This document shows positions 1 to 64,000 of a DNA stretch of 64,000 nucleotides, piece after piece. The notes under the pieces are model-generated. The model was not told the origin of the DNA. It searched no databases and worked only from the letters and a program-made list of their open reading frames with translations. Position 1 is the first letter of the stretch. The number at the start of each line of letters is the position of its first letter. The stretch lies in NCBI GenBank assembly GCA_001600415.1, contig BCJX01000020.1, positions 63,110 through 127,109 of the forward strand, written 5' to 3'. A program made the position numbers and the translations under genes. Source of the stretch: Pascua guehoae. Its lineage: Eukaryota; Basidiomycota; Tremellomycetes; Trichosporonales; Trichosporonaceae.

Positions 1-712
1 GGGGGGAGCGTATGGGGGCAGAGACGGGTTTGGGTGAGAGACGGGGTTTGGGCGCCGAGGACTGCGGCTTGGGGGGAGAGACGGTGTGCCGTTGACGACT
101 GGCGGGTCGCCCGCCAACTGGCTAGGCTGGGCCGGTGATGAGTCGCTGCCGCGAATGGACGAGGCTCGAGTAAGGACACAGCGATGGCTGTGGTGCGGCG
201 GGTGCGATGCTGAGGCTAAGAGCTCGCTCGGAGGTATCCGCCGAGAGGGGTCGGTGCGTCGGGTGGAGTGCCGCGCGGGTTAAGGTGCGGCGAGGGTCCA
301 GGTGTGGTCCAGGCTCAAGTGCGGCGTGCGGGCTGGCCAGAGGTGCGGCGTCGAGCACCTGGATCATGTACAGACGTCGGAGTGGGCTCGGCACTGGGCG
401 GGGGCACGCCAAGTGCGGTCTGTGCGGCATGAGCTGTGGTCTCGGAGACGACGTCTCGTGGTATAGCCTGAGACGGAGACGTGGACGTCTCATGGCATAG
501 CCAGAGACGGAGAGACGGGAGGGCTTGAGACGGGGGATTGATGTCGTCTATCTCAGGCGCTTTCCTGGTGCCGAGCTGGTGCCCCGTGTTCTTGCCAGCG
601 AACTGTATAGGGGAGACAGACATGACTGCTCCAGAGTGATGGCAAAGCCTGATTCTACATGACCGACTAGAGCGGACCCAGCGGCCAGCACGCGCAGCAC
701 ACTAACCCACAG
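1..712. other. Low-complexity stretch before the first EFR3 exon
   Basis: Degenerate G-rich sequence with scattered GAGACGG-type words (near 20, 37, 77, 445, 470, 505 and 529). No reading frame here resembles the missing EFR3 N-terminus. A CTAAC branch-point motif followed by CAG at 702-712 marks a splice acceptor for the exon that begins at 713. A tiny ATG exon at 622-635 would join in phase to 713, but it would give only five residues and is speculative. Confidence 0.5.
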
Positions 713-3700
713 CTCGTTGCTGATCTCTTTGCGGATCCTGCACAAGCTCCTCACCGAGTGCCGGCGCGACATTGGGCTGTTTGCGCACCAGGCGATGCGG
801 ATGATCTCGACTGCCGTCGACGTCAAGGTGTACCAAAAGAACGACACGGATCTCGAGGTGGCTGCGCGTGCGAGTGCATGCTTTGTCGCGTTTGCGACGT
901 ACACGGACGGAGTGGCGATTGGCGTCGACGACTCACTCACGACGACGTACCTCGGCGTCCTGGGCAAGTTTGCAAAGCTCGCGACGTTTACGCCGGCGGT
1001 GGAAAAGCCCGACGTCGAAGAGCAAAGCCGGGCACGCCTGATTGGCCTTGCGGCGCTCAACGGCGCGAGCAGCAGCGAGGGGGCGTTTAGCACGTCGACC
1101 GAGTTTCCGCGCCAGGTGCGCGTCATTGTGCCTGCGCTGCTGTCGCTCCTGTCCGAGCCCGACGTGCACGACCTCAAGGCCATGAGCGCAAAGCTCCGCC
1201 CCGGGTCGCCGTCGCCGTACCTCTCGGACGTGGCGGGCGGCGGCAAACGTCTTGACCGCCGCAAGTCGCTGCACGAGCACGTTCCCGGTGAAAAGGGCCC
1301 CGGCACCGAAGACGTGACTGAAGCCGCGTACCGGTGTCTGTACGACCTCGTGAGCGAGTGCACGCTCGGCCAGGCAAGCCACGTCCTCGACGTTGTCACG
1401 GCCTTCCTCGACCGCATGGGGTGGGAAAATGTCGAGCTCTACTGCTGGATCGCAGAGCGCATCACCGCTGCCATGCTCCTGCAGACACGCAGCATTGTTC
1501 CCGTGCGCCTCATCGAGGTCCTCGTCAACCTCCCAGACGACGGGCCGCCCACACACAAGCACTCGACTGTGCTCGCCATGATTACCGCAGTCCTCAGCTC
1601 CAACACGTCCCTCGTCGGCCTGCCCGTCACGGACATTCTGTCCAACCTCATTGCGGTCATTGTGCGCCGCGTCAGCCTCAACGCAAACGACGCGCTCCTG
1701 CCCGCGCTCGTCTCGTGCGTCGCCTCGCTCGGCACGCACATTTACTATGCCGACCAGATCAACGACATTGTCGAGGAGATTGCAGTCCAGATCCACGCGC
1801 TCCCCACGACCGACCCGGCGCGGCAGAATATCCTCCGGGTGCTCATCCACTGCATTACGGGCGTCATGACTGCTGCCGACGTTGGCGACGAGGCCGAGGC
1901 CGAGGCACGGTCCATTGAGGCAGGCCCCCGAGGGTCGGTCCAGCTCGAGCCAAAGGACAAGGGCAAAGGTACTGTTCCCGACTCGCCCGCGGTCGAGATT
2001 CCCCGCCGCGACCTCGGCCGCCGCAACCCCATCGCACCCGAGGTGTGGCAGGAGACACTCCCACTGCTGTGCGAGAGCACGTATGCTGTCCGCGCGGCGT
2101 ATGCGCGTGCCCTCGTCTTCTACCTCCAGACCGAAATGCCGCGCGACCGCCGCCCGCGCCCCGACGACCCCAACATTGTTCGCTTCTGCAACGCCCTCAA
2201 CGCGGCCATTTACACGCTCGCATTGAGCTCCGAGCTCGGCGCTGGAGAGGTCATTATGAGCCACCCGCCGACGCCGACGCCGCGTGATTCCCAGCACCAC
2301 ATTGACCGCATGACTGCAGCCAACGGCGCCAACGGGACGAGCGCCTCGCCGCCGAGCCCGACCCGAGGCATGTCGGTCGCAGGCGTGACATTCAACGTTG
2401 TCGAGCCCACACCCACAGACACGCCGGCGGGGACAATCACCGCCACAGCCCGCGCGGGCGGTGTCGGCAACGGTGTCTCGGGGACATCAACGCCCGGTTC
2501 CGGCAACGCTACCCCGCCGCCCAAGAAACCCATGCGCGGCGGGCGCCGCGTCTCGCTCCCGCTCAACCGCCTGCAGTCGGTCACGACCGAGCTCGCGTCG
2601 TTTGACAATGTTGCCACGCCATTCGACTATGCGGCCATCCTCAAGATTCTCGACGAGGTACACGCCGCCGTCCCCGTTGGCGCACTGACGACCGGCTTCC
2701 CGATGCTCCTCGCGCTCGACCGGGACGCGGCCGCCGAGCTCATCCGCCGCCCCGGCGACGCACGCACGGGTGCATGGGTCGTCGAGCGCAAGCGCGCGTG
2801 CCGCGAGACCATTGCGTACGCGTGGCGCCGCATCGCCGAGCGCTGGGGCATTGCCCCCGTCGTCGACCGCGCCGACCGCGCCATCCACTCGCTCCCAGAA
2901 CCATTTGCCGTCCCCGACTGGCCCGGGCGCGGAATCGACGACGACGTCCTGCCCCTCCCCGATGAGCCCGCCGCCTTCTTCCGCGACGTGACCGTCGGCG
3001 AGTCGTATGCCGCCACCCAGCCCCTCCTCGATCCAAACTTTCTCGTGCGCGCGTTTGCAGACGCCCCGCAGGTCGAGACGGGCGCGAGGGCAGACGCGCC
3101 CACGCTCGCGGCCAGGTTTGGCGCGCCGTGGACAGTCGAAATGGCCATTCGTGATTGTGAGTGTGTTTCGTGGAGCGCAGCGGTACCGCCGACATGACTC
3201 GTCGCTTGTGCCTATTCCATCGTGGTCTACGCCTTCTACTTTATTGCCCTGCCACTCCCAAGCCCCTCCCATGTCCCCTGTTCTCCACCCTCCCTCTCTC
3301 TCTCTCTCTCCTCCCTGGACACCACCCACGCCCTTGCCTATCTGTACACCTTACCCCTCCCCGCCTCCCCACCCACGCCGTTCCCCACTAACACCCAGCC
3401 GTTGAGCGCTTCCTCCCAAACACGGGCACATCCGAGCCCGCCCCGGCCCTGATGGCCATCTCGAACGCGTCATACGGCTCGTTTGGCCGCCCGACCTCGC
3501 GCGCAGTCGACGTCTCCGACCTCCGGGGCGCCCTCGCCGGCGACCCGGGCGCGTCACACTCGGCCCTCTCGTCCGCCGCCCAGTCCGTCGTCTCGGCAGC
3601 CAGCACCGCCCCAGGTGCCGGCCCGGCCCAGGTCCCCGGCGACGCGCGCACCCCGCCCCGCGCCCCGCGCACAAAGCCAGATGCCAAAGAGGTCCTCCAG

Positions 3701-3829
3701 GACATCTTCAAGGACAACAAGAGGCGCCAGCGCAACGTCAGCGGCATCAGTGGCGTGAGCGGCGTGAGCGCGAATACAGTCACGCCCACGACTGCCACCG
3801 GGACCGGGACGGCCCTCGCTGCTAGCTAA
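713..3829 (+). CDS. EFR3: EFR3-family plasma-membrane protein, 5' partial
   Basis: EFR3 proteins are armadillo/HEAT-like scaffolds that anchor the Stt4 PI4-kinase complex (with Ypp1/TTC7) at the plasma membrane; that role is known for the family. Visible exons are 713-3156 and 3399-3829, joined across an intron with a GTGAGT donor, a CT-repeat tract near 3295 and a CTAAC acceptor region; phases match. The protein reads about 957 residues: helical repeats with LLISLRILHKLLTECRRDIG near the start, a Ser/Pro/Gly-rich linker around residues 520-620, then a C-terminal part ending in ALAAS. The first exon begins after an acceptor, so roughly the first hundred residues, including the membrane-anchoring N-terminus, are not visible. 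They may lie upstream of the window, or the N-terminus may be lost. Family assignment rests on remembered sequence character and overall architecture. Confidence 0.75.
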
Positions 3830-4954
3830 CGGTGGGGGACGCCCGCCGCCTAGCAGAGGCAGGCTAGATATCGCAAAGGACACGCAGACACGCGCACACG
3901 CGCACACGGATCACGCGGACACGAGCCCCGACGTGGGCTCCAGGATACCCTATACCCATACCACACCATAATGGGGTTGTAGAAGTGCTAGATGATGCAT
4001 AATGTCGGCTCGGCCCGGCTAGGCGTGTGCGTAATGTCGAGGATGTGGGGTTGTGGGGATGTGGGGATGTGGCTGTGAAATGTCGGATGTCGGATGATGG
4101 ATGTGGGGATGCGGGGATGGGATGGGAGATGGGCCGTGCCCGGCTTGATTGTTATCGGGCCGAGGCGCGTGCCCCCCGCACGGCACATATCGGATCCGAT
4201 CCGAAATGGCCCGGAAAGACGCCGAGGTGGACATGCCGCCACGCGCCATGTCTCAGGCGTGTGCAATGTGCTGGACGTGTTTGGCTGCTTGTCCGCTCCT
4301 CCATTGTGCTGGGGTGGACGGGTGCACGCGCAGGGCTCATTGTGTTCGGCTCATGCAATGGCAAACAAACACCAGCACGGTCATGCGTGCAGCTCATGCA
4401 AACTGGCCAAATGGCAAACTGGCAACTGGCAAACTGGCAACTGGCAAACTGGCAAATTTGCCGACAGCATGCAACCCACAATAAGCATGTTTTGTCTATC
4501 ATTACGTCGCGGCGATCTCTATGCCGCGCCAGCCTGTATCTGTATCTGTATCAACGCGGCCGCGGCCAGTGTCTACAGTATGCCCAGCGTCCGGGTGTCA
4601 CGTGTTGAGTGTCGAGTGTTGATTGCAAGTGTCAAGTGTCGAGTGTCGAGTGTTGCGTCGAGGTCCAGCACGCGCATCCTGCCCGGGCTGCCCGAGGCAC
4701 GCACTCGATATGTCGATATGAGGAGCCGGCGTGACTCGCAGCTAGCACGCAGCCGCAGCTGCTGCGGGTCGCTCGCAAGGCTCGTAGCACCCCACACGAG
4801 CTCGTGCCGGCACCACTTGCGGTCCCGACGCACGTCCCAGCGCCATCTCTGCGTCTATGCCCTCCGCGTCTCTCGCTCTCCGCGTCCCTGTCAACTCCCG
4901 TCTCCCCCTTCAGCACCTCCACGTCCACGACTGCCTCTACCCCATTTGCGACTG
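3830..4954. other. Convergent intergenic region, EFR3/GDT1
   Basis: Holds the 3' flanks of two converging genes. I see no gene. It contains TGGGGATG-type G-rich words (4040-4130), a 15-bp tandem repeat (4400-4456) and GTGTCGAGT repeats (about 4605-4670). Confidence 0.5.
4400..4456. repeat. 15-bp tandem repeat
   Basis: The unit AACTGGCAAACTGGC is repeated about 2.7 times without error from 4417, preceded by a diverged copy from 4400. It lies between two convergent 3' ends and is not inside a gene. Confidence 0.85.
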
Positions 4955-5226
4955 CTACCATCCGGGATCCGCGCCCAGATGCGTCTGGTACGCCTCGACG
5001 CTGTAGATGATGGCAAAGACGAGGAACGAGAATGCGCCAATCAGCGCGACTGACGTGTCAGCTTTGCAAGAAGCCAGTCAGCTGACTCACTGTGCTTGAC
5101 GGAGAGCTTTGTGGAGAGGTAGCGGCCGCCCATGACGGCGAGGACGGTGCAGACGCTGTGTCCGAGGATGGTGCCGAATGCGACGACGGGTATGCTCTGG
5201 TTGTCAGCGGTGCTCGGAACGGGACG

Positions 5227-5291
<65 letters not shown>

Positions 5292-5337
5292 GGGGGGGGG
5301 GGGGGGGGGGGCGGGGGGGGGGGGGGGGGGGGGGGGG

Positions 5338-5378
<41 letters not shown>

Positions 5379-6999
5379 GGACGGATGGAGGAGCGAGGAT
5401 GTAGAGGCGGTTGAGGGCGGCGGAGTAGGGTTGGGCGCAACGTAGGGAGGGACGTGGGGATCCGTGTAGAAGGCACGGAGATGGATCAAGGAAAGAATAT
5501 CGGGTGGATAACGTAGACATTGGGACGCTCGAGTGGGGACGTAGGGATGCAGAACATGCAGTCACGAAGCCGCAGCCAGCGCAAGCATAGCCAAGCTCCA
5601 CGCCTCCGACCAAGGACCACTCACATGGGCACCAGCCATGGCGACGGTGGTAATCTGGGACCGGTCGCCCCACTCTCCCAGGAATGTAAGCACAAAGGCC
5701 TGGGCAAAGACGGGGTTGGTCATCATCTGGACAGCATTGCGGACGGCCTCGCGGGCGTTGTCGAGAAAGTCCTCGGTCTTGGCCTGGATGGGACCGAGGG
5801 TGGAGCCGCCGAGGGTGATGAGGGGTGTGTGAATGCGCGATCCGCCCGGTGACCGGGAGCGTGTGCGGGAGCGGCTCGAGGCGCGGTGTGGGCGGCGGGC
5901 TGGGGACGCGTCACGGGAGGATGCTTGAGCAAGGGAATTGTCCAGGGGTGCGTCGCCGAGGGGAGCTGTAAGGGGGCGTTGGTGTCGGCCGGTGCGGCCT
6001 GCGCGGCCTTCCTCGAGCGCCTCGAGCGGCAGGGCATTGTTGTTGAGCGGGTCGTGGAAGGCGGCGTCCTCTTCGAGCTCTTCCTCGACTTCGCGCATCT
6101 CGTCCGCCATGTGCGACGCCGGCATGGCCAGCGCTTCCTGCAGCATCTTGATGCCAAAGACGACAAAGAGGAGGGCTGCTGCCCACAGTGTCCACACCTG
6201 GTGTCAGCGGACCAAGAGGCGTGGGCAAGTGACAGTCAAGGGGGGGTGAGCGGTGTGTACGGTATCTCGGGATACAGCCGAGAGACAAACAAAGCGTGCC
6301 GAGGGAACGTGCAACGTAACGAGCGCAACGAGGCCGCAGCACTGGCGCATGACCAAGCGTCATGGTCACGCCGCAGCCGCACCACGGGCAGCATGCCATG
6401 CTCACCTTTGGAATCAAGCCGAGGAAGAACTTTCCCAACGCCGCCGACAGAATCGACATGATGACAAGCGACGAAAATGCGCCGAGGAACACGGTCATGC
6501 GCGGATGGCGCGTCGCCATAATGGCCGCGATGAGAAATGTCTTGTCGCCTGTGTGGGGTGTTAGTCGCGGTCCGGCGTGTAGTGTGTGGGTGTGGGATGG
6601 GTCGTGTATGCCGCGCGTCTGAGGTGCGCGTGCCGTGTACCGCGGGTGTGGTGGTCGTCGTCGTCGTCATTGACATGGCTGTGGCTGCCCTTCTAGACTT
6701 GACAATGTGACTCGCCCAGGATCACAAGTTGTGCGCCGCACTGCACACAACACACGGTCCCGGCGTCCGCTCACGAAGCCGACGTTGCAGCGTAGGCAAT
6801 GCCGCTCTCCGACTCGACTTACCAATCTCAGACACGACAATCATGACAAACGCCGAGAGGAACGCGTCTGTCCGTCAGCATCTGCACGCAGTGACCAGTG
6901 ACCCGGAGCTTGAGCTTGTCGACCAGCGACGAGCGTGTAGGCTCTGTGTGCACACGTACGAAAGTTGCCCTCATCTTGTGCTCCAGAGGGGTCACCCAT
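4955..6999 (-). CDS. GDT1: GDT1/TMEM165-family Ca2+/Mn2+ transporter
   Basis: Members of this family (UPF0016) are Golgi cation/proton exchangers that supply Ca2+ and Mn2+ to glycosylation enzymes. Six exons: 6999-6960, 6867-6823, 6548-6406, 6197-5625, 5196-5091 and 5049-4955, giving 333 residues with all phases consistent. Both signature motifs are present: SEIGDKT at residues 26-32 and GEWGDRSQ around 250-257, each within a hydrophobic block. About six membrane segments are evident, with a long charged Ser/Arg-rich cytosolic loop (residues about 105-215) between the two halves. The start is the ATG at 6999, which leaves only about 14 residues before the first membrane helix and no separate signal peptide, unlike yeast Gdt1; an upstream start is possible. 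Intron 5197-5624 contains a 150-nt poly-G tract. Confidence 0.9.
5228..5377. repeat. Near-pure poly-G tract in a GDT1 intron
   Basis: 150 nt with only three non-G bases (T at 5291, C at 5312, C at 5338). The longest pure run is 63 G. It is poly-C on the GDT1 sense strand and lies wholly inside intron 5197-5624. The poly-Gly and poly-Pro frames across it are not genes. Confidence 0.95.
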
Positions 7000-7642
7000 G
7001 GTAGAAGGCGGAGGCGAAGGGTGTGGACGAGTAGAGTGATGAAGTTTGAATGACAATGCCAAGATGGTGCGAAGGAGGTATAGTGTAGTGTAGGAGGTAG
7101 GTAGACCACGTCGTAACTTGTAACTTGATGGCGCCGCCAACGCGGTGGTTTGTTTGAATTGTCGACGCAGAGTGGACAGGGCCGGCGTCGGCGCCGACAT
7201 TCAAACGACACCGAGCCAGCCAGCGCCAACGCGAGCAGAGCGGACAATCCACACCGCTGGCAACTGGGGTGGAAAATGTGGAAAGTGCCGCTCCACGGCC
7301 ACGTGTCCCCCAGGGGGAAATTTGCGGCACGACGCGGCAATGGCAAAGGCGCGCAAATGTTTATCCGTCAATCAACCGAGAGTTGCATGTATGAGTTAGG
7401 CGTGCAGAAGGGGGAAGGGGGATGAGACAGTATTGACGCGTGGCGAACGTGGCCCTGGGTCACCAGGTGGGTATTGTGGCTATGCGGGGCAAGGGGGCGG
7501 GGCTGGCCGCGTCGACACGAGACCACGAGACGAGGTGTCATCTGCCATCCTTGCACTGCCATTCATCAACACTCGATCCCCCATATCCAGACCTTGACTC
7601 TCAACACCACCTCCTCTCGTATCTTATCCCCCGGCCACCAAC
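7000..7642. promoter_or_regulatory. Divergent promoter region, GDT1/ArfGAP
   Basis: 643 bp between two divergent start codons. It must hold both 5' UTRs and promoters. I cannot single out a convincing TATA box or other element. Confidence 0.45.
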
Positions 7643-9826
7643 ATGTCGTCGCGGCAAGGTACGCACAGGACCCCGCAACAGCACCCTGCGCCGCGACGCT
7701 GACGGACAGACAAGGCGACGACGGAGCGCAATGCGCGTATCCTGCGCGAACTCGTCAAGAGGCCAGACAACAAGGCGTGTGCCGACTGCCGCAAGAATGG
7801 TGCGTACTACGGCGCGTGGGGAGGGGTAGAGTGGGGGTTCTCATTGAGCCTGGCATCGAGTTGGTGGGCCCATGTCAACATAGCTCGTTGCCAACTGGGG
7901 TATCGGCCTGCGCCGTCGCGTGTTCGAGCGCGACGGTAGTGAACCGGGTCGGCGTGAGCTCGAGGCCAAACTGGGCATTTTGCACCCGAGCTAACTAACA
8001 CACAGATGCGCGCTGGGCGTCGTGGAATCTGTAAGTGCCGTGCTAGCCGTGGGCATGCTGTTCGCCCCGATCTCAATGGCCTGGGGCTCGCGTCCGGGGG
8101 TATGGGTATCCGGCCATCCCCGCGTGCTCGGTGCTCCTGTCCTCATCGATCGAGGCCGCCCTCGCACCAAACACGAGCCCAAGAGCACACACACACACAC
8201 ACGAGAAGCAACCGGAGGCTGACGCACAGCGGCGTGTACCTGTGTATTCGGTGCTCGGGCATCCACCGCTCGATGGGCACGCATATCAGCAAAGGTGGGT
8301 GTGGAATACGGCGCGACGTGTGGCATACGCCACGGTGATCGCGTCCGAGTCGTGTCGGGCATCGGGTTACCTGGCATAATGCGGAGCTAACCCCGCAGTG
8401 AAGAGTATCGATCTCGACATGTGGACGCCAGAGCAGATGGAGGTGGGCATTCTGTGCAGGTTGTCGCGGGACGAGTTGTACGACCTCTGCGACGTCCCTG
8501 TTTACATCTCGCTTGCGCCAGATGTGGCATGGGAAGGTGCTGCATGCCACAGCACAACCTGTCGCGCACACAACCAGTTCAACCGGCTAACATGCAGAAC
8601 ATCCAGAAGTGGGGTAACCGCCGCGCCAACGCGTACTGGGAGCGCCACCTCAAGGCCGGCCACATTCCCCCCGAGCAGTATGTCTCCATTGACCCCCGGC
8701 TTGCGCCCCTACCATTTCCACTTCTGCCACTCTACCTCACCTCCTCCCAACACCCAACAACTCCCCCCGCGCTCTGACTAATGGCAGCAAAATCGAATCC
8801 TTCATCCGGTCAAAGTACGAATCGCGCCGATGGGCGATGGACGGCCCGCTCCCGCGCGACCCGAGTGTGCTCGACGACCTGTCCCTGAGCCAGGCGCAGT
8901 CCGGCGGCGAGGCGTCGGCCCCCGCCCCACAGCCGACCCAGTCCAAGCCGGCGCAGCGCGCCACACCGACGGCGACGAGCACGAGCGCCCCGCCCCGCGC
9001 GGCCGGCGCGCCGCGCCACCCCCTCCTCTCGCGTCCGCAGGCGCGCGCAAAACCCGCCGCGCCCGCAGCGGCCCCCGCCCCCGCCCCGATCATCGACCTG
9101 TTTGGCGACGACACGCCGCCAGCGACGACGCCCGCGCAGGCACCTGCGGCCTCCCCCGTCGCAACTACCGCCGCCAAGCCCGCGTCGACGTCGACATCGC
9201 CGGCCGCCACGTCCCCTGCCCAGCCTGCTGCCCCGCCGAGCAACATGTTCGACCTCGACTTCAAGGCGCCCTCGCCCCCGCCGCAGAAGACGGCAAAGGC
9301 CGACATTATGAGCCTCTTCTCCCAGCCGTCCCCTGCGTCCGCCGGCGCGGCTGGCACCTCCAACTTTGGCGGGGGCTCGTTCTTCAACGCCGCGCCCGCC
9401 GCGCCCCTCTCGCCGCAGAACGCGTATGCGTCGTGGAACGGCGGCATCACGTCCTCCAACCCCCCCGCGGGCCAGGCCACGGCCGCCCCCGTCCCCACCT
9501 GGGGCTTTGAGCAGGCTGCATGGGGTGGGCCCCACCAGTCCCAACCCCAACCCCAGCAAGCACAGCAAGCACACGCCCAGTCCCCCTCGGGCCTCGGCTA
9601 TGGCAATGCAAGCGGGTTCGGCGGACCCAGCGGCGTCGGCGGCCTCACGCACACGCTCGGCAGCCTCAACATGGGCGCCACGAGCCCGCAAAAGTCGACG
9701 GGCTCGGGCGCGGGCTCGGGCTCGGGGCTGTGGGGAAACGACCCCTGGGCGGCGCCGGCACAAGCACAGCCGGCACCAGCACCGAAAAAGGACGAGCGCG
9801 ACCCGTTTGCGAATATTTGGAGCTAG
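7643..9826 (+). CDS. AGE2: ArfGAP, AGE2/SMAP type
   Basis: Predicted GTPase-activating protein for Arf, acting in trans-Golgi/endosomal vesicle traffic. Seven exons: 7643-7658, 7710-7799, 8006-8030, 8230-8294, 8399-8442, 8598-8677 and 8788-9826, giving 452 residues in phase. The N-terminal ArfGAP domain carries the zinc finger C29-x2-C32-x16-C49-x2-C52 and the catalytic-arginine motif GIHRSMGTH (R57), followed by WGNRRANAYWE and SFIRSKYESRRW. The C-terminal two thirds is low-complexity, Ala/Pro/Ser/Gln-rich, with IIDLFGDD (clathrin-box-like), FDLDF and a final NIWS, as in SMAP/AGE2 proteins that bind clathrin coats. Introns are 50-230 nt; intron 3 contains a CA repeat near 8190. The choice of AGE2 over other ArfGAP subgroups is inferred from the tail and length. 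Confidence 0.88.
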
Positions 9827-10363
9827 CGATAGACGGTAGACACGGCATGCATTGATACAGTACGTGGGCGCGTGGGATGGGTGCCGTGGCGGCGGGCGCT
9901 GGTGGGTGTATTTGGTGGTGTGGTGTGGCCGTGCGTGTGGTGTTGGTGGTGTTGGTCGTTCGGACGTGTGGTCGTGTCGACCGGATCATGGACGTGTGGC
10001 CGACTCGGAGCTGGGCTGGACTAGATCTACTCCTGTCCGCTTCCACCTCGCCATTGTACAGACTCGGCTACACGCACCCGTGCATCACGGACGGCTCAAA
10101 CTATTCATACAGCGCGTGTGTCAAGATGTGCAATCCAAGCAAAGCAACGGCCAAAAGAGCGAGAGAGAAGCCAAGCAAAACAAGTATGGACACAAACTGG
10201 ACGCCTTAACGCAAACCCGTCTTGGTCCTCTCCTCGTCGTGTATCCACGCTAACCACCTCGGCGTGCGGTCCAACCTCCCCCCCTTGTCCTCACCCTCCC
10301 TTCTTCCAGCCCTCCCGTGCTTCGATCCTCCCACTCCACTCCACTCCACTCCACCCCAGCACC
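9827..10363. other. Convergent intergenic region
   Basis: The 3' flanks of the ArfGAP and the Zn2Cys6 factor converge here. It contains GT-rich and CCACT repeats (10330-10356) and no gene that I can support. Confidence 0.5.
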
Positions 10364-13300
10364 CTACTCAGCCACGACGACGGCGTCCTCATACCACATG
10401 GGCTCTGGCGCGCCGACGGGTCCGATAAACTCGAGCAGGCCCGCCCAGCCCGCCATGTCCTCGGGCGCGGGGAGGTCGCCCCAGCTCGGGTCGGTGGGCG
10501 GGCGGAGGACCCAGGGGGCGGGCGCCGCCCAGTCGTCGTCGACGAGGGTCGGGGCGGGGGGAGTGGTCTGGACTGGGGCCGGGGGGTTGGTCGTGTTGGT
10601 GGGCGGGTTGGGGTGGATCTGGGCATGGGCTGTGTGGGGGTGTGGGTGCGCTTGTGGGTGCGCTTGTGCGTGTGGGTGTGTGTGCTGATGTCCCGGCTGC
10701 GAATTGACAGGCAGTGGGAAACCCGCGGCGGTCGGGGACGGATTTGGGTTGGGGTTGGGGTTGCCGCCTGGGTACGGCGAGTAGGGCCGTGGGAGGAACG
10801 TGTCCATCGCTGGGGGCGGGGCCCAGTGCATGAGCTGGGGCTGGAGGGAGAGCGCGAGCTCGGACGGGGACGGGAGCGGAATGTGGTCGGGGACGCGCTG
10901 GGCCTGCGGGAGTTGGATCGGGGGCAGGTGCAGTTTGCCTTGGCGTGTGGGTGAGTGGAGGGGCGGGGCGGGGTCCCGGTCGCGGAGGTCACGGCTGTCG
11001 TGAGTCTCACGACCGTCACAGCAGTCTCGTCCGTCTCGACCATCTCGGCCGTCTCGACTATCACGACTATCACGCCGCTCCATCCCGATACCGCGGCCCG
11101 TGGCAGGCTCTCGCCCCTCGCGGATCGGCATGAGGCGGCCGTGCTCGCGCGAGCCGCGGCGCTCCAGCCCAAGTGTCCCCAGCGACCCCAGCGATCCCAT
11201 ATCGCGCGCCCTGTCCCTCTCCCGCTCGCGCTCACGCTCCCTCTCATGGTCATCGCGCAAACTCGCCCCCGCGCGCGCACGGTCACGGCGCTCGAGCTTG
11301 GCGTCGACCTCGTCGGCCTGCGCGAGCATCATGTCGAGCACGAGAATCTCATTGTCGAGCGCCGTGTCCCGCCGCCGCGTGGCCTTTTCGGTCGTGACGT
11401 ATTGCACAAAGAGGTCGCGGATGGCGGCATAGTCAAACTGTGCGTCGCGCCGGCATCGGGCCAGGAGGAGACCGAGGACGCACGCGGGGGCAAACCCTGA
11501 CGCCACCTGGGCATGAGCTTGGGCGCTGGGGTGCGAGGTACTCACCGTCATCCACTTGAAGCGGTCAAAGGGGTCGTCGTCGGTCTCGAGGAGGCGCAGG
11601 CGGTGGCGCAGCTCGGCGCCCGCAGAGAGGACGCATGCGATCCGGCTCTGCGTGTAGCCTGCGTGCAGGAGGTATGGGCGGTGGAGACTGATCTTGGCCT
11701 GGTAGTACTGAGATGTGTAAGTGTGACTCATCCCGTTGACATGGACCGAGAGGCGGCAACCAAGCTTAGCCCCGCATCTCACCTTGGACTTTAGGGTCTG
11801 GCGCTGCAGCTTGAGCCACGGATACTGCTCGTCCCAGCGCAGATCGGGTTCCTCGAGGCGGAACACGGGCGGGAGCGACGTCTCCCACTCGACCATGCGC
11901 GCCTCAAAGTTGAGCACGTCGGCGTGGCTGCGCGGCGTGAGCCCGAAACATGTCGAGAGAATCTGCCCAATAATGTGCGCGAGGCGATAGTGGAGTATCA
12001 GAAATGTCGACTTTGTCACCTCGGACAGCGGGCGGTTGGGACGCGGGGAGATTGAGAGCTCGTCGTCGTTGATGTTGGCCGGGAGGCGCGCGGTAAAGTT
12101 GCTATCGCGGATCGAGAGCGGGCGGCCGAGAAAGTACGAAATGGACCTGGTGGTTGGACGTGGCATTTAAGGTGGACTCGCACCGGTCAAAGATGTACAG
12201 GTCTGGAGAGTAAGCGAGTTGGTCAAGGGAACACGCCCAGGTGCCACTCACGAGCCCAGATGCGACGCCGGATCTCGGCCTCCTTGGCCGGCAGGTTCCA
12301 CAGCTGGCCGTCGACATGGAAGCTGGAATGAGCCCTTTGCAGAGTACGGCTTGGCTTACCCCTGTGCCTCTGCGGCATTCACCGCGCTCCCGAGCATGTT
12401 CCATGCCTCTGGGACACGCCGCGTGAGGACGAGATAGAGCGAGAGCTGCTGTTAGCCACCAGTAGTGTCGCCAGGGACTCACCAAAGCATACGCCCTGAC
12501 GGTATCAAGACTCTCGCCGCAAAAGCTCGGTGCCTCGGACAGCGCGCGGCGGGCGCTCACAAAGCACGTGTAGCTCGTGCTCTCGGCGTCAAACTCGTCG
12601 CCGCCCGTGCGCTCGAGTAGTGCGCCGAACGCGAGAACGACATGGAAGAGGGCAAACCACCGGATATCAATCTGCCGCAGGTCCTCAAACTCGGAGCGCA
12701 CGCGCCAAAAGTCGTCGTACTTGCGGCGAAAGTCGGGCTCGTACAGAATGTCCGTCCACCTGGGTGTGAGCGAATACTCCAAGTCAAGGGAGACGGATTT
12801 TGCTTTGGGACCGAGCCTCCGGGCTGCTTGCACGGCTTGGCAACCCACACGACCCGGCCCGGACTCACCAATTATACTGCTTGTGGTAGGCGTTCACAAA
12901 CCGATCACACAACGAGCGCTTGGGCAGCGCGCCGTCGAGCTGGCGGATCTGGTACAGGAGCGAGTTTGTCGCAAATTCGCCCGACCCCGAGCCGCGCGGC
13001 AGGCCGTACTGCGCGTCGCTGACGTCGAGCGACACCTTGCCGCTCCCGCTGCGCTGCGCATGTAAGTTGTCTGTGTGCGTGTTTGCAAGGGTTTCGCTGC
13101 TCACATGCATAATCTGCGCGGCCATCCGGGGACCAAAGTGGCTCGTGCCGTAGAACTGGAACTGGTCTGGGGAGGGTGCGTGTCAGCGCCACACTCGTGC
13201 CTCTGGCGATTCTGAAACCAGTCTCATCGACCTGAAACGTGCCGCCACAAACTCACCGCCATGCTCACCGCCCGCGCCCTCGATTGCCAAGCTGCCAATC

Positions 13301-15405
13301 CCGTGCGTCCCGCCCTCCTGCATCAGCACGCCCTCGGAGTGCGGCGTGCTCCACCCGTGTGCTGGTGTGCTCGTGCCGTGCGTGTGGGGCGGCGTCGGCG
13401 TCGGGCGTCGCGAGTGCGGATACGAGTGTGAGTGAGGGGTAGGGTGCGGGTGCGAGTGCCACTGGGGGTTTAGTGGGGAGGGCGGGGCGGCGTCGGCGGC
13501 GGTGGATACCGAGGATGCCGAGGGGTTGGGGTTTGGATTGGGGTTTGGATTGGAGTTGGGGATGGGCCCGCGGGTGCCGAGAGGGGCAGAGTCGTGGTCG
13601 TGGGAATCGTGCGCGTGGGGCATGGTACGGCTGGGGTGATCGTACGTGTCGTCTCGGGAATCGCGGCGGTTGCGGATCTCGCATGGTTGGGGTACGGCTT
13701 GGGACAGGGCTTGAGTCTGAGACTGGGACTGGGGCTGGCCTTGGGGCTGGACTTGGGACTGGACGTGGGACTGGACGTGTGGGGCGACGCGGGCATCACG
13801 CGAATGTACGGGCGGGTACGCATGCGAGTGGGGGGATATCCCCTCTGCGCTGCTCCGTACGTCGTCGTCGTTGGCACGTCCATTGTCCGTCTGCCAGTGC
13901 GGACGCGCGTGCTCGTGTCCCTTGGTGTGGCGGTCGCCGCCGCCGCTGGTACCGCTCGTGACCCACAGCGGACCGTGCCATGTCCGCCCCGCGCTCGGGG
14001 GCGTGACGAGCTCGTGCCGCTCAGACGAGATCGGAATCGGGTGGTGCGTAAAGTGGTCGTGGTGGTAAGGGGCCGAGGGCATGTCGGGTGTGCGCGGGTT
14101 GGTCGCCCAGCGCGCGCTGCGGTGCGGGTCATTGCGGCCGTGGTGCGTGTGGGCGTGCGGGTGGGTGTGCGTGTCGCTGTGGCGGCGGGGTGGTGGCGGT
14201 GGTGACAAGCCGTCGCCGCGGTCCATGCTGTGGTGATCGTCGCCCGCGACGCTCGAGTGTGCTTGGGAGTGTGCTTGGGATTGCTGTGTCACCCGGTGTG
14301 ACGGGAGCGAAGTGGGCGAGTGCTCTGACGCAGACGCAGACGCCGCCGTCGGAGTGTCGGCCGCGTGCGTCCGCTTGTGGTGCCGATCATCGCCGCTCGT
14401 CGACGATTTGCGCTTCCGAGGCTTCTCGCCGGTCCCGTCGTTCCCGCCATTCCCGCCCGTCGCACCACTCGCGCCACTCGCGCCCCTGCCGATCCCACCA
14501 TCCTTCTCGGCCTTGTCGTTCTTGTCCGCCCGCGCCGAACTCCCAGACGCACTGCCACTCTCCCCCCGAGCCGCCGTCGATCCCTCGGGCGTACGTGCCG
14601 CTGCCCCAGAGGCTGCGGCTGCCGCAGTGTCGGTGGGTGGCGGCACCGACTCGGACCCCTGTCCCGAGGCCGACACGCGCCGCTTGGTGTCGGGGAAGAC
14701 GCAAATTTCTGACACGTTGCGCTTGCGGCAGTGGTGGCACGGAAGGACGCCGTCGCACTGTGCAGTACGTGTTAGCAAATGTGGCCGCTCGTACACCTGA
14801 TGGGAGAAGGTTGGCGGGTTGTCGTCTCATCTGTGAGAGGCGGGAGAGGGTTGCAAGTCGCGAAAAATTGCCACAGTGTGCACCACACCGAAAAGGAACA
14901 ACTAGTGATTCTCTTCCAAGCTGCGTACGCGGCCTCGACGTCCGTGCGGTGTACAACTCACCCTCTGTTTACGCCGGTTACACTCTGTACAAGCGGTCGC
15001 CTGCCGCCCGCGCCGGCGAAAGGGCGACACGACCGCCGGCGCGCCCGCGGGCGGGCTCATGATGCGCTCATACTCGTGCGTGGGCGGGTGGATGATGGGC
15101 CTCGGCGTCGGCGTGCTGGGGAGCGGGTGTGGCGATGAGAGCACGTTGATGTGGTGCGAGAGCCGCCGTTCGCGTTCGCGCTCGGGCGGCGTGGGCACCG
15201 GCGTCCCCGTCGTGGTCGGCGTGCCCGGCGACAGCGCGTGCGGGGACGGATACGGCATGGCGGTGATGGTGGTGGTGGTGCGGTGGTGGGGAGTGCGCGG
15301 CGACGGGTGCTGGTCGTGCGGGAGTGCGTTGGGCTCGGGGTCGGGGTCGCGGTGCGAGCGCTTGTGGCGCAGGGACGCCTTGTCCTTGTCCTTGTCCTTG
15401 TCCAT
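10364..15405 (-). CDS. Zn(II)2Cys6 fungal transcription factor
   Basis: Nuclear DNA-binding regulator; target pathway unknown. Eleven exons: 15405-14962, 14757-13257, 13166-13105, 13053-12869, 12759-12483, 12448-12360, 12322-12252, 12202-12184, 12146-11783, 11707-11546 and 11506-10364, totalling 1438 residues in phase. The binuclear cluster is split by the first intron: ACTECNRRKQR (138-148) joins CDGVLPCHHCRKR in exon 2. A fungal middle-homology (fungal_trans) domain spans about residues 650-1080, with QFQFYGTSHFGPRMAAQIMH and FDRSISYFLGRPLSIRD. Between them lies about 500 residues of His/Ser/Pro/Gln-rich low complexity; the tail is Asp/Arg-repeat and Pro/His-rich. The start is the first in-frame ATG in the open stretch; the same frame is open further upstream, so a longer N-terminus is possible. 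A 19-nt microexon (12202-12184) is supported by phase and by the conserved motif it completes. Confidence 0.88.
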
Positions 15406-16729
15406 CTGGACGCCGACGTGCCGCCAAGTGGCAAGTGGGGAGACCGAGGGCCGTCGCGACGGTGTGAGGTGTGAGGTATCGGCCAAGAGGCTGTGTTGAG
15501 GGTGTGTCGAGCGTGTATGTAGCTAATGTACTAGGCCGAGATGGGTGGGGTGCAAATGCGATGGGACGTGCTCCCGAGATCCAAAGGGGCGGCGCCGCGA
15601 GCAAGGAAGCAACGGGCAGGTTGGTGGTGCAAAGATCGGAACCTGGTAGTCTGGTTGATGGAGCGGGGGCGCAGTGGACTTTAGTCGGGAGCATGACGAC
15701 GAGCAAGTCTCGGTAGGTGGTGCTGGGCATTCTGGAATTTGGCAATGACGCCCAGCCCATCGCATCCCATCCCCTCCCGTGTCGGTCGTCGTCGAGCAGT
15801 GGGCGTGGGTGTGCACCAGTAGAGATCCGAGACGATAGAAGCAAGTCGCAACGTTGCAGGCGTAACGGTAAAACGGCATAACGGATATCGGCAGTCGGAG
15901 GAGGGAGGCCACGGGGGGGCACCGGGCGTTGATGGGCGTCGGTCGGTCGGCGGTGGCGGGGCGCAAAGAAGCAAGTGGGCGACGATGAATCGGCAGCCAC
16001 CCCCACCCGTCGGGCGAGAACCAGACCCGGTCCGGGGGGCGTCGATCCGAGTGGGCCTGGTGGTCGTGCAACCTCCTTTGGTCCTTTGGCGGGGCATGGG
16101 GGGCATGGGGGGTGTAAAGGACCCGCATCGTATCAGTTTGAGTGAGCCATGAGCAAACCACGCCGCCACCAACTCGGTTCCAGTCGATTGATATGTGGCA
16201 CTGTGGCACCCTGGTACTCTACAGCGGTACTCCACAGTAGTATGCAGTCGGCACCAATGTGGCACTTTGTCACCACCCCCATCGCAGAGTCTCCCCTTCC
16301 AGTCTGGCCCCGGTCCATGGCAGTACATGCATTATTTAATACTCGCACGCACGACTCCAGAATAATCGTCCCGCATCGTTCTCATCTCGACGCGGGACTC
16401 TGGCGCTAATGAATAGACTTTTGCAGTGGGTGCGTTGTCGTTTCTTTTCAGGCTGTATCAAGGGTGAGATGCTCAGGGACCGTGTGAGTGAAGAGGTCTA
16501 GAGGTTTCCCAAGCGTGCTCGCGTCATGTCCCTTTGCATGCCATTTGTGCATGAGAGTGAGGTAGCGAGACAAGTGCAGAACAAAGACGGAAGCGAATTT
16601 CGACACGTTTTGCAGCCTTGTGCTTGTGCTTGAGTTGTCGTGTGTGGTGCGTGTCGGTTCTCACAAGGCCAACTCGTCCACATAACATGGAGCATGGGTG
16701 TTGATAAGCTCGGGGCGCTTTCTGCACGC
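15406..16729. other. Upstream region of the Zn2Cys6 factor
   Basis: Probably the 5' UTR and promoter of the transcription factor in its proximal part. Open frames here have no recognisable protein character. No RNA gene seen. Confidence 0.45.
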
Positions 16730-17089
16730 TTATTGATGGCGTGCGTGTGTGTGTTGGTGCCCTAATCCAAACGGCGAGTCGGTCCTGCGGTGGCCATTGG
16801 TGTCTACACCGACGCCGTACGGTTCAATCGAGCTCCCGGGGGCAAGGAAAAGCGCATCCACGTCGACACTCTCGTGGAGAGGGTAGACAAGGACGAGCTG
16901 GGCTGTACCAGACTCGAGCTCGCCACTGCGGAAGGTCACGTAGTCGTCTGAATTCCACCGTGCGCAGTTTTCGATCGAGACGTCAACCACGAGCTTGTCG
17001 ATGCTTCGGAAGAGGCCGGGTATCGAAGGATTGTCAAACTCGAGGATGGAGAGGGAAGCCGTCCACCATTCAGGCCACAGTATCGATTC
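16730..17089 (-). pseudogene. Possible coding relic, unrecognised
   Basis: A minus-strand frame is open from just after a TAA (17092-17090) to a stop at 16730-16732. It begins ESILWPEWWTASLSIL and has even, protein-like composition through LVVDVSIENCARW and LVLVYPLHESVDVDALFL, unlike the surrounding shadow frames. It lacks a clear start; an ATG occurs only at 16990. No convincing upstream exon was found between 17090 and 17440. It resembles the C-terminal part of an F-box-like or otherwise hypothetical fungal protein in texture only. It may be a gene fragment or the last exon of an unannotated gene. Confidence 0.3.
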
Positions 17090-17486
17090 TTAGCCTCCGC
17101 TGCTGGTCGAGGGCTCGTCTTCCCTTGGCCTCCGGGTTGCGCCTTCCCTCCGACAGATACTCTTTGACCGATGGCGCTTATATGGGGTTTTAACATGGCT
17201 AATCATTCCACCCCGTGGACAACCTCCACGGCCCTTGCAACTGTCGATAGTGCACAGTGTATTGCATACAAAAAGTCTACATGGTAGGAATGAAGCCATG
17301 GGAGGGGAATACCGGGACACCCAGAGGTAATCCTGGCGTAAATGAGAGACACACGAGCAAGTGGGAAATGCCGCGGGCGAGCTTGCCTGACGGCCGTGTG
17401 TAACCAGAGGTTATGAGGGGCAGTTTCGAGAAGGACGGTGACGGTGATGACTGTATCTTTTTCCGGGGAGCTGTTGATTTACAATA
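17090..17486. other. Intergenic, no gene seen
   Basis: Sequence between the coding relic and the G-alpha stop codon. It would hold the G-alpha 3' UTR. Nothing else stands out. Confidence 0.4.
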
Positions 17487-19425
17487 TTACAAAATGGCCA
17501 TGTCGCGCAGCCCTTGGCGAACTGATGTTAGAAAGGTCAAAAAATGAGGGGAATGGCCACGTACCAATGGTGTCTGTCACTGCAGCCATGACGACGCTGA
17601 GCTGCTCCGTGTCTGTGGCGGTGGTCACACTGGGTATCAGTTTCCTGCAGGTTTTCACTCGCTGCAAAAATAAAATTCAGGGCGTTTTTGGATGGAGAAT
17701 GAGCTGAACTCACTGCACATAGATCTCCTTGGTGGTGTTCTTGTTTAACGCCCGAAACTTTTGCTTGAAAAAATCGACAGCATCGTTGAAAGATCCGGGT
17801 TTACCAGTAAACTCGGGGAAGATGGGCGCGAGCTGTTGCTTGGGATCACGAATCTTTTCCGCCAAGAGGTCGGCCTTGTTGAGGAAGAGGATCATTGAGG
17901 TCTTGACGAACCCTGGTTGTCAGCGACGTCTCCAGAGTATACTCGGCACGGTGTGGCTCGACAGACCCTAGGCGCACTCACATTGAGAATTAACAATCGA
18001 CTCCCATAGAATCAGGGCCTCGTGCATGCCGTTTGTATCGCGGTCCTCGATAATGCACGAGTTGTAATCGCTCAGAGAGACGAGAAAAACGATACTCGTC
18101 ACATTTTCGAAACACGACGCCCTATGACGTGAGCTTCTTGTTCGTTGAATGCCAGAACACACCATTTTCGCCGCTCGCTCCGCTGGCCGCCGACGTCAAA
18201 GAGGCGGAACACTGTGTTCTGGATCTCGAAGCGCGTCTCAGAGATTCCGGTCGTCTTGGAGCGGACGCGCAAGATGTCGTCATTGGTCGGGCGGTAATCA
18301 GGCTTGAACAGACGGAGGAGGTCCGCGTAGAAGCTGAAAAGACGTGTCAGTACACTTGAACCCAGCACTCGTCACTTGAGCTCCCGTTTTCTCCTCAATG
18401 AGGCTTGTGCGCGGGTCTGAACTGACACCTGGAGAGGGACAAGTCTGTGCACATGTGGGGGGGACGTACTCACTAAGTCATGTTCTCCGGTAAAGCATAG
18501 GTGTAACCCTGCGCGTAGCACTTTTGAACGTTGGCGTCTTCCCACAGCGCCTTGAGCGCTTCGTAGTATGCGGGCGGGAATGGGTCACCAGTGTTGATAG
18601 GCACCTCGTTGTCGACTAGATCGATGTACTTGCGGTTCTCTGCCGCCACCGCCACGCCTAACTCGTCCATTGTATCAATGATAGTGCGCATCCCGCCCAC
18701 AATGTTGGAGAAGACAATCTTGCTGTAACATGTGAGCAGCAGGTCGCGCGATTTGGCGCGGCAAGTTTGTCTCCAACTCACCGGTAGTCCTCGACTTCCT
18801 CGCTGGTGCAAGGCTTATTGTGCAGGAAGCGCATCTGCTTCAGTACGGTCGATTTGCCACTCGCACCTGCTCCCAGAAGGAGCAGCTTGACTTCACGCTG
18901 CATGCGCTTCTCATCCTGCATTGTCAATGATTTCTGTTCGTGCAGTCACGGGAGGTTGATGAGCGCCCCAGGTGGAAAGGTTTGCGTGGTGTACCTGTCG
19001 CAGGTGCAAGCGCCTGCAGTGTCCGCGGACCGAAGTGCACGTCCCCCTAGTTGCCGCGCGTGTCATTGAAACCATCAAGATGTAGTGGTGCGGGGAAGCC
19101 TGGGGGTGCTCCTGTCGGACCTAGCACTGGGGCTTCAAGGATGCGGACATTCGGAAGTCGGTCCGTGCATTGCGCCACTCACACCGCGACCCTTCCAAGA
19201 CGGCTTCCACGGCTGGCTCTCTGGAGCTCCTCACTTTCCCTGATGCCCCGAGCGTCCCCGAGCGGCCCCGAGAACCCCAGAATCAAACCTGGCACATAAT
19301 GAACCCCCCAGGGTGTCGACTCTGGCCAGACACGACGGTCTACTCACCTCCCTGAGCTCCCTATCAATCTCCCTAGACCGCTGACCCGCGGTCGAGTCGT
19401 CAGCCTTTGAGAAACACCCGCCCAT
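17487..19425 (-). CDS. Heterotrimeric G-protein alpha subunit
   Basis: GTP-binding signal transducer downstream of a seven-helix receptor. Eight exons: 19425-19348, 18915-18782, 18722-18474, 18333-18163, 18121-17982, 17912-17714, 17629-17565 and 17521-17487, giving 356 residues. N-terminal MGGC offers Gly2 myristoylation and Cys4 palmitoylation. Motifs in order: P-loop GAGASGKST (41-49), switch [10 protein letters not shown] with Arg178 and Thr182, switch [14 protein letters not shown] with Gln204, NKAD, and TTATDTE. The C-terminus is [10 protein letters not shown], the receptor-contact tail, without a cysteine four from the end. The P-loop has Ala where most G-alphas have Glu (GAGESGKS). Which fungal subgroup (cAMP/nutrient or pheromone) it belongs to cannot be decided by eye. 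Intron 1 is long (432 nt). Confidence 0.93.
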
Positions 19426-20051
19426 AGTCGAGAGATATGGAGTGGTTGGTAGTCGGGTGGTGGATGTGGTGAATGTGAGAGGTTATAGGCGGTAGTGGTG
19501 TGGGGAGTATGGGAATGGACGACTGTGGGTGCGAAAGGATGGTGGTGCCTGTTGCGAATGGTGGGATGGTGGGAGTCAAGATTGATATTCGTCCGCCGTT
19601 GCCGTCCTTGTATTCACGCGAGGGCCTGTGGTGTGTGCATCGGTCACAGCGAGTGCTGCAGCCTCACACTGGATCCGATGTGCTGATGCAGATGTGTGCA
19701 GGCCCGCGCAAAGCTGTGCGCCGTGTGGGTTGCTCGCTTGGCTTTGCTTGGGGTCGTGTCTGAGCTTGTGCTGTTGGCGATGCTCACCACACGTTTCAGC
19801 CGTGGGAGCCTGTCCTATCTGGCCCTCGTTCTCACACACACACCCGTTGTCCGCTTAACGTTTGGGGCGTCGTCCTTGGCAACGGCGGCAGCGACACGGA
19901 CCGGTCAGATCGGGTATTCCGCCGAGGGCGTCGGTGTCTGTCGTGGTCTGGGGGCGAGAGTGAAACGTGTGTGTCCCGTGTGTCCTCGGTGGGTTGGGGA
20001 GGTGAGTGGCGTGAGTCGGGGTAGATAGTGAGGTGCCGGTACGAACAAGCT

Positions 20052-20170
20052 ATAGAAGATTGAGAAGAGGAGAGAGCTGGAGAAGAAGAAAAGGAAGGAA
20101 GTGGTTGAAGGGAAAGAGAAGAGGGCAGAAAGAAAGGAAGGAAAGGAAGGACAGGGATGGGTGGACAGAG
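20052..20170. repeat. Purine-rich (GA/GGAA) tract
   Basis: Over 90 percent A+G on the plus strand with GGAAGGAAA and GAAGAAGAAAAG words. It lies about 630 bp upstream of the G-alpha start on the opposite strand. Confidence 0.7.
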
Positions 20171-21686
20171 CAAAGGAAGGTTGGGGGTGGACCACACGTT
20201 CAAAGGAAGGGGACAACGGAGCATGCCGGAGGGTGCGAGTGGGGGTTGGGGGATGAGGGGGGGCGCAAAGGATGCAAAGGTACAAGAGGGAAAGAGAGAG
20301 AGTGTGGTGGTGTGCACACAAGTGCGAAACGAGTAAAAGACAACGTTGCCCCACACGACACGCGTGTGGTGCCTTGTGGCCATGCGGGTGCCGACGGCAC
20401 TGGACACTGGACACTGCACGGGCCACAGCGTTGCGAGGGCAGGCGGGCGTGCGGGGCGACAAGAGGCGACAGGAGGCGACAGGCGGCGACTGCCAAGTTG
20501 GTCGTTGGTATGTCAAGAGAGTGCACACACACCCACCGTGCGCTGTGCATGGGGTCGCATTGTTCGCCATGACGCGTGACATTCATAAAAGTGGCAAGTG
20601 GGCGTTGTTGTTTTTGTAAACGAAGACGTCTATGCGTCAATGGCGTCAGTTGGATCATCGAGGATCAGAGGATCGTAGAGGGTCATGGCCACATGGCAAC
20701 CCGTGGTCAGGACAGGGATAAACAGGGGCAAGGAATGCGTGCACACAACCGCACCCACCATGAGACGACGCGACCCGTGCACCCACTCGTCACTGCCAGC
20801 GGCCAGGTGGCCACAAATGGGCTACAGGACCATGACCCAGCTGGCACTCGGTGAATATGCCACAGCAATGTGGCGCGTGCCATGTGGCGGTGGCAAACCC
20901 CAATGCCGCCGCCACGACCGCCACCAGCAGAGAACAATAAGCACAATGAGGTTTCACTCGCGTCATGTTCGTCGCCATTACGCTCAGGCGCCGGGATGTG
21001 CAGACAAGCATCCCGCACACAGAGGAGTCATGTGCCTGGGGGGCGGCGACGAGTTGCGTCGGACAGAGGTGCCTTAATTTGAGATTGCGCATGTCTGAGA
21101 CCACTGCCAGCCACTGGCCGCTGAACAATAGTTGACCACTTGCTTGCGCATATGCGCATACTACTGTATCTGGCCCAGCCAGTGCGCTCGCTTGCTGCGT
21201 TACATTCGTCTTGCCCAGTCGCCCGTCCTTGGACGCGACGAGGGCCACACGCGCGATCTTGCCCCGCCGTCACGTCCTTTGGATCTGTCTTCCGATCTGG
21301 ACATCCAGTGCGAGTTCGAGCACAGAATCTGTCCACCGTTGGAGGTGTTGGAACCCGCTGTTAAGACTCGTCAAATACATGGGAGGTTTGACTATTTTCA
21401 ACAAGGATGGGTGGTATTGCGGTCGTAACGTACCATTTGATGACATCCGACCTCCGAACGCGGCTGCTGGTTCGAATCTCGACGAAGCACCCGACGTGCA
21501 GGCGCCAGGGTCAGAGCAAACCCCTGCGACGCGCGGCCGCGCTTGTAGTAAGCGACGGAAGAGTGGATATGAGGTCTCTTTTTGGGCATTCTTTCTATCC
21601 CAGGAGATATAGGTGATTGGGAAGTCAGTCAGCAACACCAACCTCATTTGCCTCCGTTGCTTACTAGCCAAGTTGCCGGTCATGTG

Positions 21687-22080
21687 CTATTCGTGTCTCG
21701 GATGAAAGTCGTTGTGGGGAGCGGCCATGGTGGCCACAGGCGAGTAATCATACAGCGTGGCAAGTGTGGCAGCCCACGGCTGTCCTTGACACCGGTGTGT
21801 GGGACAGCAGAACTCTTCACAGTCCATTGTGGTGGCAAATAGCGCGTCCAGGACTTGGAGAGTAGTTTGGCGGGGACATGGGTCCATTCTGGGCGTGTAG
21901 GTAACACTCGTGATGCGTTGCGCATTTGTCCTCGAAGACGCGAGCTTCTGCTCCTGTTGAAGGGTGTCTGCTCCGTTCGTCGCCCTCGCCATTACGGTAG
22001 GGCCATGTGCCTTGCCTTGCCACTCGACGATGATGCCGTCGAGGGTTCTCGATTGTGCCTCGAGGCGGATCTTGTGGCCA
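21687..22080 (-). CDS. Candidate coding exon, unrecognised
   Basis: The minus-strand frame opens after a TAG at about 22078 (reading VKHGHKIRLEAQSRTLDG) and runs to a stop at 21687. It includes a Cys-rich stretch (MDCEEFCCPTHRCQG). The first ATG is at 21992. A splice-acceptor-like GTCATGTAG precedes it, and an upstream frame (22304-22089) could supply an exon. I recognise no family, and the stretch could be chance; it is recorded only because its composition differs from neighbouring shadow frames. Confidence 0.2.
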
Positions 22081-22126
22081 TGCTTTACCTACATGACCGC
22101 TGGGGCTGTTGCTTCCACGGCCATCA

Positions 22127-22190
22127 CTGGAACGAGGGCGGTTGGAAAGCATACTACTGGAACCAAGGCGGTTGGCAAAGAAGGCATACT
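22127..22190. repeat. Imperfect 30/34-bp tandem duplication
   Basis: CTGGAACGAGGGCGGTTGG (from 22127) recurs as CTGGAACCAAGGCGGTTGG (from 22157). On the minus strand the two copies encode PTALVPV twice. Confidence 0.8.
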
Positions 22191-23497
22191 CGGCAACAGC
22201 CCACCGGTTGTCCCAGCGTATAACACAGAATGGCCTGACGGATGGACAAACAGACTCCCAAGGAAGGGGGAGTCTCGTCGTAGGTTAAAATTATCCACCC
22301 TCATATTTCCCTCGTGCTCAGGCAGCCGGTTTGATCAGTATCAAACGATGACTATGGTCCGTGGCCGAAAGTGGGGAATCCCGAGCCCCCATGGCTGTGG
22401 TCAACATACACTGTACAGCGAAGCTCGCACGGGTCTGACCGAGCGCGATGACAGGTTATACGTGTCACCCTCTGCCCGACGAGCAGCAGGTGAAACCCAA
22501 ACTTGCCAGACAGTGTCGTGACAATGTCGCGATACACAACGGGGCTGGGTGTTAGGGTGTGATTATTGACAGAGCTTGCCGTGGGCCGGATGGGTACAGA
22601 GATTCCACAGGGAGCTGCATAGCGACACTGCGAAGCAACACTGCGAAGCAAACGAGGTCTCGTGGACGTCAGTAGATCAGGAGTCGACGGCGACATGTAT
22701 CATTGTCGTCTCCTTCGGACTGAGAAGAAATCGTACCACAAAGCCGTGTGGAATGGAGAAAAATGGGAATAAAGAGCACGCAGGCGGGTTAAAATACCTG
22801 ATCTCCGCCTTATAAAGCCTCCCATGCGCCAAAACGACTCCTGACAAGCAACCAGCGTGGCCATCTCGAGCACGAAACGTCCACCCACCGCCACCCACCT
22901 CCACCCACCCACCACGAGCCCATCTTATCAGGCCCCCACCGGCCAAACCACATGACCTCCCACAGCCAGCGGAGCCCACCACCAGCCAATGCTGACGTCA
23001 TACCCCCCTGTTCGTAACATCAACTGACTCTGCGGGGCGACGTCTTCCGGGTCATTGGGTCCCGCGGGACCTTTCGGGGCGGGCGGGGGTGGGAGTGTCC
23101 GCCAAGAGGGACGTCGGCGGAGGGGTCCTATGAGAGAGATTAGCGGGTGAGTCAGAGACGAGGTCAGTGCGGGAAAACTTTCGGGCTGGGGGTGGGAGTT
23201 TACCCGTTTGGCCATCACCAGCTGACAACGAACAGTGGGACAGAGTAGTGCTGGCTTGCATGCCAGACAGAGCTTTGGTGAGGTGTTAGCTGAGGTTGGG
23301 TGGAGCGGGCGAGGTACCACTAGCGATGTGTTTCCCACAGATAGATACTGGCCACAAGCTGCACTGCACCAGTGCTAGACTGATTACAATCGTGAACCAC
23401 CATCGCTATTACGACGTCGGAGGCTGCACAGGTTGTGGAAAAACTTGGTTATATCTGCCTAAACTTCCATTAGTGGGCGACACAGCAAACCTAGCCT

Positions 23498-23510
23498 GAT
23501 ATATATCTAT
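23498..23510 (+). promoter_or_regulatory. TATA-like element upstream of the MFS gene
   Basis: GATATATATCTAT lies about 60-70 nt before the ATG at 23570, the only such AT-rich element nearby. Assignment is by position and sequence only. Confidence 0.35.
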
Positions 23511-23569
23511 CTTTCTAGTTTGCGCTCGCTTTCATCCGCCAACTTTTTTTATCAAGATAACCCGCGACC

Positions 23570-26347
23570 ATGGACACACTGCGCGCAACGGTGAGTAGGC
23601 TCGTGTACGATGTGGATGGTGTGGTGGAGGGATGTCAACAAGGGCGGGTGGGGCGTGGCGCCACGGCTGTTTGGCTGCTCTGTTTACTCCATTCCTCGAT
23701 GTCTTTGGTGCTTGAGTGATGGGCATCGCGTCTTGTCTCGGTCAGACGACGCGCACTGTACCTCTTTGCCTCATGACCACACGCTAACCGTAGCCCTTCG
23801 GCCAGACGATGCGGCTGCTCTCTGGCGGGCGGCTGTTCAAGTTTCCCGAGGAGGATCCGGCGTTCAACGTGCCGGAATGCTACGGGGGCAAGCCCGGGCA
23901 GGCCGGGGTGTACGACGACAACGACGGGGGTGGGGTCGAGTATACGAAAGAGGGCGACGATGTCGAGCGGGCGACGCCGGGGATTGTCGAGCTGCGCGAC
24001 CGGCTGCGCGCGCACTCTGACCCCGGTGTCAACGTGCCGTCTGCGCCCGGGTCGCCGAGCGGGACGACGGGGGTGCCGCTCAACAACCGCCTGTCGCGGG
24101 TGACGACGATCACGACGCTGGACCCGCTCGACGACAGCGAGCACGACCATCCGGCCACGCTGGACCGGATGCACCGCGTGCTCTCGCGCTCGCCCAACGA
24201 CCGGTCGACGCAGCTGGCCATTGCCAAGGTGCCCGCGGGGTCGACGATTGTGACGTGGTACTCTGCCGTGGACCCCGCCAACCCGCAAAACTGGACTCTG
24301 GGGAAAAAACTGTGGACGAGCTTTATCATCATGTTTTACACGTTTGCAGTCTACGCCGGCTCGTCGATTATCGCCCTCGGCATCCCCGACGTCGCGCACG
24401 ACCTGGGCGTGTCGGAGATCGTCGCCACGCTCGGCATCACAATGTTCGTCGCGGGGTACGCTGTGGGCCCGCTCTTTCTCTCGCCCCTCTCCGAAGTCCC
24501 CTCGATCGGACGCAACCCCCCCTATGCCATCTCGCTCCTCATCTTCTGTCTCCTCCAGATCCCCACCGCCAAGGTGGACAGCATCACGGGCCTCCTCATC
24601 CTCCGCTTCGTGGCCGGCTTTATGGGCTCGCCGCCCCTCGCCACCGGCGGCGCAACACTCACAGACATCTTCTCAGACCAGAAGAGCGGTTACGCCATGG
24701 GCGCCTACGGCGTCGCCCTCGGCGTCGCACCGGCTACCGCCCCCTTTATCTCGGGCTTTGCCATCCAGCGCTTTGGCTGGCGCTGGGCCTTCTGGGAGAT
24801 GACGCTGATTTCGGGTGTCGCGCTCTTGCTCCTCTGCTTTGGCCTCCCCGAGGTGAGTCACAATGGCTGTCGCGATGGCAGTCACGCTAGCTGTTGTGCC
24901 CTGTGCGACAACACCGCGACACACCCCCCCCCCTACCCCCCCGCTTTTCAAAGCTAACCCCAGACCAACCCCGACACGATCCTGTCACAGCGCGCCGCCC
25001 GCCTGCGCGCGCTGACGGGCAACGACGGCCTGCGCGCCGCCTGCGAACTCGCCGAACACCGCACGCTCCGTGCCGAGCTCTTCGAGGCCCTCTTCCGCCC
25101 CATGGTCCTGACGGTCTGCGAGCCCATTGTCTTCGCCGTCGACATTTACCAGGGGCTCACGTACGCCGTCCTCTACTCGTACTTTGAGACGTACCCGATT
25201 GTGTTTGGCAACGCGGGCGCCGCCCACGGCTGGGAGGGGTACGGGTGGAGTCTGGGACTGAGCGGTCTGCCCTTCATCGCTCTTACCATTGGCGGGGTCG
25301 TGTCGTACGCCGTCTATGTCGTCTGGAGCATTTACTGGTGGGAGCCGCGGTTTGTCGCTGCAAAGGGCAAACTGGCGCCAGAGGCGTACTTGCCGCTCAG
25401 TCTATATGGGGCGTTTTGCTACCCCGTGAGTGTCCACCACACCCCCCCACCCGCGACCTGCTTTACTTTTACTTGGCACTTTACTGACACCCAGATCTGC
25501 CTCTTCTGGTTTGCGTGGTCGGCAAACCGCACACACTGGATCTCGCCCACGATCGCATCTGGCATCTTTGGCCTCGCAGATTGCTGGTCGTTTATGCCGT
25601 ACCTGAGCTACCTCGCTGTTGGTGAGTGTCCGTGTATCGAGGCCGGCGAGTGGGAGACGCGGCGTGCACGAGTTGGGAGACGCGTACAGGAGTTGGGAGA
25701 CGCGGCGTACAGGCGGTCTGGAGCCGAGCAAGAGGAAAGGCACCCACGGCCTGGTGGCCTTGTGGGTTCATGGCCATGGTTGCTACCACTAGACTGGTGC
25801 AAGCTGCCATGCGCGTCTCAGGACAGTCCTCGCTTTGTTTCGAGTCTGCCCCTCTCCATACCCTCCTTTCACCACTACCACCGCCGTCATTCTTCCCCTC
25901 CCCACCCTTCTCCCCATCCGGGCCCTTGACCGCCTAACCCCTGCTCTGGCACCCCATCCCCAACCCCCAACCACTGCACCGCCCCACCCACCTACCACCC
26001 CACCACCCCACCCCATCGCAGCCCCCCCTAGACCCCCCCCCGCCCCCCCCCAAACCCCGCTAACCCCAGCCTACCCTGCGCACACCGCCTCGGCCCTCGC
26101 CTCCAACGACTTTGTCCGCAGCATGATGGGCGCAGCCATGCCCGTCGTCGCCCGCCCCCTCTTTGCCAACATGGGCATTGACTGGGGCAACAGCATTCTC
26201 GGATTCGTCTCCATCCTCTTCATCCCCATTCCATTCGTGCTGTACAAGTATGGTCCCTGGCTCCGCGCGCGGTCTCCGCGCGCCACGAATATCGGGTACA
26301 ACAAGCACATGCGCGAAAAGGATCCCGCCGCACACTCGTGTGCTTAG
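23570..26347 (+). CDS. MFS transporter, DHA1 (drug/polyamine:H+ antiporter) type
   Basis: Predicted plasma-membrane exporter. Five exons: 23570-23590, 23794-24852, 24964-25425, 25495-25621 and 26070-26347, giving 648 residues in phase. A cytosolic N-terminus of about 165 residues, acidic and Ser/Thr-rich, ends in PANPQNWTLGKKLW, which is typical just before TM1 in fungal DHA1 proteins. Helices follow with GPLFLSPLSEVPSIGRNP (motif-A region), GATLTDIF and VALGVAPATAPFISGF (motif-C-like). A central loop with NPDTILSQRAARLRAL separates the two halves; the C-terminus ends HMREKDPAAHSCA. Similar yeast proteins (FLR1, TPO families) export drugs or polyamines, but the substrate is not readable. The first exon encodes only seven residues. 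Intron 4 is unusually long (448 nt) and C-rich. Confidence 0.9.
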
Positions 26348-26394
26348 ACATTAGAAGAGCACGTCATACCCCAGCACGAGCCAGCAGGCCCCCC

Positions 26395-26441
26395 GCATCC
26401 GCATCCGCATCCGCATCCTCATCCGCATCCGCATCCGCATC
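26395..26441. repeat. GCATCC hexanucleotide microsatellite
   Basis: About eight tandem GCATCC units with one variant (TCATCC), just downstream of the MFS stop codon. Confidence 0.9.
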
Positions 26442-26501
26442 TACTCGCTCTCCCCGTTGGTCGCCGCTCGCCGCTCGCTGCTCGCTGCGCTCACCCGCCC
26501 C

Positions 26502-26617
26502 GTCGCCTACAGTTCCGGCCACGTTAAAAAGTTGTACTGTCGCCGCCCGATTCGGCCGCGTAAACAAGTTGTAATCCCGTCGCCTGCAGTCTCGGCCACG
26601 TTAAAAAGTAGTACTGT
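26502..26617. repeat. Pair of 39-bp direct repeats
   Basis: Copies at 26502-26540 and 26579-26617 differ at only a few positions and share GGCCACGTTAAAAAGT. They lie in the MFS 3' flank. Confidence 0.85.
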
Positions 26618-27815
26618 ATTTTATTTTAGTCTCTTCTTGTTTTTTCTTTTCTTCCAACGTCCCGTTCATAGCTTTACAGTTTGGATGGACCTTGTTGCTT
26701 CTTGCTTTGGGCTCTGCTCGAGGCGCCACTGCGAGCACTGACTCATGGCCTCGTCTTGTGCAAATACAGCGGGTGACAGTTGGTGACTCCTTCGATGGGC
26801 AACCCTTACTCTCCGCTCACCTGCCATAGGAGCAGCACGTCTGGGTCTCTAGCTCATTACGAATAGAGCGGCCACTTGGACGAACTCTGGCGTGTCTGTT
26901 GATAGGCCGGAGTGTCTCGGCAATGTCGACAGCGTAACGCATCACGGGCGCCGCAGACTACAGGTTTTGGGGTGAGTGTCATGTCCACCCTGTGTGCGTG
27001 ACAGGTCTGTTGTACGGCTGTCGGTCGAGTCCGAAGCGCTGTAGGGCTCACCCACCCGCTTCTATGCCTCGACGTCGGCCGAGGACAGGTTGCGCCTCTG
27101 TCGTCCTCCCGACAGTAAAATGTCGTCTTGTTCCGTCGGTGATGTTGGCGGTTGCGATTAGAACAGGGCGGTTGGGATTAGAACAGAGCCCTCTGGCTAG
27201 ACATGGACTGCCATTCTCAAGGTGCAAAATCAGGCGCCAATCCCCAGTCATCAATGTGCCACAAACTGCAATGCTGCGCAACCCCCCTTCTGCCGCACAC
27301 CCTCTTCCGCCGCACACCCTCTTCTGCTGCACCCCTTCTGCCCATCATGATGAACGCTTGTGACATGCCTGATTCGCTAGACGCGACACAAGACGATGAA
27401 CTACTATGCGAGGTGGGAAGAAAAGTCACTTGTGGTAAAGCTAACAGGAAAACCGCGGGAGCGCTACACAGTGCGAGGCGGCGGTGAGAATTATCGACAG
27501 GAACACGAGGAGGGGGAGAAGGGATTACCGGGTTGGGGCGGGGGAATCGGGGGGTTTGGGGGAGGGGTGGGGGTGACGGTGGAAAAATGCGGGGATCGTG
27601 TTTTCTCGTACTCGTACTCGTACAGTGCGCTCGATTTCAGACTCGCAGACGTGCGGGTGGGCGACATGCAGACTTTGTGACCTGCGACCAAGCATCTGCG
27701 TCGTCGCTGCCGCCTCTGGGTCCGCAGACTCGGCTCGAATCGTCCATTCGACTCGTTTGGCTCGTTCTCTCTTTCTCTCGGTTGGCGACCTTCTTCCTCT
27801 TCTACGGGGGGGCGT

Positions 27816-29561
27816 CTATGCAAACGTCTCGGCGGCGTGGTTGTGTGCCCAGTCGCACGCAAACGTCGAAGCACGGAGGAACTTCTTGTTGGCGTACTTC
27901 TTGTAGACGTAGACCTTGTCAAACCCTGGCTCGACGAGGCGCTCGCAGAGCATAATGGCGGCCGACACCAGTTGGCCCTCGGTAAAGTTGGCGTAAAAGA
28001 TGAACGGGTCGTTCCAGTCGCCGCCGAGCATCTTGCGTGCGAGGTACATGCCGACAGCCGCAATCATGCTTGGCTTGCAGCGAAGGAAACGGTGGTCGAG
28101 GAGGGTCACCTCCATGAGGAACTTTGACAGGGTACGCGTTTGAATGTCATAGTCGTCGGCCTTGGAGATTCGACGCACCCACGAGTACGGCGAGCAGTAG
28201 GGCGAAACGGCAAAGTCGAGCGTTTGAAGAATAATGCGCTCGCCCTTGAGAATCTCCTCCTTTGTGTAGCCGTTCTCGGTCATGTAGACAAACTCGTCGA
28301 CGCTTGGTGCGAGAATCTCCTCGTACTTTGCCGCGATAAACATGGCCGTCACACCAACGAGCTGGAGCTTGTTGAGCGACACGACACGGACCGACAGGAA
28401 ACGGTCGACAAGGTTGACGGCAATCCAGAGCGTCTCGGGAAGCATGTGGTAGCGCAGGTGCACTTGTAACAGCCAGTCGATGAGGGTCGTGCGCATCGTC
28501 CTGGTATTGGTTAGGCACCAAACAAACAATGCAGCAAATGTAAACCCACCACTCAATCTCAGTCTGGAACTCCATGTACCGAGGGTTGGGCATCACTGAT
28601 TGCTGCGTAGGTTAGCACCGTCCCGGACAGATCGTTTTAACCTACCTCCATCTCCTCCATGTGGGCAAAAATCTCTTCGGCGTACTCGGCCACCATGGTG
28701 GTGTCAAAGAGATCAATCTCGTCGTGGAACGTTTCGCGCACTGCCTCGAGTTCCTCCTGGCACGCCATGTCTTCCTCGGCCGTCATCCGCAACCAGTCTT
28801 CGTCGTCAAACTCGTCCTCATCGAGCTCGCCATCGCTGACACCCAGAGTGTCTTCGTCCTCAATGTCGACCAAGTCCTCGAGACCGTACTGAACCTCTGC
28901 GGCGACCCGGTCGACATCCATATCAGACACGGTCACCATCTCTTCCTCGGGTCGGTGACGGGCATATGTCTGCTGGGGCTGTTGGCGGGTACGGGGGACA
29001 GGAGCGATTTGGCGGTTCGGTTGGCTGCGGGAAGCAAGGGGCTGGCGGGCTTCCTCGTTCTTGCCAGTAGGCTTGGCTGCTGAGCGGGGGTTAGTGTTTG
29101 CGGAAAGCGCGCAGGGCAGCTCGGCATCCCATCACAACTCACCAGGCCTCTTGGCTTCCACAACATTGTCCTGCTGTAATGTTAGCAAACTGCGACCTGC
29201 TTGTGATATCTGATGCAAACACGCCACATACCCTGATGTTGGTGACGGCACCGAGAACGTTGCGCTCGCGCTTGATGCCAACCTTGACACCAACGTCCGT
29301 AACCTTGCCGGGCTTGCCAGCGGCAGGGCCGGCCTTCTGGGCTGCAGCGCGGGTCGCTGCCTCCTTGATGTGGTGATGGCTGCTGCGACCTGCTGGTGCA
29401 ACGTTTTCATCGTTTGCACGAGTCGAGCGAGTAGCCACTCGCCTGCCGTTGGTTGGCTGTGATGGAGTGAGCATGTGTGCGTGGGTAGTAACAAAGGAAG
29501 GCCGAGGAAGGTGTCGTGTTGGGTACGTGTGTTGTGATCGAGCAAGACGTACCCTATTCAT
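27816..29561 (-). CDS. B-type (G2/mitotic) cyclin
   Basis: Activating subunit of Cdk1 driving G2/M. Six exons: 29561-29553, 29456-29232, 29173-29143, 29079-28646, 28602-28550 and 28500-27816, giving 478 residues. A destruction box (RNVLGAVTN, residues 68-76) lies in the N-terminal region. It is followed by a basic, Gln-rich stretch and then an acidic segment (residues about 145-230, many Asp/Glu). The cyclin box begins around 252 with MRTTLIDWLLQVH, WIAVNLVDRFLS and LVGVTAMFIAAKYEEI; the C-terminal cyclin fold follows with LMEVTLLDHRFL. The length and D-box fit mitotic CLB cyclins rather than G1 cyclins. The first exon is only nine nt (MNR). Exon 3 has a CAGCAG acceptor, so use of one glutamine codon is ambiguous. 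Which CLB paralogue it is remains undecided. Confidence 0.93.
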
Positions 29562-30094
29562 GTTGTGTGATGGAAGAGGGAAGGTTTGAGGAGCAGTGGG
29601 GACAGTGTTGACCACAAGTCACGAACAGCGGGTGGGTGCGAGCGGGTTGGAGGGAAGGGCGCTCGACGTTGCCGCCGGTCGGAGCTGGCGGGTAGGACGG
29701 GGAGAGGAGGGGGAGGACGGTGAGGTGCTCGAGGTTGGGGAGGGGGAGGACGCGGAGGAGGAGACGTCGATGTAGGTCGAGGATTGAGGAGAGGAGATGA
29801 GAAGAGGGGTGATGGAGAGAGAAGAGGAGTGTTGGGTTGGATTGGATTTGGAGGTTTGGGTTGTGCGATTGTTGGATGGATGTTTGGAGACCAAGCAAGG
29901 GTGGCGCCCCGGTGCGACGTAAGTAACCCTGGGCAACCAGCCGCAGTGCGCCGTTGTCGTCGCAAAGTTGAAAGCGAGTCTGCCGAAGGTTCCGGATCAC
30001 CCAAACAGGTGCGAGACGAGAGGAAACAAAAAGGAAGATGCGCGAGTGGGGAGAGGGGGGGATGGACCAGCTATGCAAGCTGATTATTACAAGA
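29562..30094. other. Cyclin upstream region
   Basis: Probably the cyclin promoter and 5' UTR; pyrimidine-rich on the cyclin sense strand (29690-29830). No gene seen. It abuts an assembly gap. Confidence 0.4.
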
Positions 30095-30814
30095 NNNNNN
30101 NNNNNNNNNNNNNNNNNNNNNNNNNNNNNNNNNNNNNNNNNNNNNNNNNNNNNNNNNNNNNNNNNNNNNNNNNNNNNNNNNNNNNNNNNNNNNNNNNNNN
30201 NNNNNNNNNNNNNNNNNNNNNNNNNNNNNNNNNNNNNNNNNNNNNNNNNNNNNNNNNNNNNNNNNNNNNNNNNNNNNNNNNNNNNNNNNNNNNNNNNNNN
30301 NNNNNNNNNNNNNNNNNNNNNNNNNNNNNNNNNNNNNNNNNNNNNNNNNNNNNNNNNNNNNNNNNNNNNNNNNNNNNNNNNNNNNNNNNNNNNNNNNNNN
30401 NNNNNNNNNNNNNNNNNNNNNNNNNNNNNNNNNNNNNNNNNNNNNNNNNNNNNNNNNNNNNNNNNNNNNNNNNNNNNNNNNNNNNNNNNNNNNNNNNNNN
30501 NNNNNNNNNNNNNNNNNNNNNNNNNNNNNNNNNNNNNNNNNNNNNNNNNNNNNNNNNNNNNNNNNNNNNNNNNNNNNNNNNNNNNNNNNNNNNNNNNNNN
30601 NNNNNNNNNNNNNNNNNNNNNNNNNNNNNNNNNNNNNNNNNNNNNNNNNNNNNNNNNNNNNNNNNNNNNNNNNNNNNNNNNNNNNNNNNNNNNNNNNNNN
30701 NNNNNNNNNNNNNNNNNNNNNNNNNNNNNNNNNNNNNNNNNNNNNNNNNNNNNNNNNNNNNNNNNNNNNNNNNNNNNNNNNNNNNNNNNNNNNNNNNNNN
30801 NNNNNNNNNNNNNN
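30095..30814. other. Assembly gap (N run)
   Basis: 720 undetermined bases, followed immediately by a run of eight C. The content and true length are unknown. Confidence 1.
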
Positions 30815-32684
30815 CCCCCCCCGCCCCTCTTGCTTCTTCACTTCATGCCGCACGACCGACGACCACACAGGCACATTTCGTACCTTTGCTGCATGACGTT
30901 ACTGTCCAAAATAATGCACCGCACACGCACGATTCAAAGAAAAGTCAATCACGTCCTCTGACATGTCATCAGGTCCTGGGCACAACCAAGGCGTGGAATC
31001 TGGTTGGCTGGTCGGGTGGGGGTTTGAAAGTCGATGTGCACGGTGTGTGCGTGCGCGGGATGCCAAACAGGCCGTGGCATGTGGTGTGTGGTTCCCCCCG
31101 AGGATGCATACCAAGAGAGTGGAGCCGGGCCGAGAACGGTGCACACAATGCGCGGCGCAATGCGATGGGATGGCGATGCACGCCGCCAACGCGTTAACGC
31201 GTTGTTGACATGTTTGACTGCAGCGCCTCGGCAGCGCGATGGTGATACAGATGACGCGCCACGCGCGCACCATGCACAAACGCATGAACGCACCAGTGCA
31301 CCGTCCATGCAGCGCCACCCGGCATGTCCTGCGATCGCTTGGCCTTGATCACCTTTTGCGATCGTGACGCCATCCGGCATAAAGCCCATTCAAACACAAA
31401 GGTAAAACTTGCAAACGTGCAGAGGCACAAACATCAGGCCTTGGGACTACCACGAGGCCACCCGCACGAGGCGTTCCGCACGGGATGGCATGGCCGCAGC
31501 GTGTCAAAACCTGCCCACAGCTGCTACCTGCGTACCTGCAGCTACCTGGCTAGCCCGCAGCCTCGCAGTCCAGGTGACCGTCTATCCCCGGCACGCTAAC
31601 AGAAATGTTTGACTCTTGGCTTGCCTCGCCGCGCTCGCCTCGCCTCGACGCACCTGCATGCATGCCAACAATGCGACGCCGAGAATACTCCGCCCGCCAG
31701 GCCCGCGATGTGCCGCCAAGCCGGCCCCTGGTTCCAAACAACCGTCCGACCATGTTGCAGACGTAAATTGGGTGGCAGCAAGGTTTGGGGCCATTACTCG
31801 GTGACCGTGTCCGGGACCGTAGGGATGCACCAACTGGGCAAGTGTGCGTTGCATGATGTGTATGTGTGGGTGTTATGTGTGAGCACAGCTTGAACCCTGC
31901 CGCCCCGCTCGTCAAGCGCGTCAGCTACAAAGGGGGGCGTCCGAGTGACTCTGGTCACAACCAACATGGTAACAAACGCAACTCTGGCTCGGTTGCATTC
32001 CTGATCACACTTCCCTGAAAGCTACCCGTCCAACCTACCTTGGAGCAACATCTGGGTTCCGATATGCCGACCTACCATACGCCGTGCACAGAGAACGAGG
32101 AGTACATACTCTGAACACGACGTCTGGAAATACTGTAATCGGGTCAGCTGCATCACCTGCTGCGCCAGACTGCGCCAAACTTGGGTTGCTGATACTTGGT
32201 CATGGCTGATGGATGGAGCATGCCAGGTCCACTTCGGAATGTCAAAGTGGTCACCTGCATCCAGTATCCATGTCTCAGAGGTCACCCGGTCTCTTGGCCG
32301 CGGTCTGGACAATGGCCTGCTCCACAAGCCCCGATCCCGCCCACTTGCGACGCGTCTGATACAGGACAACACTAACTGCGCTTTCGACAGTGCTACACCC
32401 GCACGCTGAAACGCACATGTTACGCACACGCTGCCTAGACCTCCAAGACACGGGACAGTTTGGAAACGTTTTGTACATTCTGCCAACTTGTCGTCTACTA
32501 CAACGCACCGCCGGCGTTCTCCCCGTCCCCATCCACGGTCCGAGCGGCCCGGGCAAGCGTCACTACACTTCTTAAGTAGTGCAGGCGCGCGTTACACACG
32601 CGCACACGACTGGCCCACCACCACACGACAACGGCCCTTCTCCTCGACGTGCTGCAACGCCTCTAGTGTCAAGGGTGGCCCCAC
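30815..32684. other. Intergenic, no gene supported
   Basis: Open frames here are short and have no family character. It includes the 3' flank of ARC35. No tRNA or snRNA recognised. Confidence 0.4.
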
Positions 32685-34045
32685 TCAGCGCGAGTGGAAG
32701 GTGCGGCCCGAGATGGTTCTGCGCTCCTGGGCCTCAACCTCGGGCTTGGCGCGGTTGAGAATCTTGAGGAACTCGGTGACACGGTAGCGCATGCGCGAGT
32801 GCATGTACGCCTTGGAGCACTTGATGTGGTAGTGGAGGTAGTCACGGAACAGCTCGATGCGCGAAATCGTCGACAGGGCCTGCGTGGGGTTGGCAAAGTG
32901 GCGAGGAGTGAGGACTGGAAAGCACGTTAGCGCTCAAACACAGAGGACACAAGCTACCACGCAGACTCGCTGCACCGTTGACTCACTAAAGGTAACGTAG
33001 CCGACGGCCTCGCTGCGCGCGAGCCCCGGGATCTGGCGGATCTCAAGAGGAGGTTCCCGGTTCGAGTAGGTCACCTGCGGCGCACTCTGGAGCTTTTGGA
33101 GCTTGCGCGCGTCAAAGAATTCCTGTCTGTTAGCAACGTGAACGACGAGGAAATAGCTCACCTGGAGGAAGACCTTGCCAAAGATACGGTCCGTCTCGTC
33201 GTTGAACTGGGTCGAGAAGATGACAGTGACGCGGTCGTTGCTCGCACGGATAAAGATGGCCTCGCCTTCGCGGTAGTTGATAATCTTGAGCTCGCCCTTG
33301 TTCTCGGCAGGCGCAAGGTCCATAGTCTGCGCACCCGCAGGCTCCTTGTAGTTGGCCTGGAGCGTCTTTTGCTCCTCAAACGCAGCAAGGAATGGCGCAG
33401 ACAGAGCGTTGCGCTTGATGAGCGAAATGTGGCTAATGAGCTCCTCGCGCTCCTCTGTGGCAATGTTAGCAATATCGTAGATGGCGAATCGAGCGAGGCT
33501 CCGGGCACTGGCATCGCCGACCAGTCGAGCGTCCACATGCCGGCACGGCTTTGACAGCTGCGAGGCCACTGTTCACGTTGTCCGCCAGCACTCACCCTGC
33601 GAAGGAGGAAGACGCTCAAGGTCGATCGCAAGCGTCACGTTGAACTCGGGCTCGGTCTCAGCCTCTGGGAGAATGTATCCCGCGTACTGCTCCTCGAGAA
33701 GCTCGCGCGCGCCATACTTGATCAGGTCGGGCCAGCACTGAACCGACATGGACAGTTGGAGGACCGTCTTGCTCGTCGGTGTCGAGATACGGAAGCGCAC
33801 CGAGTCAAAGTCTACAAACGCGACATTGATACGCGATGCCCTAGGATGGTCAGTACCGCTCTGAAATGCCCGCAGCAATAAGCAGCCATCAAGCAGGTCA
33901 TTGTTAACAAACTTTTCGAACCGGTCGGTGAGGACATCGTGGATAATGACGTTGTGGGACTGGAATGGGTCAGTTGGTGGACAACCAAGGGCCAAGCTGC
34001 GAGTGGTCGCGCCCCGCGCCAGAGACGTACCTCCAAGAGGATCAT
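32685..34045 (-). CDS. ARC35: Arp2/3 complex subunit 2 (p34-Arc)
   Basis: Core subunit of the actin-nucleating Arp2/3 complex, with roles in endocytic patches. Exons: 34045-34031, 33959-33913, 33840-33596, 33454-33162, 33122-32987 and 32914-32685, giving 321 residues. It starts MILLE, like other family members. Recognisable segments are [75 protein letters not shown], and the highly conserved [20 protein letters not shown] with KILNRAKPE and TISGRTF at the end. The intron 33841-33912 (72 nt) is in frame and stop-free and was removed on three grounds: it has a CTGAC branch site, it uses rare TTA/CTT codons, and its removal brings the N-terminal spacing to that of fungal homologues. Its GTTTGT donor is weak, so a version 24 residues longer is possible. 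Confidence 0.92.
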
Positions 34046-34807
34046 GGCAGGCAATCGAGAGGGGCTCGGTACAGACCGAGAGTGCGGGGATGAAAGGAGA
34101 GGTGTCGGGGGCGTTAGATGCGACGAGGTCGAGATGATGGAGAGCAGTGCATTCGTGGCATGCAATGACATGACGTTGTCCTGGGAGGCAGGCAGTGTCA
34201 GGCTCTCACCTGTGCTCCAGGGTGAGACTGACACTTGCGTACTGGAGATGGGCAGCCTGGGTGCCTGCGACGGCCCGAGCTGAGCCCTGTGGATGCTGAC
34301 TGCCTGCAGACTCGTTTTTCTTTTTTGGGTCCGCCCTCCTTGGCCTCCGTATTCTGCTCGTGCAGCATGCAGCTCCGAGACGAGCTTTGGCTCTGTTACT
34401 GTTTTTGTGCTGCGCGTGCGTTCTGTCTGATCGCGTGGTCCCCCTTTGCCTGTGGCCGGTGGCCGATGGATGCATGGCCCGATTATTTGTTGGTGCGTTG
34501 GTGGCTGATGGAATTGGTCAAAAGACGCGGCCAATGTTGCCCATGCCAATGCCTGGCCTGCCTGGCCTGCAGCTTGGCTGGCTGCATGCAACACGCGCCC
34601 CTTTGTCGTGGTCCGACAATACCCACCCACGACATCCATCCTACGTCCTACGTCCTACTCTATATTCTTTCTTCCAGGTCACACAGTCTCATCACCATAT
34701 AGTCCTTGCATAGATACATCTACTCGCTACCCATTACTCGTCCCCTCCCCAGCTCCGGCTCCAACACTAATCGCATCGCACACGTCCCATCTCATTGCAT
34801 TGCGGGC
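34046..34807. promoter_or_regulatory. Divergent promoter region, ARC35/ceramide synthase
   Basis: 762 bp between divergent start codons. A TATATTC-like word near 34660 lies 150 nt before the ceramide synthase ATG. No other element can be assigned. Confidence 0.4.
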
Positions 34808-37007
34808 ATGGCATCCGACAATCTCAAAACGCCAACAAGTCGCCGACGCAGCTCGAGTGTCACGAGCGCGCTCAAGTGAGTCCCGACGAGCCGACATTTT
34901 ATCCTCTATGCGTGCGTCCTCGTTGTGTGGATGTGGTTGTGTTGTGTGTGCGAGGCCATCGTACGTTGCAACACCCAGTCCGCGCCCACCACACATGGTG
35001 TCCACGCCCCCAGCTCCCGTCGCAGCGCTAGCTCCACTTGGCACTTGCAACACGTCCATGCTTTTGCATTATGCACTTCTCTGACAATATCCAGGGCGGT
35101 GCCTCTGAACCGGCTGCAGGCTCCAAAATCCGAACACCTGTAAGTTGAGACCTGCCAAGCCATCAGCGGGACCGACGGGGCCATCCGTTTTTGTTGTCAA
35201 ACGCGGCGTCTCGGAAAGGAAGGGGAGCGCGTCAATGTACAGGAGAGGCGGCTCCGAGCCCCGTTGGCCCAGTTATTGGGATACCCCGACCTTCCCCAGG
35301 ACTGTGTGGGGCCGGCTTGCGTGGTCTCGGTTCTCCCATGCGCAACTGCTGACTCTGCCAGGAGGATGACGGGGGAGGTCAAGCCCCTGCCAAAGGGACC
35401 ACCCCGTCCCCCGCGCGACACGCTCCCAGAGCGCTACCAGACGCTAGGGTTCAAGGAGGATGTCCGAACTGGCCGCTGGATGCTTGTGCCGCGTGAGTTT
35501 ACGAGTGCTAGAGCAGGAAGAAACGAAGGACGAAGGAGGGGTCAGACGTCAAGAGCCGCCGTACTGACACCTGTCCAGTCTCATCGTTCTTCCTGATGAT
35601 GATCCCGGTCATTCTCTGGGCCAACCAGTACATGCTCATCGACCTCGGACTCATGGGACCGTACAAGACGAACCCCTTCTCTTGGTTGCTGTTCCCGAGC
35701 CACAAACTCCCGAACGGCAAGTACAAGAAGGGACCGGCCGACTTCCTCTTCATCGCGTACTACATTGTCTTCTGGAGCTTGTCAGTTTCGTGAACGATCT
35801 GCTCGTAACCAAACTGACCCCCCAGCGTGCGCCAGTTTGTCACGATCCACATTATGAGGCCCCTCGCAATGTCGATGGGTATCCATGGCAACAAGGTGTT
35901 CCGCTTCATGGAACGTGAGTTGCTCTTGCCATGGAGGTTGCTGACATGCCAGAGGGCTACGCCGTCTTCTACTTTACCATCATGGGCACGCTCGGCATCT
36001 TTGTCATGCACGGCCTCCCTACTTGGTGTAAGTCGAGCTGTGGACCTCTACATGGCGAGCATCTACTGACATGGACAGGGTACAAGACTGAATACTTCTT
36101 CATCGACTACCCTCACCGCGAGATGACATGGGAGCTCAAGGTCTACTACCTGATCCAGGCTGCGTACTGGTGCCAGCAGGCGATTATCCTTGTGCTCAAG
36201 ATTGAGAAGCCGCGCAAGGACTTCAAGGAGCTCGTCGCACACGTGAGTCTGCATGGACCCCGAAGTCTCGAGGACTATAGCCGCTAACAGAACAGCACAT
36301 TGTGACTCTCTGGCTCGTTGGATGGAGCTACGGCATCTCGGTAAGTTGACTTGATACGCATGATAGAAGCAAAGCTGACCCCCAGCTCACGTACATTGGT
36401 GTCTCGATTTTTGTCACCATGGACGTGTCGGACGTTTTCCTTGCGGTGAGTGGAGCTGCTGATTACCATGTTGCTCAAGCTGACATTGTAGCTTGCAAAG
36501 TGTGTCAACTACGTTAGCGAACCTGCGTCGACACCGTTCTTTGCCGTCTTTGTGGGCGTGTGGACGTGAGTAGCTCGCGTTGGGCTCTGCTGACCGCAGA
36601 TATTTCCGTCACTACCTCAACCTCTGGATCCTGTGGGCGGTCTACACGCAGTTCGACCTGATTCCTGTCGACCAGCGCACCACCTGGGAGCCGTGGAAGG
36701 ACAACTGGATGGTCTGGTGGTACGTACACCTGCGTGACGGAGCAGAGGCGCCTGCTAACAGGTGCAGGATGAAGTGGCAGATCTTTGCGCCAATTTTTGC
36801 CCTCCAGTGCATCAACCTGTTTTGGTACTTCCTCATCTGGCGCATCTTATTCCGGTATGTCGCCTGCGTCTTGCCGTCTGTGAGACTTGCTGACGTGCCA
36901 GTGTCGTGTTCTACGGCGTGCAAAAGGACGAGCGCTCAGACGACGAGGACGAGTCGACTGACGCCCCACCCCAGAAGGTCGTCGGCGATGCCAACAAGGC
37001 ACAGTAG
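34808..37007 (+). CDS. LAG1: Ceramide synthase (LAG1/LAC1 family)
   Basis: ER multipass enzyme that N-acylates sphingoid bases with acyl-CoA to make (dihydro)ceramide. Thirteen exons: 34808-34875, 35095-35139, 35362-35492, 35579-35780, 35826-35914, 35953-36027, 36079-36242, 36296-36340, 36386-36445, 36492-36565, 36600-36719, 36768-36854 and 36902-37007, giving 421 residues in phase. A TLC domain runs from about residue 140. It contains the Lag1 motif: paired histidines 258-259 in KELVAHHIVTLWL, and two acidic residues, Asp286 and Asp289, in FVTMDVSDVFLA. Further conserved blocks are WTYFRHYLNLWILW and FQ-type helices near the end. The C-terminus is acidic (DERSDDEDES), typical of fungal enzymes. 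Intron 35140-35361 could be shortened by another acceptor near 35169, so the join between exons 2 and 3 is the least certain. Confidence 0.93.
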
Positions 37008-38826
37008 GCGGCGTTGTGGGAACGGCCTGTCCATGCACGCGTCAGGCGATTGCGATACCATGTGAATATACACAGAGGTTGATCGGCTGATCGTTTAGCG
37101 TGCAGCGCGGGACTGAGGCGCGTGCGAGCGCGGCTGTATGGGGGGTGACGCGGGTGTGAGATGCACTCTAGATGGGACCTTTGGGACGCGCTTGGCTGCT
37201 CGTCTGCAGGAGACGAATGACATTCTGGGCTAACGGCATGGCATTCGACGTTTGTGACCACCACGTGTCCTGCGGTATGTGAGCCATGAGCCATGTTCTG
37301 GTCGTCGGCCATTTCGTTGGTGGCATCGGTGGCATGGGTTCCTGTCAGAAGCTTTCTTCGGGCCCGAAGGCTGTCGCCAGATACCGAGCCTTCAACAATG
37401 ACCCGGCCACTAGCGGCACTCCTGTGATCATGCGACGGTCAGGTTGGAAGTGATGAACACTGGCCATTTGCTGATCCGCCAGCTGTGCGTCTGACTGGCA
37501 ATCGTTATCGTTTGGTTCTCTCAGAGGCTGAGGCGCTGAGAACTCTGTGCGGGGCATGACGTCCACGACCTCGAACCTGCGCTCGTGTGCCAACAGGGGG
37601 GTGGCTCATGTCGATCCCACCATGGCTTGGGTACACGCGTGCTTTTTTCCCTCCACTCCCTGACCACTGCTTGGTGGTGCATGTCATATGCAAAGGAGGG
37701 GTGGAGTTATATTGCGACGAATTCGATAATGGCGTATCCCGATGAGACCGGATGAGAAATGCTAGAATCGCAAAAGCATGTCGTAACTGCGGGCGCGGAG
37801 TGAGGCGGGGCGGACGCGCAGACGCGCGAGCAATCCAAACGAGGCATGAGACAAGGCAAGGCTGCGTTCATTTTGGCCACCGTCATATGCCATGCGCCAC
37901 CGCCTCCACCACGCACAGACCGCAGCCAGACCCAGCCCCCCCCCCCCCCCCTCTGTCCTGATGCCCCCACTTGAGGCTCGGGCCGCCCATGCCGCCCGTT
38001 GCCGCTACATGCCCACAGGCCACAGGCCCACAACCCCACCATGGGGGTCTATACCTCCACTCTGCCCTCTCACTCTAACTGTACCACACGTCACGCCACC
38101 CAATACACCCAAGACAAAGCAAGCAAGCAAGCAAGACTCGCGTAGAATTGGGGGAAGGGGTCCCCGGGGCTGGGGCTCGTGCACGCCATATCGCAATGCC
38201 GCCACCCAGTGGCCACAAGTTGCAATCATCTCCACCCACCCACCAGCTCTCGAGCACGCGCTGGGACCTTATGACCCACCCACCCCTCTCAATCTTCCGC
38301 CGCAGCAACGGCCAGCAGCAGGCAACGACAAGGTGTGCAAGTTGTGCAGTGCGTAGATGGAGCCGGCGGCTTTGAACCAGGTTTATTATTATTATTTGTC
38401 TCATCCATTCTCCATCCATCCAACCAAAGCCCATTGCCACCATCCACTTGCCGCCGCTTGGTCGGACGCGCCCCCGTCTCATCGTCACACGTCTACGCTA
38501 TCACCCCACCCACTCGCGACTCTGAGCACCACTACACTAGGGGCAGCAGCAGAGTAACCGGCAAGTAGCCATTCAGCCTTTGCTTTCCCATACCGCGCCC
38601 ACGTAGCACCAACTGTATCCGCTACCGCAACCGCAACCGCAATCACAGCCCAAGCTATTGTCCACCCCCCCCAACCCCCGACCCGGGATCGCGCCATTGC
38701 CCCACTCCCCACTCTCCCTCCCACCACCGCCATCGCCGCCACTACTAGTCTACTCTCACCCCCACCTCGACACGTTCGCTATCGCCACGTACCCCGCGCT
38801 CCCCGCTCCTATCGACCACCGCCGCC
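37008..38826. other. Intergenic region with simple repeats
   Basis: Holds a C run (37936-37950), AAGC repeats near 38115, an ATT repeat near 38383 and pyrimidine-rich sequence before the next gene. No gene supported. Confidence 0.45.
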
Positions 38827-41313
38827 ATGCCGCTATCGGCAGCGCTTGATTTCGCCACCCGCCGCGCGCGCCGCGGGTCGTCGCATGCACGCGACACCAA
38901 CGTCACCGCCGCTGACACACCGCCACCCGGCACCGATAGCTGCTATGGTGTGCGGAGCCTAGACAGCAGTGGCTGGGACAGCACAGATGAGAGTGTGCGC
39001 GATGCGCGTGATCCGCGGGGTGACGAGGATGGCACTAGCAATGAATCGCCAGAGCCAAGCAATACCCGCAATGCCGAGACCGACACCACACACGCGTCGG
39101 TATCGGCATCGGCATCGACAGACCCACCCCGCTCGACATCCACACCGGCGGCGGCGTCATGGTCCCGCCCCGCACTCGATCCGACCCCGAGCCCCGAGTC
39201 GGCCGCACCGGCCCGGACGGCGTCAGCGGGCTCGACCATCTCTGCCGCATCGGGATCGTCGTCGAGCACGTCAACATGCACCCCAACGGGTGAACGCAGT
39301 GGCAGCCCCCATGCAGAAGAGGGCACTAGTGCGAGTGCGCCCGCTGCCGGCCAGTCGCACGAGACACACTCGGGCCCCTCGCACCCCTCGTCGTCCACGA
39401 CGGCTGTCGTGACCTCGGCCCCACTTGTGCATGCAGGTGCGGCACCGTCGCCGTCTGCTCCCACGTTATCTCCCGTCCCCACGGCATCCGTCCCAGTCAG
39501 TCCCGGAGTGGCGGCCGCCACCGCACCGGGCCCCCGCACCCTCTCTCTCCCGATCTCGCGCCATGCGCTACTCGACATGCTCGCCGACGCGCCGGACGCG
39601 TCCGAGCCGTCGTCGCCGTCTGCCGCCTCTGCGGCTTCCGCCGCGTCAATGTCCCTCTCGCTTTCAAGTCTGTCGCGCGTTTCGTCACCGACAGACTGGG
39701 ACTGGCGCGGCCACCCACTTGCCCACTCGACCGTGTTCACCAGTGAAGGTGAGGGCGAGCGTACGGGTGTGGAGGCAGGTAGTATTGCAGGCCTGCTCGA
39801 GGGATCCCTCGGTGCGCTGGGCTTGGGCGCCTCGGCCACGGCAGCGGGGCAACCCAGCTCGAGCGCCGAGCTCGTCCTCCCCACTCTAGCGCTCCCGAGC
39901 TCGTCGCTCAACCTCGGCCTCGAGCGCTGGCCCGGTCCCGGACAGGGGCTGCGGATCGCACTCGTCGGCGGCGCCGAGCACTCGCGCGAAGTGCTCGCAG
40001 CACTGGTCGCGTGCCGCGCCTGCGTGCAGCTGCCCCGTGGCGAAGTCGGCGTGCTCGCCCCCAATGGAAGGGAACTCGCCGCCACCGTTGTCGTCCAGAG
40101 CGACGTTGGGGCAGTACGCAGACGCGCCACAGAGGGATACACTGCGCTCCACGCTCTGCTCCACCCGAGTCCCAGCCGGGAGAAGCGCGCAGAACTCGAG
40201 GCAATCGTCACTGCCTACGCTGCGAGCCATGAATGGGTCCACCTCGCACTCATCATTGGTACGTCTCGTGTCCACTTGCCTGTAACCCCCCGCTAACACC
40301 ACATAGACGGCAAAGAAGACGCTATTGCCAACGTGCCCACCACGACGCTCACGGCCGAGCACGCAAAGGAGGCCGAACGGGCACGGCGCACGACGTCGGA
40401 GCACTCTGCATTCTCCGAGCTCTCGGACGTGCACACGTCCGACCTGCCGTCCGAGTCGGAGGCGTCGGCGTCCGAGGCCGCGTCGCCGTACTCGCCGTAC
40501 TCTGCGCGTTCGACACGGTCCCGCTCGGCATCGCCGACCACGTCCCGGCAGACCCTGCACACTGCCGACGTGGATGACACGCCGCGCTGGGTAGCAGAGA
40601 CGATGGACGAGCCGTGGCGCCTGCCCTCGCCGTCGTCGGCGCCTGGATCCTCGGCACCGGCGTCTATCCCGGACATTCCCGAGTCGGATGCAGGCCACCG
40701 GCAGGGTCTGTCGCGGCCGCTCAACACGCCCGCCGAGCACACGGCCGCGACGCTCTCGCGCCTCCTGTCTGACCCGTCGCTCGCGCCGGCCTCGGCCGCG
40801 GCATTCTTTGCGTGGCGCCCCCAGGCGTCGCCGGCCACGGCATCGCCTGCCTCGTCGACATTCGAGTCTGGCCTCGCCGGCCTCCCGCCCATGCCGACCG
40901 TGGCGCGCGCCCAGGGCGGCGGCGAGTGGGAAGCCACCCTCTCGCGCCGCCTTGCCCACCGCCGCGAACTCGACGCCGCCACCGCCGCCCGCCGTGCCCG
41001 TGGCGTCCGTGGCGCAAACCCAGGCCGACGCCCAACCGCATCCTACACGCACGGACATGCCCACTCGCGCCGCCGCCGCTCTCACTCGCCCCCGGATCCA
41101 GAGTGCAACGCAGGCCCCCTCTTCCCGCGCTTTACACGCCCCGCCGCCGCGCACCTCGGCCTCGGCAAGGGCCCGTTTAGCATTGTCGACGCCGTCGCCC
41201 ACGTGTTTGCCCCCGTCAAGGCACTCGTGCGCAGCCGCTGGACACATGTCGTCGTCGCGTGTGCCGTTGCCATTGCCGTCGGGTGCGGTCTCTGGGCCCA
41301 TGTCAGGGCGTAG
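38827..41313 (+). CDS. Serine-rich tail-anchored protein, unrecognised family
   Basis: Two exons, 38827-40258 and 40307-41313, giving 812 residues. Residues 1-370 are Ser/Thr/Ala/Pro-rich and probably disordered. Around 374-490 a small alpha/beta-like segment stands out: LRIALVGGAEHSREVLAAL, VGVLAPNGREL, then HEWVHLALIIDGKED. It is followed by another disordered, acidic Ser-rich stretch with SAFSELSDVHTSDL (FSEL at 513-516). Near the end come LARRREL-like basic segments, then SIVDAVAHVFAPVKALV and a single hydrophobic helix (about 789-809) with a short AHVRA tail, the layout of a tail-anchored membrane protein. There is no signal peptide. Architecture resembles organelle-surface receptors such as mitophagy receptors, but I do not recognise the family and claim no function. 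Confidence 0.8.
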
Positions 41314-42731
41314 GCGGTGTACGAGTCGGGCAGCCAACACTGATGTGCCGCAACGCACCCCGAAGCAAGCTCGAACAAGTCTCAAGCACTACCAATCTGG
41401 ACCCTTCGACCGCCCGACGTCTCCCCCCGTCATTCCTAGAAGGATATACGACCCGCGACCGCTCGGGTGCGCGCTGTGCATACTAATCGCGCACCTGGTT
41501 GTTGGAACGATAACAGATCCAAGATGACGTCATGTCCCGACCCCACCCCACCCCACCCGCTGCCTGTCCTTTCCCAGGTTCAAGTATTCCGCTCGACTGC
41601 AGTCCGCAACACTCCGCTCTCCGGGCCGTTGTCTACACCGTTGGTTGTACTCTCGCTTCGTTGTATCATGTATTTGCTTATTCACGACCGTGCTGCAGGT
41701 AGGGTGTGGGGGGTGCTGGTAGGGTGTCAGTGCGGTGAGAAATGGCAGTATGGCAGTGCCACAGGGTTGAGGTCCTTGAGAAGGACGTGCATGCGTGTAT
41801 GCCACCCTCGTGCTCACCCCATGTCCGCGGGTGGCCTGCGAATTACACCAGGGGAATGCAACGCACTGACTCCACTCCCCACCAGGACAGCAAACCCCGC
41901 CTCCGAGGCAGACATCGAGGCGGCAGTCCCAAAGCTCCCACGGCGACCTCGGTGGGGGCTATGGGGACCAGCCTCGAGCCAGCGTCTTGTCTAGGGTTTG
42001 GACGCCGAGCAGACGTGTGTCCCGGGCCGTGGGCAGAATGAGCCAAGAATCGCTTTGAGCGTGACTCTCGACATTAATGACATGGATGGTGCAGAACACA
42101 CGTTCCAATGGGCGCGGAGCACTGGGTTCATTGTACTTGAACAAGGCGGAGGTGGGTGGAATACCTCCTGGCTCCGTTTCGGGCTCCGAAGACGATGAGG
42201 TGGGCAGACGGCCTGCAGGGCGACACGGCGCGGTTCGGTTGGGGCTGGCACTGGGCGGGCGGCCTGGCGCGGGCGCATGGCACACGGCGGGGGGATGGGG
42301 TCTGGGTTTGGGGCACGGGGGGTGCTCGTCTCTTGGGCCGACATGAGACTGCAGACTAGGTGGTGGGCGACACGTCGTGACACGTCGTGGGCACGGCCGT
42401 CTTTCATGTCATGAGATACATTATCATGGAGAACACTAGTGTATCTGTATCCAATCTAGAGAAACAAAGGTCATGTCATGCAAGATGTGGTCCGGATAGC
42501 GGGTCAAGGCGGTCGGTCTAGTGGAGGTTGGATACGGCACGTTGGCGGCCGGGTGGGACGGCGTCGGGCGCGGTGTGGTACCGGGAGGGGGGTGAGGAGG
42601 CTGGGGGGTGGAGGCAGGGACGAGAAGCTGGAAAGAACGAAGGAGGCAGAGTTGGGGGCGGTTGGCCGGAAAGGGGAGGGATGAAGATTGCAAGAAAACA
42701 AGGAAGAGTACGAGCAAGCACGGGTTACGGA
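41314..42731. other. Convergent intergenic region
   Basis: 3' flanks of the tail-anchored gene and the DMT transporter. Several frames are open but have no protein character. No RNA gene recognised. Confidence 0.45.
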
Positions 42732-44614
42732 TTACACCTTGTTAGGTGAGGGCACGCGCAGTGTCGGGCTCACACTCGCACTCCTGCTCGTACTCTGCTC
42801 GTCCGCATTTCCGTACCCATTCTGGGCTGGGGCCGCGTCCTCGGTGGGCACAGACGAGTACGAGTAGTGCTCCCCGCGGACCGTCTTTGTGCCAACGGGC
42901 AAGGGCGAGGGCGTGCGCGAGATGGGCACGGCCTCTGGGTCCTCGACGCGTGGCGGGGGGTTTGTCTTGAGCGACGCCGAGGCGACCCAGTACGCCGACG
43001 TGAGGATGATAATCGTGCCGAGGAGGGAGAGGAGGGACGGAATCTTGTGGAACGCGAGCAGCTCGAGCACCACGGCAAAGAAGATTTGCAGGTAGGTCGC
43101 AATGCCCGCCCGCCCGGCTTTTTCGTTTTGCAACCCGTGCGTGAGCAGGGCCTGCGCGATAAAGCCAAAGATGCCAATGATAAAGATGAGCACAAAGCCA
43201 AAGCGGTCGTGCGGCCAGGCGAGGTTGGGCGTAAACACCATGGCGATGCCACAGGCAAGCGTGCACGCGACGGAAAAGTACTGGATAGAGTGGAGCGCGT
43301 TGGCGCGCTTGCCAATGTACCGGATCAGGAGGTCTGCGTGTCAGCGGGTGTAGGTGAGATGGGAAAGCGATGGGATGGTTGGCTTTGGTGGACGTGATTG
43401 TTGCTCCGTCTGCCACCCAGTCCCCCGCCGTCAATTGTCCGTCTCTGCTCTCGCAGCCTCCGCCTCTCGCTTGCTTTGTTGTCCGTCCTCCCACTCCATC
43501 CTCACGCCAGCTTCTCTCCCTTTACGCCACATTTCCTCGGAAGAGCAAGCTAAGAGCCAGCTGCCGACAGCCGAAACAGCGCACCCAGCCGAGACAGACA
43601 ACCCAATCGGCCCCACCATCCTGACATATCACACAAAACTCACAAGCACTCGAAGCAAACAGCACACCGGTCATGGCCCACGTCACAGCCGTCATGCGGT
43701 CCATGCGCGCCTCGTCATCGGGGGCGGGCTCGGGGGCGTCCCAGCCGTGCCCAAAGATGAATGGCGGGCGGGACACGAGCACGACACCGACGAGGGACAT
43801 GATCGCCGCTCCAGCTTCCCGCAAGGTAAAGCTCTCGCCGAGGAAAAAGTAGGCGAGCGCGGCGGTCGTGCAGGGCGAGAGGAACTGGATCGTCACTGCG
43901 TCCGAGACGCTGAGGCCGCGGAGTGCCTGTGGTGGTGAGTTTAGGGCTGGTCAAGGTAGGTAGACCGGGAACGGCTCCTAAACAGCGAGGAGCCCGCCCG
44001 CCTCTACTCACTTGGTAAGCACACATGAGGCCGCCAAAGCCGCAACACCCGCGCGCGACGAGCGCGCGGCGCACGCCCGGAGGCCCGAGGAACGGGTGCG
44101 GGTCGCCCTGGATGAGGAGGGTGACAAAGCAGCACAGGCCCGTGATTCCCATGCGGACAAAGATGAGCGTGAGCGTCGACATGTTGGTCGACTCGATGAG
44201 GAATTTGACACTCAGGCTCATGGCGGCAAAGAAGAACTGCGCGGCCGCAATGAGAAACAGGCCATAGTTGTAGTCGTACAGCGCCACGACGGTGGGCGGG
44301 AGGAGCTCGCGGAGGCGCGCGGCAAACGATCCGGGCGGGTAGTGTGGGTGGTGGCTCTGGCTCGCCGACGACGAGCTGCTTGCTATAGACAGTGTCTCGG
44401 CGTCGATTGCCTCTTCTTCCACCACCCTCTCGCCGTCGCCGTTCAGATACAGCCCCAGGCCCGCCGTCGCTCGCGAGTGTGTAGAGTGCGTAGAGTACGA
44501 TCGTGCAGAGTAGGACCGCGTCCGCGACCGCGAGGGGGATAATTGGAGTGTCGTCTCGGTCGCGGGAGGCGACCCGATGACCGCCGCCAGTGCGGCGGCA
44601 CGGTCGTACGGCAT
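42732..44614 (-). CDS. EamA/DMT-superfamily transporter
   Basis: Predicted multipass drug/metabolite-type transporter; substrate unknown. Three exons: 44614-44012, 43926-43644 and 43333-42732, giving 495 residues in phase. The first about 110 residues are cytosolic and Ser/Tyr-rich (SRSRTRSYSARSYSTHS). Ten hydrophobic segments follow in two repeats: the first starts YGLFLIAAAQFFFAAMSLSVKF and includes RMGITGLCCFVTLLIQ and ALRGLSVSDAVTIQFLSP, the classic EamA pattern. The second includes VLIFIIGIFGFIAQALLTHG and IFFAVVLELLAFHKIPS with LLGTIIILTSAYWVA. The C-terminal 80 residues are hydrophilic. Related fungal proteins (for example yeast YMR253C) are uncharacterised, and human SLC35G proteins share the fold. 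Confidence 0.88.
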
Positions 44615-45532
44615 TTGTTAAAGGGCAGTTGGGGGACGCGCAGTCGGTCGCGTCGGGCAGGAGGCGTGTGCCCAGGTGCGAGTGGGCGTGGGAGCTAGGT
44701 GAAAAGGACGTCGTCGGACGGCGATGTGGGCCGCGTCTCTCGTGTTTATGCAAAAAAAGTACCACCAAAGCTAAGCTGGTGGGGGTGTCACCCAAAGGTC
44801 AAACGCTTGGGGTTGGGGCTCGCTTTGAGAGTGAGGCGGACCTGGCCGATGGTCGAGTAGCCGTGTACCGTAGGGTGGGCTGCTCGTACTCGTCTTTGCG
44901 CGAAAATTGATTGTTTTGACAACAGTTCTAGTGTCGTGATAGAGTAGAAGAGCAAAGTGGTTTACGTCTTGTTAATTCTGCACAGTCGTCGCACGACTGT
45001 AGCTTGGATTTTTTGTGGAATGCCTCGGCGCCCTGTGCGGCTCTCCTGGCTCTGCTAACTGTGCTCGGCGGCTGCAGCGTTGACGACATGCCGAGGGCCC
45101 CTCGCGAGTCGCACAAGACCGAAGGTGGGCGGACTTTTAGAAACAGGCCCAAGACCAGAATGCGCTACAGCGGGACCCGCGTGGGTGGGGAGGCCGAGAC
45201 TGTGACCAGAGATGCCGATATGCCGATCAAGCCGAGCCTCAAAAGGCACCATTTATAAACAACTGTTTGTAATGGATGAGATTGATCTAATTTCAGTTTT
45301 GAAATCGGGGTTGTAAGCTACTAAACAAAGTGGCTGACGTTTGCTTTCAAGGGCGACCACGTGCATGCCACACCAGTATCACGTGGTCATTCTTCGTCGG
45401 TCGCCGGTCCCAAATGCGAGATGGCATCATGTCCGTGTCCGTCCATACTTCGCGCGCCCCGATTCCTCAACTTTCCATCGATTCTTCATCACCCAAAAAC
45501 ACCACGACCCACACGCTCGTATTCTGTACCCA
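44615..45532. promoter_or_regulatory. Divergent promoter region, DMT transporter/DNAJC11
   Basis: 918 bp between divergent start codons. No individual element can be assigned with confidence. Confidence 0.4.
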
Positions 45533-48307
45533 ATGATGAACGACCCCGGCCCGTCGTCGGCCTACTACCGGCGCTTTGCAGCGACCGCCGACGGCCCAGT
45601 GCGCGCGCCGTCGCCGCCGTCGTCGCCGCTCTTGTCGCCGCGCCAGACGCCCGCCGAGTTTCTCGACGCGGCCGCCAACGAGGGGCTGTACGCCATTCTC
45701 AACGTGCCGCGGGACGCGTCGCTGGCGGAAATAAAAGACCGGTACCGCACCCTCGCGGCGATTTACCACCCGGACAAGCAGCCGGATGCCTCGCGGCGGC
45801 GCGTGGCGCACAAGCGGTTCACCGAGCTCCAGCGCGCGCACGAGATTCTCACCGACCCGGCAAAACGCGCCATCTACGATCTCAGGGGCGAGGAAGGGCT
45901 GCGGACAAGCTGGGAGGTGGGGCCCAAGAACATGTCGCCTCAGCAACTGAGGGCGCATTTTGCAAGGCAGTCGGACTTGAAGAGGAGGCTCGATGCCGAG
46001 GCGCTCGTCAACTCGAGGGTGAGCACGCGTGTGGGCGGGATGGCCAGCGGGTAGCAGGGGTAGTGGTTTCTGGGAAGGATGGTGTTTGTTGCTCCTCACA
46101 TGTGTGCAGCACCTCTGAATGAGTGTGTCGGAGGCCACACGACGATATTTTGCGGTACAATTTCGAGTGTCGGTGGGTCGCGGACATGCAGAAACAGAAG
46201 GAGGGCTGCTGGAGGCGGCACTGGAACAAGGATCGACGCACATAACCGCAGGACGGCGATCAGTCTGTCCAACACCCCCATAACCAAACCCGTTATACCC
46301 CATCTGACCCACCCCCAGGGCGACATGTCGATCGTCATCGATGCCCGCGCCGTCTTCCTCTCGCGCGACCTCTTTGACGACCCAGACGAACTCATCAGCC
46401 ATACTCCTCTAGCCCGCCTGGCGCGCGTCAGCCCTGGGCAGATTATCCTCAACCACAGCTTTGAGACGCCAATCAACGATGCGACGCAGTTTGTCGTCGA
46501 GGGTACCATGGCGGCGCGGAACGGCGCAGGCGGCGCAAATGTCACTGGTACCATCAGGCATCAGTTTAGCCCCCATCTCTGGATTCAGGTGGGTCATCTT
46601 TCAAGAGGATGGAGCTTTTGCATTTGGCTGACCCAGGTAGTGTAGCCAGGCGTTTTTGAGTCCGTTTGTGTCGGCTGTAAAGGCGACCTACACATTTGAC
46701 GAGAATACGTGAGTGTTGTGCCGCGGTGGTTGGTGTGGAAAGGGAGGGCGTAGTGAGAGCGGCTCATGGGTGGCAGAGGTAGAGTGTCTTTGGTGACACT
46801 GTTTAAATTGGGTTGAAAGGGTTTGCTTGACGTTGGCATCACCTTGCTCAATCTGGCGGAGTGGCATCATCGTTGTGGTGTCCCTGGTGCCGCACAACGT
46901 ACATTACAATGCCGTACTGACAACAGCTATATCACTGGCCACACCGTCTCTCAGACCTGGATCGCTCCGCCTCGCTTCTCAGCCACCCTCGGTCGCCGTC
47001 TATGGCCCGAAACCACGGGATTTATCAGTACGTCTTGCCTCCACCATTATATCTAACGTATCCAGCGTACAAGACGGGATTCTGGGCACTGGGCACATGG
47101 GGTGCGTCGCTCCCGCGCGATCTCCGAATGGCAGACCAGTCTGCGCTCTCGGTCGGCCTGACAACGGCACGCCACGACGGCACGGGCTGGACATGCGAGT
47201 TGTCTGCCGGCCGGACCATTCCCGAAAACAGCCTCAACGTGGACTGGAGCACGCGCGTCCTCGGCCTCCGTCTCAAGTTTGGGTTCGGCACCGACATTCT
47301 CGGCGGATGGAATACGTTCGCCGACGCGGCCGGCAAGGTGACGGAGAACACGCGGGCCGGCGCAGCGGTCGAGCTCGGCGTCCAGGGCGTCACGCTCAAG
47401 CTGTACGTGAGCCGTATTGGGCAGAAGATTTCAGTGCCCATTCTGCTCGCGCCGGATCTCAACCCCTACGTCGTCGTGGGTGCTACCGTTATCCCCACCG
47501 CCGGGTGGGCGGCGCTGTACCACTTTTACATTGAGCCCCGGAAGCACAGGAAGATTCACGAGTGAGTAGTGTGCAGTGCGAATTGGGCAGGGGAAAGCGT
47601 GTACTCTAGGTGGTCGCCCCTGTGCTACTCATGAGAGAGCTGCGGAGTGGCGCGGCTCCAGCGTGAGACGTATCCTCCGTCGAAGCTGCGTTTCCAGGCC
47701 GCGCTGGTAGCCCGGTGCAGGACCGACCACTTGCTGGCAAACCTCACACCTAGCCACCCAACACCTGATCCCACGACCCCATGGACCCCACTAACCAACC
47801 CAGCCGCATCGTCGAGCTCCGCCGCGAGCACGCAGACTACATTGCCGCCAAGCGGTCCGAGGCCGCCGACGCCGTGCTCGTCATGGGCCGCTCGGTGGCG
47901 CAAAAGGCGGCCGCCGAGCGCGAGCGCGACGGCCTCGTCATCCTCAGTGCGCAGTACGGTCTCGCGTCGGCATTCACCCCGCGCGGCATCCGCGCGCAGC
48001 GCGAGCACGGCGTCGACGACGTGGTCGACGTGACCATCCCCGTCCAAGGGCTGGTGCAGAATTCGCGCCTGTACATTCCCGCGGGCCGGAATAAATTCAA
48101 CCTGCTCGGATTCTACGATCCGTGTATTGGCGAAAACAAGCGGTTGCGCGTGCGCTATCTCTTCCGCGGCAAGGTGCACGAGGTCACGGTCGATGACGTT
48201 AGCATGCTCCGCGCGCCGGTCAAGTGTGAGTACGACGAAGGACGGGGTGTGGCCCGACGTGGTATTTGGTGGGGTGCTGACGGCCAGCGCACGCGCTCGA
48301 CGAGTAG
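45533..48307 (+). CDS. DNAJC11: DNAJC11-type J-domain protein (mitochondrial)
   Basis: J-protein of the outer mitochondrial membrane which, in animals, associates with MICOS and cristae organisation. Seven exons: 45533-46018, 46319-46588, 46650-46708, 46927-47027, 47066-47561, 47804-48225 and 48288-48307, totalling 617 residues. The J domain (residues 51-118) has GLYAILNVPRDASLAEIK and the HPD triad (79-81), then ELQRAHEILTDPAKRAIYD. A middle beta-rich part follows (VKATYTFDENTYITG, LGRRLWPETTGF, FWALGTWG). The C-terminal DUF3395-type domain carries DAVLVMGRSVAQKAAAE, GLVILSAQYG, DVTIPVQGLVQNSRLYIP and GFYDPCIGENKRLRVRYLFRG. The frame from 47781 looks like a separate gene, but GTGAGT at 47562 and CAG at 47803 splice it in phase to the J-protein. 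This gives exactly the known family domain order. Confidence 0.92.
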
Positions 48308-48601
48308 GCAGAGAGAAGGACGGGCGTACGGGAGGAGGATCAAGTCAGATGTCAAAACGCACAGCTCGTACCTGCATGCATAGCATAATCCCTGTGAGCT
48401 GCACTTGGGTGCCCAGTTGCGTACTTTCGTTCAGAGCATGGGGTGGACGTACTGCATCCCAAGCTTCGGTCTAATCTACCTACGCCACTGCCACCACGCG
48501 TCTCCTACAAAGCACCTATCTACCACTCCTCGCTCACTCTGATTTCCCCCCTCAGTCTGAAATGGTATTGGCCCCGTCACTCCTCACCGCCCCACTTCCC
48601 C

Positions 48602-51600
48602 CTATACGACCCCCTTGAGCGCCATCAACGTCTCGTTGGCCTCATCAATCGTCCGCAGTAACCGTGCCATCTTGGCCGCGGGCGTCTCGTCCGCGTCGTC
48701 TGCCCGGCGCTTCAAACTGTTGCGTGGCGAGCTGGGCGCCGACGACTTTGGCGTCTTGGGCGTCTTGGGCGAGGGCGGGAGCGGTATGGCCGTGGCACGA
48801 GCGAGCTGTTCGCGTGCAAGGGCCAGCGTCCGCGCCTGCGCAGCATCGCGGGCTGCCTGCCGTTTTCGCTCCTCGTCCTCTGCCCTCGCCTTTTCGCGCG
48901 CCACAGCTTGGGCTTGCGCTGCTGCCTGGGCGGCAGCCTCGGCCTCGCGTGCCTCTCGGCTTCGCTGGGCACGCTCGCGCTCCTCGCGCGCCACGCGGGC
49001 AATCGCCGTCGTGGCGTGCTCGATCGCAGCGTCAAACTCCGTCCCGACGTCGTCTGTGATTCGCCTAGGCGTCTCCCCGGGAGCGAGCCACACGTCTAGT
49101 GGGATACGCTGGGCACCGAGCGTGCCCATGACGTAGACACCTAGCGCATCCAGGACGGGGAGGAGCTGGAGTGGGCGCCCATACGCTGCGGCCTGTCGGA
49201 TTGGGCCGGCAGCGAGCGCAACGTCGTCGACAGCGTTCAGCGGAGGACGGGAGAGATAGTTGGCGACTTCAGTTGCCAGCACGCTGGCTTCCGAGTAGTG
49301 GACTAGGGGGAACAACGGCAGAGCTGGTGGGTCATATTCCGACCATGCACTTATGGGGAGGTCTTCGAGAGCGGAATCCACAAGCTTAGGGAGCTCGGAC
49401 AGCGCCGATACGGCCGATGTCATGATCGCAGCGCTAAGCGTTGGCGTCGGCGAGAAAAGCACATGACGGACAAAGTGGAGGAGGTTGTGCCACTTTGGTT
49501 CGGTGCGCGCAACAATGTCTGCAGCGTCAGCAACGGACAGCATCATGATGCAGCTTACCATCGAGATGGAGGACGACCTGCTCCTTTCGTGGATCGTGCG
49601 GTACGAGTTGTCGGATGGCCCTAGCAAACCGAGCCTCGAGGTCTTCTGCACCTTCGAGCGAAACCGCAGCGACTTGGTCAAACTGGGCAACATCGTCTTC
49701 GATCTGGAGGCGCGCGACAACCTCGTCGAGCGACTCGTCGCCCCACGTGAGGATGAGCAGAGCAGAGCTGTATCGTGAACGCTGCTGCGCCATACCAGCT
49801 GCGACCTCGATGCGGTCCGAGGCGTCGTCTGCATTCTGCGCGCGTTCGGCAGACGAAATGTTGTCTAATGGAGCTTCCAGCACCCACAGTCCGGTGTTAT
49901 ACGACGCGGGCATGTCGCCGTGGATGTCTGTGACAGTGGCCGCAAAGTTGATCCCATTCCTTACCGTCCCGCCAGACGGTGATCGCAGTTTACTCGCTAG
50001 CCATTCGCGCGCCCGAGCAGGTGCAGGCGACCCTGCATGTTCGGCAGTGAGCAGGACAGTCTCGAAACTATCCTCTGGCGAGAGGAGAGGCGCGACATGT
50101 CGGGAGATTGCATTGAGAAAGGTGGATTCTGCAAACAGACGGTCGCGTGCACGCTCCGTTTCGTGCAACTCGATGTCGACCTCGCGTTCATCCTCGACGT
50201 CGGAAGCCAAAGCCCAAGTTGTGGTCGAGCGCGGACCGGCGTGTGCGGAACGTATACTTGCCGACATGCCATTAGGCTGAACCGATAGTGCCAGGGGGTT
50301 GAATGCAGCCACGCTACGCGCCAGTCCCATCCCGCTCAGACTCTGGAACACTTGCTCCCTTTCACGCTTGGCCGCCTCCCTCGCCTCGACCACACGCGCC
50401 GTCCATGCACGCCAGTGCAGAGCAATGCGGCGCGTCAGGTCGCGCACACGCTGCTCCGACTCGTACACCGCTTCGGCAAGCGCGTGGACGTGCGCTGCTA
50501 GCATGGTGTCGAAAACGGTCTTTGACATGCGTACGAGGAGAGCTTGGCGTTCAGCCTTGGCCCTGACGTGGGCAAGTGCCGCTTCGTGCTGCTTGACAAC
50601 CTTGCTGAGCGATGATTCTCGTGTCGAAACCAAGGCAGCTACCACCTCGGCAACAAGCTGGTCGCGGAGTGCAGGGGCGGCACGGCGCATGATCTCCCGC
50701 GACACTTTGATACGGGGCTTGACGGGTTCTGGTGGAGGCTTTTGTGGTGACGGCGGTTTGGATGATGCGAACATGGGAGCCGGCCCGGGCGCGGGGACAG
50801 ATGCTGATGGAGATGGGGTGAAGAAGCTCGGGACAGCGCTCGGCTTTGCCGGTGCTGTCTCGGCCGGCTTTGGCTTGTCGAAAAAGTTGAATGATGGCGC
50901 TGGAGGCTTTGGCGGCTCCGGTTTTGATTGAGAGGGGAAGAAAGAAGGGGTCGGTGGTGGAGGGGCAGTGGTCGTCGACGTGGGTTTGTCGAAAAAGGAC
51001 GGGATAGACGAGGTCGATGCGGGGGGAGGTGGAGGTGTGGGTTTGGGCTCTGTTCGTGGTGGAAGTGCTGGCGTCGAGGACGGCGATGGTGTTACCCCAA
51101 ATGCCGACGGCTGTGTAGACTGGGACAGCTGCGACGGCTTCTTCGGCTTGAACGCACTCGCTGCACCCGAGAACGCACCCGCTGCACTGGAGAATGCACC
51201 CGCTGCCCCCGAGAACGCACTCTTGTTCCCCGTGCTGAAAGCGCTCCCACTTCCCGCGTTGAACGCACTCCCACTTCCCGTGCTGAATGCACTCCCATTT
51301 CCATTAGGGAACGCACTTCCATTACGCTTCAAGTCGCCATTGGGGAGACCAAACGCGGTAGATGGTGTTGCTTGGGTGGTGGTAGGCTTGAAGGTCGTGG
51401 TCGTTTGGGGTCGAGGTGGCGGTACCCACGCTACTGGAGCAGCGGCCCCAGCTCCATCGATCGCGACTCCGGCATTGCCATTGACGATATCAGCGTAGGA
51501 AGCAGTGCTCTTTTTCTCGGTGATAAACCTCCAGCGGCGGGTGAATGGCGCGTCCTTGTTGTCGTTGTAAGGTGCGTTGGGATTGATGATCGCGCCGACG

Positions 51601-53084
51601 GGACCGGTGTTATCCCTGTAGACCTGGATGCCAAAGCGCTCGACGACAGCCACTGCCTCGTCGTCGGGGTTTTTCGAGACGGGAATGATGTCGTCCCATG
51701 CGGGGCCGTCCATTTCCTGCTCCTCAGCACCCAGGAGGCGATCAAGGGTGGGTATAAGGACCATGCGTCGCTCGGCAACCTCGCCCGTCGCCTCGTTTAT
51801 GCGGATCGGCTCCGTCCTCAACTTTGGATAAGTGCGGGTGAGGGCACGAATGGCAGACCGGCGCATCTCGCGCAGTCGAATCTCGACGAGACACGAAAGG
51901 AGGAATGGCACCTTTTGCTGTTTGACGAGGCGGAGGAAGCGCGTGATAAGGTTGGCGCCGAGTTCTGCATTGAGTTTAGAACCCTCCTTTTGCGAGTCAA
52001 AGTTTCGCTGTGCGGCCTGTCGGATCTGCCACGCGAGCTGCACCAGTGGGTGGTCGAGTATAACTGCTGGCAGCTCAGCCGTGGGGATCGAAACCGACTT
52101 GTTGGTCAGGTCGAAGATGAGCATGTAGGCGCGAAACTCGGGCTCATTTGGGCACGGCAAGTCTACGCCGAGTTCCTCGCGCCGGTCGTTGTACTGCTGT
52201 CGAAGAGACGTAAAGCAGCGTCCCAGCTCAGCCGAGTCGTTGTGCATGTCCGTGTGCTGGCCCGACTCCTCTTGCAATTCACGGAGACAAAGAATGTGCC
52301 ACCGGGCGATCCGCTCAAAACTGGCAATAGCTTCATCGTGACCCCACGACGACTGCATTGCAAACTCTTTGCGAATTGCACGCGTGCGGTCGCGAATGAA
52401 ACCCGCCGTATAACCAAGCGCGCGACGCGGAGTGGGAGGAGGAGGGTTGACCGCGTTTGGGTCGAATGCAGGATTCAACTGCATGATCTCATTGATGAGG
52501 TAGTCGAGCGATCGCTGCCATGTTTAGCTCCTCACCATACACCATGACAACTCACGACGAGAGCCGCGGGAGTTCGCAGGTCGGACGGAAGTTTGGCAGC
52601 GTCGCCGTGACCAGCACCGGCATCTGAACGTGTATAGGCCGCGACTGCCTTTGCGTGGTCCATTCGTTTGTTCGGAGTCTGCGTGGTAAGCCTCACACCT
52701 GAACCTGGGTGGGAGTACATACAGCTTCGAATGGGTGAATCTCCCTAGTAAACTCGCGGAACTCTATCTCGTACTCGGAGCACATTCCCTCGCAGGTACC
52801 CCTCATGTCGACCGCGGCCTGTAACTGCGTCTTGCCCGATGTGATGAGGCCCTGCTCAAGAAAGGCTTTCCGTTCTCTATTCCGCACTTCCTCGAGCTAC
52901 ACAGGTGTCAGCTAATCCATTCTTCATGATGGACGCCTTGAATTGTTCTGGCCGCTCGTGTGCTGACCTCCTTGTAGCGGTTGCCCGGGAGAACATTGTT
53001 GAAGCGCGCAGCTCGCGCCGCAAGGCGGCTCTGCTTGCGCAGGTCGTCATCGCCGTCCGGGTCGCCTCCGAGAGAGGACGACAT
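48602..53084 (-). CDS. SAC3: SAC3/GANP nuclear mRNA-export factor
   Basis: Scaffold of the TREX-2 complex, which links transcription and mRNA export at nuclear pores. Exons: 53084-52968, 52896-52723, 52678-52556, 52514-49559 and 49518-48602, giving 1428 residues. The SAC3/GANP domain (about residues 60-370) opens with MRGTCEGMCSEYEIEFREF, then MDHAKAVAAYTRS, RSLDYLINEIM, and FIRDRTRAIRKEFAMQ. It continues with helical PCI-like sequence (FRAYMLIFDLTN, PFLLSCLVEIRLREMRR). Next is an NG/SAF-repeat, FG-like and Pro-rich linker (about 490-680) suited to nucleoporin contact. A basic helical segment (VSREIMRRAAPALRDQLVAEV and IALHWRAWTARVVEAREAAK) resembles the Cdc31/Sus1-binding region. The C-terminus has a Glu/Arg/Ala coiled coil (AREERERAQRSREAREAEA) and SPKTPKTPKSS. 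It is divergently paired with MAS2. Confidence 0.92.
51120..51345. repeat. 21/24-bp coding repeats in SAC3
   Basis: Inside SAC3 exon 4, units such as GAACGCACTCCCACTTCCCG (24-bp period, 51225-51320) and GCACCCGCTGC (21-bp period, 51173-51215) recur. They encode GSAF-x-TGS and GAFS repeats on the minus strand. Confidence 0.8.
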
Positions 53085-53461
53085 TGTGATCGTACGCCAC
53101 CGGTCTGGGATCTGAGTGTTATCGAGCTCAGACGCAGACACGGCGCGCCAGGTGTGGAGAGCGAAGGGGAGGATGAAGGTGGTGGCAATCAAGTGGTTGT
53201 GACGGACAACCGACTTCGACCATCCACTTGGTTGTGTCATTGTTGCACCCAACCCAGAGAAATTGCTTCCGCTCCTCAGGCACATTAGGTTTGCGTTCCT
53301 AATTGAATACAAAGGCAATTACGGGAACTGTGTGTTGGATTCAGAACAGTTACGTAACCGAGGCTCGGCGAAGCGGAAAGCATGCGGGGCGCTGCCGAGG
53401 GGGTTGATGTAGCCGTTATTCACCGTTCTTCGCTCATTACACACATACACACACCACCAGC
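53085..53461. promoter_or_regulatory. Divergent promoter region, SAC3/MAS2
   Basis: 377 bp between divergent start codons. It contains CCACTTGGTTGTGTCATTGT-like sequence, but no element can be assigned. Confidence 0.4.
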
Positions 53462-55308
53462 ATGCGGTTACCATTGAGCACCTCGTCGCGATCATTGTTG
53501 CGCCAGGCGGCGCGTCGGGCACCCCTTGCTTCTGTTGTGCGCCGCGCGTCGACAGCTGCGGTGAGTTTTGCGGAGTGTCTTGGTGATAGAACTGGAGAGA
53601 AGAGTGTGGACCGCGTCGGCGGAGACTTTTCGCGGGCGAAGGGGTCTAGCAGCTGACAATCGTGCAGAGCGGTATCGCCGCCGTCGAGTCGCAGGTGACC
53701 ACGCTGCCCAACAAGGTGCGCGTGGCGACCGAGGCGATGCCGGGACACTTTCATGCGATTGGCGTCTATGTGGACGCGGGCAGCCGATACGAAAGCCAGC
53801 GGACGAGCGGAAGCTCTCACTTGCTCGATCGATTGGCGTTCAAGGTGAGTTGCGACTGGTCACGATCTCCAGCCCAGCTGACAAGTCCAAGAGCACAGAC
53901 AAGCACACGGACGAGGAGATGACGACACTCATCGACTCGTTGGGGTCGCAAATCTCGTGCTCGTCGTCGCGCGAGACAATCATGTACCAGTCGACCGTGT
54001 TCCCCCAATCGCTCGACCTGGCCATGTCGTTGCTGTCGTCGACTATTCTGCACCCTCTCTTGCTTCCCGAGGAACTCGAGGCGCAAAAGGCAGCAGCCGC
54101 CTATGAGATTCGCGAAATCTGGGCAAAGCCAGAACTCATTCTCCCCGAGATTCTCCACACGGTTGCGTTCAAGGACAACACCCTGGGCATGCCCCTGCTC
54201 TGCCCCGAGGCGCAGCTTGACGTCCTTGGCGAGTCGGAAATCCGAGGCTTTATGCGTGACTGGTACCGTCCCGAGCGTCTTGTCATTGCCGGTGTTGGTA
54301 TGGAGCACGAGCGATTGGTGGAACTTGCCGAGCGGTTCTTTGGCGATATCCCGGCCTCGACGGGTGTCGGTGCTCCAGCCAGCTCTCTGTACACGGGAGG
54401 TGCTGAGCACCCCGCTGGTGCCAAGAGCTTTGCCACCGTTTCGAACGCACCCACAGACGTCTCTGCAGACTACGCGCGTCTTGCCAGTGCTCGTGCCGTG
54501 TACACTGGTGGCGAGGAGTACATTCTCAAGCCCGAGGAGGAGTTTGTGCACCTCTATGTCGGCTTTGAGGGCTTGGGCGTGCACGACCCTGACATCGTGA
54601 GTAACCCCCGTGTTCGTTCTAGGCAGCGCTGACACGCCATAGTATGCGCTGGCCACATTGCAGACTCTCCTTGGCGGCGGTGGTTCGTTCTCTGCTGGTG
54701 GTCCCGGAAAGGGCATGTACACCCGCCTGTACACCAACGTCCTGAACAGGTACCACGCCGTCGACTACTGTGCTGGATTCCACCACTGCTATGCCGACAG
54801 CGGCCTGTTTGGCATTGCCATGTCGGTCTACCCTCAGTTTGCGGGTAGCGCTGCCAACGTGATTGCGCACCAACTCGACACGCTCACGCGCCCCCAAAAG
54901 GGTGGTATCACGGCCATTGAGCTCAGCCGCGCTAAGAACATGCTCAAGAGCCAGCTTGTCATGGCCTTGGAATCGCGTTTGACTGCGGTTGAAGGTGAGT
55001 CCGGCCGTGGCGTCGTGCACAACCTTGTCCGAGGTGCAACACGCTGACAACCAGACCTCGGTCGCCAGACCCAGATCCACGGCAAGAAGGTGCCAGTCGA
55101 GGAAATGTGCGCCAAGATTGACGCACTCACCGTCGAGGACCTGCACCGGACCGCGACACGTGTCCTGCGCCCCAGCTCGCGCACAACGCCGCTCAACTAT
55201 GGTCTTGGGTCGGGCGAGCCCACCATTGTCGCGCAGGGACAGGTTGAGGGCCTCGGTGACGTCAAGGCGACCCTCAAGGCGTGGGGACTTGGACGCCAAC
55301 CCTACTAG
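53462..55308 (+). CDS. MAS2: Mitochondrial processing peptidase alpha subunit
   Basis: Non-catalytic, substrate-recognising subunit of MPP, which removes matrix presequences. Five exons: 53462-53560, 53668-53844, 53892-54596, 54643-54994 and 55055-55308, giving 528 residues. Residues 1-33 form an Arg/Ser/Ala-rich presequence (MRLPLSTSSRSLLRQAARR) without acidic residues, fitting matrix import. The M16 fold starts at TTLPNKVRVATEAMPGHF. The position of the zinc motif HxxEH reads SSHLLDRLAFK, lacking the catalytic pattern as expected for alpha. The flexible glycine-rich loop GGGGSFSAGGPGKGMYTRL (about 338-356), diagnostic for MPP-alpha, is intact. The C-terminal part has DLGRQTQIHGKKVPVEEM. Exon 3 starts after an AAG acceptor (53891); a nearby CAG would break the frame. 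Confidence 0.95.
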
Positions 55309-55627
55309 TCTGACTGATCTTGAGGTTGGCTGGCTGGCCGGGAGGCTGACCAGCGCCTGAGAAATGATAGACATCTTCTTTTGTACTACGCACCACGACC
55401 GCATCATGCACTGCACTCTTCGACAACCCGGAAAGTGGGAAGGCTACGAACAGGTTCGCAGGTGGCTGTGCAAGGAGAGATAGTCGGCTGTCTTGTCGAC
55501 TACGCCTCATCCGTGTTCTACCGGGCGCTCACTGGCACTACATGGCCAATCTATACAATCTACTTGTGCTGCCCGGATCCCAATGGTCGCCAGTGTTGCC
55601 TGGTGTACTGTAACCTAAGGGGAGTGC
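55309..55627. other. Convergent intergenic region, MAS2/gene A
   Basis: 319 bp between converging stop codons. No gene seen. Confidence 0.45.
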
Positions 55628-57631
55628 TCAGCTATGCAAGGTATCACACGCTGCGTCTGGCCGAGATACCATGGCATGTGGCGACGTTATTACATGTCCA
55701 TATCGTCGTGGTCTCTGTGGCTTGTCAGCTAGGAAGGAACCCACCACGCACGCCCTGAACATCCAACACATCCCATCGGTATTGTGGTGGAAGTCGATCG
55801 CGGGTTGGTCAAGCTTTCTCCTCTTGCCGTTGGGACCTTTGAGCCAGCGGCTGGCGGGTGCGTCTTTGGGCCAGATGGTGTATGCCTGCAAGTGTCAGGT
55901 TTGTGACAACGGGAGGAGACGGAGCATGAGGCAGGCCAAGACGAGCGTAACGGCTGGATAACAAATAATTGAACCACGTACCCCGTATATTCCTCTTTGT
56001 GCACCTACACCACCGACTTGAACGCCACGGAAGACAAAGTTCCAGGTGTTGTCACCTTCAGAGAGGCTCTTGGATCCTGCGTCGGTGATGACTGCAATGT
56101 CCCACCTCACTTGCGGTGGGTCATCACTCGTCAGGTAAACGACACCACACAGGAAATCGTCACAGTCGGACAGGCTGTTGTAGAAGTACAGTGGAGGGAT
56201 GGAGTGCTCGTCAAACGGGTCAGGCGACAGGTCGGGTGGAAAGTCGGCAAGCAGCTCGAGGCCCGCAACACTGTTGGCCCTGCCCAGGTTGTCGGCATCA
56301 CTGCTGGCCGCACCAAACTCGTCGGTCCCGAAGCGCACAGCATAGACGTCGAGGATGGTTGCGAGGTCTTTGGCAGGGACAAAGTGGGGGTTGAAATCCA
56401 CGAACATGGGTGACTCGACATCTGCATTGTCGAAACCGCCAATGGATTGCAGAAAGTGCCAGTCACCCTCGATGGCCGCCCAGTCCCAGACCTGGCTCGG
56501 GCTCAATGTGCGGGGCCGTCGTCGTAGATTCGAGATCCCCCGGCCGCGTACGGCTTCGATACCACCCTTGATCGCGCGCATGGCAATGGCGTCAAACGTA
56601 TCGTCCCTATCAGGGTCAGGCAGTGACGGCCCGAGATGAGTTAGTCGATGCTCTGGAGCGGTCAGCTGCGGGTCGCGACGGATGGGACATACTCGCAAAG
56701 GCAATGTCAATGGCAATGCCCTTCCAATAGGTCTTGTCTGGCGGTGGTGGACCGGGTTCCACTTGGCCAAAGGCACGGTCACCATCCGGATCCAGTTGGC
56801 CAAAGGCACGGTCACCGTGGTAGGAGCGGAATGACAACCCGTCAATCGACCGTGTGAACCATGGTCCGCAGTGGAGCACTATGGCAAGCACATGGTCGAC
56901 AAGTGCCCTGTCGGGCGCATATTCGAGCGCACTGGCAAATTCGTCCGACTCTATGATGCGCCCAAGGATCGAAATGTTGCGCGATGGCTGTGGATAGGGC
57001 GGCAGATCGAGAAACAAGTCGAGGGTTGTGTCCAATATCCTTGGTGAGACCCTCTGCTCATTCAGCGTGCTGCCTTGACGGGTGCTTGCTTACCCCGTAT
57101 TTTGCATAGTACGAATTGTACCATTCTGAATCGCGCCCGGCCTCTACCACGCTTTCCGGTACTTTCAGCGCACTCATCTGTAGTACCCATTCAGCATGCC
57201 GCCTTGCCCCGACACGAACGTTTACTCACTCGTTGATAAACTGCGTTATGCCCATAGTACCCTGCGAGCACCTTCGACACATACGCACGGTCTATCACGC
57301 GCTGTCTCCAGTCAAAGCACGATCTCGGCTTGAGGTACGCGCAAGCATGGCGAGGATCATCGTAGAGTTTAAGATGTAGTTGTAGCCAAACATCATGGTG
57401 GCTCTGCGATTGCCATCCACATGGTCAGTCGCCATTCCATGCGCAAACTTACTTCCAGGACTCACGTATAATAGACTGTTGAAATGTCGACATGTCTGAG
57501 CAACATTGGCCAATGTTTTGATGTCGTCCAGACTTGCCAGTGTCAATATGAACACCTGGAGCTAGGCGGTGAGCGTTGACAGCTCACATCGGGGCGACAC
57601 ATACCTCATCGGGAAGGAGAATAAGAGACAT
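55628..57631 (-). CDS. F-box-like protein A (duplicated module, copy 1)
   Basis: Exons: 57631-57605, 57561-57466, 57403-57230, 57177-57094, 57053-56693, 56652-55982 and 55885-55628, giving 556 residues. The N-terminus has the F-box pattern: MSLILLPDELQVFILTLAS, then DDIKTLANVAQTCRHFNSLLY. F-box proteins usually recruit substrates to SCF ubiquitin ligases; that role is inferred. The rest matches gene B throughout: HHDVWLQLHLKLYDDPRHAC, LDLPPYPQPSRN, KTYWKGIAIDIAFA, RWDIAVITDA, FVFRGVQVGGVGAQRGIYG, TIWPKD. Differences from B include an extra exon (57177-57094), a tandem 33-bp duplication encoding DGDRAFGQ twice (56763-56816), and a C-terminus about 30 residues longer. It is convergent with MAS2 and divergent from protease C. 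No known family beyond the F-box-like start. Confidence 0.75.
56763..56816. repeat. 33-bp coding duplication in gene A
   Basis: TTGGCCAAAGGCACGGTCACC occurs exactly at 56763-56783 and 56796-56816. It encodes GDRAFGQ twice in gene A and is absent from gene B. Confidence 0.9.
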
Positions 57632-58754
57632 GTGGAGATCTATTGATTTCTTGGCCGGGACACTGTTACAGTTTATTTCCACGTCCATCGTGTATCTCAA
57701 AGAAAATGATGAAAGGTGCGGCACAGAGGCCACAATACGGGCAGATGACGTCTCATGGGGCCGGGACTACTTGGTTTTTCCGTACCCATCCCTTATAAGG
57801 CCCTCCTCTGAACGTTTCAGAGGCTAAGGGCCGTAGATGTTGGTGACAGTCTTGTTAGGAGTGCAGCAGAGCAGAGAGTCGTGTGGAGCATGCAGGTACA
57901 GTGTGGGGCAGATCTGCGGTGGCAGTGCAGCGGATTTGCAGTGCATGCAGTGCAGTGCGGACCAGTAGTACTGTAGTGCAGTGCATTGCAGTGCACCTGG
58001 CGTTAGGACAGGGCAAGCAGGCTGTGCACCGTGCAGTGCAACCTTCTTTGACGTTTCACACCGCGGGTACTAAAGGCACCCGTACATGCAACTGAGCTTG
58101 ACACCCGCTTCAGCTTCACTTCTGCTTTGATGCCTTCAGCGTTTCAATGCTGGAAGGGAAGGCTGTACCAAACTGCGTCGACATTGCACGGGAATGCACA
58201 GATAATACCGTTAACGGATGGTGACACCTACTCTCGTCAGCGCGTCCCTTGATGCAACCACATGTACATGTAAGTAGTGAAAGCTCCGGTGGGTGTGCAT
58301 GCACATCGACACAGGCTGGACGTTAGTTGCGTTTGCGAGCAAAACCCGCTACAGACTTACGATAAGCCAATGTTGGACAGGCCTTTTCACAGCCACAGAA
58401 CTCTAAAGCTCTTGGGCGGCAACCGTTGGCTGGTGCAGCCTTGGTCAATCACCACATCCGTTTAGCTACATGTAGAATATCTGTAGGGGAGCAGGGCTGA
58501 GACCCAAGGGAACCTGACAACATTCTATCCCGAGTGCCTCTCCTTACGCAGTAGTAAAGCGATGAACCACCCCTGTTTCGTGTTCCACCGCCCCGTCGAC
58601 TCTCCGCACCTGTCAGTTGACTGTGGTTATTCCTTCAACGACCACAGTGGTCTTAAGATGCTTTTAACCCCATGGCCACTCCTGTTCTTCCCGCCAAGTT
58701 CTTCCCGCCAACCCCCTCTTCCCCCTTGGTCTCTCACCGCCAAAGCCCATACCC
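57632..58754. promoter_or_regulatory. Shared divergent region of genes A and C
   Basis: 1123 bp between divergent start codons. A TTATAA word (57793-57798) lies 162 nt upstream of the gene A ATG. A GTGCAG-rich block (57861-58042) lies in the middle. No coding frame supported. Confidence 0.5.
57861..58042. repeat. Clustered GTGCAG/TGCATGCAG repeats
   Basis: The words GTGCAG, TGCAGTGC and TGCATGCAG recur more than ten times, with self-complementary TGCA cores, in the shared A/C promoter region. It could form hairpins or be a binding-site cluster. Confidence 0.7.
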
Positions 58755-60202
58755 ATGACCGCCATACACTCTGAAATATTCTTTCGTCCCCCACCCCCAA
58801 TGACTGCTGAGTCAACGGGACAGGGGAAGTTACGGAAACTTGATAGACTTCTGTGCCATAGAAGTGTTCCGTAAGTACAGTAGAAAATGCCTTGTAAATA
58901 TACTAACTGATTCATTTCTTAGGATCTACTCCGACCAAGAGTCGGGACACACACTCTCTGCCATTATCACTATTCGTGGCCACGAGTTTGAAGTTTTCGT
59001 CGACACAGGCGCTATCGACATGTTTCTAATCGGCGAGGGCTGCAAGTTCACCAATGGTCCAAATTCCGATGACGGCCAATCCATTGATTTCACACCACGC
59101 AGGTGGTTCAAACGTCGGCCCTCGAATCCTGCGAGAACTTGGGCCGCTCGGGGTTTCAATGACGGCACAAAGCTCAGCGGTTGGATAGCAAAAGACACGG
59201 TTCAACTCGACCTTGCCCCTCCCGTCCAGCAACAACTTCTTAGTACGTGGACAGCCTTGATTGACGATCTGATAACGTAGTGGATATTCGAAAAGCGCAT
59301 AACTGGCGCGACGACCCTGAAATATCCGGAATCCTGCCCTTCGGCCCTCCTGACTCTTCCGAAGCTCGAATGCCGTTTTGGTTACAGCTCTGTACTGTTC
59401 TGCAGAATCCAGTGTTTGGAATCTTCATTAGACCTCTGTCGAGGATTCCTCGGCCAGCACCAGAAGAAACAGAAGTAGAGGATAGGACAACGTCCGCGAA
59501 GTTACCTGCAGGGCAGTTGGTTGTCGGGTTAGTCAACCTAAGTGCATGGGTTTCCTGCTGGAGCTCACGAGACAGCGGCTATAACCATGACCTGATCAAC
59601 CGCATACCGGTGTATGACCCTGTGGGGGAGGTCTCCGCACCGGGACCATTAGACATCGAATCGTACCCAACGACATTAGGCTCGAAGAAGACGATCAAGT
59701 GGACAATCGGGTTGCGCCATATCACAGTCAACGGTTTCACGATACCGACGATGGTTTCAACACTAGCCTTGTTTGACACTGGCACGAGGTTCATCGCTGG
59801 GCCTCGTGATGTTGTTCGGGCCCTCTACTCTAAAGTTGGCGGACAATTGATCAAAACCAACGAGGGCAAGCGCGACGTCTACGTACTGCCCGACGGACAA
59901 CCTCTCAATGTTTCCTTCGCTTTCGGTGATAAACAAAAGGAATTCAGACTGCGACCAGAGGACACCATCGTGAGAGGGGACAAAGGCATTACCACAGGAA
60001 CAATATACGGTTCCAATACGTGAGCTCTCTTAAAAGCTTACGATGGATGTGCCAACGTTGTGCTGACCATGACAGGACTTACTGGCTTCTGGGTGTCGCA
60101 TTCCTCCAAAACTATTACACCATCTACCACTGGGACACAACTACCAACCAAGGGACAATCGGCCTGGGAGAGCTCTCTGCTTGGGCCAGGCATCATGCTT
60201 AG
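58755..60202 (+). CDS. Pepsin-like aspartic protease C (module copy 1)
   Basis: Predicted A1-fold endopeptidase. Exons: 58755-58870, 58923-59242, 59281-59527, 59576-60019 and 60076-60202, giving 417 residues. Catalytic motifs: VFVDTGAID with Asp66 and LALFDTGTRFIAGP with Asp295. Other fold landmarks are EISGILPFGPPD (pepsin GILGLG region), MPFWLQLCTVLQNPVFGIFI, and the C-terminal VAFLQNYYTIYHWDTTTN. The flap region GFNDGTKLSGWIAKDTVQL has Phe117 where pepsins have the flap Tyr. The usual W after DTGS is replaced by F (DMFLIG). There is no signal peptide: the start MTAIHSEIFFRPPPPM and GKLRKLDRLLCHRSVP are hydrophilic, and no propeptide is evident, so a cytosolic location is inferred. A second ATG at 58800 is possible. 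Confidence 0.82.
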
Positions 60203-60524
60203 TGTCACTTGGGATACGACCCCCACCCTCCCCCACCCCTTTTGCCGCGGCGGGGGCGCACCGGTCAACCCAATGCATGCCCATCGCACATCGTCAGAAT
60301 GACCACTGGTCCAATATGTAGCCCTACCCGATTGCGACAGCCAGTTTTGCATGGCACTTTGCGGACATTTACGGCACAATGTATTGTGTACACGGCATGG
60401 ACTTGTATGTATCTCCGATCGCACACCGCTCCACATTCGCCCTCCCCGCATCAGCCTCATGTACCTTGCAACCTGCACATACATCTCTGCGTGAATAGTC
60501 ATCTTAAAGGCTAGCGGCTGCGAG
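60203..60524. other. Convergent intergenic region, genes C/B
   Basis: 322 bp between converging stop codons at the junction of the two module copies. It has GC-rich CACCCC/CGGCGGGGG words and no gene. A duplication breakpoint probably lies here or near 62.3 kb. Confidence 0.5.
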
Positions 60525-62232
60525 TCAGCCAAGAACAAAGCGTGACACCCACGCCTTGAATAACCAGATCATTCCCTCGGTATCTTCAGAGAAGTCGATC
60601 TCGCGTTTGCTGAGTCGCCTCTTCTTCGCGCCCAGAACAAGCTTTCTTGGAAGCGGATCATTTGGCCACACTTTGTAATCCTGTGGGGTACGAGTTAGAC
60701 GACGCAAGGACAGTGACGAGAGAGAGAGACATACCCCGATAATACCTCTTCGAGCACCATTGCCACCGAGCTGGACGCCACGAAACATGTAGCTGTTCGA
60801 AGTGCTACGTCCCACAATGGCCATGTCCCATCGCACCTCGGGCGGGCTGTCGTTTGTGAGGTAAACGACACCACACAGAAACACATTGGTTGGGCGGGAT
60901 GGTCTGTTGTAGAAGTAGAGGCGAGGCAGTGGTGAATCCTCTGAGAGATCGGGGGAGAGAAAGGCTGGGAATTCGTATAGCAGCCGTCTACCGATTTCGC
61001 TATTCCCCGGTCTCGACATGTACACGTCCACGACGGCACTGATGTCATGGACAGGAATAAGTTTGCAAGCGTGATCCTCGAAATGGACAGGATCTCTAAG
61101 GTTCCCCGAGGTAGTCAGACCACCACGAGATTGAACGACGTGCCATTCGGCCTCGACGTTTGCCCAGTCCCAAACATCGCTGGGAGCGAGGGAAGCAGGC
61201 CGCTGTAGGCCAAGAATTCCCTGCCCACGGATGGCATCGATACCATCGCTCAACAGTAAGTGCACAGTAGACAAGTCGAGAACCTCGTGGTATTGCCACT
61301 CGGTACCCAGAAGTTGGTCCGCTAAAACCGTCAGGCAATGCTGCGCGTGTATGCACTTACCTGCGAACGCGATATCTATGGCAACGCCTCGCCAGTAGGT
61401 CCTGTCCGGTAGCGGCTGCTCTCCTTCCAAACTTGCATACTCGGCTAAGTTGGATCGCCAGTCACGGTGATAAGTCGCAAAAGAGCCCCAAGGATTCGAA
61501 TGCTCGCTGAACTGCTTGACGTGGAATAGGAGAGCCTCCAGATGGCTGACGGTATCGTCACTGGGGCCAACTATGAACATGTACGCAAATACGTCGGACG
61601 CAATCATGGTCTGAAGCGCGGTGACGTTACGCGACGGATGTGGATACGCTGGAAGGTCGAGATAGAGCTCGAGTGCGGTCCGCAGAATCCACGGCGCATT
61701 ACTTTTCTGTCCGCTTAGCAGCTGGCCTCACTGTGGGGAATGGAGTTGACGAACAATTGGGCACGGTCGTCCAGGGGAAGAGATGGGTGGGTCTCGGTAA
61801 GGTTCGACTAGGAATCCATGGTAGTGGCGTAAAGGTTCTCGCGGTGGGACGGAATGCGACGCAAGAAATGTTTCAGCCTGCTTTCGATGGATCACTCGCC
61901 GTCGCCAATCGAACGACGTTCGTGGGCTGGGAAACGCACACGCGAGCCGAGGGTCGTCATAGAGAATTAAATGTAGTTGAAGCCAAATATCGTGATTGTG
62001 CTGAAGCCACAAATGGCGTCAGAACGGTGAGGAGCTACACACTATCAATGTTGATACTCACGTTGATCATATCCCTGAAATGTTGACACGTTGAGGCCAC
62101 GCTCGCCAGCGTCGTCACATCGTCGAGCCCGGCAAGAGTGAGGATTGATACTTGGAGCTGTGTTCATAAGCATCAGAGAACCTTGGGAGTGATTCCGGTG
62201 CGTACCTCATCTGGAAGGAGGAGAAGAGACAT
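60525..62232 (-). CDS. F-box-like protein B (duplicated module, copy 2)
   Basis: Exons: 62232-62206, 62157-62062, 62000-61755, 61706-61361, 61321-60735 and 60680-60525, giving 485 residues. It is a paralogue of gene A with exons 1 and 2 of identical length (27 and 96 nt) and matching phases. It starts MSLLLLPDELQVSILTLAG, then LASVASTCQHFRDMI. Shared blocks are HDIWLQLHLILYDDPRLAC, LDLPAYPHPSRN, RTYWRGVAIDIAFA, RWDMAIVG, FRGVQLGGNGARRGIIG and KVWPND; it ends SRFVLG. In-frame TGA at 61730-61728 interrupts an otherwise open stretch. It is removed only if a 48-nt intron (61754-61707, donor GTTCGT, CTAAG near the acceptor) is spliced. If not, B is a nonsense-disrupted copy. A TTATAA (62273-62278) lies 41 nt upstream of the ATG. 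Confidence 0.7.
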
Positions 62233-63023
62233 TTGGTGTTACGATGAGCAATGGGAGAGGGGCCCAGCTGGGTTATAAGCTGGATCACAGGACTGCCGAC
62301 TTGCCTTCTTTACGTAAAGCCAGGGACAATGTAAAACGTCAGGGAACTCTCAGGGTTTTTGGTCTGTGCACAGCCTGGTGCCTGCTTCCTGGGCTGTGCA
62401 ACCTTCAAGGGAGGCGATAAGCCTGCTCTTCCCTTGTGGCGGTGAGTACTAGTGGGAGCACAGCAGTGCACAAGTGTACAGGGTGGTCTCATAGTACCGT
62501 AATGGCCTGCGGCTAGCAGTAGTGATAGACAGCCTTGGCAATTTGCTACAACTGGCAATACTGAAGGACGGCCTGGCAATTCACGACCGTAAAACCTCAT
62601 GCGTGCGTCTTCCAATTTTCAAGCCACGACAGCACCCCCCCTGGTGGCTGTGTATGGCTGTGTCCAGCCCATGCCATCTGACGATTGCCACGCACTGCCA
62701 GTGGTCCCGGACAGACCTAGGCCGGGGCTAACAGAGTTGAGGTGCTGATGATGAAACGCAGACACCGCCCGCCCCTGCGGGTTCCACAAAGCGGTGAGAG
62801 TTGGGTTTCGTCGTGACCACCTCGTGCACACAGCTGTGAGGGTAGCGTTTCAGCATCACCGCCTCGTGAACTTAGAGGTCAGCGACTAGGAGATGAACCT
62901 CTCACTGATAAATGATTTAAACGACTGAAGGAGGGTAGTCTTGTCCCGCACACTCCCACTTGACCCCCTCCATCGGACGTCTATTACCCAAGCTTTTTGC
63001 CGACCACTACACAATTATTCAAC
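62233..63023. promoter_or_regulatory. Shared divergent region of genes B and D
   Basis: 791 bp between divergent start codons, the counterpart of the A/C region. It contains the TTATAA for gene B (62273-62278) and several GCACAGC/GCAGTGC words, but no dense GTGCAG array like that in the A/C region. Confidence 0.5.
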
Positions 63024-64000
63024 ATGCCACCCAGTAGTTCCCCCCTCTACTATATCCCATCGCCTGAACGTCAGGAGACTGCAGTCCAACGCGGGAAGTT
63101 GAGCAAGATGCTGTGTCATAGAAGCGTACAGTAAGCAGGACCCAACATTTGATGTACTGATAGCAGAATGCTCCTTGACGAAACCGAGCTCTCTCTGTCA
63201 ACCATGATCACAATTCGCAACGAACAATTCGAGGTTTACGTGGACACCGGCTCGAAAAACTTGTTTCTCCTGGGTCAAGGGTGCAAGTTTTATACGGATC
63301 AACATCGTATCGATTTTTCACCGACAAAGTGGTTTGCACGCCGTCGCTCAGATCCGGAACGAGACGAGACTGCAGGTGGAGAGTACATTAGCAGGATAAT
63401 AATTCAAGGAAAGCATGCTTCAGAAACTGTACAGCTTGGTTTGGGGGAACCGATAGCTCATCAACCCATTCGTTAGTCCTCTTTAGACAAGAATTTGCGA
63501 TGTGGCTGATGTTTCCTCAGTGGATGTTCGACAAGCCAGCAATTGGCGCTACGAGCAGCCAGAAATTTCTGGTGTTCTTCCTATGGGACCTCCAGACCCT
63601 CCTGGGTGGGAATCGCCTGTTCCTTTCTGGCATCGTGTCTGCATGGCGCATGGGAACCCCACATTTGGGGTTTTCATACGCCCTCTCAGGCGAATGGCTC
63701 ACCCATCTACGGTGACATCGGAAGGAACCGATGGCATCGATGGCCGCACTGTCACATCAACGGTTGCAGTAGCTACCCAAAGGAAGCTCCCTGCCGGGGA
63801 GCTCATGACAGGGTAAGCAAATCTTGGCTTCATTTAAACCCACAGAGCCCATGCTTAACTGATCAGAGGCTATAATACCGATCTAATCATGCCGAAGAAG
63901 GACAGGCATGGCCAAATCATCTCGGGCCAATTCGAAATTACGTGGTTTCGGACGACGCTTTCGGGTAACGCGATGCCCCGTTGGGGTATTGACTTGCAGC
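63024..64000 (+). CDS. Pepsin-like aspartic protease D (module copy 2), 3' partial
   Basis: Visible exons: 63024-63130, 63167-63471, 63521-63812 and 63867-64000 (runs off the window), about 279 residues. Same splice phases as protease C at every shared junction. N-terminus MPPSSSPLYYIPSPER, then GKLSKMLCHRSVQ, hydrophilic and without a signal peptide, as in C. The first catalytic motif is VYVDTGSKNLF with Asp62. The pepsin-like blocks EISGVLPMGPPD and VPFWHRVCMAHGNPTFGVFI are present, and GYNTDLIM begins the second half. The flap region reads AGGEYISRIIIQGKHASETVQL, with a Tyr but without the G-S/T-G turn seen in C, so activity is uncertain. The second DTG lies beyond the window. Confidence 0.78.

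Follow-up and report, generated by a model that had tools for sequence, protein, structure and literature searches.

Two head-to-head pairs of an F-box-like gene and an aspartic protease gene lie at the right-hand end of the 64,000 bp of Pascua guehoae DNA analysed here (the window), and they raise the question of whether such a pair is a two-gene system whose partners act together or a chance local duplication. A preliminary description of the window favoured the former, proposing that the whole module had been copied and that the partners belong together.

Two copies of a divergent gene pair

Gene A (55628-57631, minus strand) encodes an F-box-like protein of 556 residues in seven exons (57605-57631, 57466-57561, 57230-57403, 57094-57177, 56693-57053, 55982-56652 and 55628-55885). 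Its start codon is separated by 1123 bp (57632-58754), a presumed shared promoter region, from that of gene C (58755-60202, plus strand), which codes for a 417-residue pepsin-family aspartic protease without a signal peptide (five exons: 58755-58870, 58923-59242, 59281-59527, 59576-60019 and 60076-60202). The second copy has the same order and orientation, as expected of the tandem duplication described previously: gene B (60525-62232, minus strand) encodes an F-box-like protein of 485 residues in six exons (62206-62232, 62062-62157, 61755-62000, 61361-61706, 60735-61321 and 60525-60680), and across a gap of 791 bp (62233-63023) gene D (63024-64504, plus strand) encodes a second pepsin-family protease without a signal peptide (431 residues; five exons at 63024-63130, 63167-63471, 63521-63812, 63867-64331 and 64378-64504). 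The 3′ part of D runs 504 bases beyond position 64,000 and out of the window, ending at coordinate 127613 of the contig (C20). The further copies that might be sought past 64 kb are present on the same contig, as an F-box fragment at C20:127998-128264 and, farther along, a third complete pair at C20:134812-138614, such that three pairs and a fragment lie within 20 kb through local tandem copying.

The two copies are clearly related throughout. A and B share 42% identity over 527 columns (BLASTP E 5e-122), and C and D 41% over 438 columns (E 1e-104). The spliced models, which were placed by hand, bear out first exons of 27 and 96 nt in both A and B; the intron phases of B are 0,0,0,1,0 and those of A are 0,0,0,0,1,0, reflecting one extra phase-0 intron. 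C and D have matching phases (2,1,2,2) and a common GKL-K..LCHRSV block, again as first described. The proposed identities also hold, with matches above the Pfam cut-offs to PF12937 (F-box-like; A 28.5 and B 27.4 bits, cut-off 24.3) and PF00026 (Asp; C 65.5 and D 46.2 bits, cut-off 19.9), and both DTG motifs are intact in C (VFVDTG and LFDTG) and in D.

With C as sole query, a spliced aligner found D and its four introns as modelled by hand; with A as sole query the third intron of B was shifted and the fourth read through, and with the family profile B again showed phases 0,0,0,1,0 while variable stretches of A, C and D differed from the hand models. Exon ends in these variable parts are therefore less certain than the overall structure. 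The B reading frame with two in-frame introns read through gave a single-sequence AlphaFold model with a mean pLDDT of 33, which was discarded.

Recurrence of the pair across the genome

Homologues scattered without recurrent pairing, which the preliminary description regarded as fatal to a two-gene system, are not what this genome contains: 20 head-to-head F-box/protease pairs are present on 11 contigs, together with one tail-to-tail pair, whereas random placement gives a mean of 0.17 divergent pairs and a maximum of three in 5000 trials. The distance from the F-box start to the start of the protease model is 358–1555 bp in 19 of the 20 divergent pairs and 3.8 kb in the other. The count covers 23 of 42 F-box clusters. 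Three of the protease loci were missed by the initial Pfam search and found with later queries (E < 0.01), each lying divergent to an adjacent F-box gene that had at first been counted as single; these partners weaken an initial impression that protease loss is commoner than F-box loss. For 13 F-box genes without an assigned partner, the upstream flanks (368–1319 bp) showed no protease signal that stood out from the reversed control, a weak test because the flanks are short and two of the 13 (C12 and C16:872k) later proved to be paired.

Solitary members are few. In the two paired groups, 21 of the 22 modelled proteases adjoin an F-box gene, and the exception (C1:522k) shows no F-box signal over the 2.6 kb upstream of it; conversely, no protease signal was seen within 2.2 kb upstream of the F-box member at C7:528686, the model of which contains an internal stop.

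The trees of the two families match. Across 20 pairs, including the tail-to-tail pair, the F-box and protease trees share nine of 17 splits (permutation mean 0.26, maximum four in 20000), and the two sets of distances are correlated at 0.75 (permutation maximum 0.43). The copies are strongly diverged, with median end branches of 0.9 and 0.97, near one change per site. Matching trees would arise whenever linked genes are copied jointly, and on their own they do not demonstrate binding. With 20 divergent pairs on 11 contigs and trees that match, the earlier proposal that the module was copied whole is strengthened, and the pair is almost certainly a real module of two genes that has been copied and maintained as one. 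Two genes so consistently copied together probably also work as a unit, and we consider a functional link between the F-box and protease partners likely.

Neighbouring genes could alternatively have been duplicated together by chance and never separated, with no functional link between them. The tandem copying evident on C20 and at C7:528-536 kb, where an F-box gene, a protease gene and a second F-box gene lie in a row, fits such passive hitch-hiking, and joint copying alone would give matching trees. It is nonetheless a very unlikely explanation, as linkage, orientation and short spacing persist on 11 contigs over such long end branches, no third gene recurs in the short flanks compared, and a promoter word (described below) survives at a narrow position in nine of the 20 pairs.

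The flank comparison, from which stretches of the two families were masked and same-contig comparisons left out, showed no third gene travelling with pairs on different contigs. Among the best 15 of 18 flank-to-flank matches, 13 correspond to one DNA repeat common to C20:190k and C7:856k, and the other two, with E values of 8e-6 and 6e-5, are weak and perhaps represent antisense readings of F-box genes; the left flanks of C17, C1:1511k and C16:872k contained the pair itself. Expansion of a larger segment was rejected as the source of the many copies, there being no recurring third gene in these short cross-contig flanks, as was a hybrid or doubled genome, an M16-peptidase-like exon being single copy (one marker only). 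A set of 5.8 billion proteins contained no match at E <= 0.001 to queries C and D or to A and B.

The F-box proteins and their protease partners

PF12937 matches 15 of the 16 F-box members given at E <= 1 (best 8e-10), in an N-terminal position, and the nearest solved match is FBXO31 (5vzt), a weak one (E 0.014) over the F-box only. The C-terminal part is conserved (WDWA-x-V, LT-x-D-x-PPE-x-RW and GVQ-x-GG-x-GA-x-RGVFG) and matched no Pfam family at E <= 1 among the 16 members scanned. The F-box motif is that of substrate receptors of SCF ubiquitin ligases, and Skp1 binding and ubiquitination are predicted from it.

The proteases are recognisable as pepsins, with PF00026 in all 16 members given of the 21 that are paired. 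A profile built from 16 paired proteases matches solved pepsins along its full length (positions 9–330; best 6r5h, E 1.7e-45), and the paired proteins are thus predicted to have the bilobal domain of pepsin family A1. The nearest solved relatives are 6r5h, 6r61 (named Major aspartyl peptidase 1) and 6r6a, all of which we take to be Cryptococcus May1. Both D[TS]G motifs are intact in 15 of the 21 paired members and both aspartates are kept in 19; the catalytic aspartates are lost in the remaining two and the motifs altered in four more, so that the control of proteolysis cannot account for all copies. Internal stops interrupt four of the 21 models, one of which is also frameshifted, reflecting either model errors or decayed genes. 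An abstract describes the protease of the 6r5h/6r61/6r6a group as a secreted enzyme of Cryptococcus neoformans, from which the paired proteases differ in the changed D[TS]G motif of these six members, in the adjoining F-box gene and, within the larger paired group, in the N-terminus.

In that larger group, 11 of 15 modelled proteases (C, D and nine others) lack a hydrophobic N-terminus and four are ambiguous, as judged by hydropathy and not by a trained predictor; C and D accordingly lack, by hydropathy, the signal peptide of a secreted or vacuolar A1 zymogen. All four divergent pairs of the smaller group retain a signal peptide by the same measure. The cytosolic location proposed in the preliminary description therefore stands for C, D and the nine others, and is not general, because the protease of these four sister pairs has a signal peptide by hydropathy. 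A pepsin lineage without a signal peptide, still beside its F-box gene, would represent a concrete route from a secreted to an intracellular enzyme.

Intergenic regions and the partnership

The E-box word ATCACGTG occurs in nine of the 20 intergenic regions, where 0.77 are expected and no 8-mer reached more than seven regions in any of 60 shuffles, and its density is 0.46 per kb versus 0.02–0.07 in other, mostly coding, DNA. In those nine pairs it lies 102–261 bp from the F-box start; within 80–290 bp, a range chosen after the sites had been seen, shuffled sequences gave a mean of 0.15 and a maximum of two in 300 shuffles. The exact word is absent from the other 11 pairs, including both A/C and B/D. 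A second word, ATGAAAC, is found once in the B/D region and in 10 of the 20 pairs overall (shuffle maximum nine in 300, uncorrected for how many words were examined), and we treat its enrichment as a lead only. The E-box word, in nine pairs and neither of those in the window, suggests indirectly that the partners may be co-expressed.

The partners could be co-regulated without ever meeting, both driven from a bidirectional promoter that responds to a single cue such as nutrient, pH or mating state. The protease would then act extracellularly or within a compartment, and the F-box protein would tune some other target as part of that response. The two promoter words, the signal peptides retained in four pairs and the secreted relative described in the Cryptococcus abstract are consistent with this, but the ATGAAAC excess is weak, the 11 of 15 larger-group proteases clearly without a signal peptide are no longer secreted by that route, and two copies stay paired despite the loss of their catalytic aspartates. 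We consider this explanation possible but somewhat doubtful.

We tentatively propose instead that the F-box protein acts through an SCF ubiquitin ligase on the protease encoded and co-expressed beside it, recognising this partner and limiting its accumulation. A/C and B/D would then be two of at least 20 copies of one module built around one short intergenic region, in which the F-box protein joins the ligase and sets how much of the pepsin-like partner accumulates; loss of the signal peptide in the larger group would have brought the protease into the same compartment, and each copy would subsequently have diverged as a matched lock and key. Support for this mechanism comes from the recurrent divergent pairing, the matching trees, the F-box matches and the shared ATCACGTG, and excerpts of PMC12680543 provide a precedent for F-box proteins that degrade linked partners. 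Against it, the secreted partner in four of 20 pairs would have to meet a cytosolic F-box protein ahead of its export or following retrieval or uptake, 11 pairs lack the E-box word, six of 21 paired proteases have lost catalytic aspartates or have altered motifs, and the F-box member at C7:528686 is apparently solitary.

That precedent, as far as these excerpts describe it, is the kss/fars-3 elements of Caenorhabditis tropicalis, in which an F-box antidote is linked to a toxin, the module has been repeatedly duplicated and the two phylogenies mirror each other; toxicity and SCF-mediated degradation were shown, and 30 KSL proteins are reported (PMC12680543). The same paper also refers to cytotoxic enzymes in linkage with F-box proteins. 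The tight linkage, repeated duplication of the module and mirrored phylogenies are all found here, as is a larger genomic set of related F-box-type genes. The nematode toxins, however, derive from a tRNA synthetase subunit, whereas the partner here is an A1 protease and not a fars-3 paralogue, the KSS C-terminus is a solenoid, and the copies here, known from sequence alone, are strongly diverged.

By analogy, the protease-like protein could do harm and the linked F-box protein remove it, protecting carriers and not non-carriers, with the pairs diversifying as poison and antidote or as self/non-self determinants. The shared anatomy points this way, as does the single solitary protease (C1:522k) among 22; yet this asymmetry comprises one examined case per side, the solitary F-box model having an internal stop, and both the strong divergence of the copies and the signal peptides of four pairs argue against it. 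Such a role is unlikely, and marginally more so in a specific form with some 20 fungal modules, in which each divergently transcribed F-box protein would degrade, via SCF, none but its cognate partner, an intracellular pepsin-like poison or recognition token that lost its signal peptide, and an E-box would switch on both genes of a pair jointly, perhaps aided during mating by a Ste12-like ATGAAACA site.

Plant S-RNase/SLF self-incompatibility combines a secreted cytotoxic RNase T2 with many F-box genes at a single multi-gene locus. The layout is comparable to that of the four pairs with a secreted protease, but the partner here is an aspartic protease rather than an RNase T2, and there are some 20 dispersed one-to-one pairs instead of a single locus. 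Among the matches listed in the open-licence literature there was neither a description of an F-box/A1-protease gene pair nor a fungal case of a linked F-box gene and partner. Linked pairs of this kind underlie both nematode selfish elements and plant self-incompatibility, and about 20 dispersed matched pairs in one fungal genome would make the specificity of F-box proteins for their partners testable in one organism by partner swaps.

The window genes and their families

The preliminary description had reported two head-to-head gene pairs in the window, A(-)/C(+) and B(-)/D(+), and its account of the four genes is borne out by family matches and by hand-placed exon models, in which homology and splice signals are the basis and exon ends were set at GT-AG sites. 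The products of A (556 aa) and B (485 aa) have 42% identity across 527 columns, and both exceed the PF12937 F-box-like cut-off; first exons of 27 and 96 nt are common to the two genes. Those of C (417 aa) and D (431 aa) have 41% identity across 438 columns and exceed the PF00026 aspartic protease cut-off, and their genes have matching intron phases (2,1,2,2); D terminates 504 bases past the window end. Our own spliced aligner recovered D with the identical four introns when queried with C alone, and queried with A alone it gave third and fourth introns deviating from the hand model of B.

In automatic models, two phase-0 introns come first in each of the 30 full-length F-box-type genes, nine of which have phases of exactly 0,0,0,1,0. 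Final phases of 1,2,2 occur in 16 of the 21 paired proteases versus three of nine unpaired ones, so this ending is not diagnostic of pairing. Among the models of the 21 paired proteases, four are interrupted by an internal stop (C15:658k, C20:189k, C7:863k and C1:1509k, given as contig and kb position, with C20 the contig of the window).

Several other features of the window were seen. Imperfect TGCAGTGCA repeats form a run in the A/C intergenic region (57895-58050, by eye), and a gene that we take to be M16-peptidase-like (~53565-55308, plus strand) ends 320 bases from A. The apparent GC drop at 30-32 kb is due to ~720 bases of N (30095-30814).

Pairing across the genome

It had been proposed that the pair was copied whole and that its partners possibly form one system. 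Homologues are not scattered unpaired in this genome, which contains 20 divergent pairs on 11 contigs. Searches of 33.6 Mb in 28 contigs with B, C and PF00026 gave exon matches that form 42 clusters of F-box-type genes and 48 of proteases, 17 of the latter divergent to an F-box-type cluster at no more than 4 kb; a second F-box query found no F-box cluster beyond the 42. Additional single-protein queries (E < 0.01) identified new protease loci at C12:778k, C1:1509k and C16:870k, all three divergent beside F-box genes earlier listed as unpaired, and weaker protease matches at C2:3705k (E 0.014) and C6:559.7k (E 0.012) have no F-box member close by. The F-box start and first modelled protease base are 358-1555 bp apart in 19 of the 20 pairs and 3.8 kb apart in one. 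An extra F-box and protease are adjacent but tail to tail at C13:497-500k. When 42 and 50 clusters are placed at random, divergent pairs average 0.17 and number 3 at most (5000 trials). This test leaves out descent of pairs from one another by copying, and what it establishes is only a non-chance association.

A protease is adjacent to 21 of the 42 F-box clusters and one further cluster is a fragment beside D, in a tally that leaves out 19 clusters for which too little upstream DNA was read; the F-box gene at C7:528686, modelled with an internal stop, has no protease within 2.2 kb upstream. The 51 protease clusters comprise 21 paired and 30 unpaired. Nine of the latter were modelled. In the tree, eight of these nine are placed outside both paired groups and the ninth, C1:522k, within the larger one; the 2.6 kb upstream of C1:522k gave no F-box signal. 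The other 21 are outside the modelled set, and more solitary members are therefore possible.

Joint descent and further copies

Trees were built from 32 F-box-type and 29 protease proteins and compared over 20 pairs, namely the tail-to-tail C13 pair and 19 of the divergent ones, with C16:870k left out. Nine of 17 splits are common to both trees (permutation mean 0.26, maximum 4 in 20000), and the distances correlate at 0.75 versus a permutation maximum of 0.43, with weak support at many deeper branches. Six two-member clades are common to both trees: the two window pairs (A/C and B/D), C1:1511k with C8:574k, C1:96k with C20:135k, C1:1122k with C7:535k, C15:622k with C4:1381k, and C16:717k with C20:186k. 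The F-box and protease genes constitute a two-gene module that has been duplicated and retained whole, some of the copies carrying a promoter word at a narrow position. Passive copying of neighbouring genes would be an alternative, less likely explanation of the pairing. Flanks, most of them under 1.5 kb, were compared between pairs lying on separate contigs and no recurring third gene was seen; the matches listed consist of one DNA repeat plus two that are weak and unexplained. The repeat, common to the flanks of C20:190k and C7:856k, matches in several reading frames and is possibly dispersed. An exon of the M16-peptidase-like gene beside A is single copy in the genome, so that this one marker gives no sign of whole-genome doubling.

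Downstream of D, a minus-strand F-box-type fragment with first exons only (C20:127998-128264, ~999-1265 of the continuing stretch L010; 55 aligned residues) represents a broken third copy in the local cluster. A third complete divergent pair on this contig (C20:134812-138614, in L010 and the continuing stretch L011) has the C1:96-100 kb pair as its nearest relative in the tree rather than its C20 neighbours; between it and the window pairs is a gene, presumably Pirin/cupin-like (L010 ~1993-3259, by eye). At C7:528686-536312 an F-box gene, an opposite-strand protease and an F-box gene lie in a row, the first being sister to the C1:1122k F-box gene. The right flank of the C1 1120-1123.5 kb pair contains a minus-strand stretch of 35 aa, 66% identical to the protease of the C7:532k pair, that is possibly a remnant of an additional copy.

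Promoter words and protease types

The word ATCACGTG is present in nine of 20 intergenic regions, where 0.77 would be expected; the top count for any 8-mer across 60 shuffled sets was 7. All nine sites are 102-261 bp from the F-box start. For the range 80-290 bp, chosen after the sites were seen, 300 shuffles average 0.15 with a maximum of 2. Its density is 0.46 per kb in intergenic regions versus 0.02-0.07 per kb elsewhere, mostly coding DNA. It was not found in the two window pairs, and the exact word is absent within 300 bp of the start in 11 of 12 other F-box genes; the one that has it is the tail-to-tail C13 gene. The nine pairs are not nine independent events, as related pairs have common ancestry. 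Upstream of the F-box fragment beyond D, the word occurs twice in 1.2 kb.

ATGAAAC is present in 10 of 20 intergenic regions (mean 2.4, maximum 9 in 300 shuffles), in four of 12 other F-box genes and in none of 10 other protease upstream regions. Five paired sites read ATGAAACA, which presumably resembles the yeast Ste12 pheromone element; this enrichment and its Ste12-like reading may provide a lead. Co-regulation of F-box gene and protease without contact would be one alternative explanation of the pairing.

In the favoured reading, the F-box protein would be an SCF receptor whose substrate is its own partner. The best precedent is kss/fars-3 of Caenorhabditis tropicalis, in which F-box antidotes degrade linked toxins via SCF, the module is duplicated repeatedly, and antidote and toxin phylogenies mirror each other (PMC12680543). 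A poison-antidote pair would be a further, less likely alternative. The simple SCF-receptor version is counted against by four pairs with secreted proteases, as judged by hydropathy, and by two paired proteases without catalytic aspartates.

First exons were sought in 19 paired proteases, with signal peptides judged by hydropathy. All four of the smaller group (C15:624k, C4:1384k, C17:797k and C7:863k) have a strongly hydrophobic start; 11 of the 15 examined in the larger group clearly lack a signal peptide and four are ambiguous (C1:1120k, C7:532k, C16:720k and C20:189k). Several larger-group proteases keep an LPL-like stretch, which we take to resemble the start of the pepsin propeptide. Eight other proteases split from both paired groups (support 92/89 and 94/85 in two trees), and at least four have a hydrophobic N-terminus (printed frames, by eye). 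If these eight are taken as the outgroup, a single loss of the signal peptide at the base of the larger group is the simplest reading. Of the 21 paired proteases, 15 have both D[TS]G motifs intact and 19 retain both aspartates; C12:778k has lost one aspartate and C1:1509k both. The solved structures nearest to the protease profile are 6r5h, 6r61 and 6r6a, of which 6r61 is named Major aspartyl peptidase 1.
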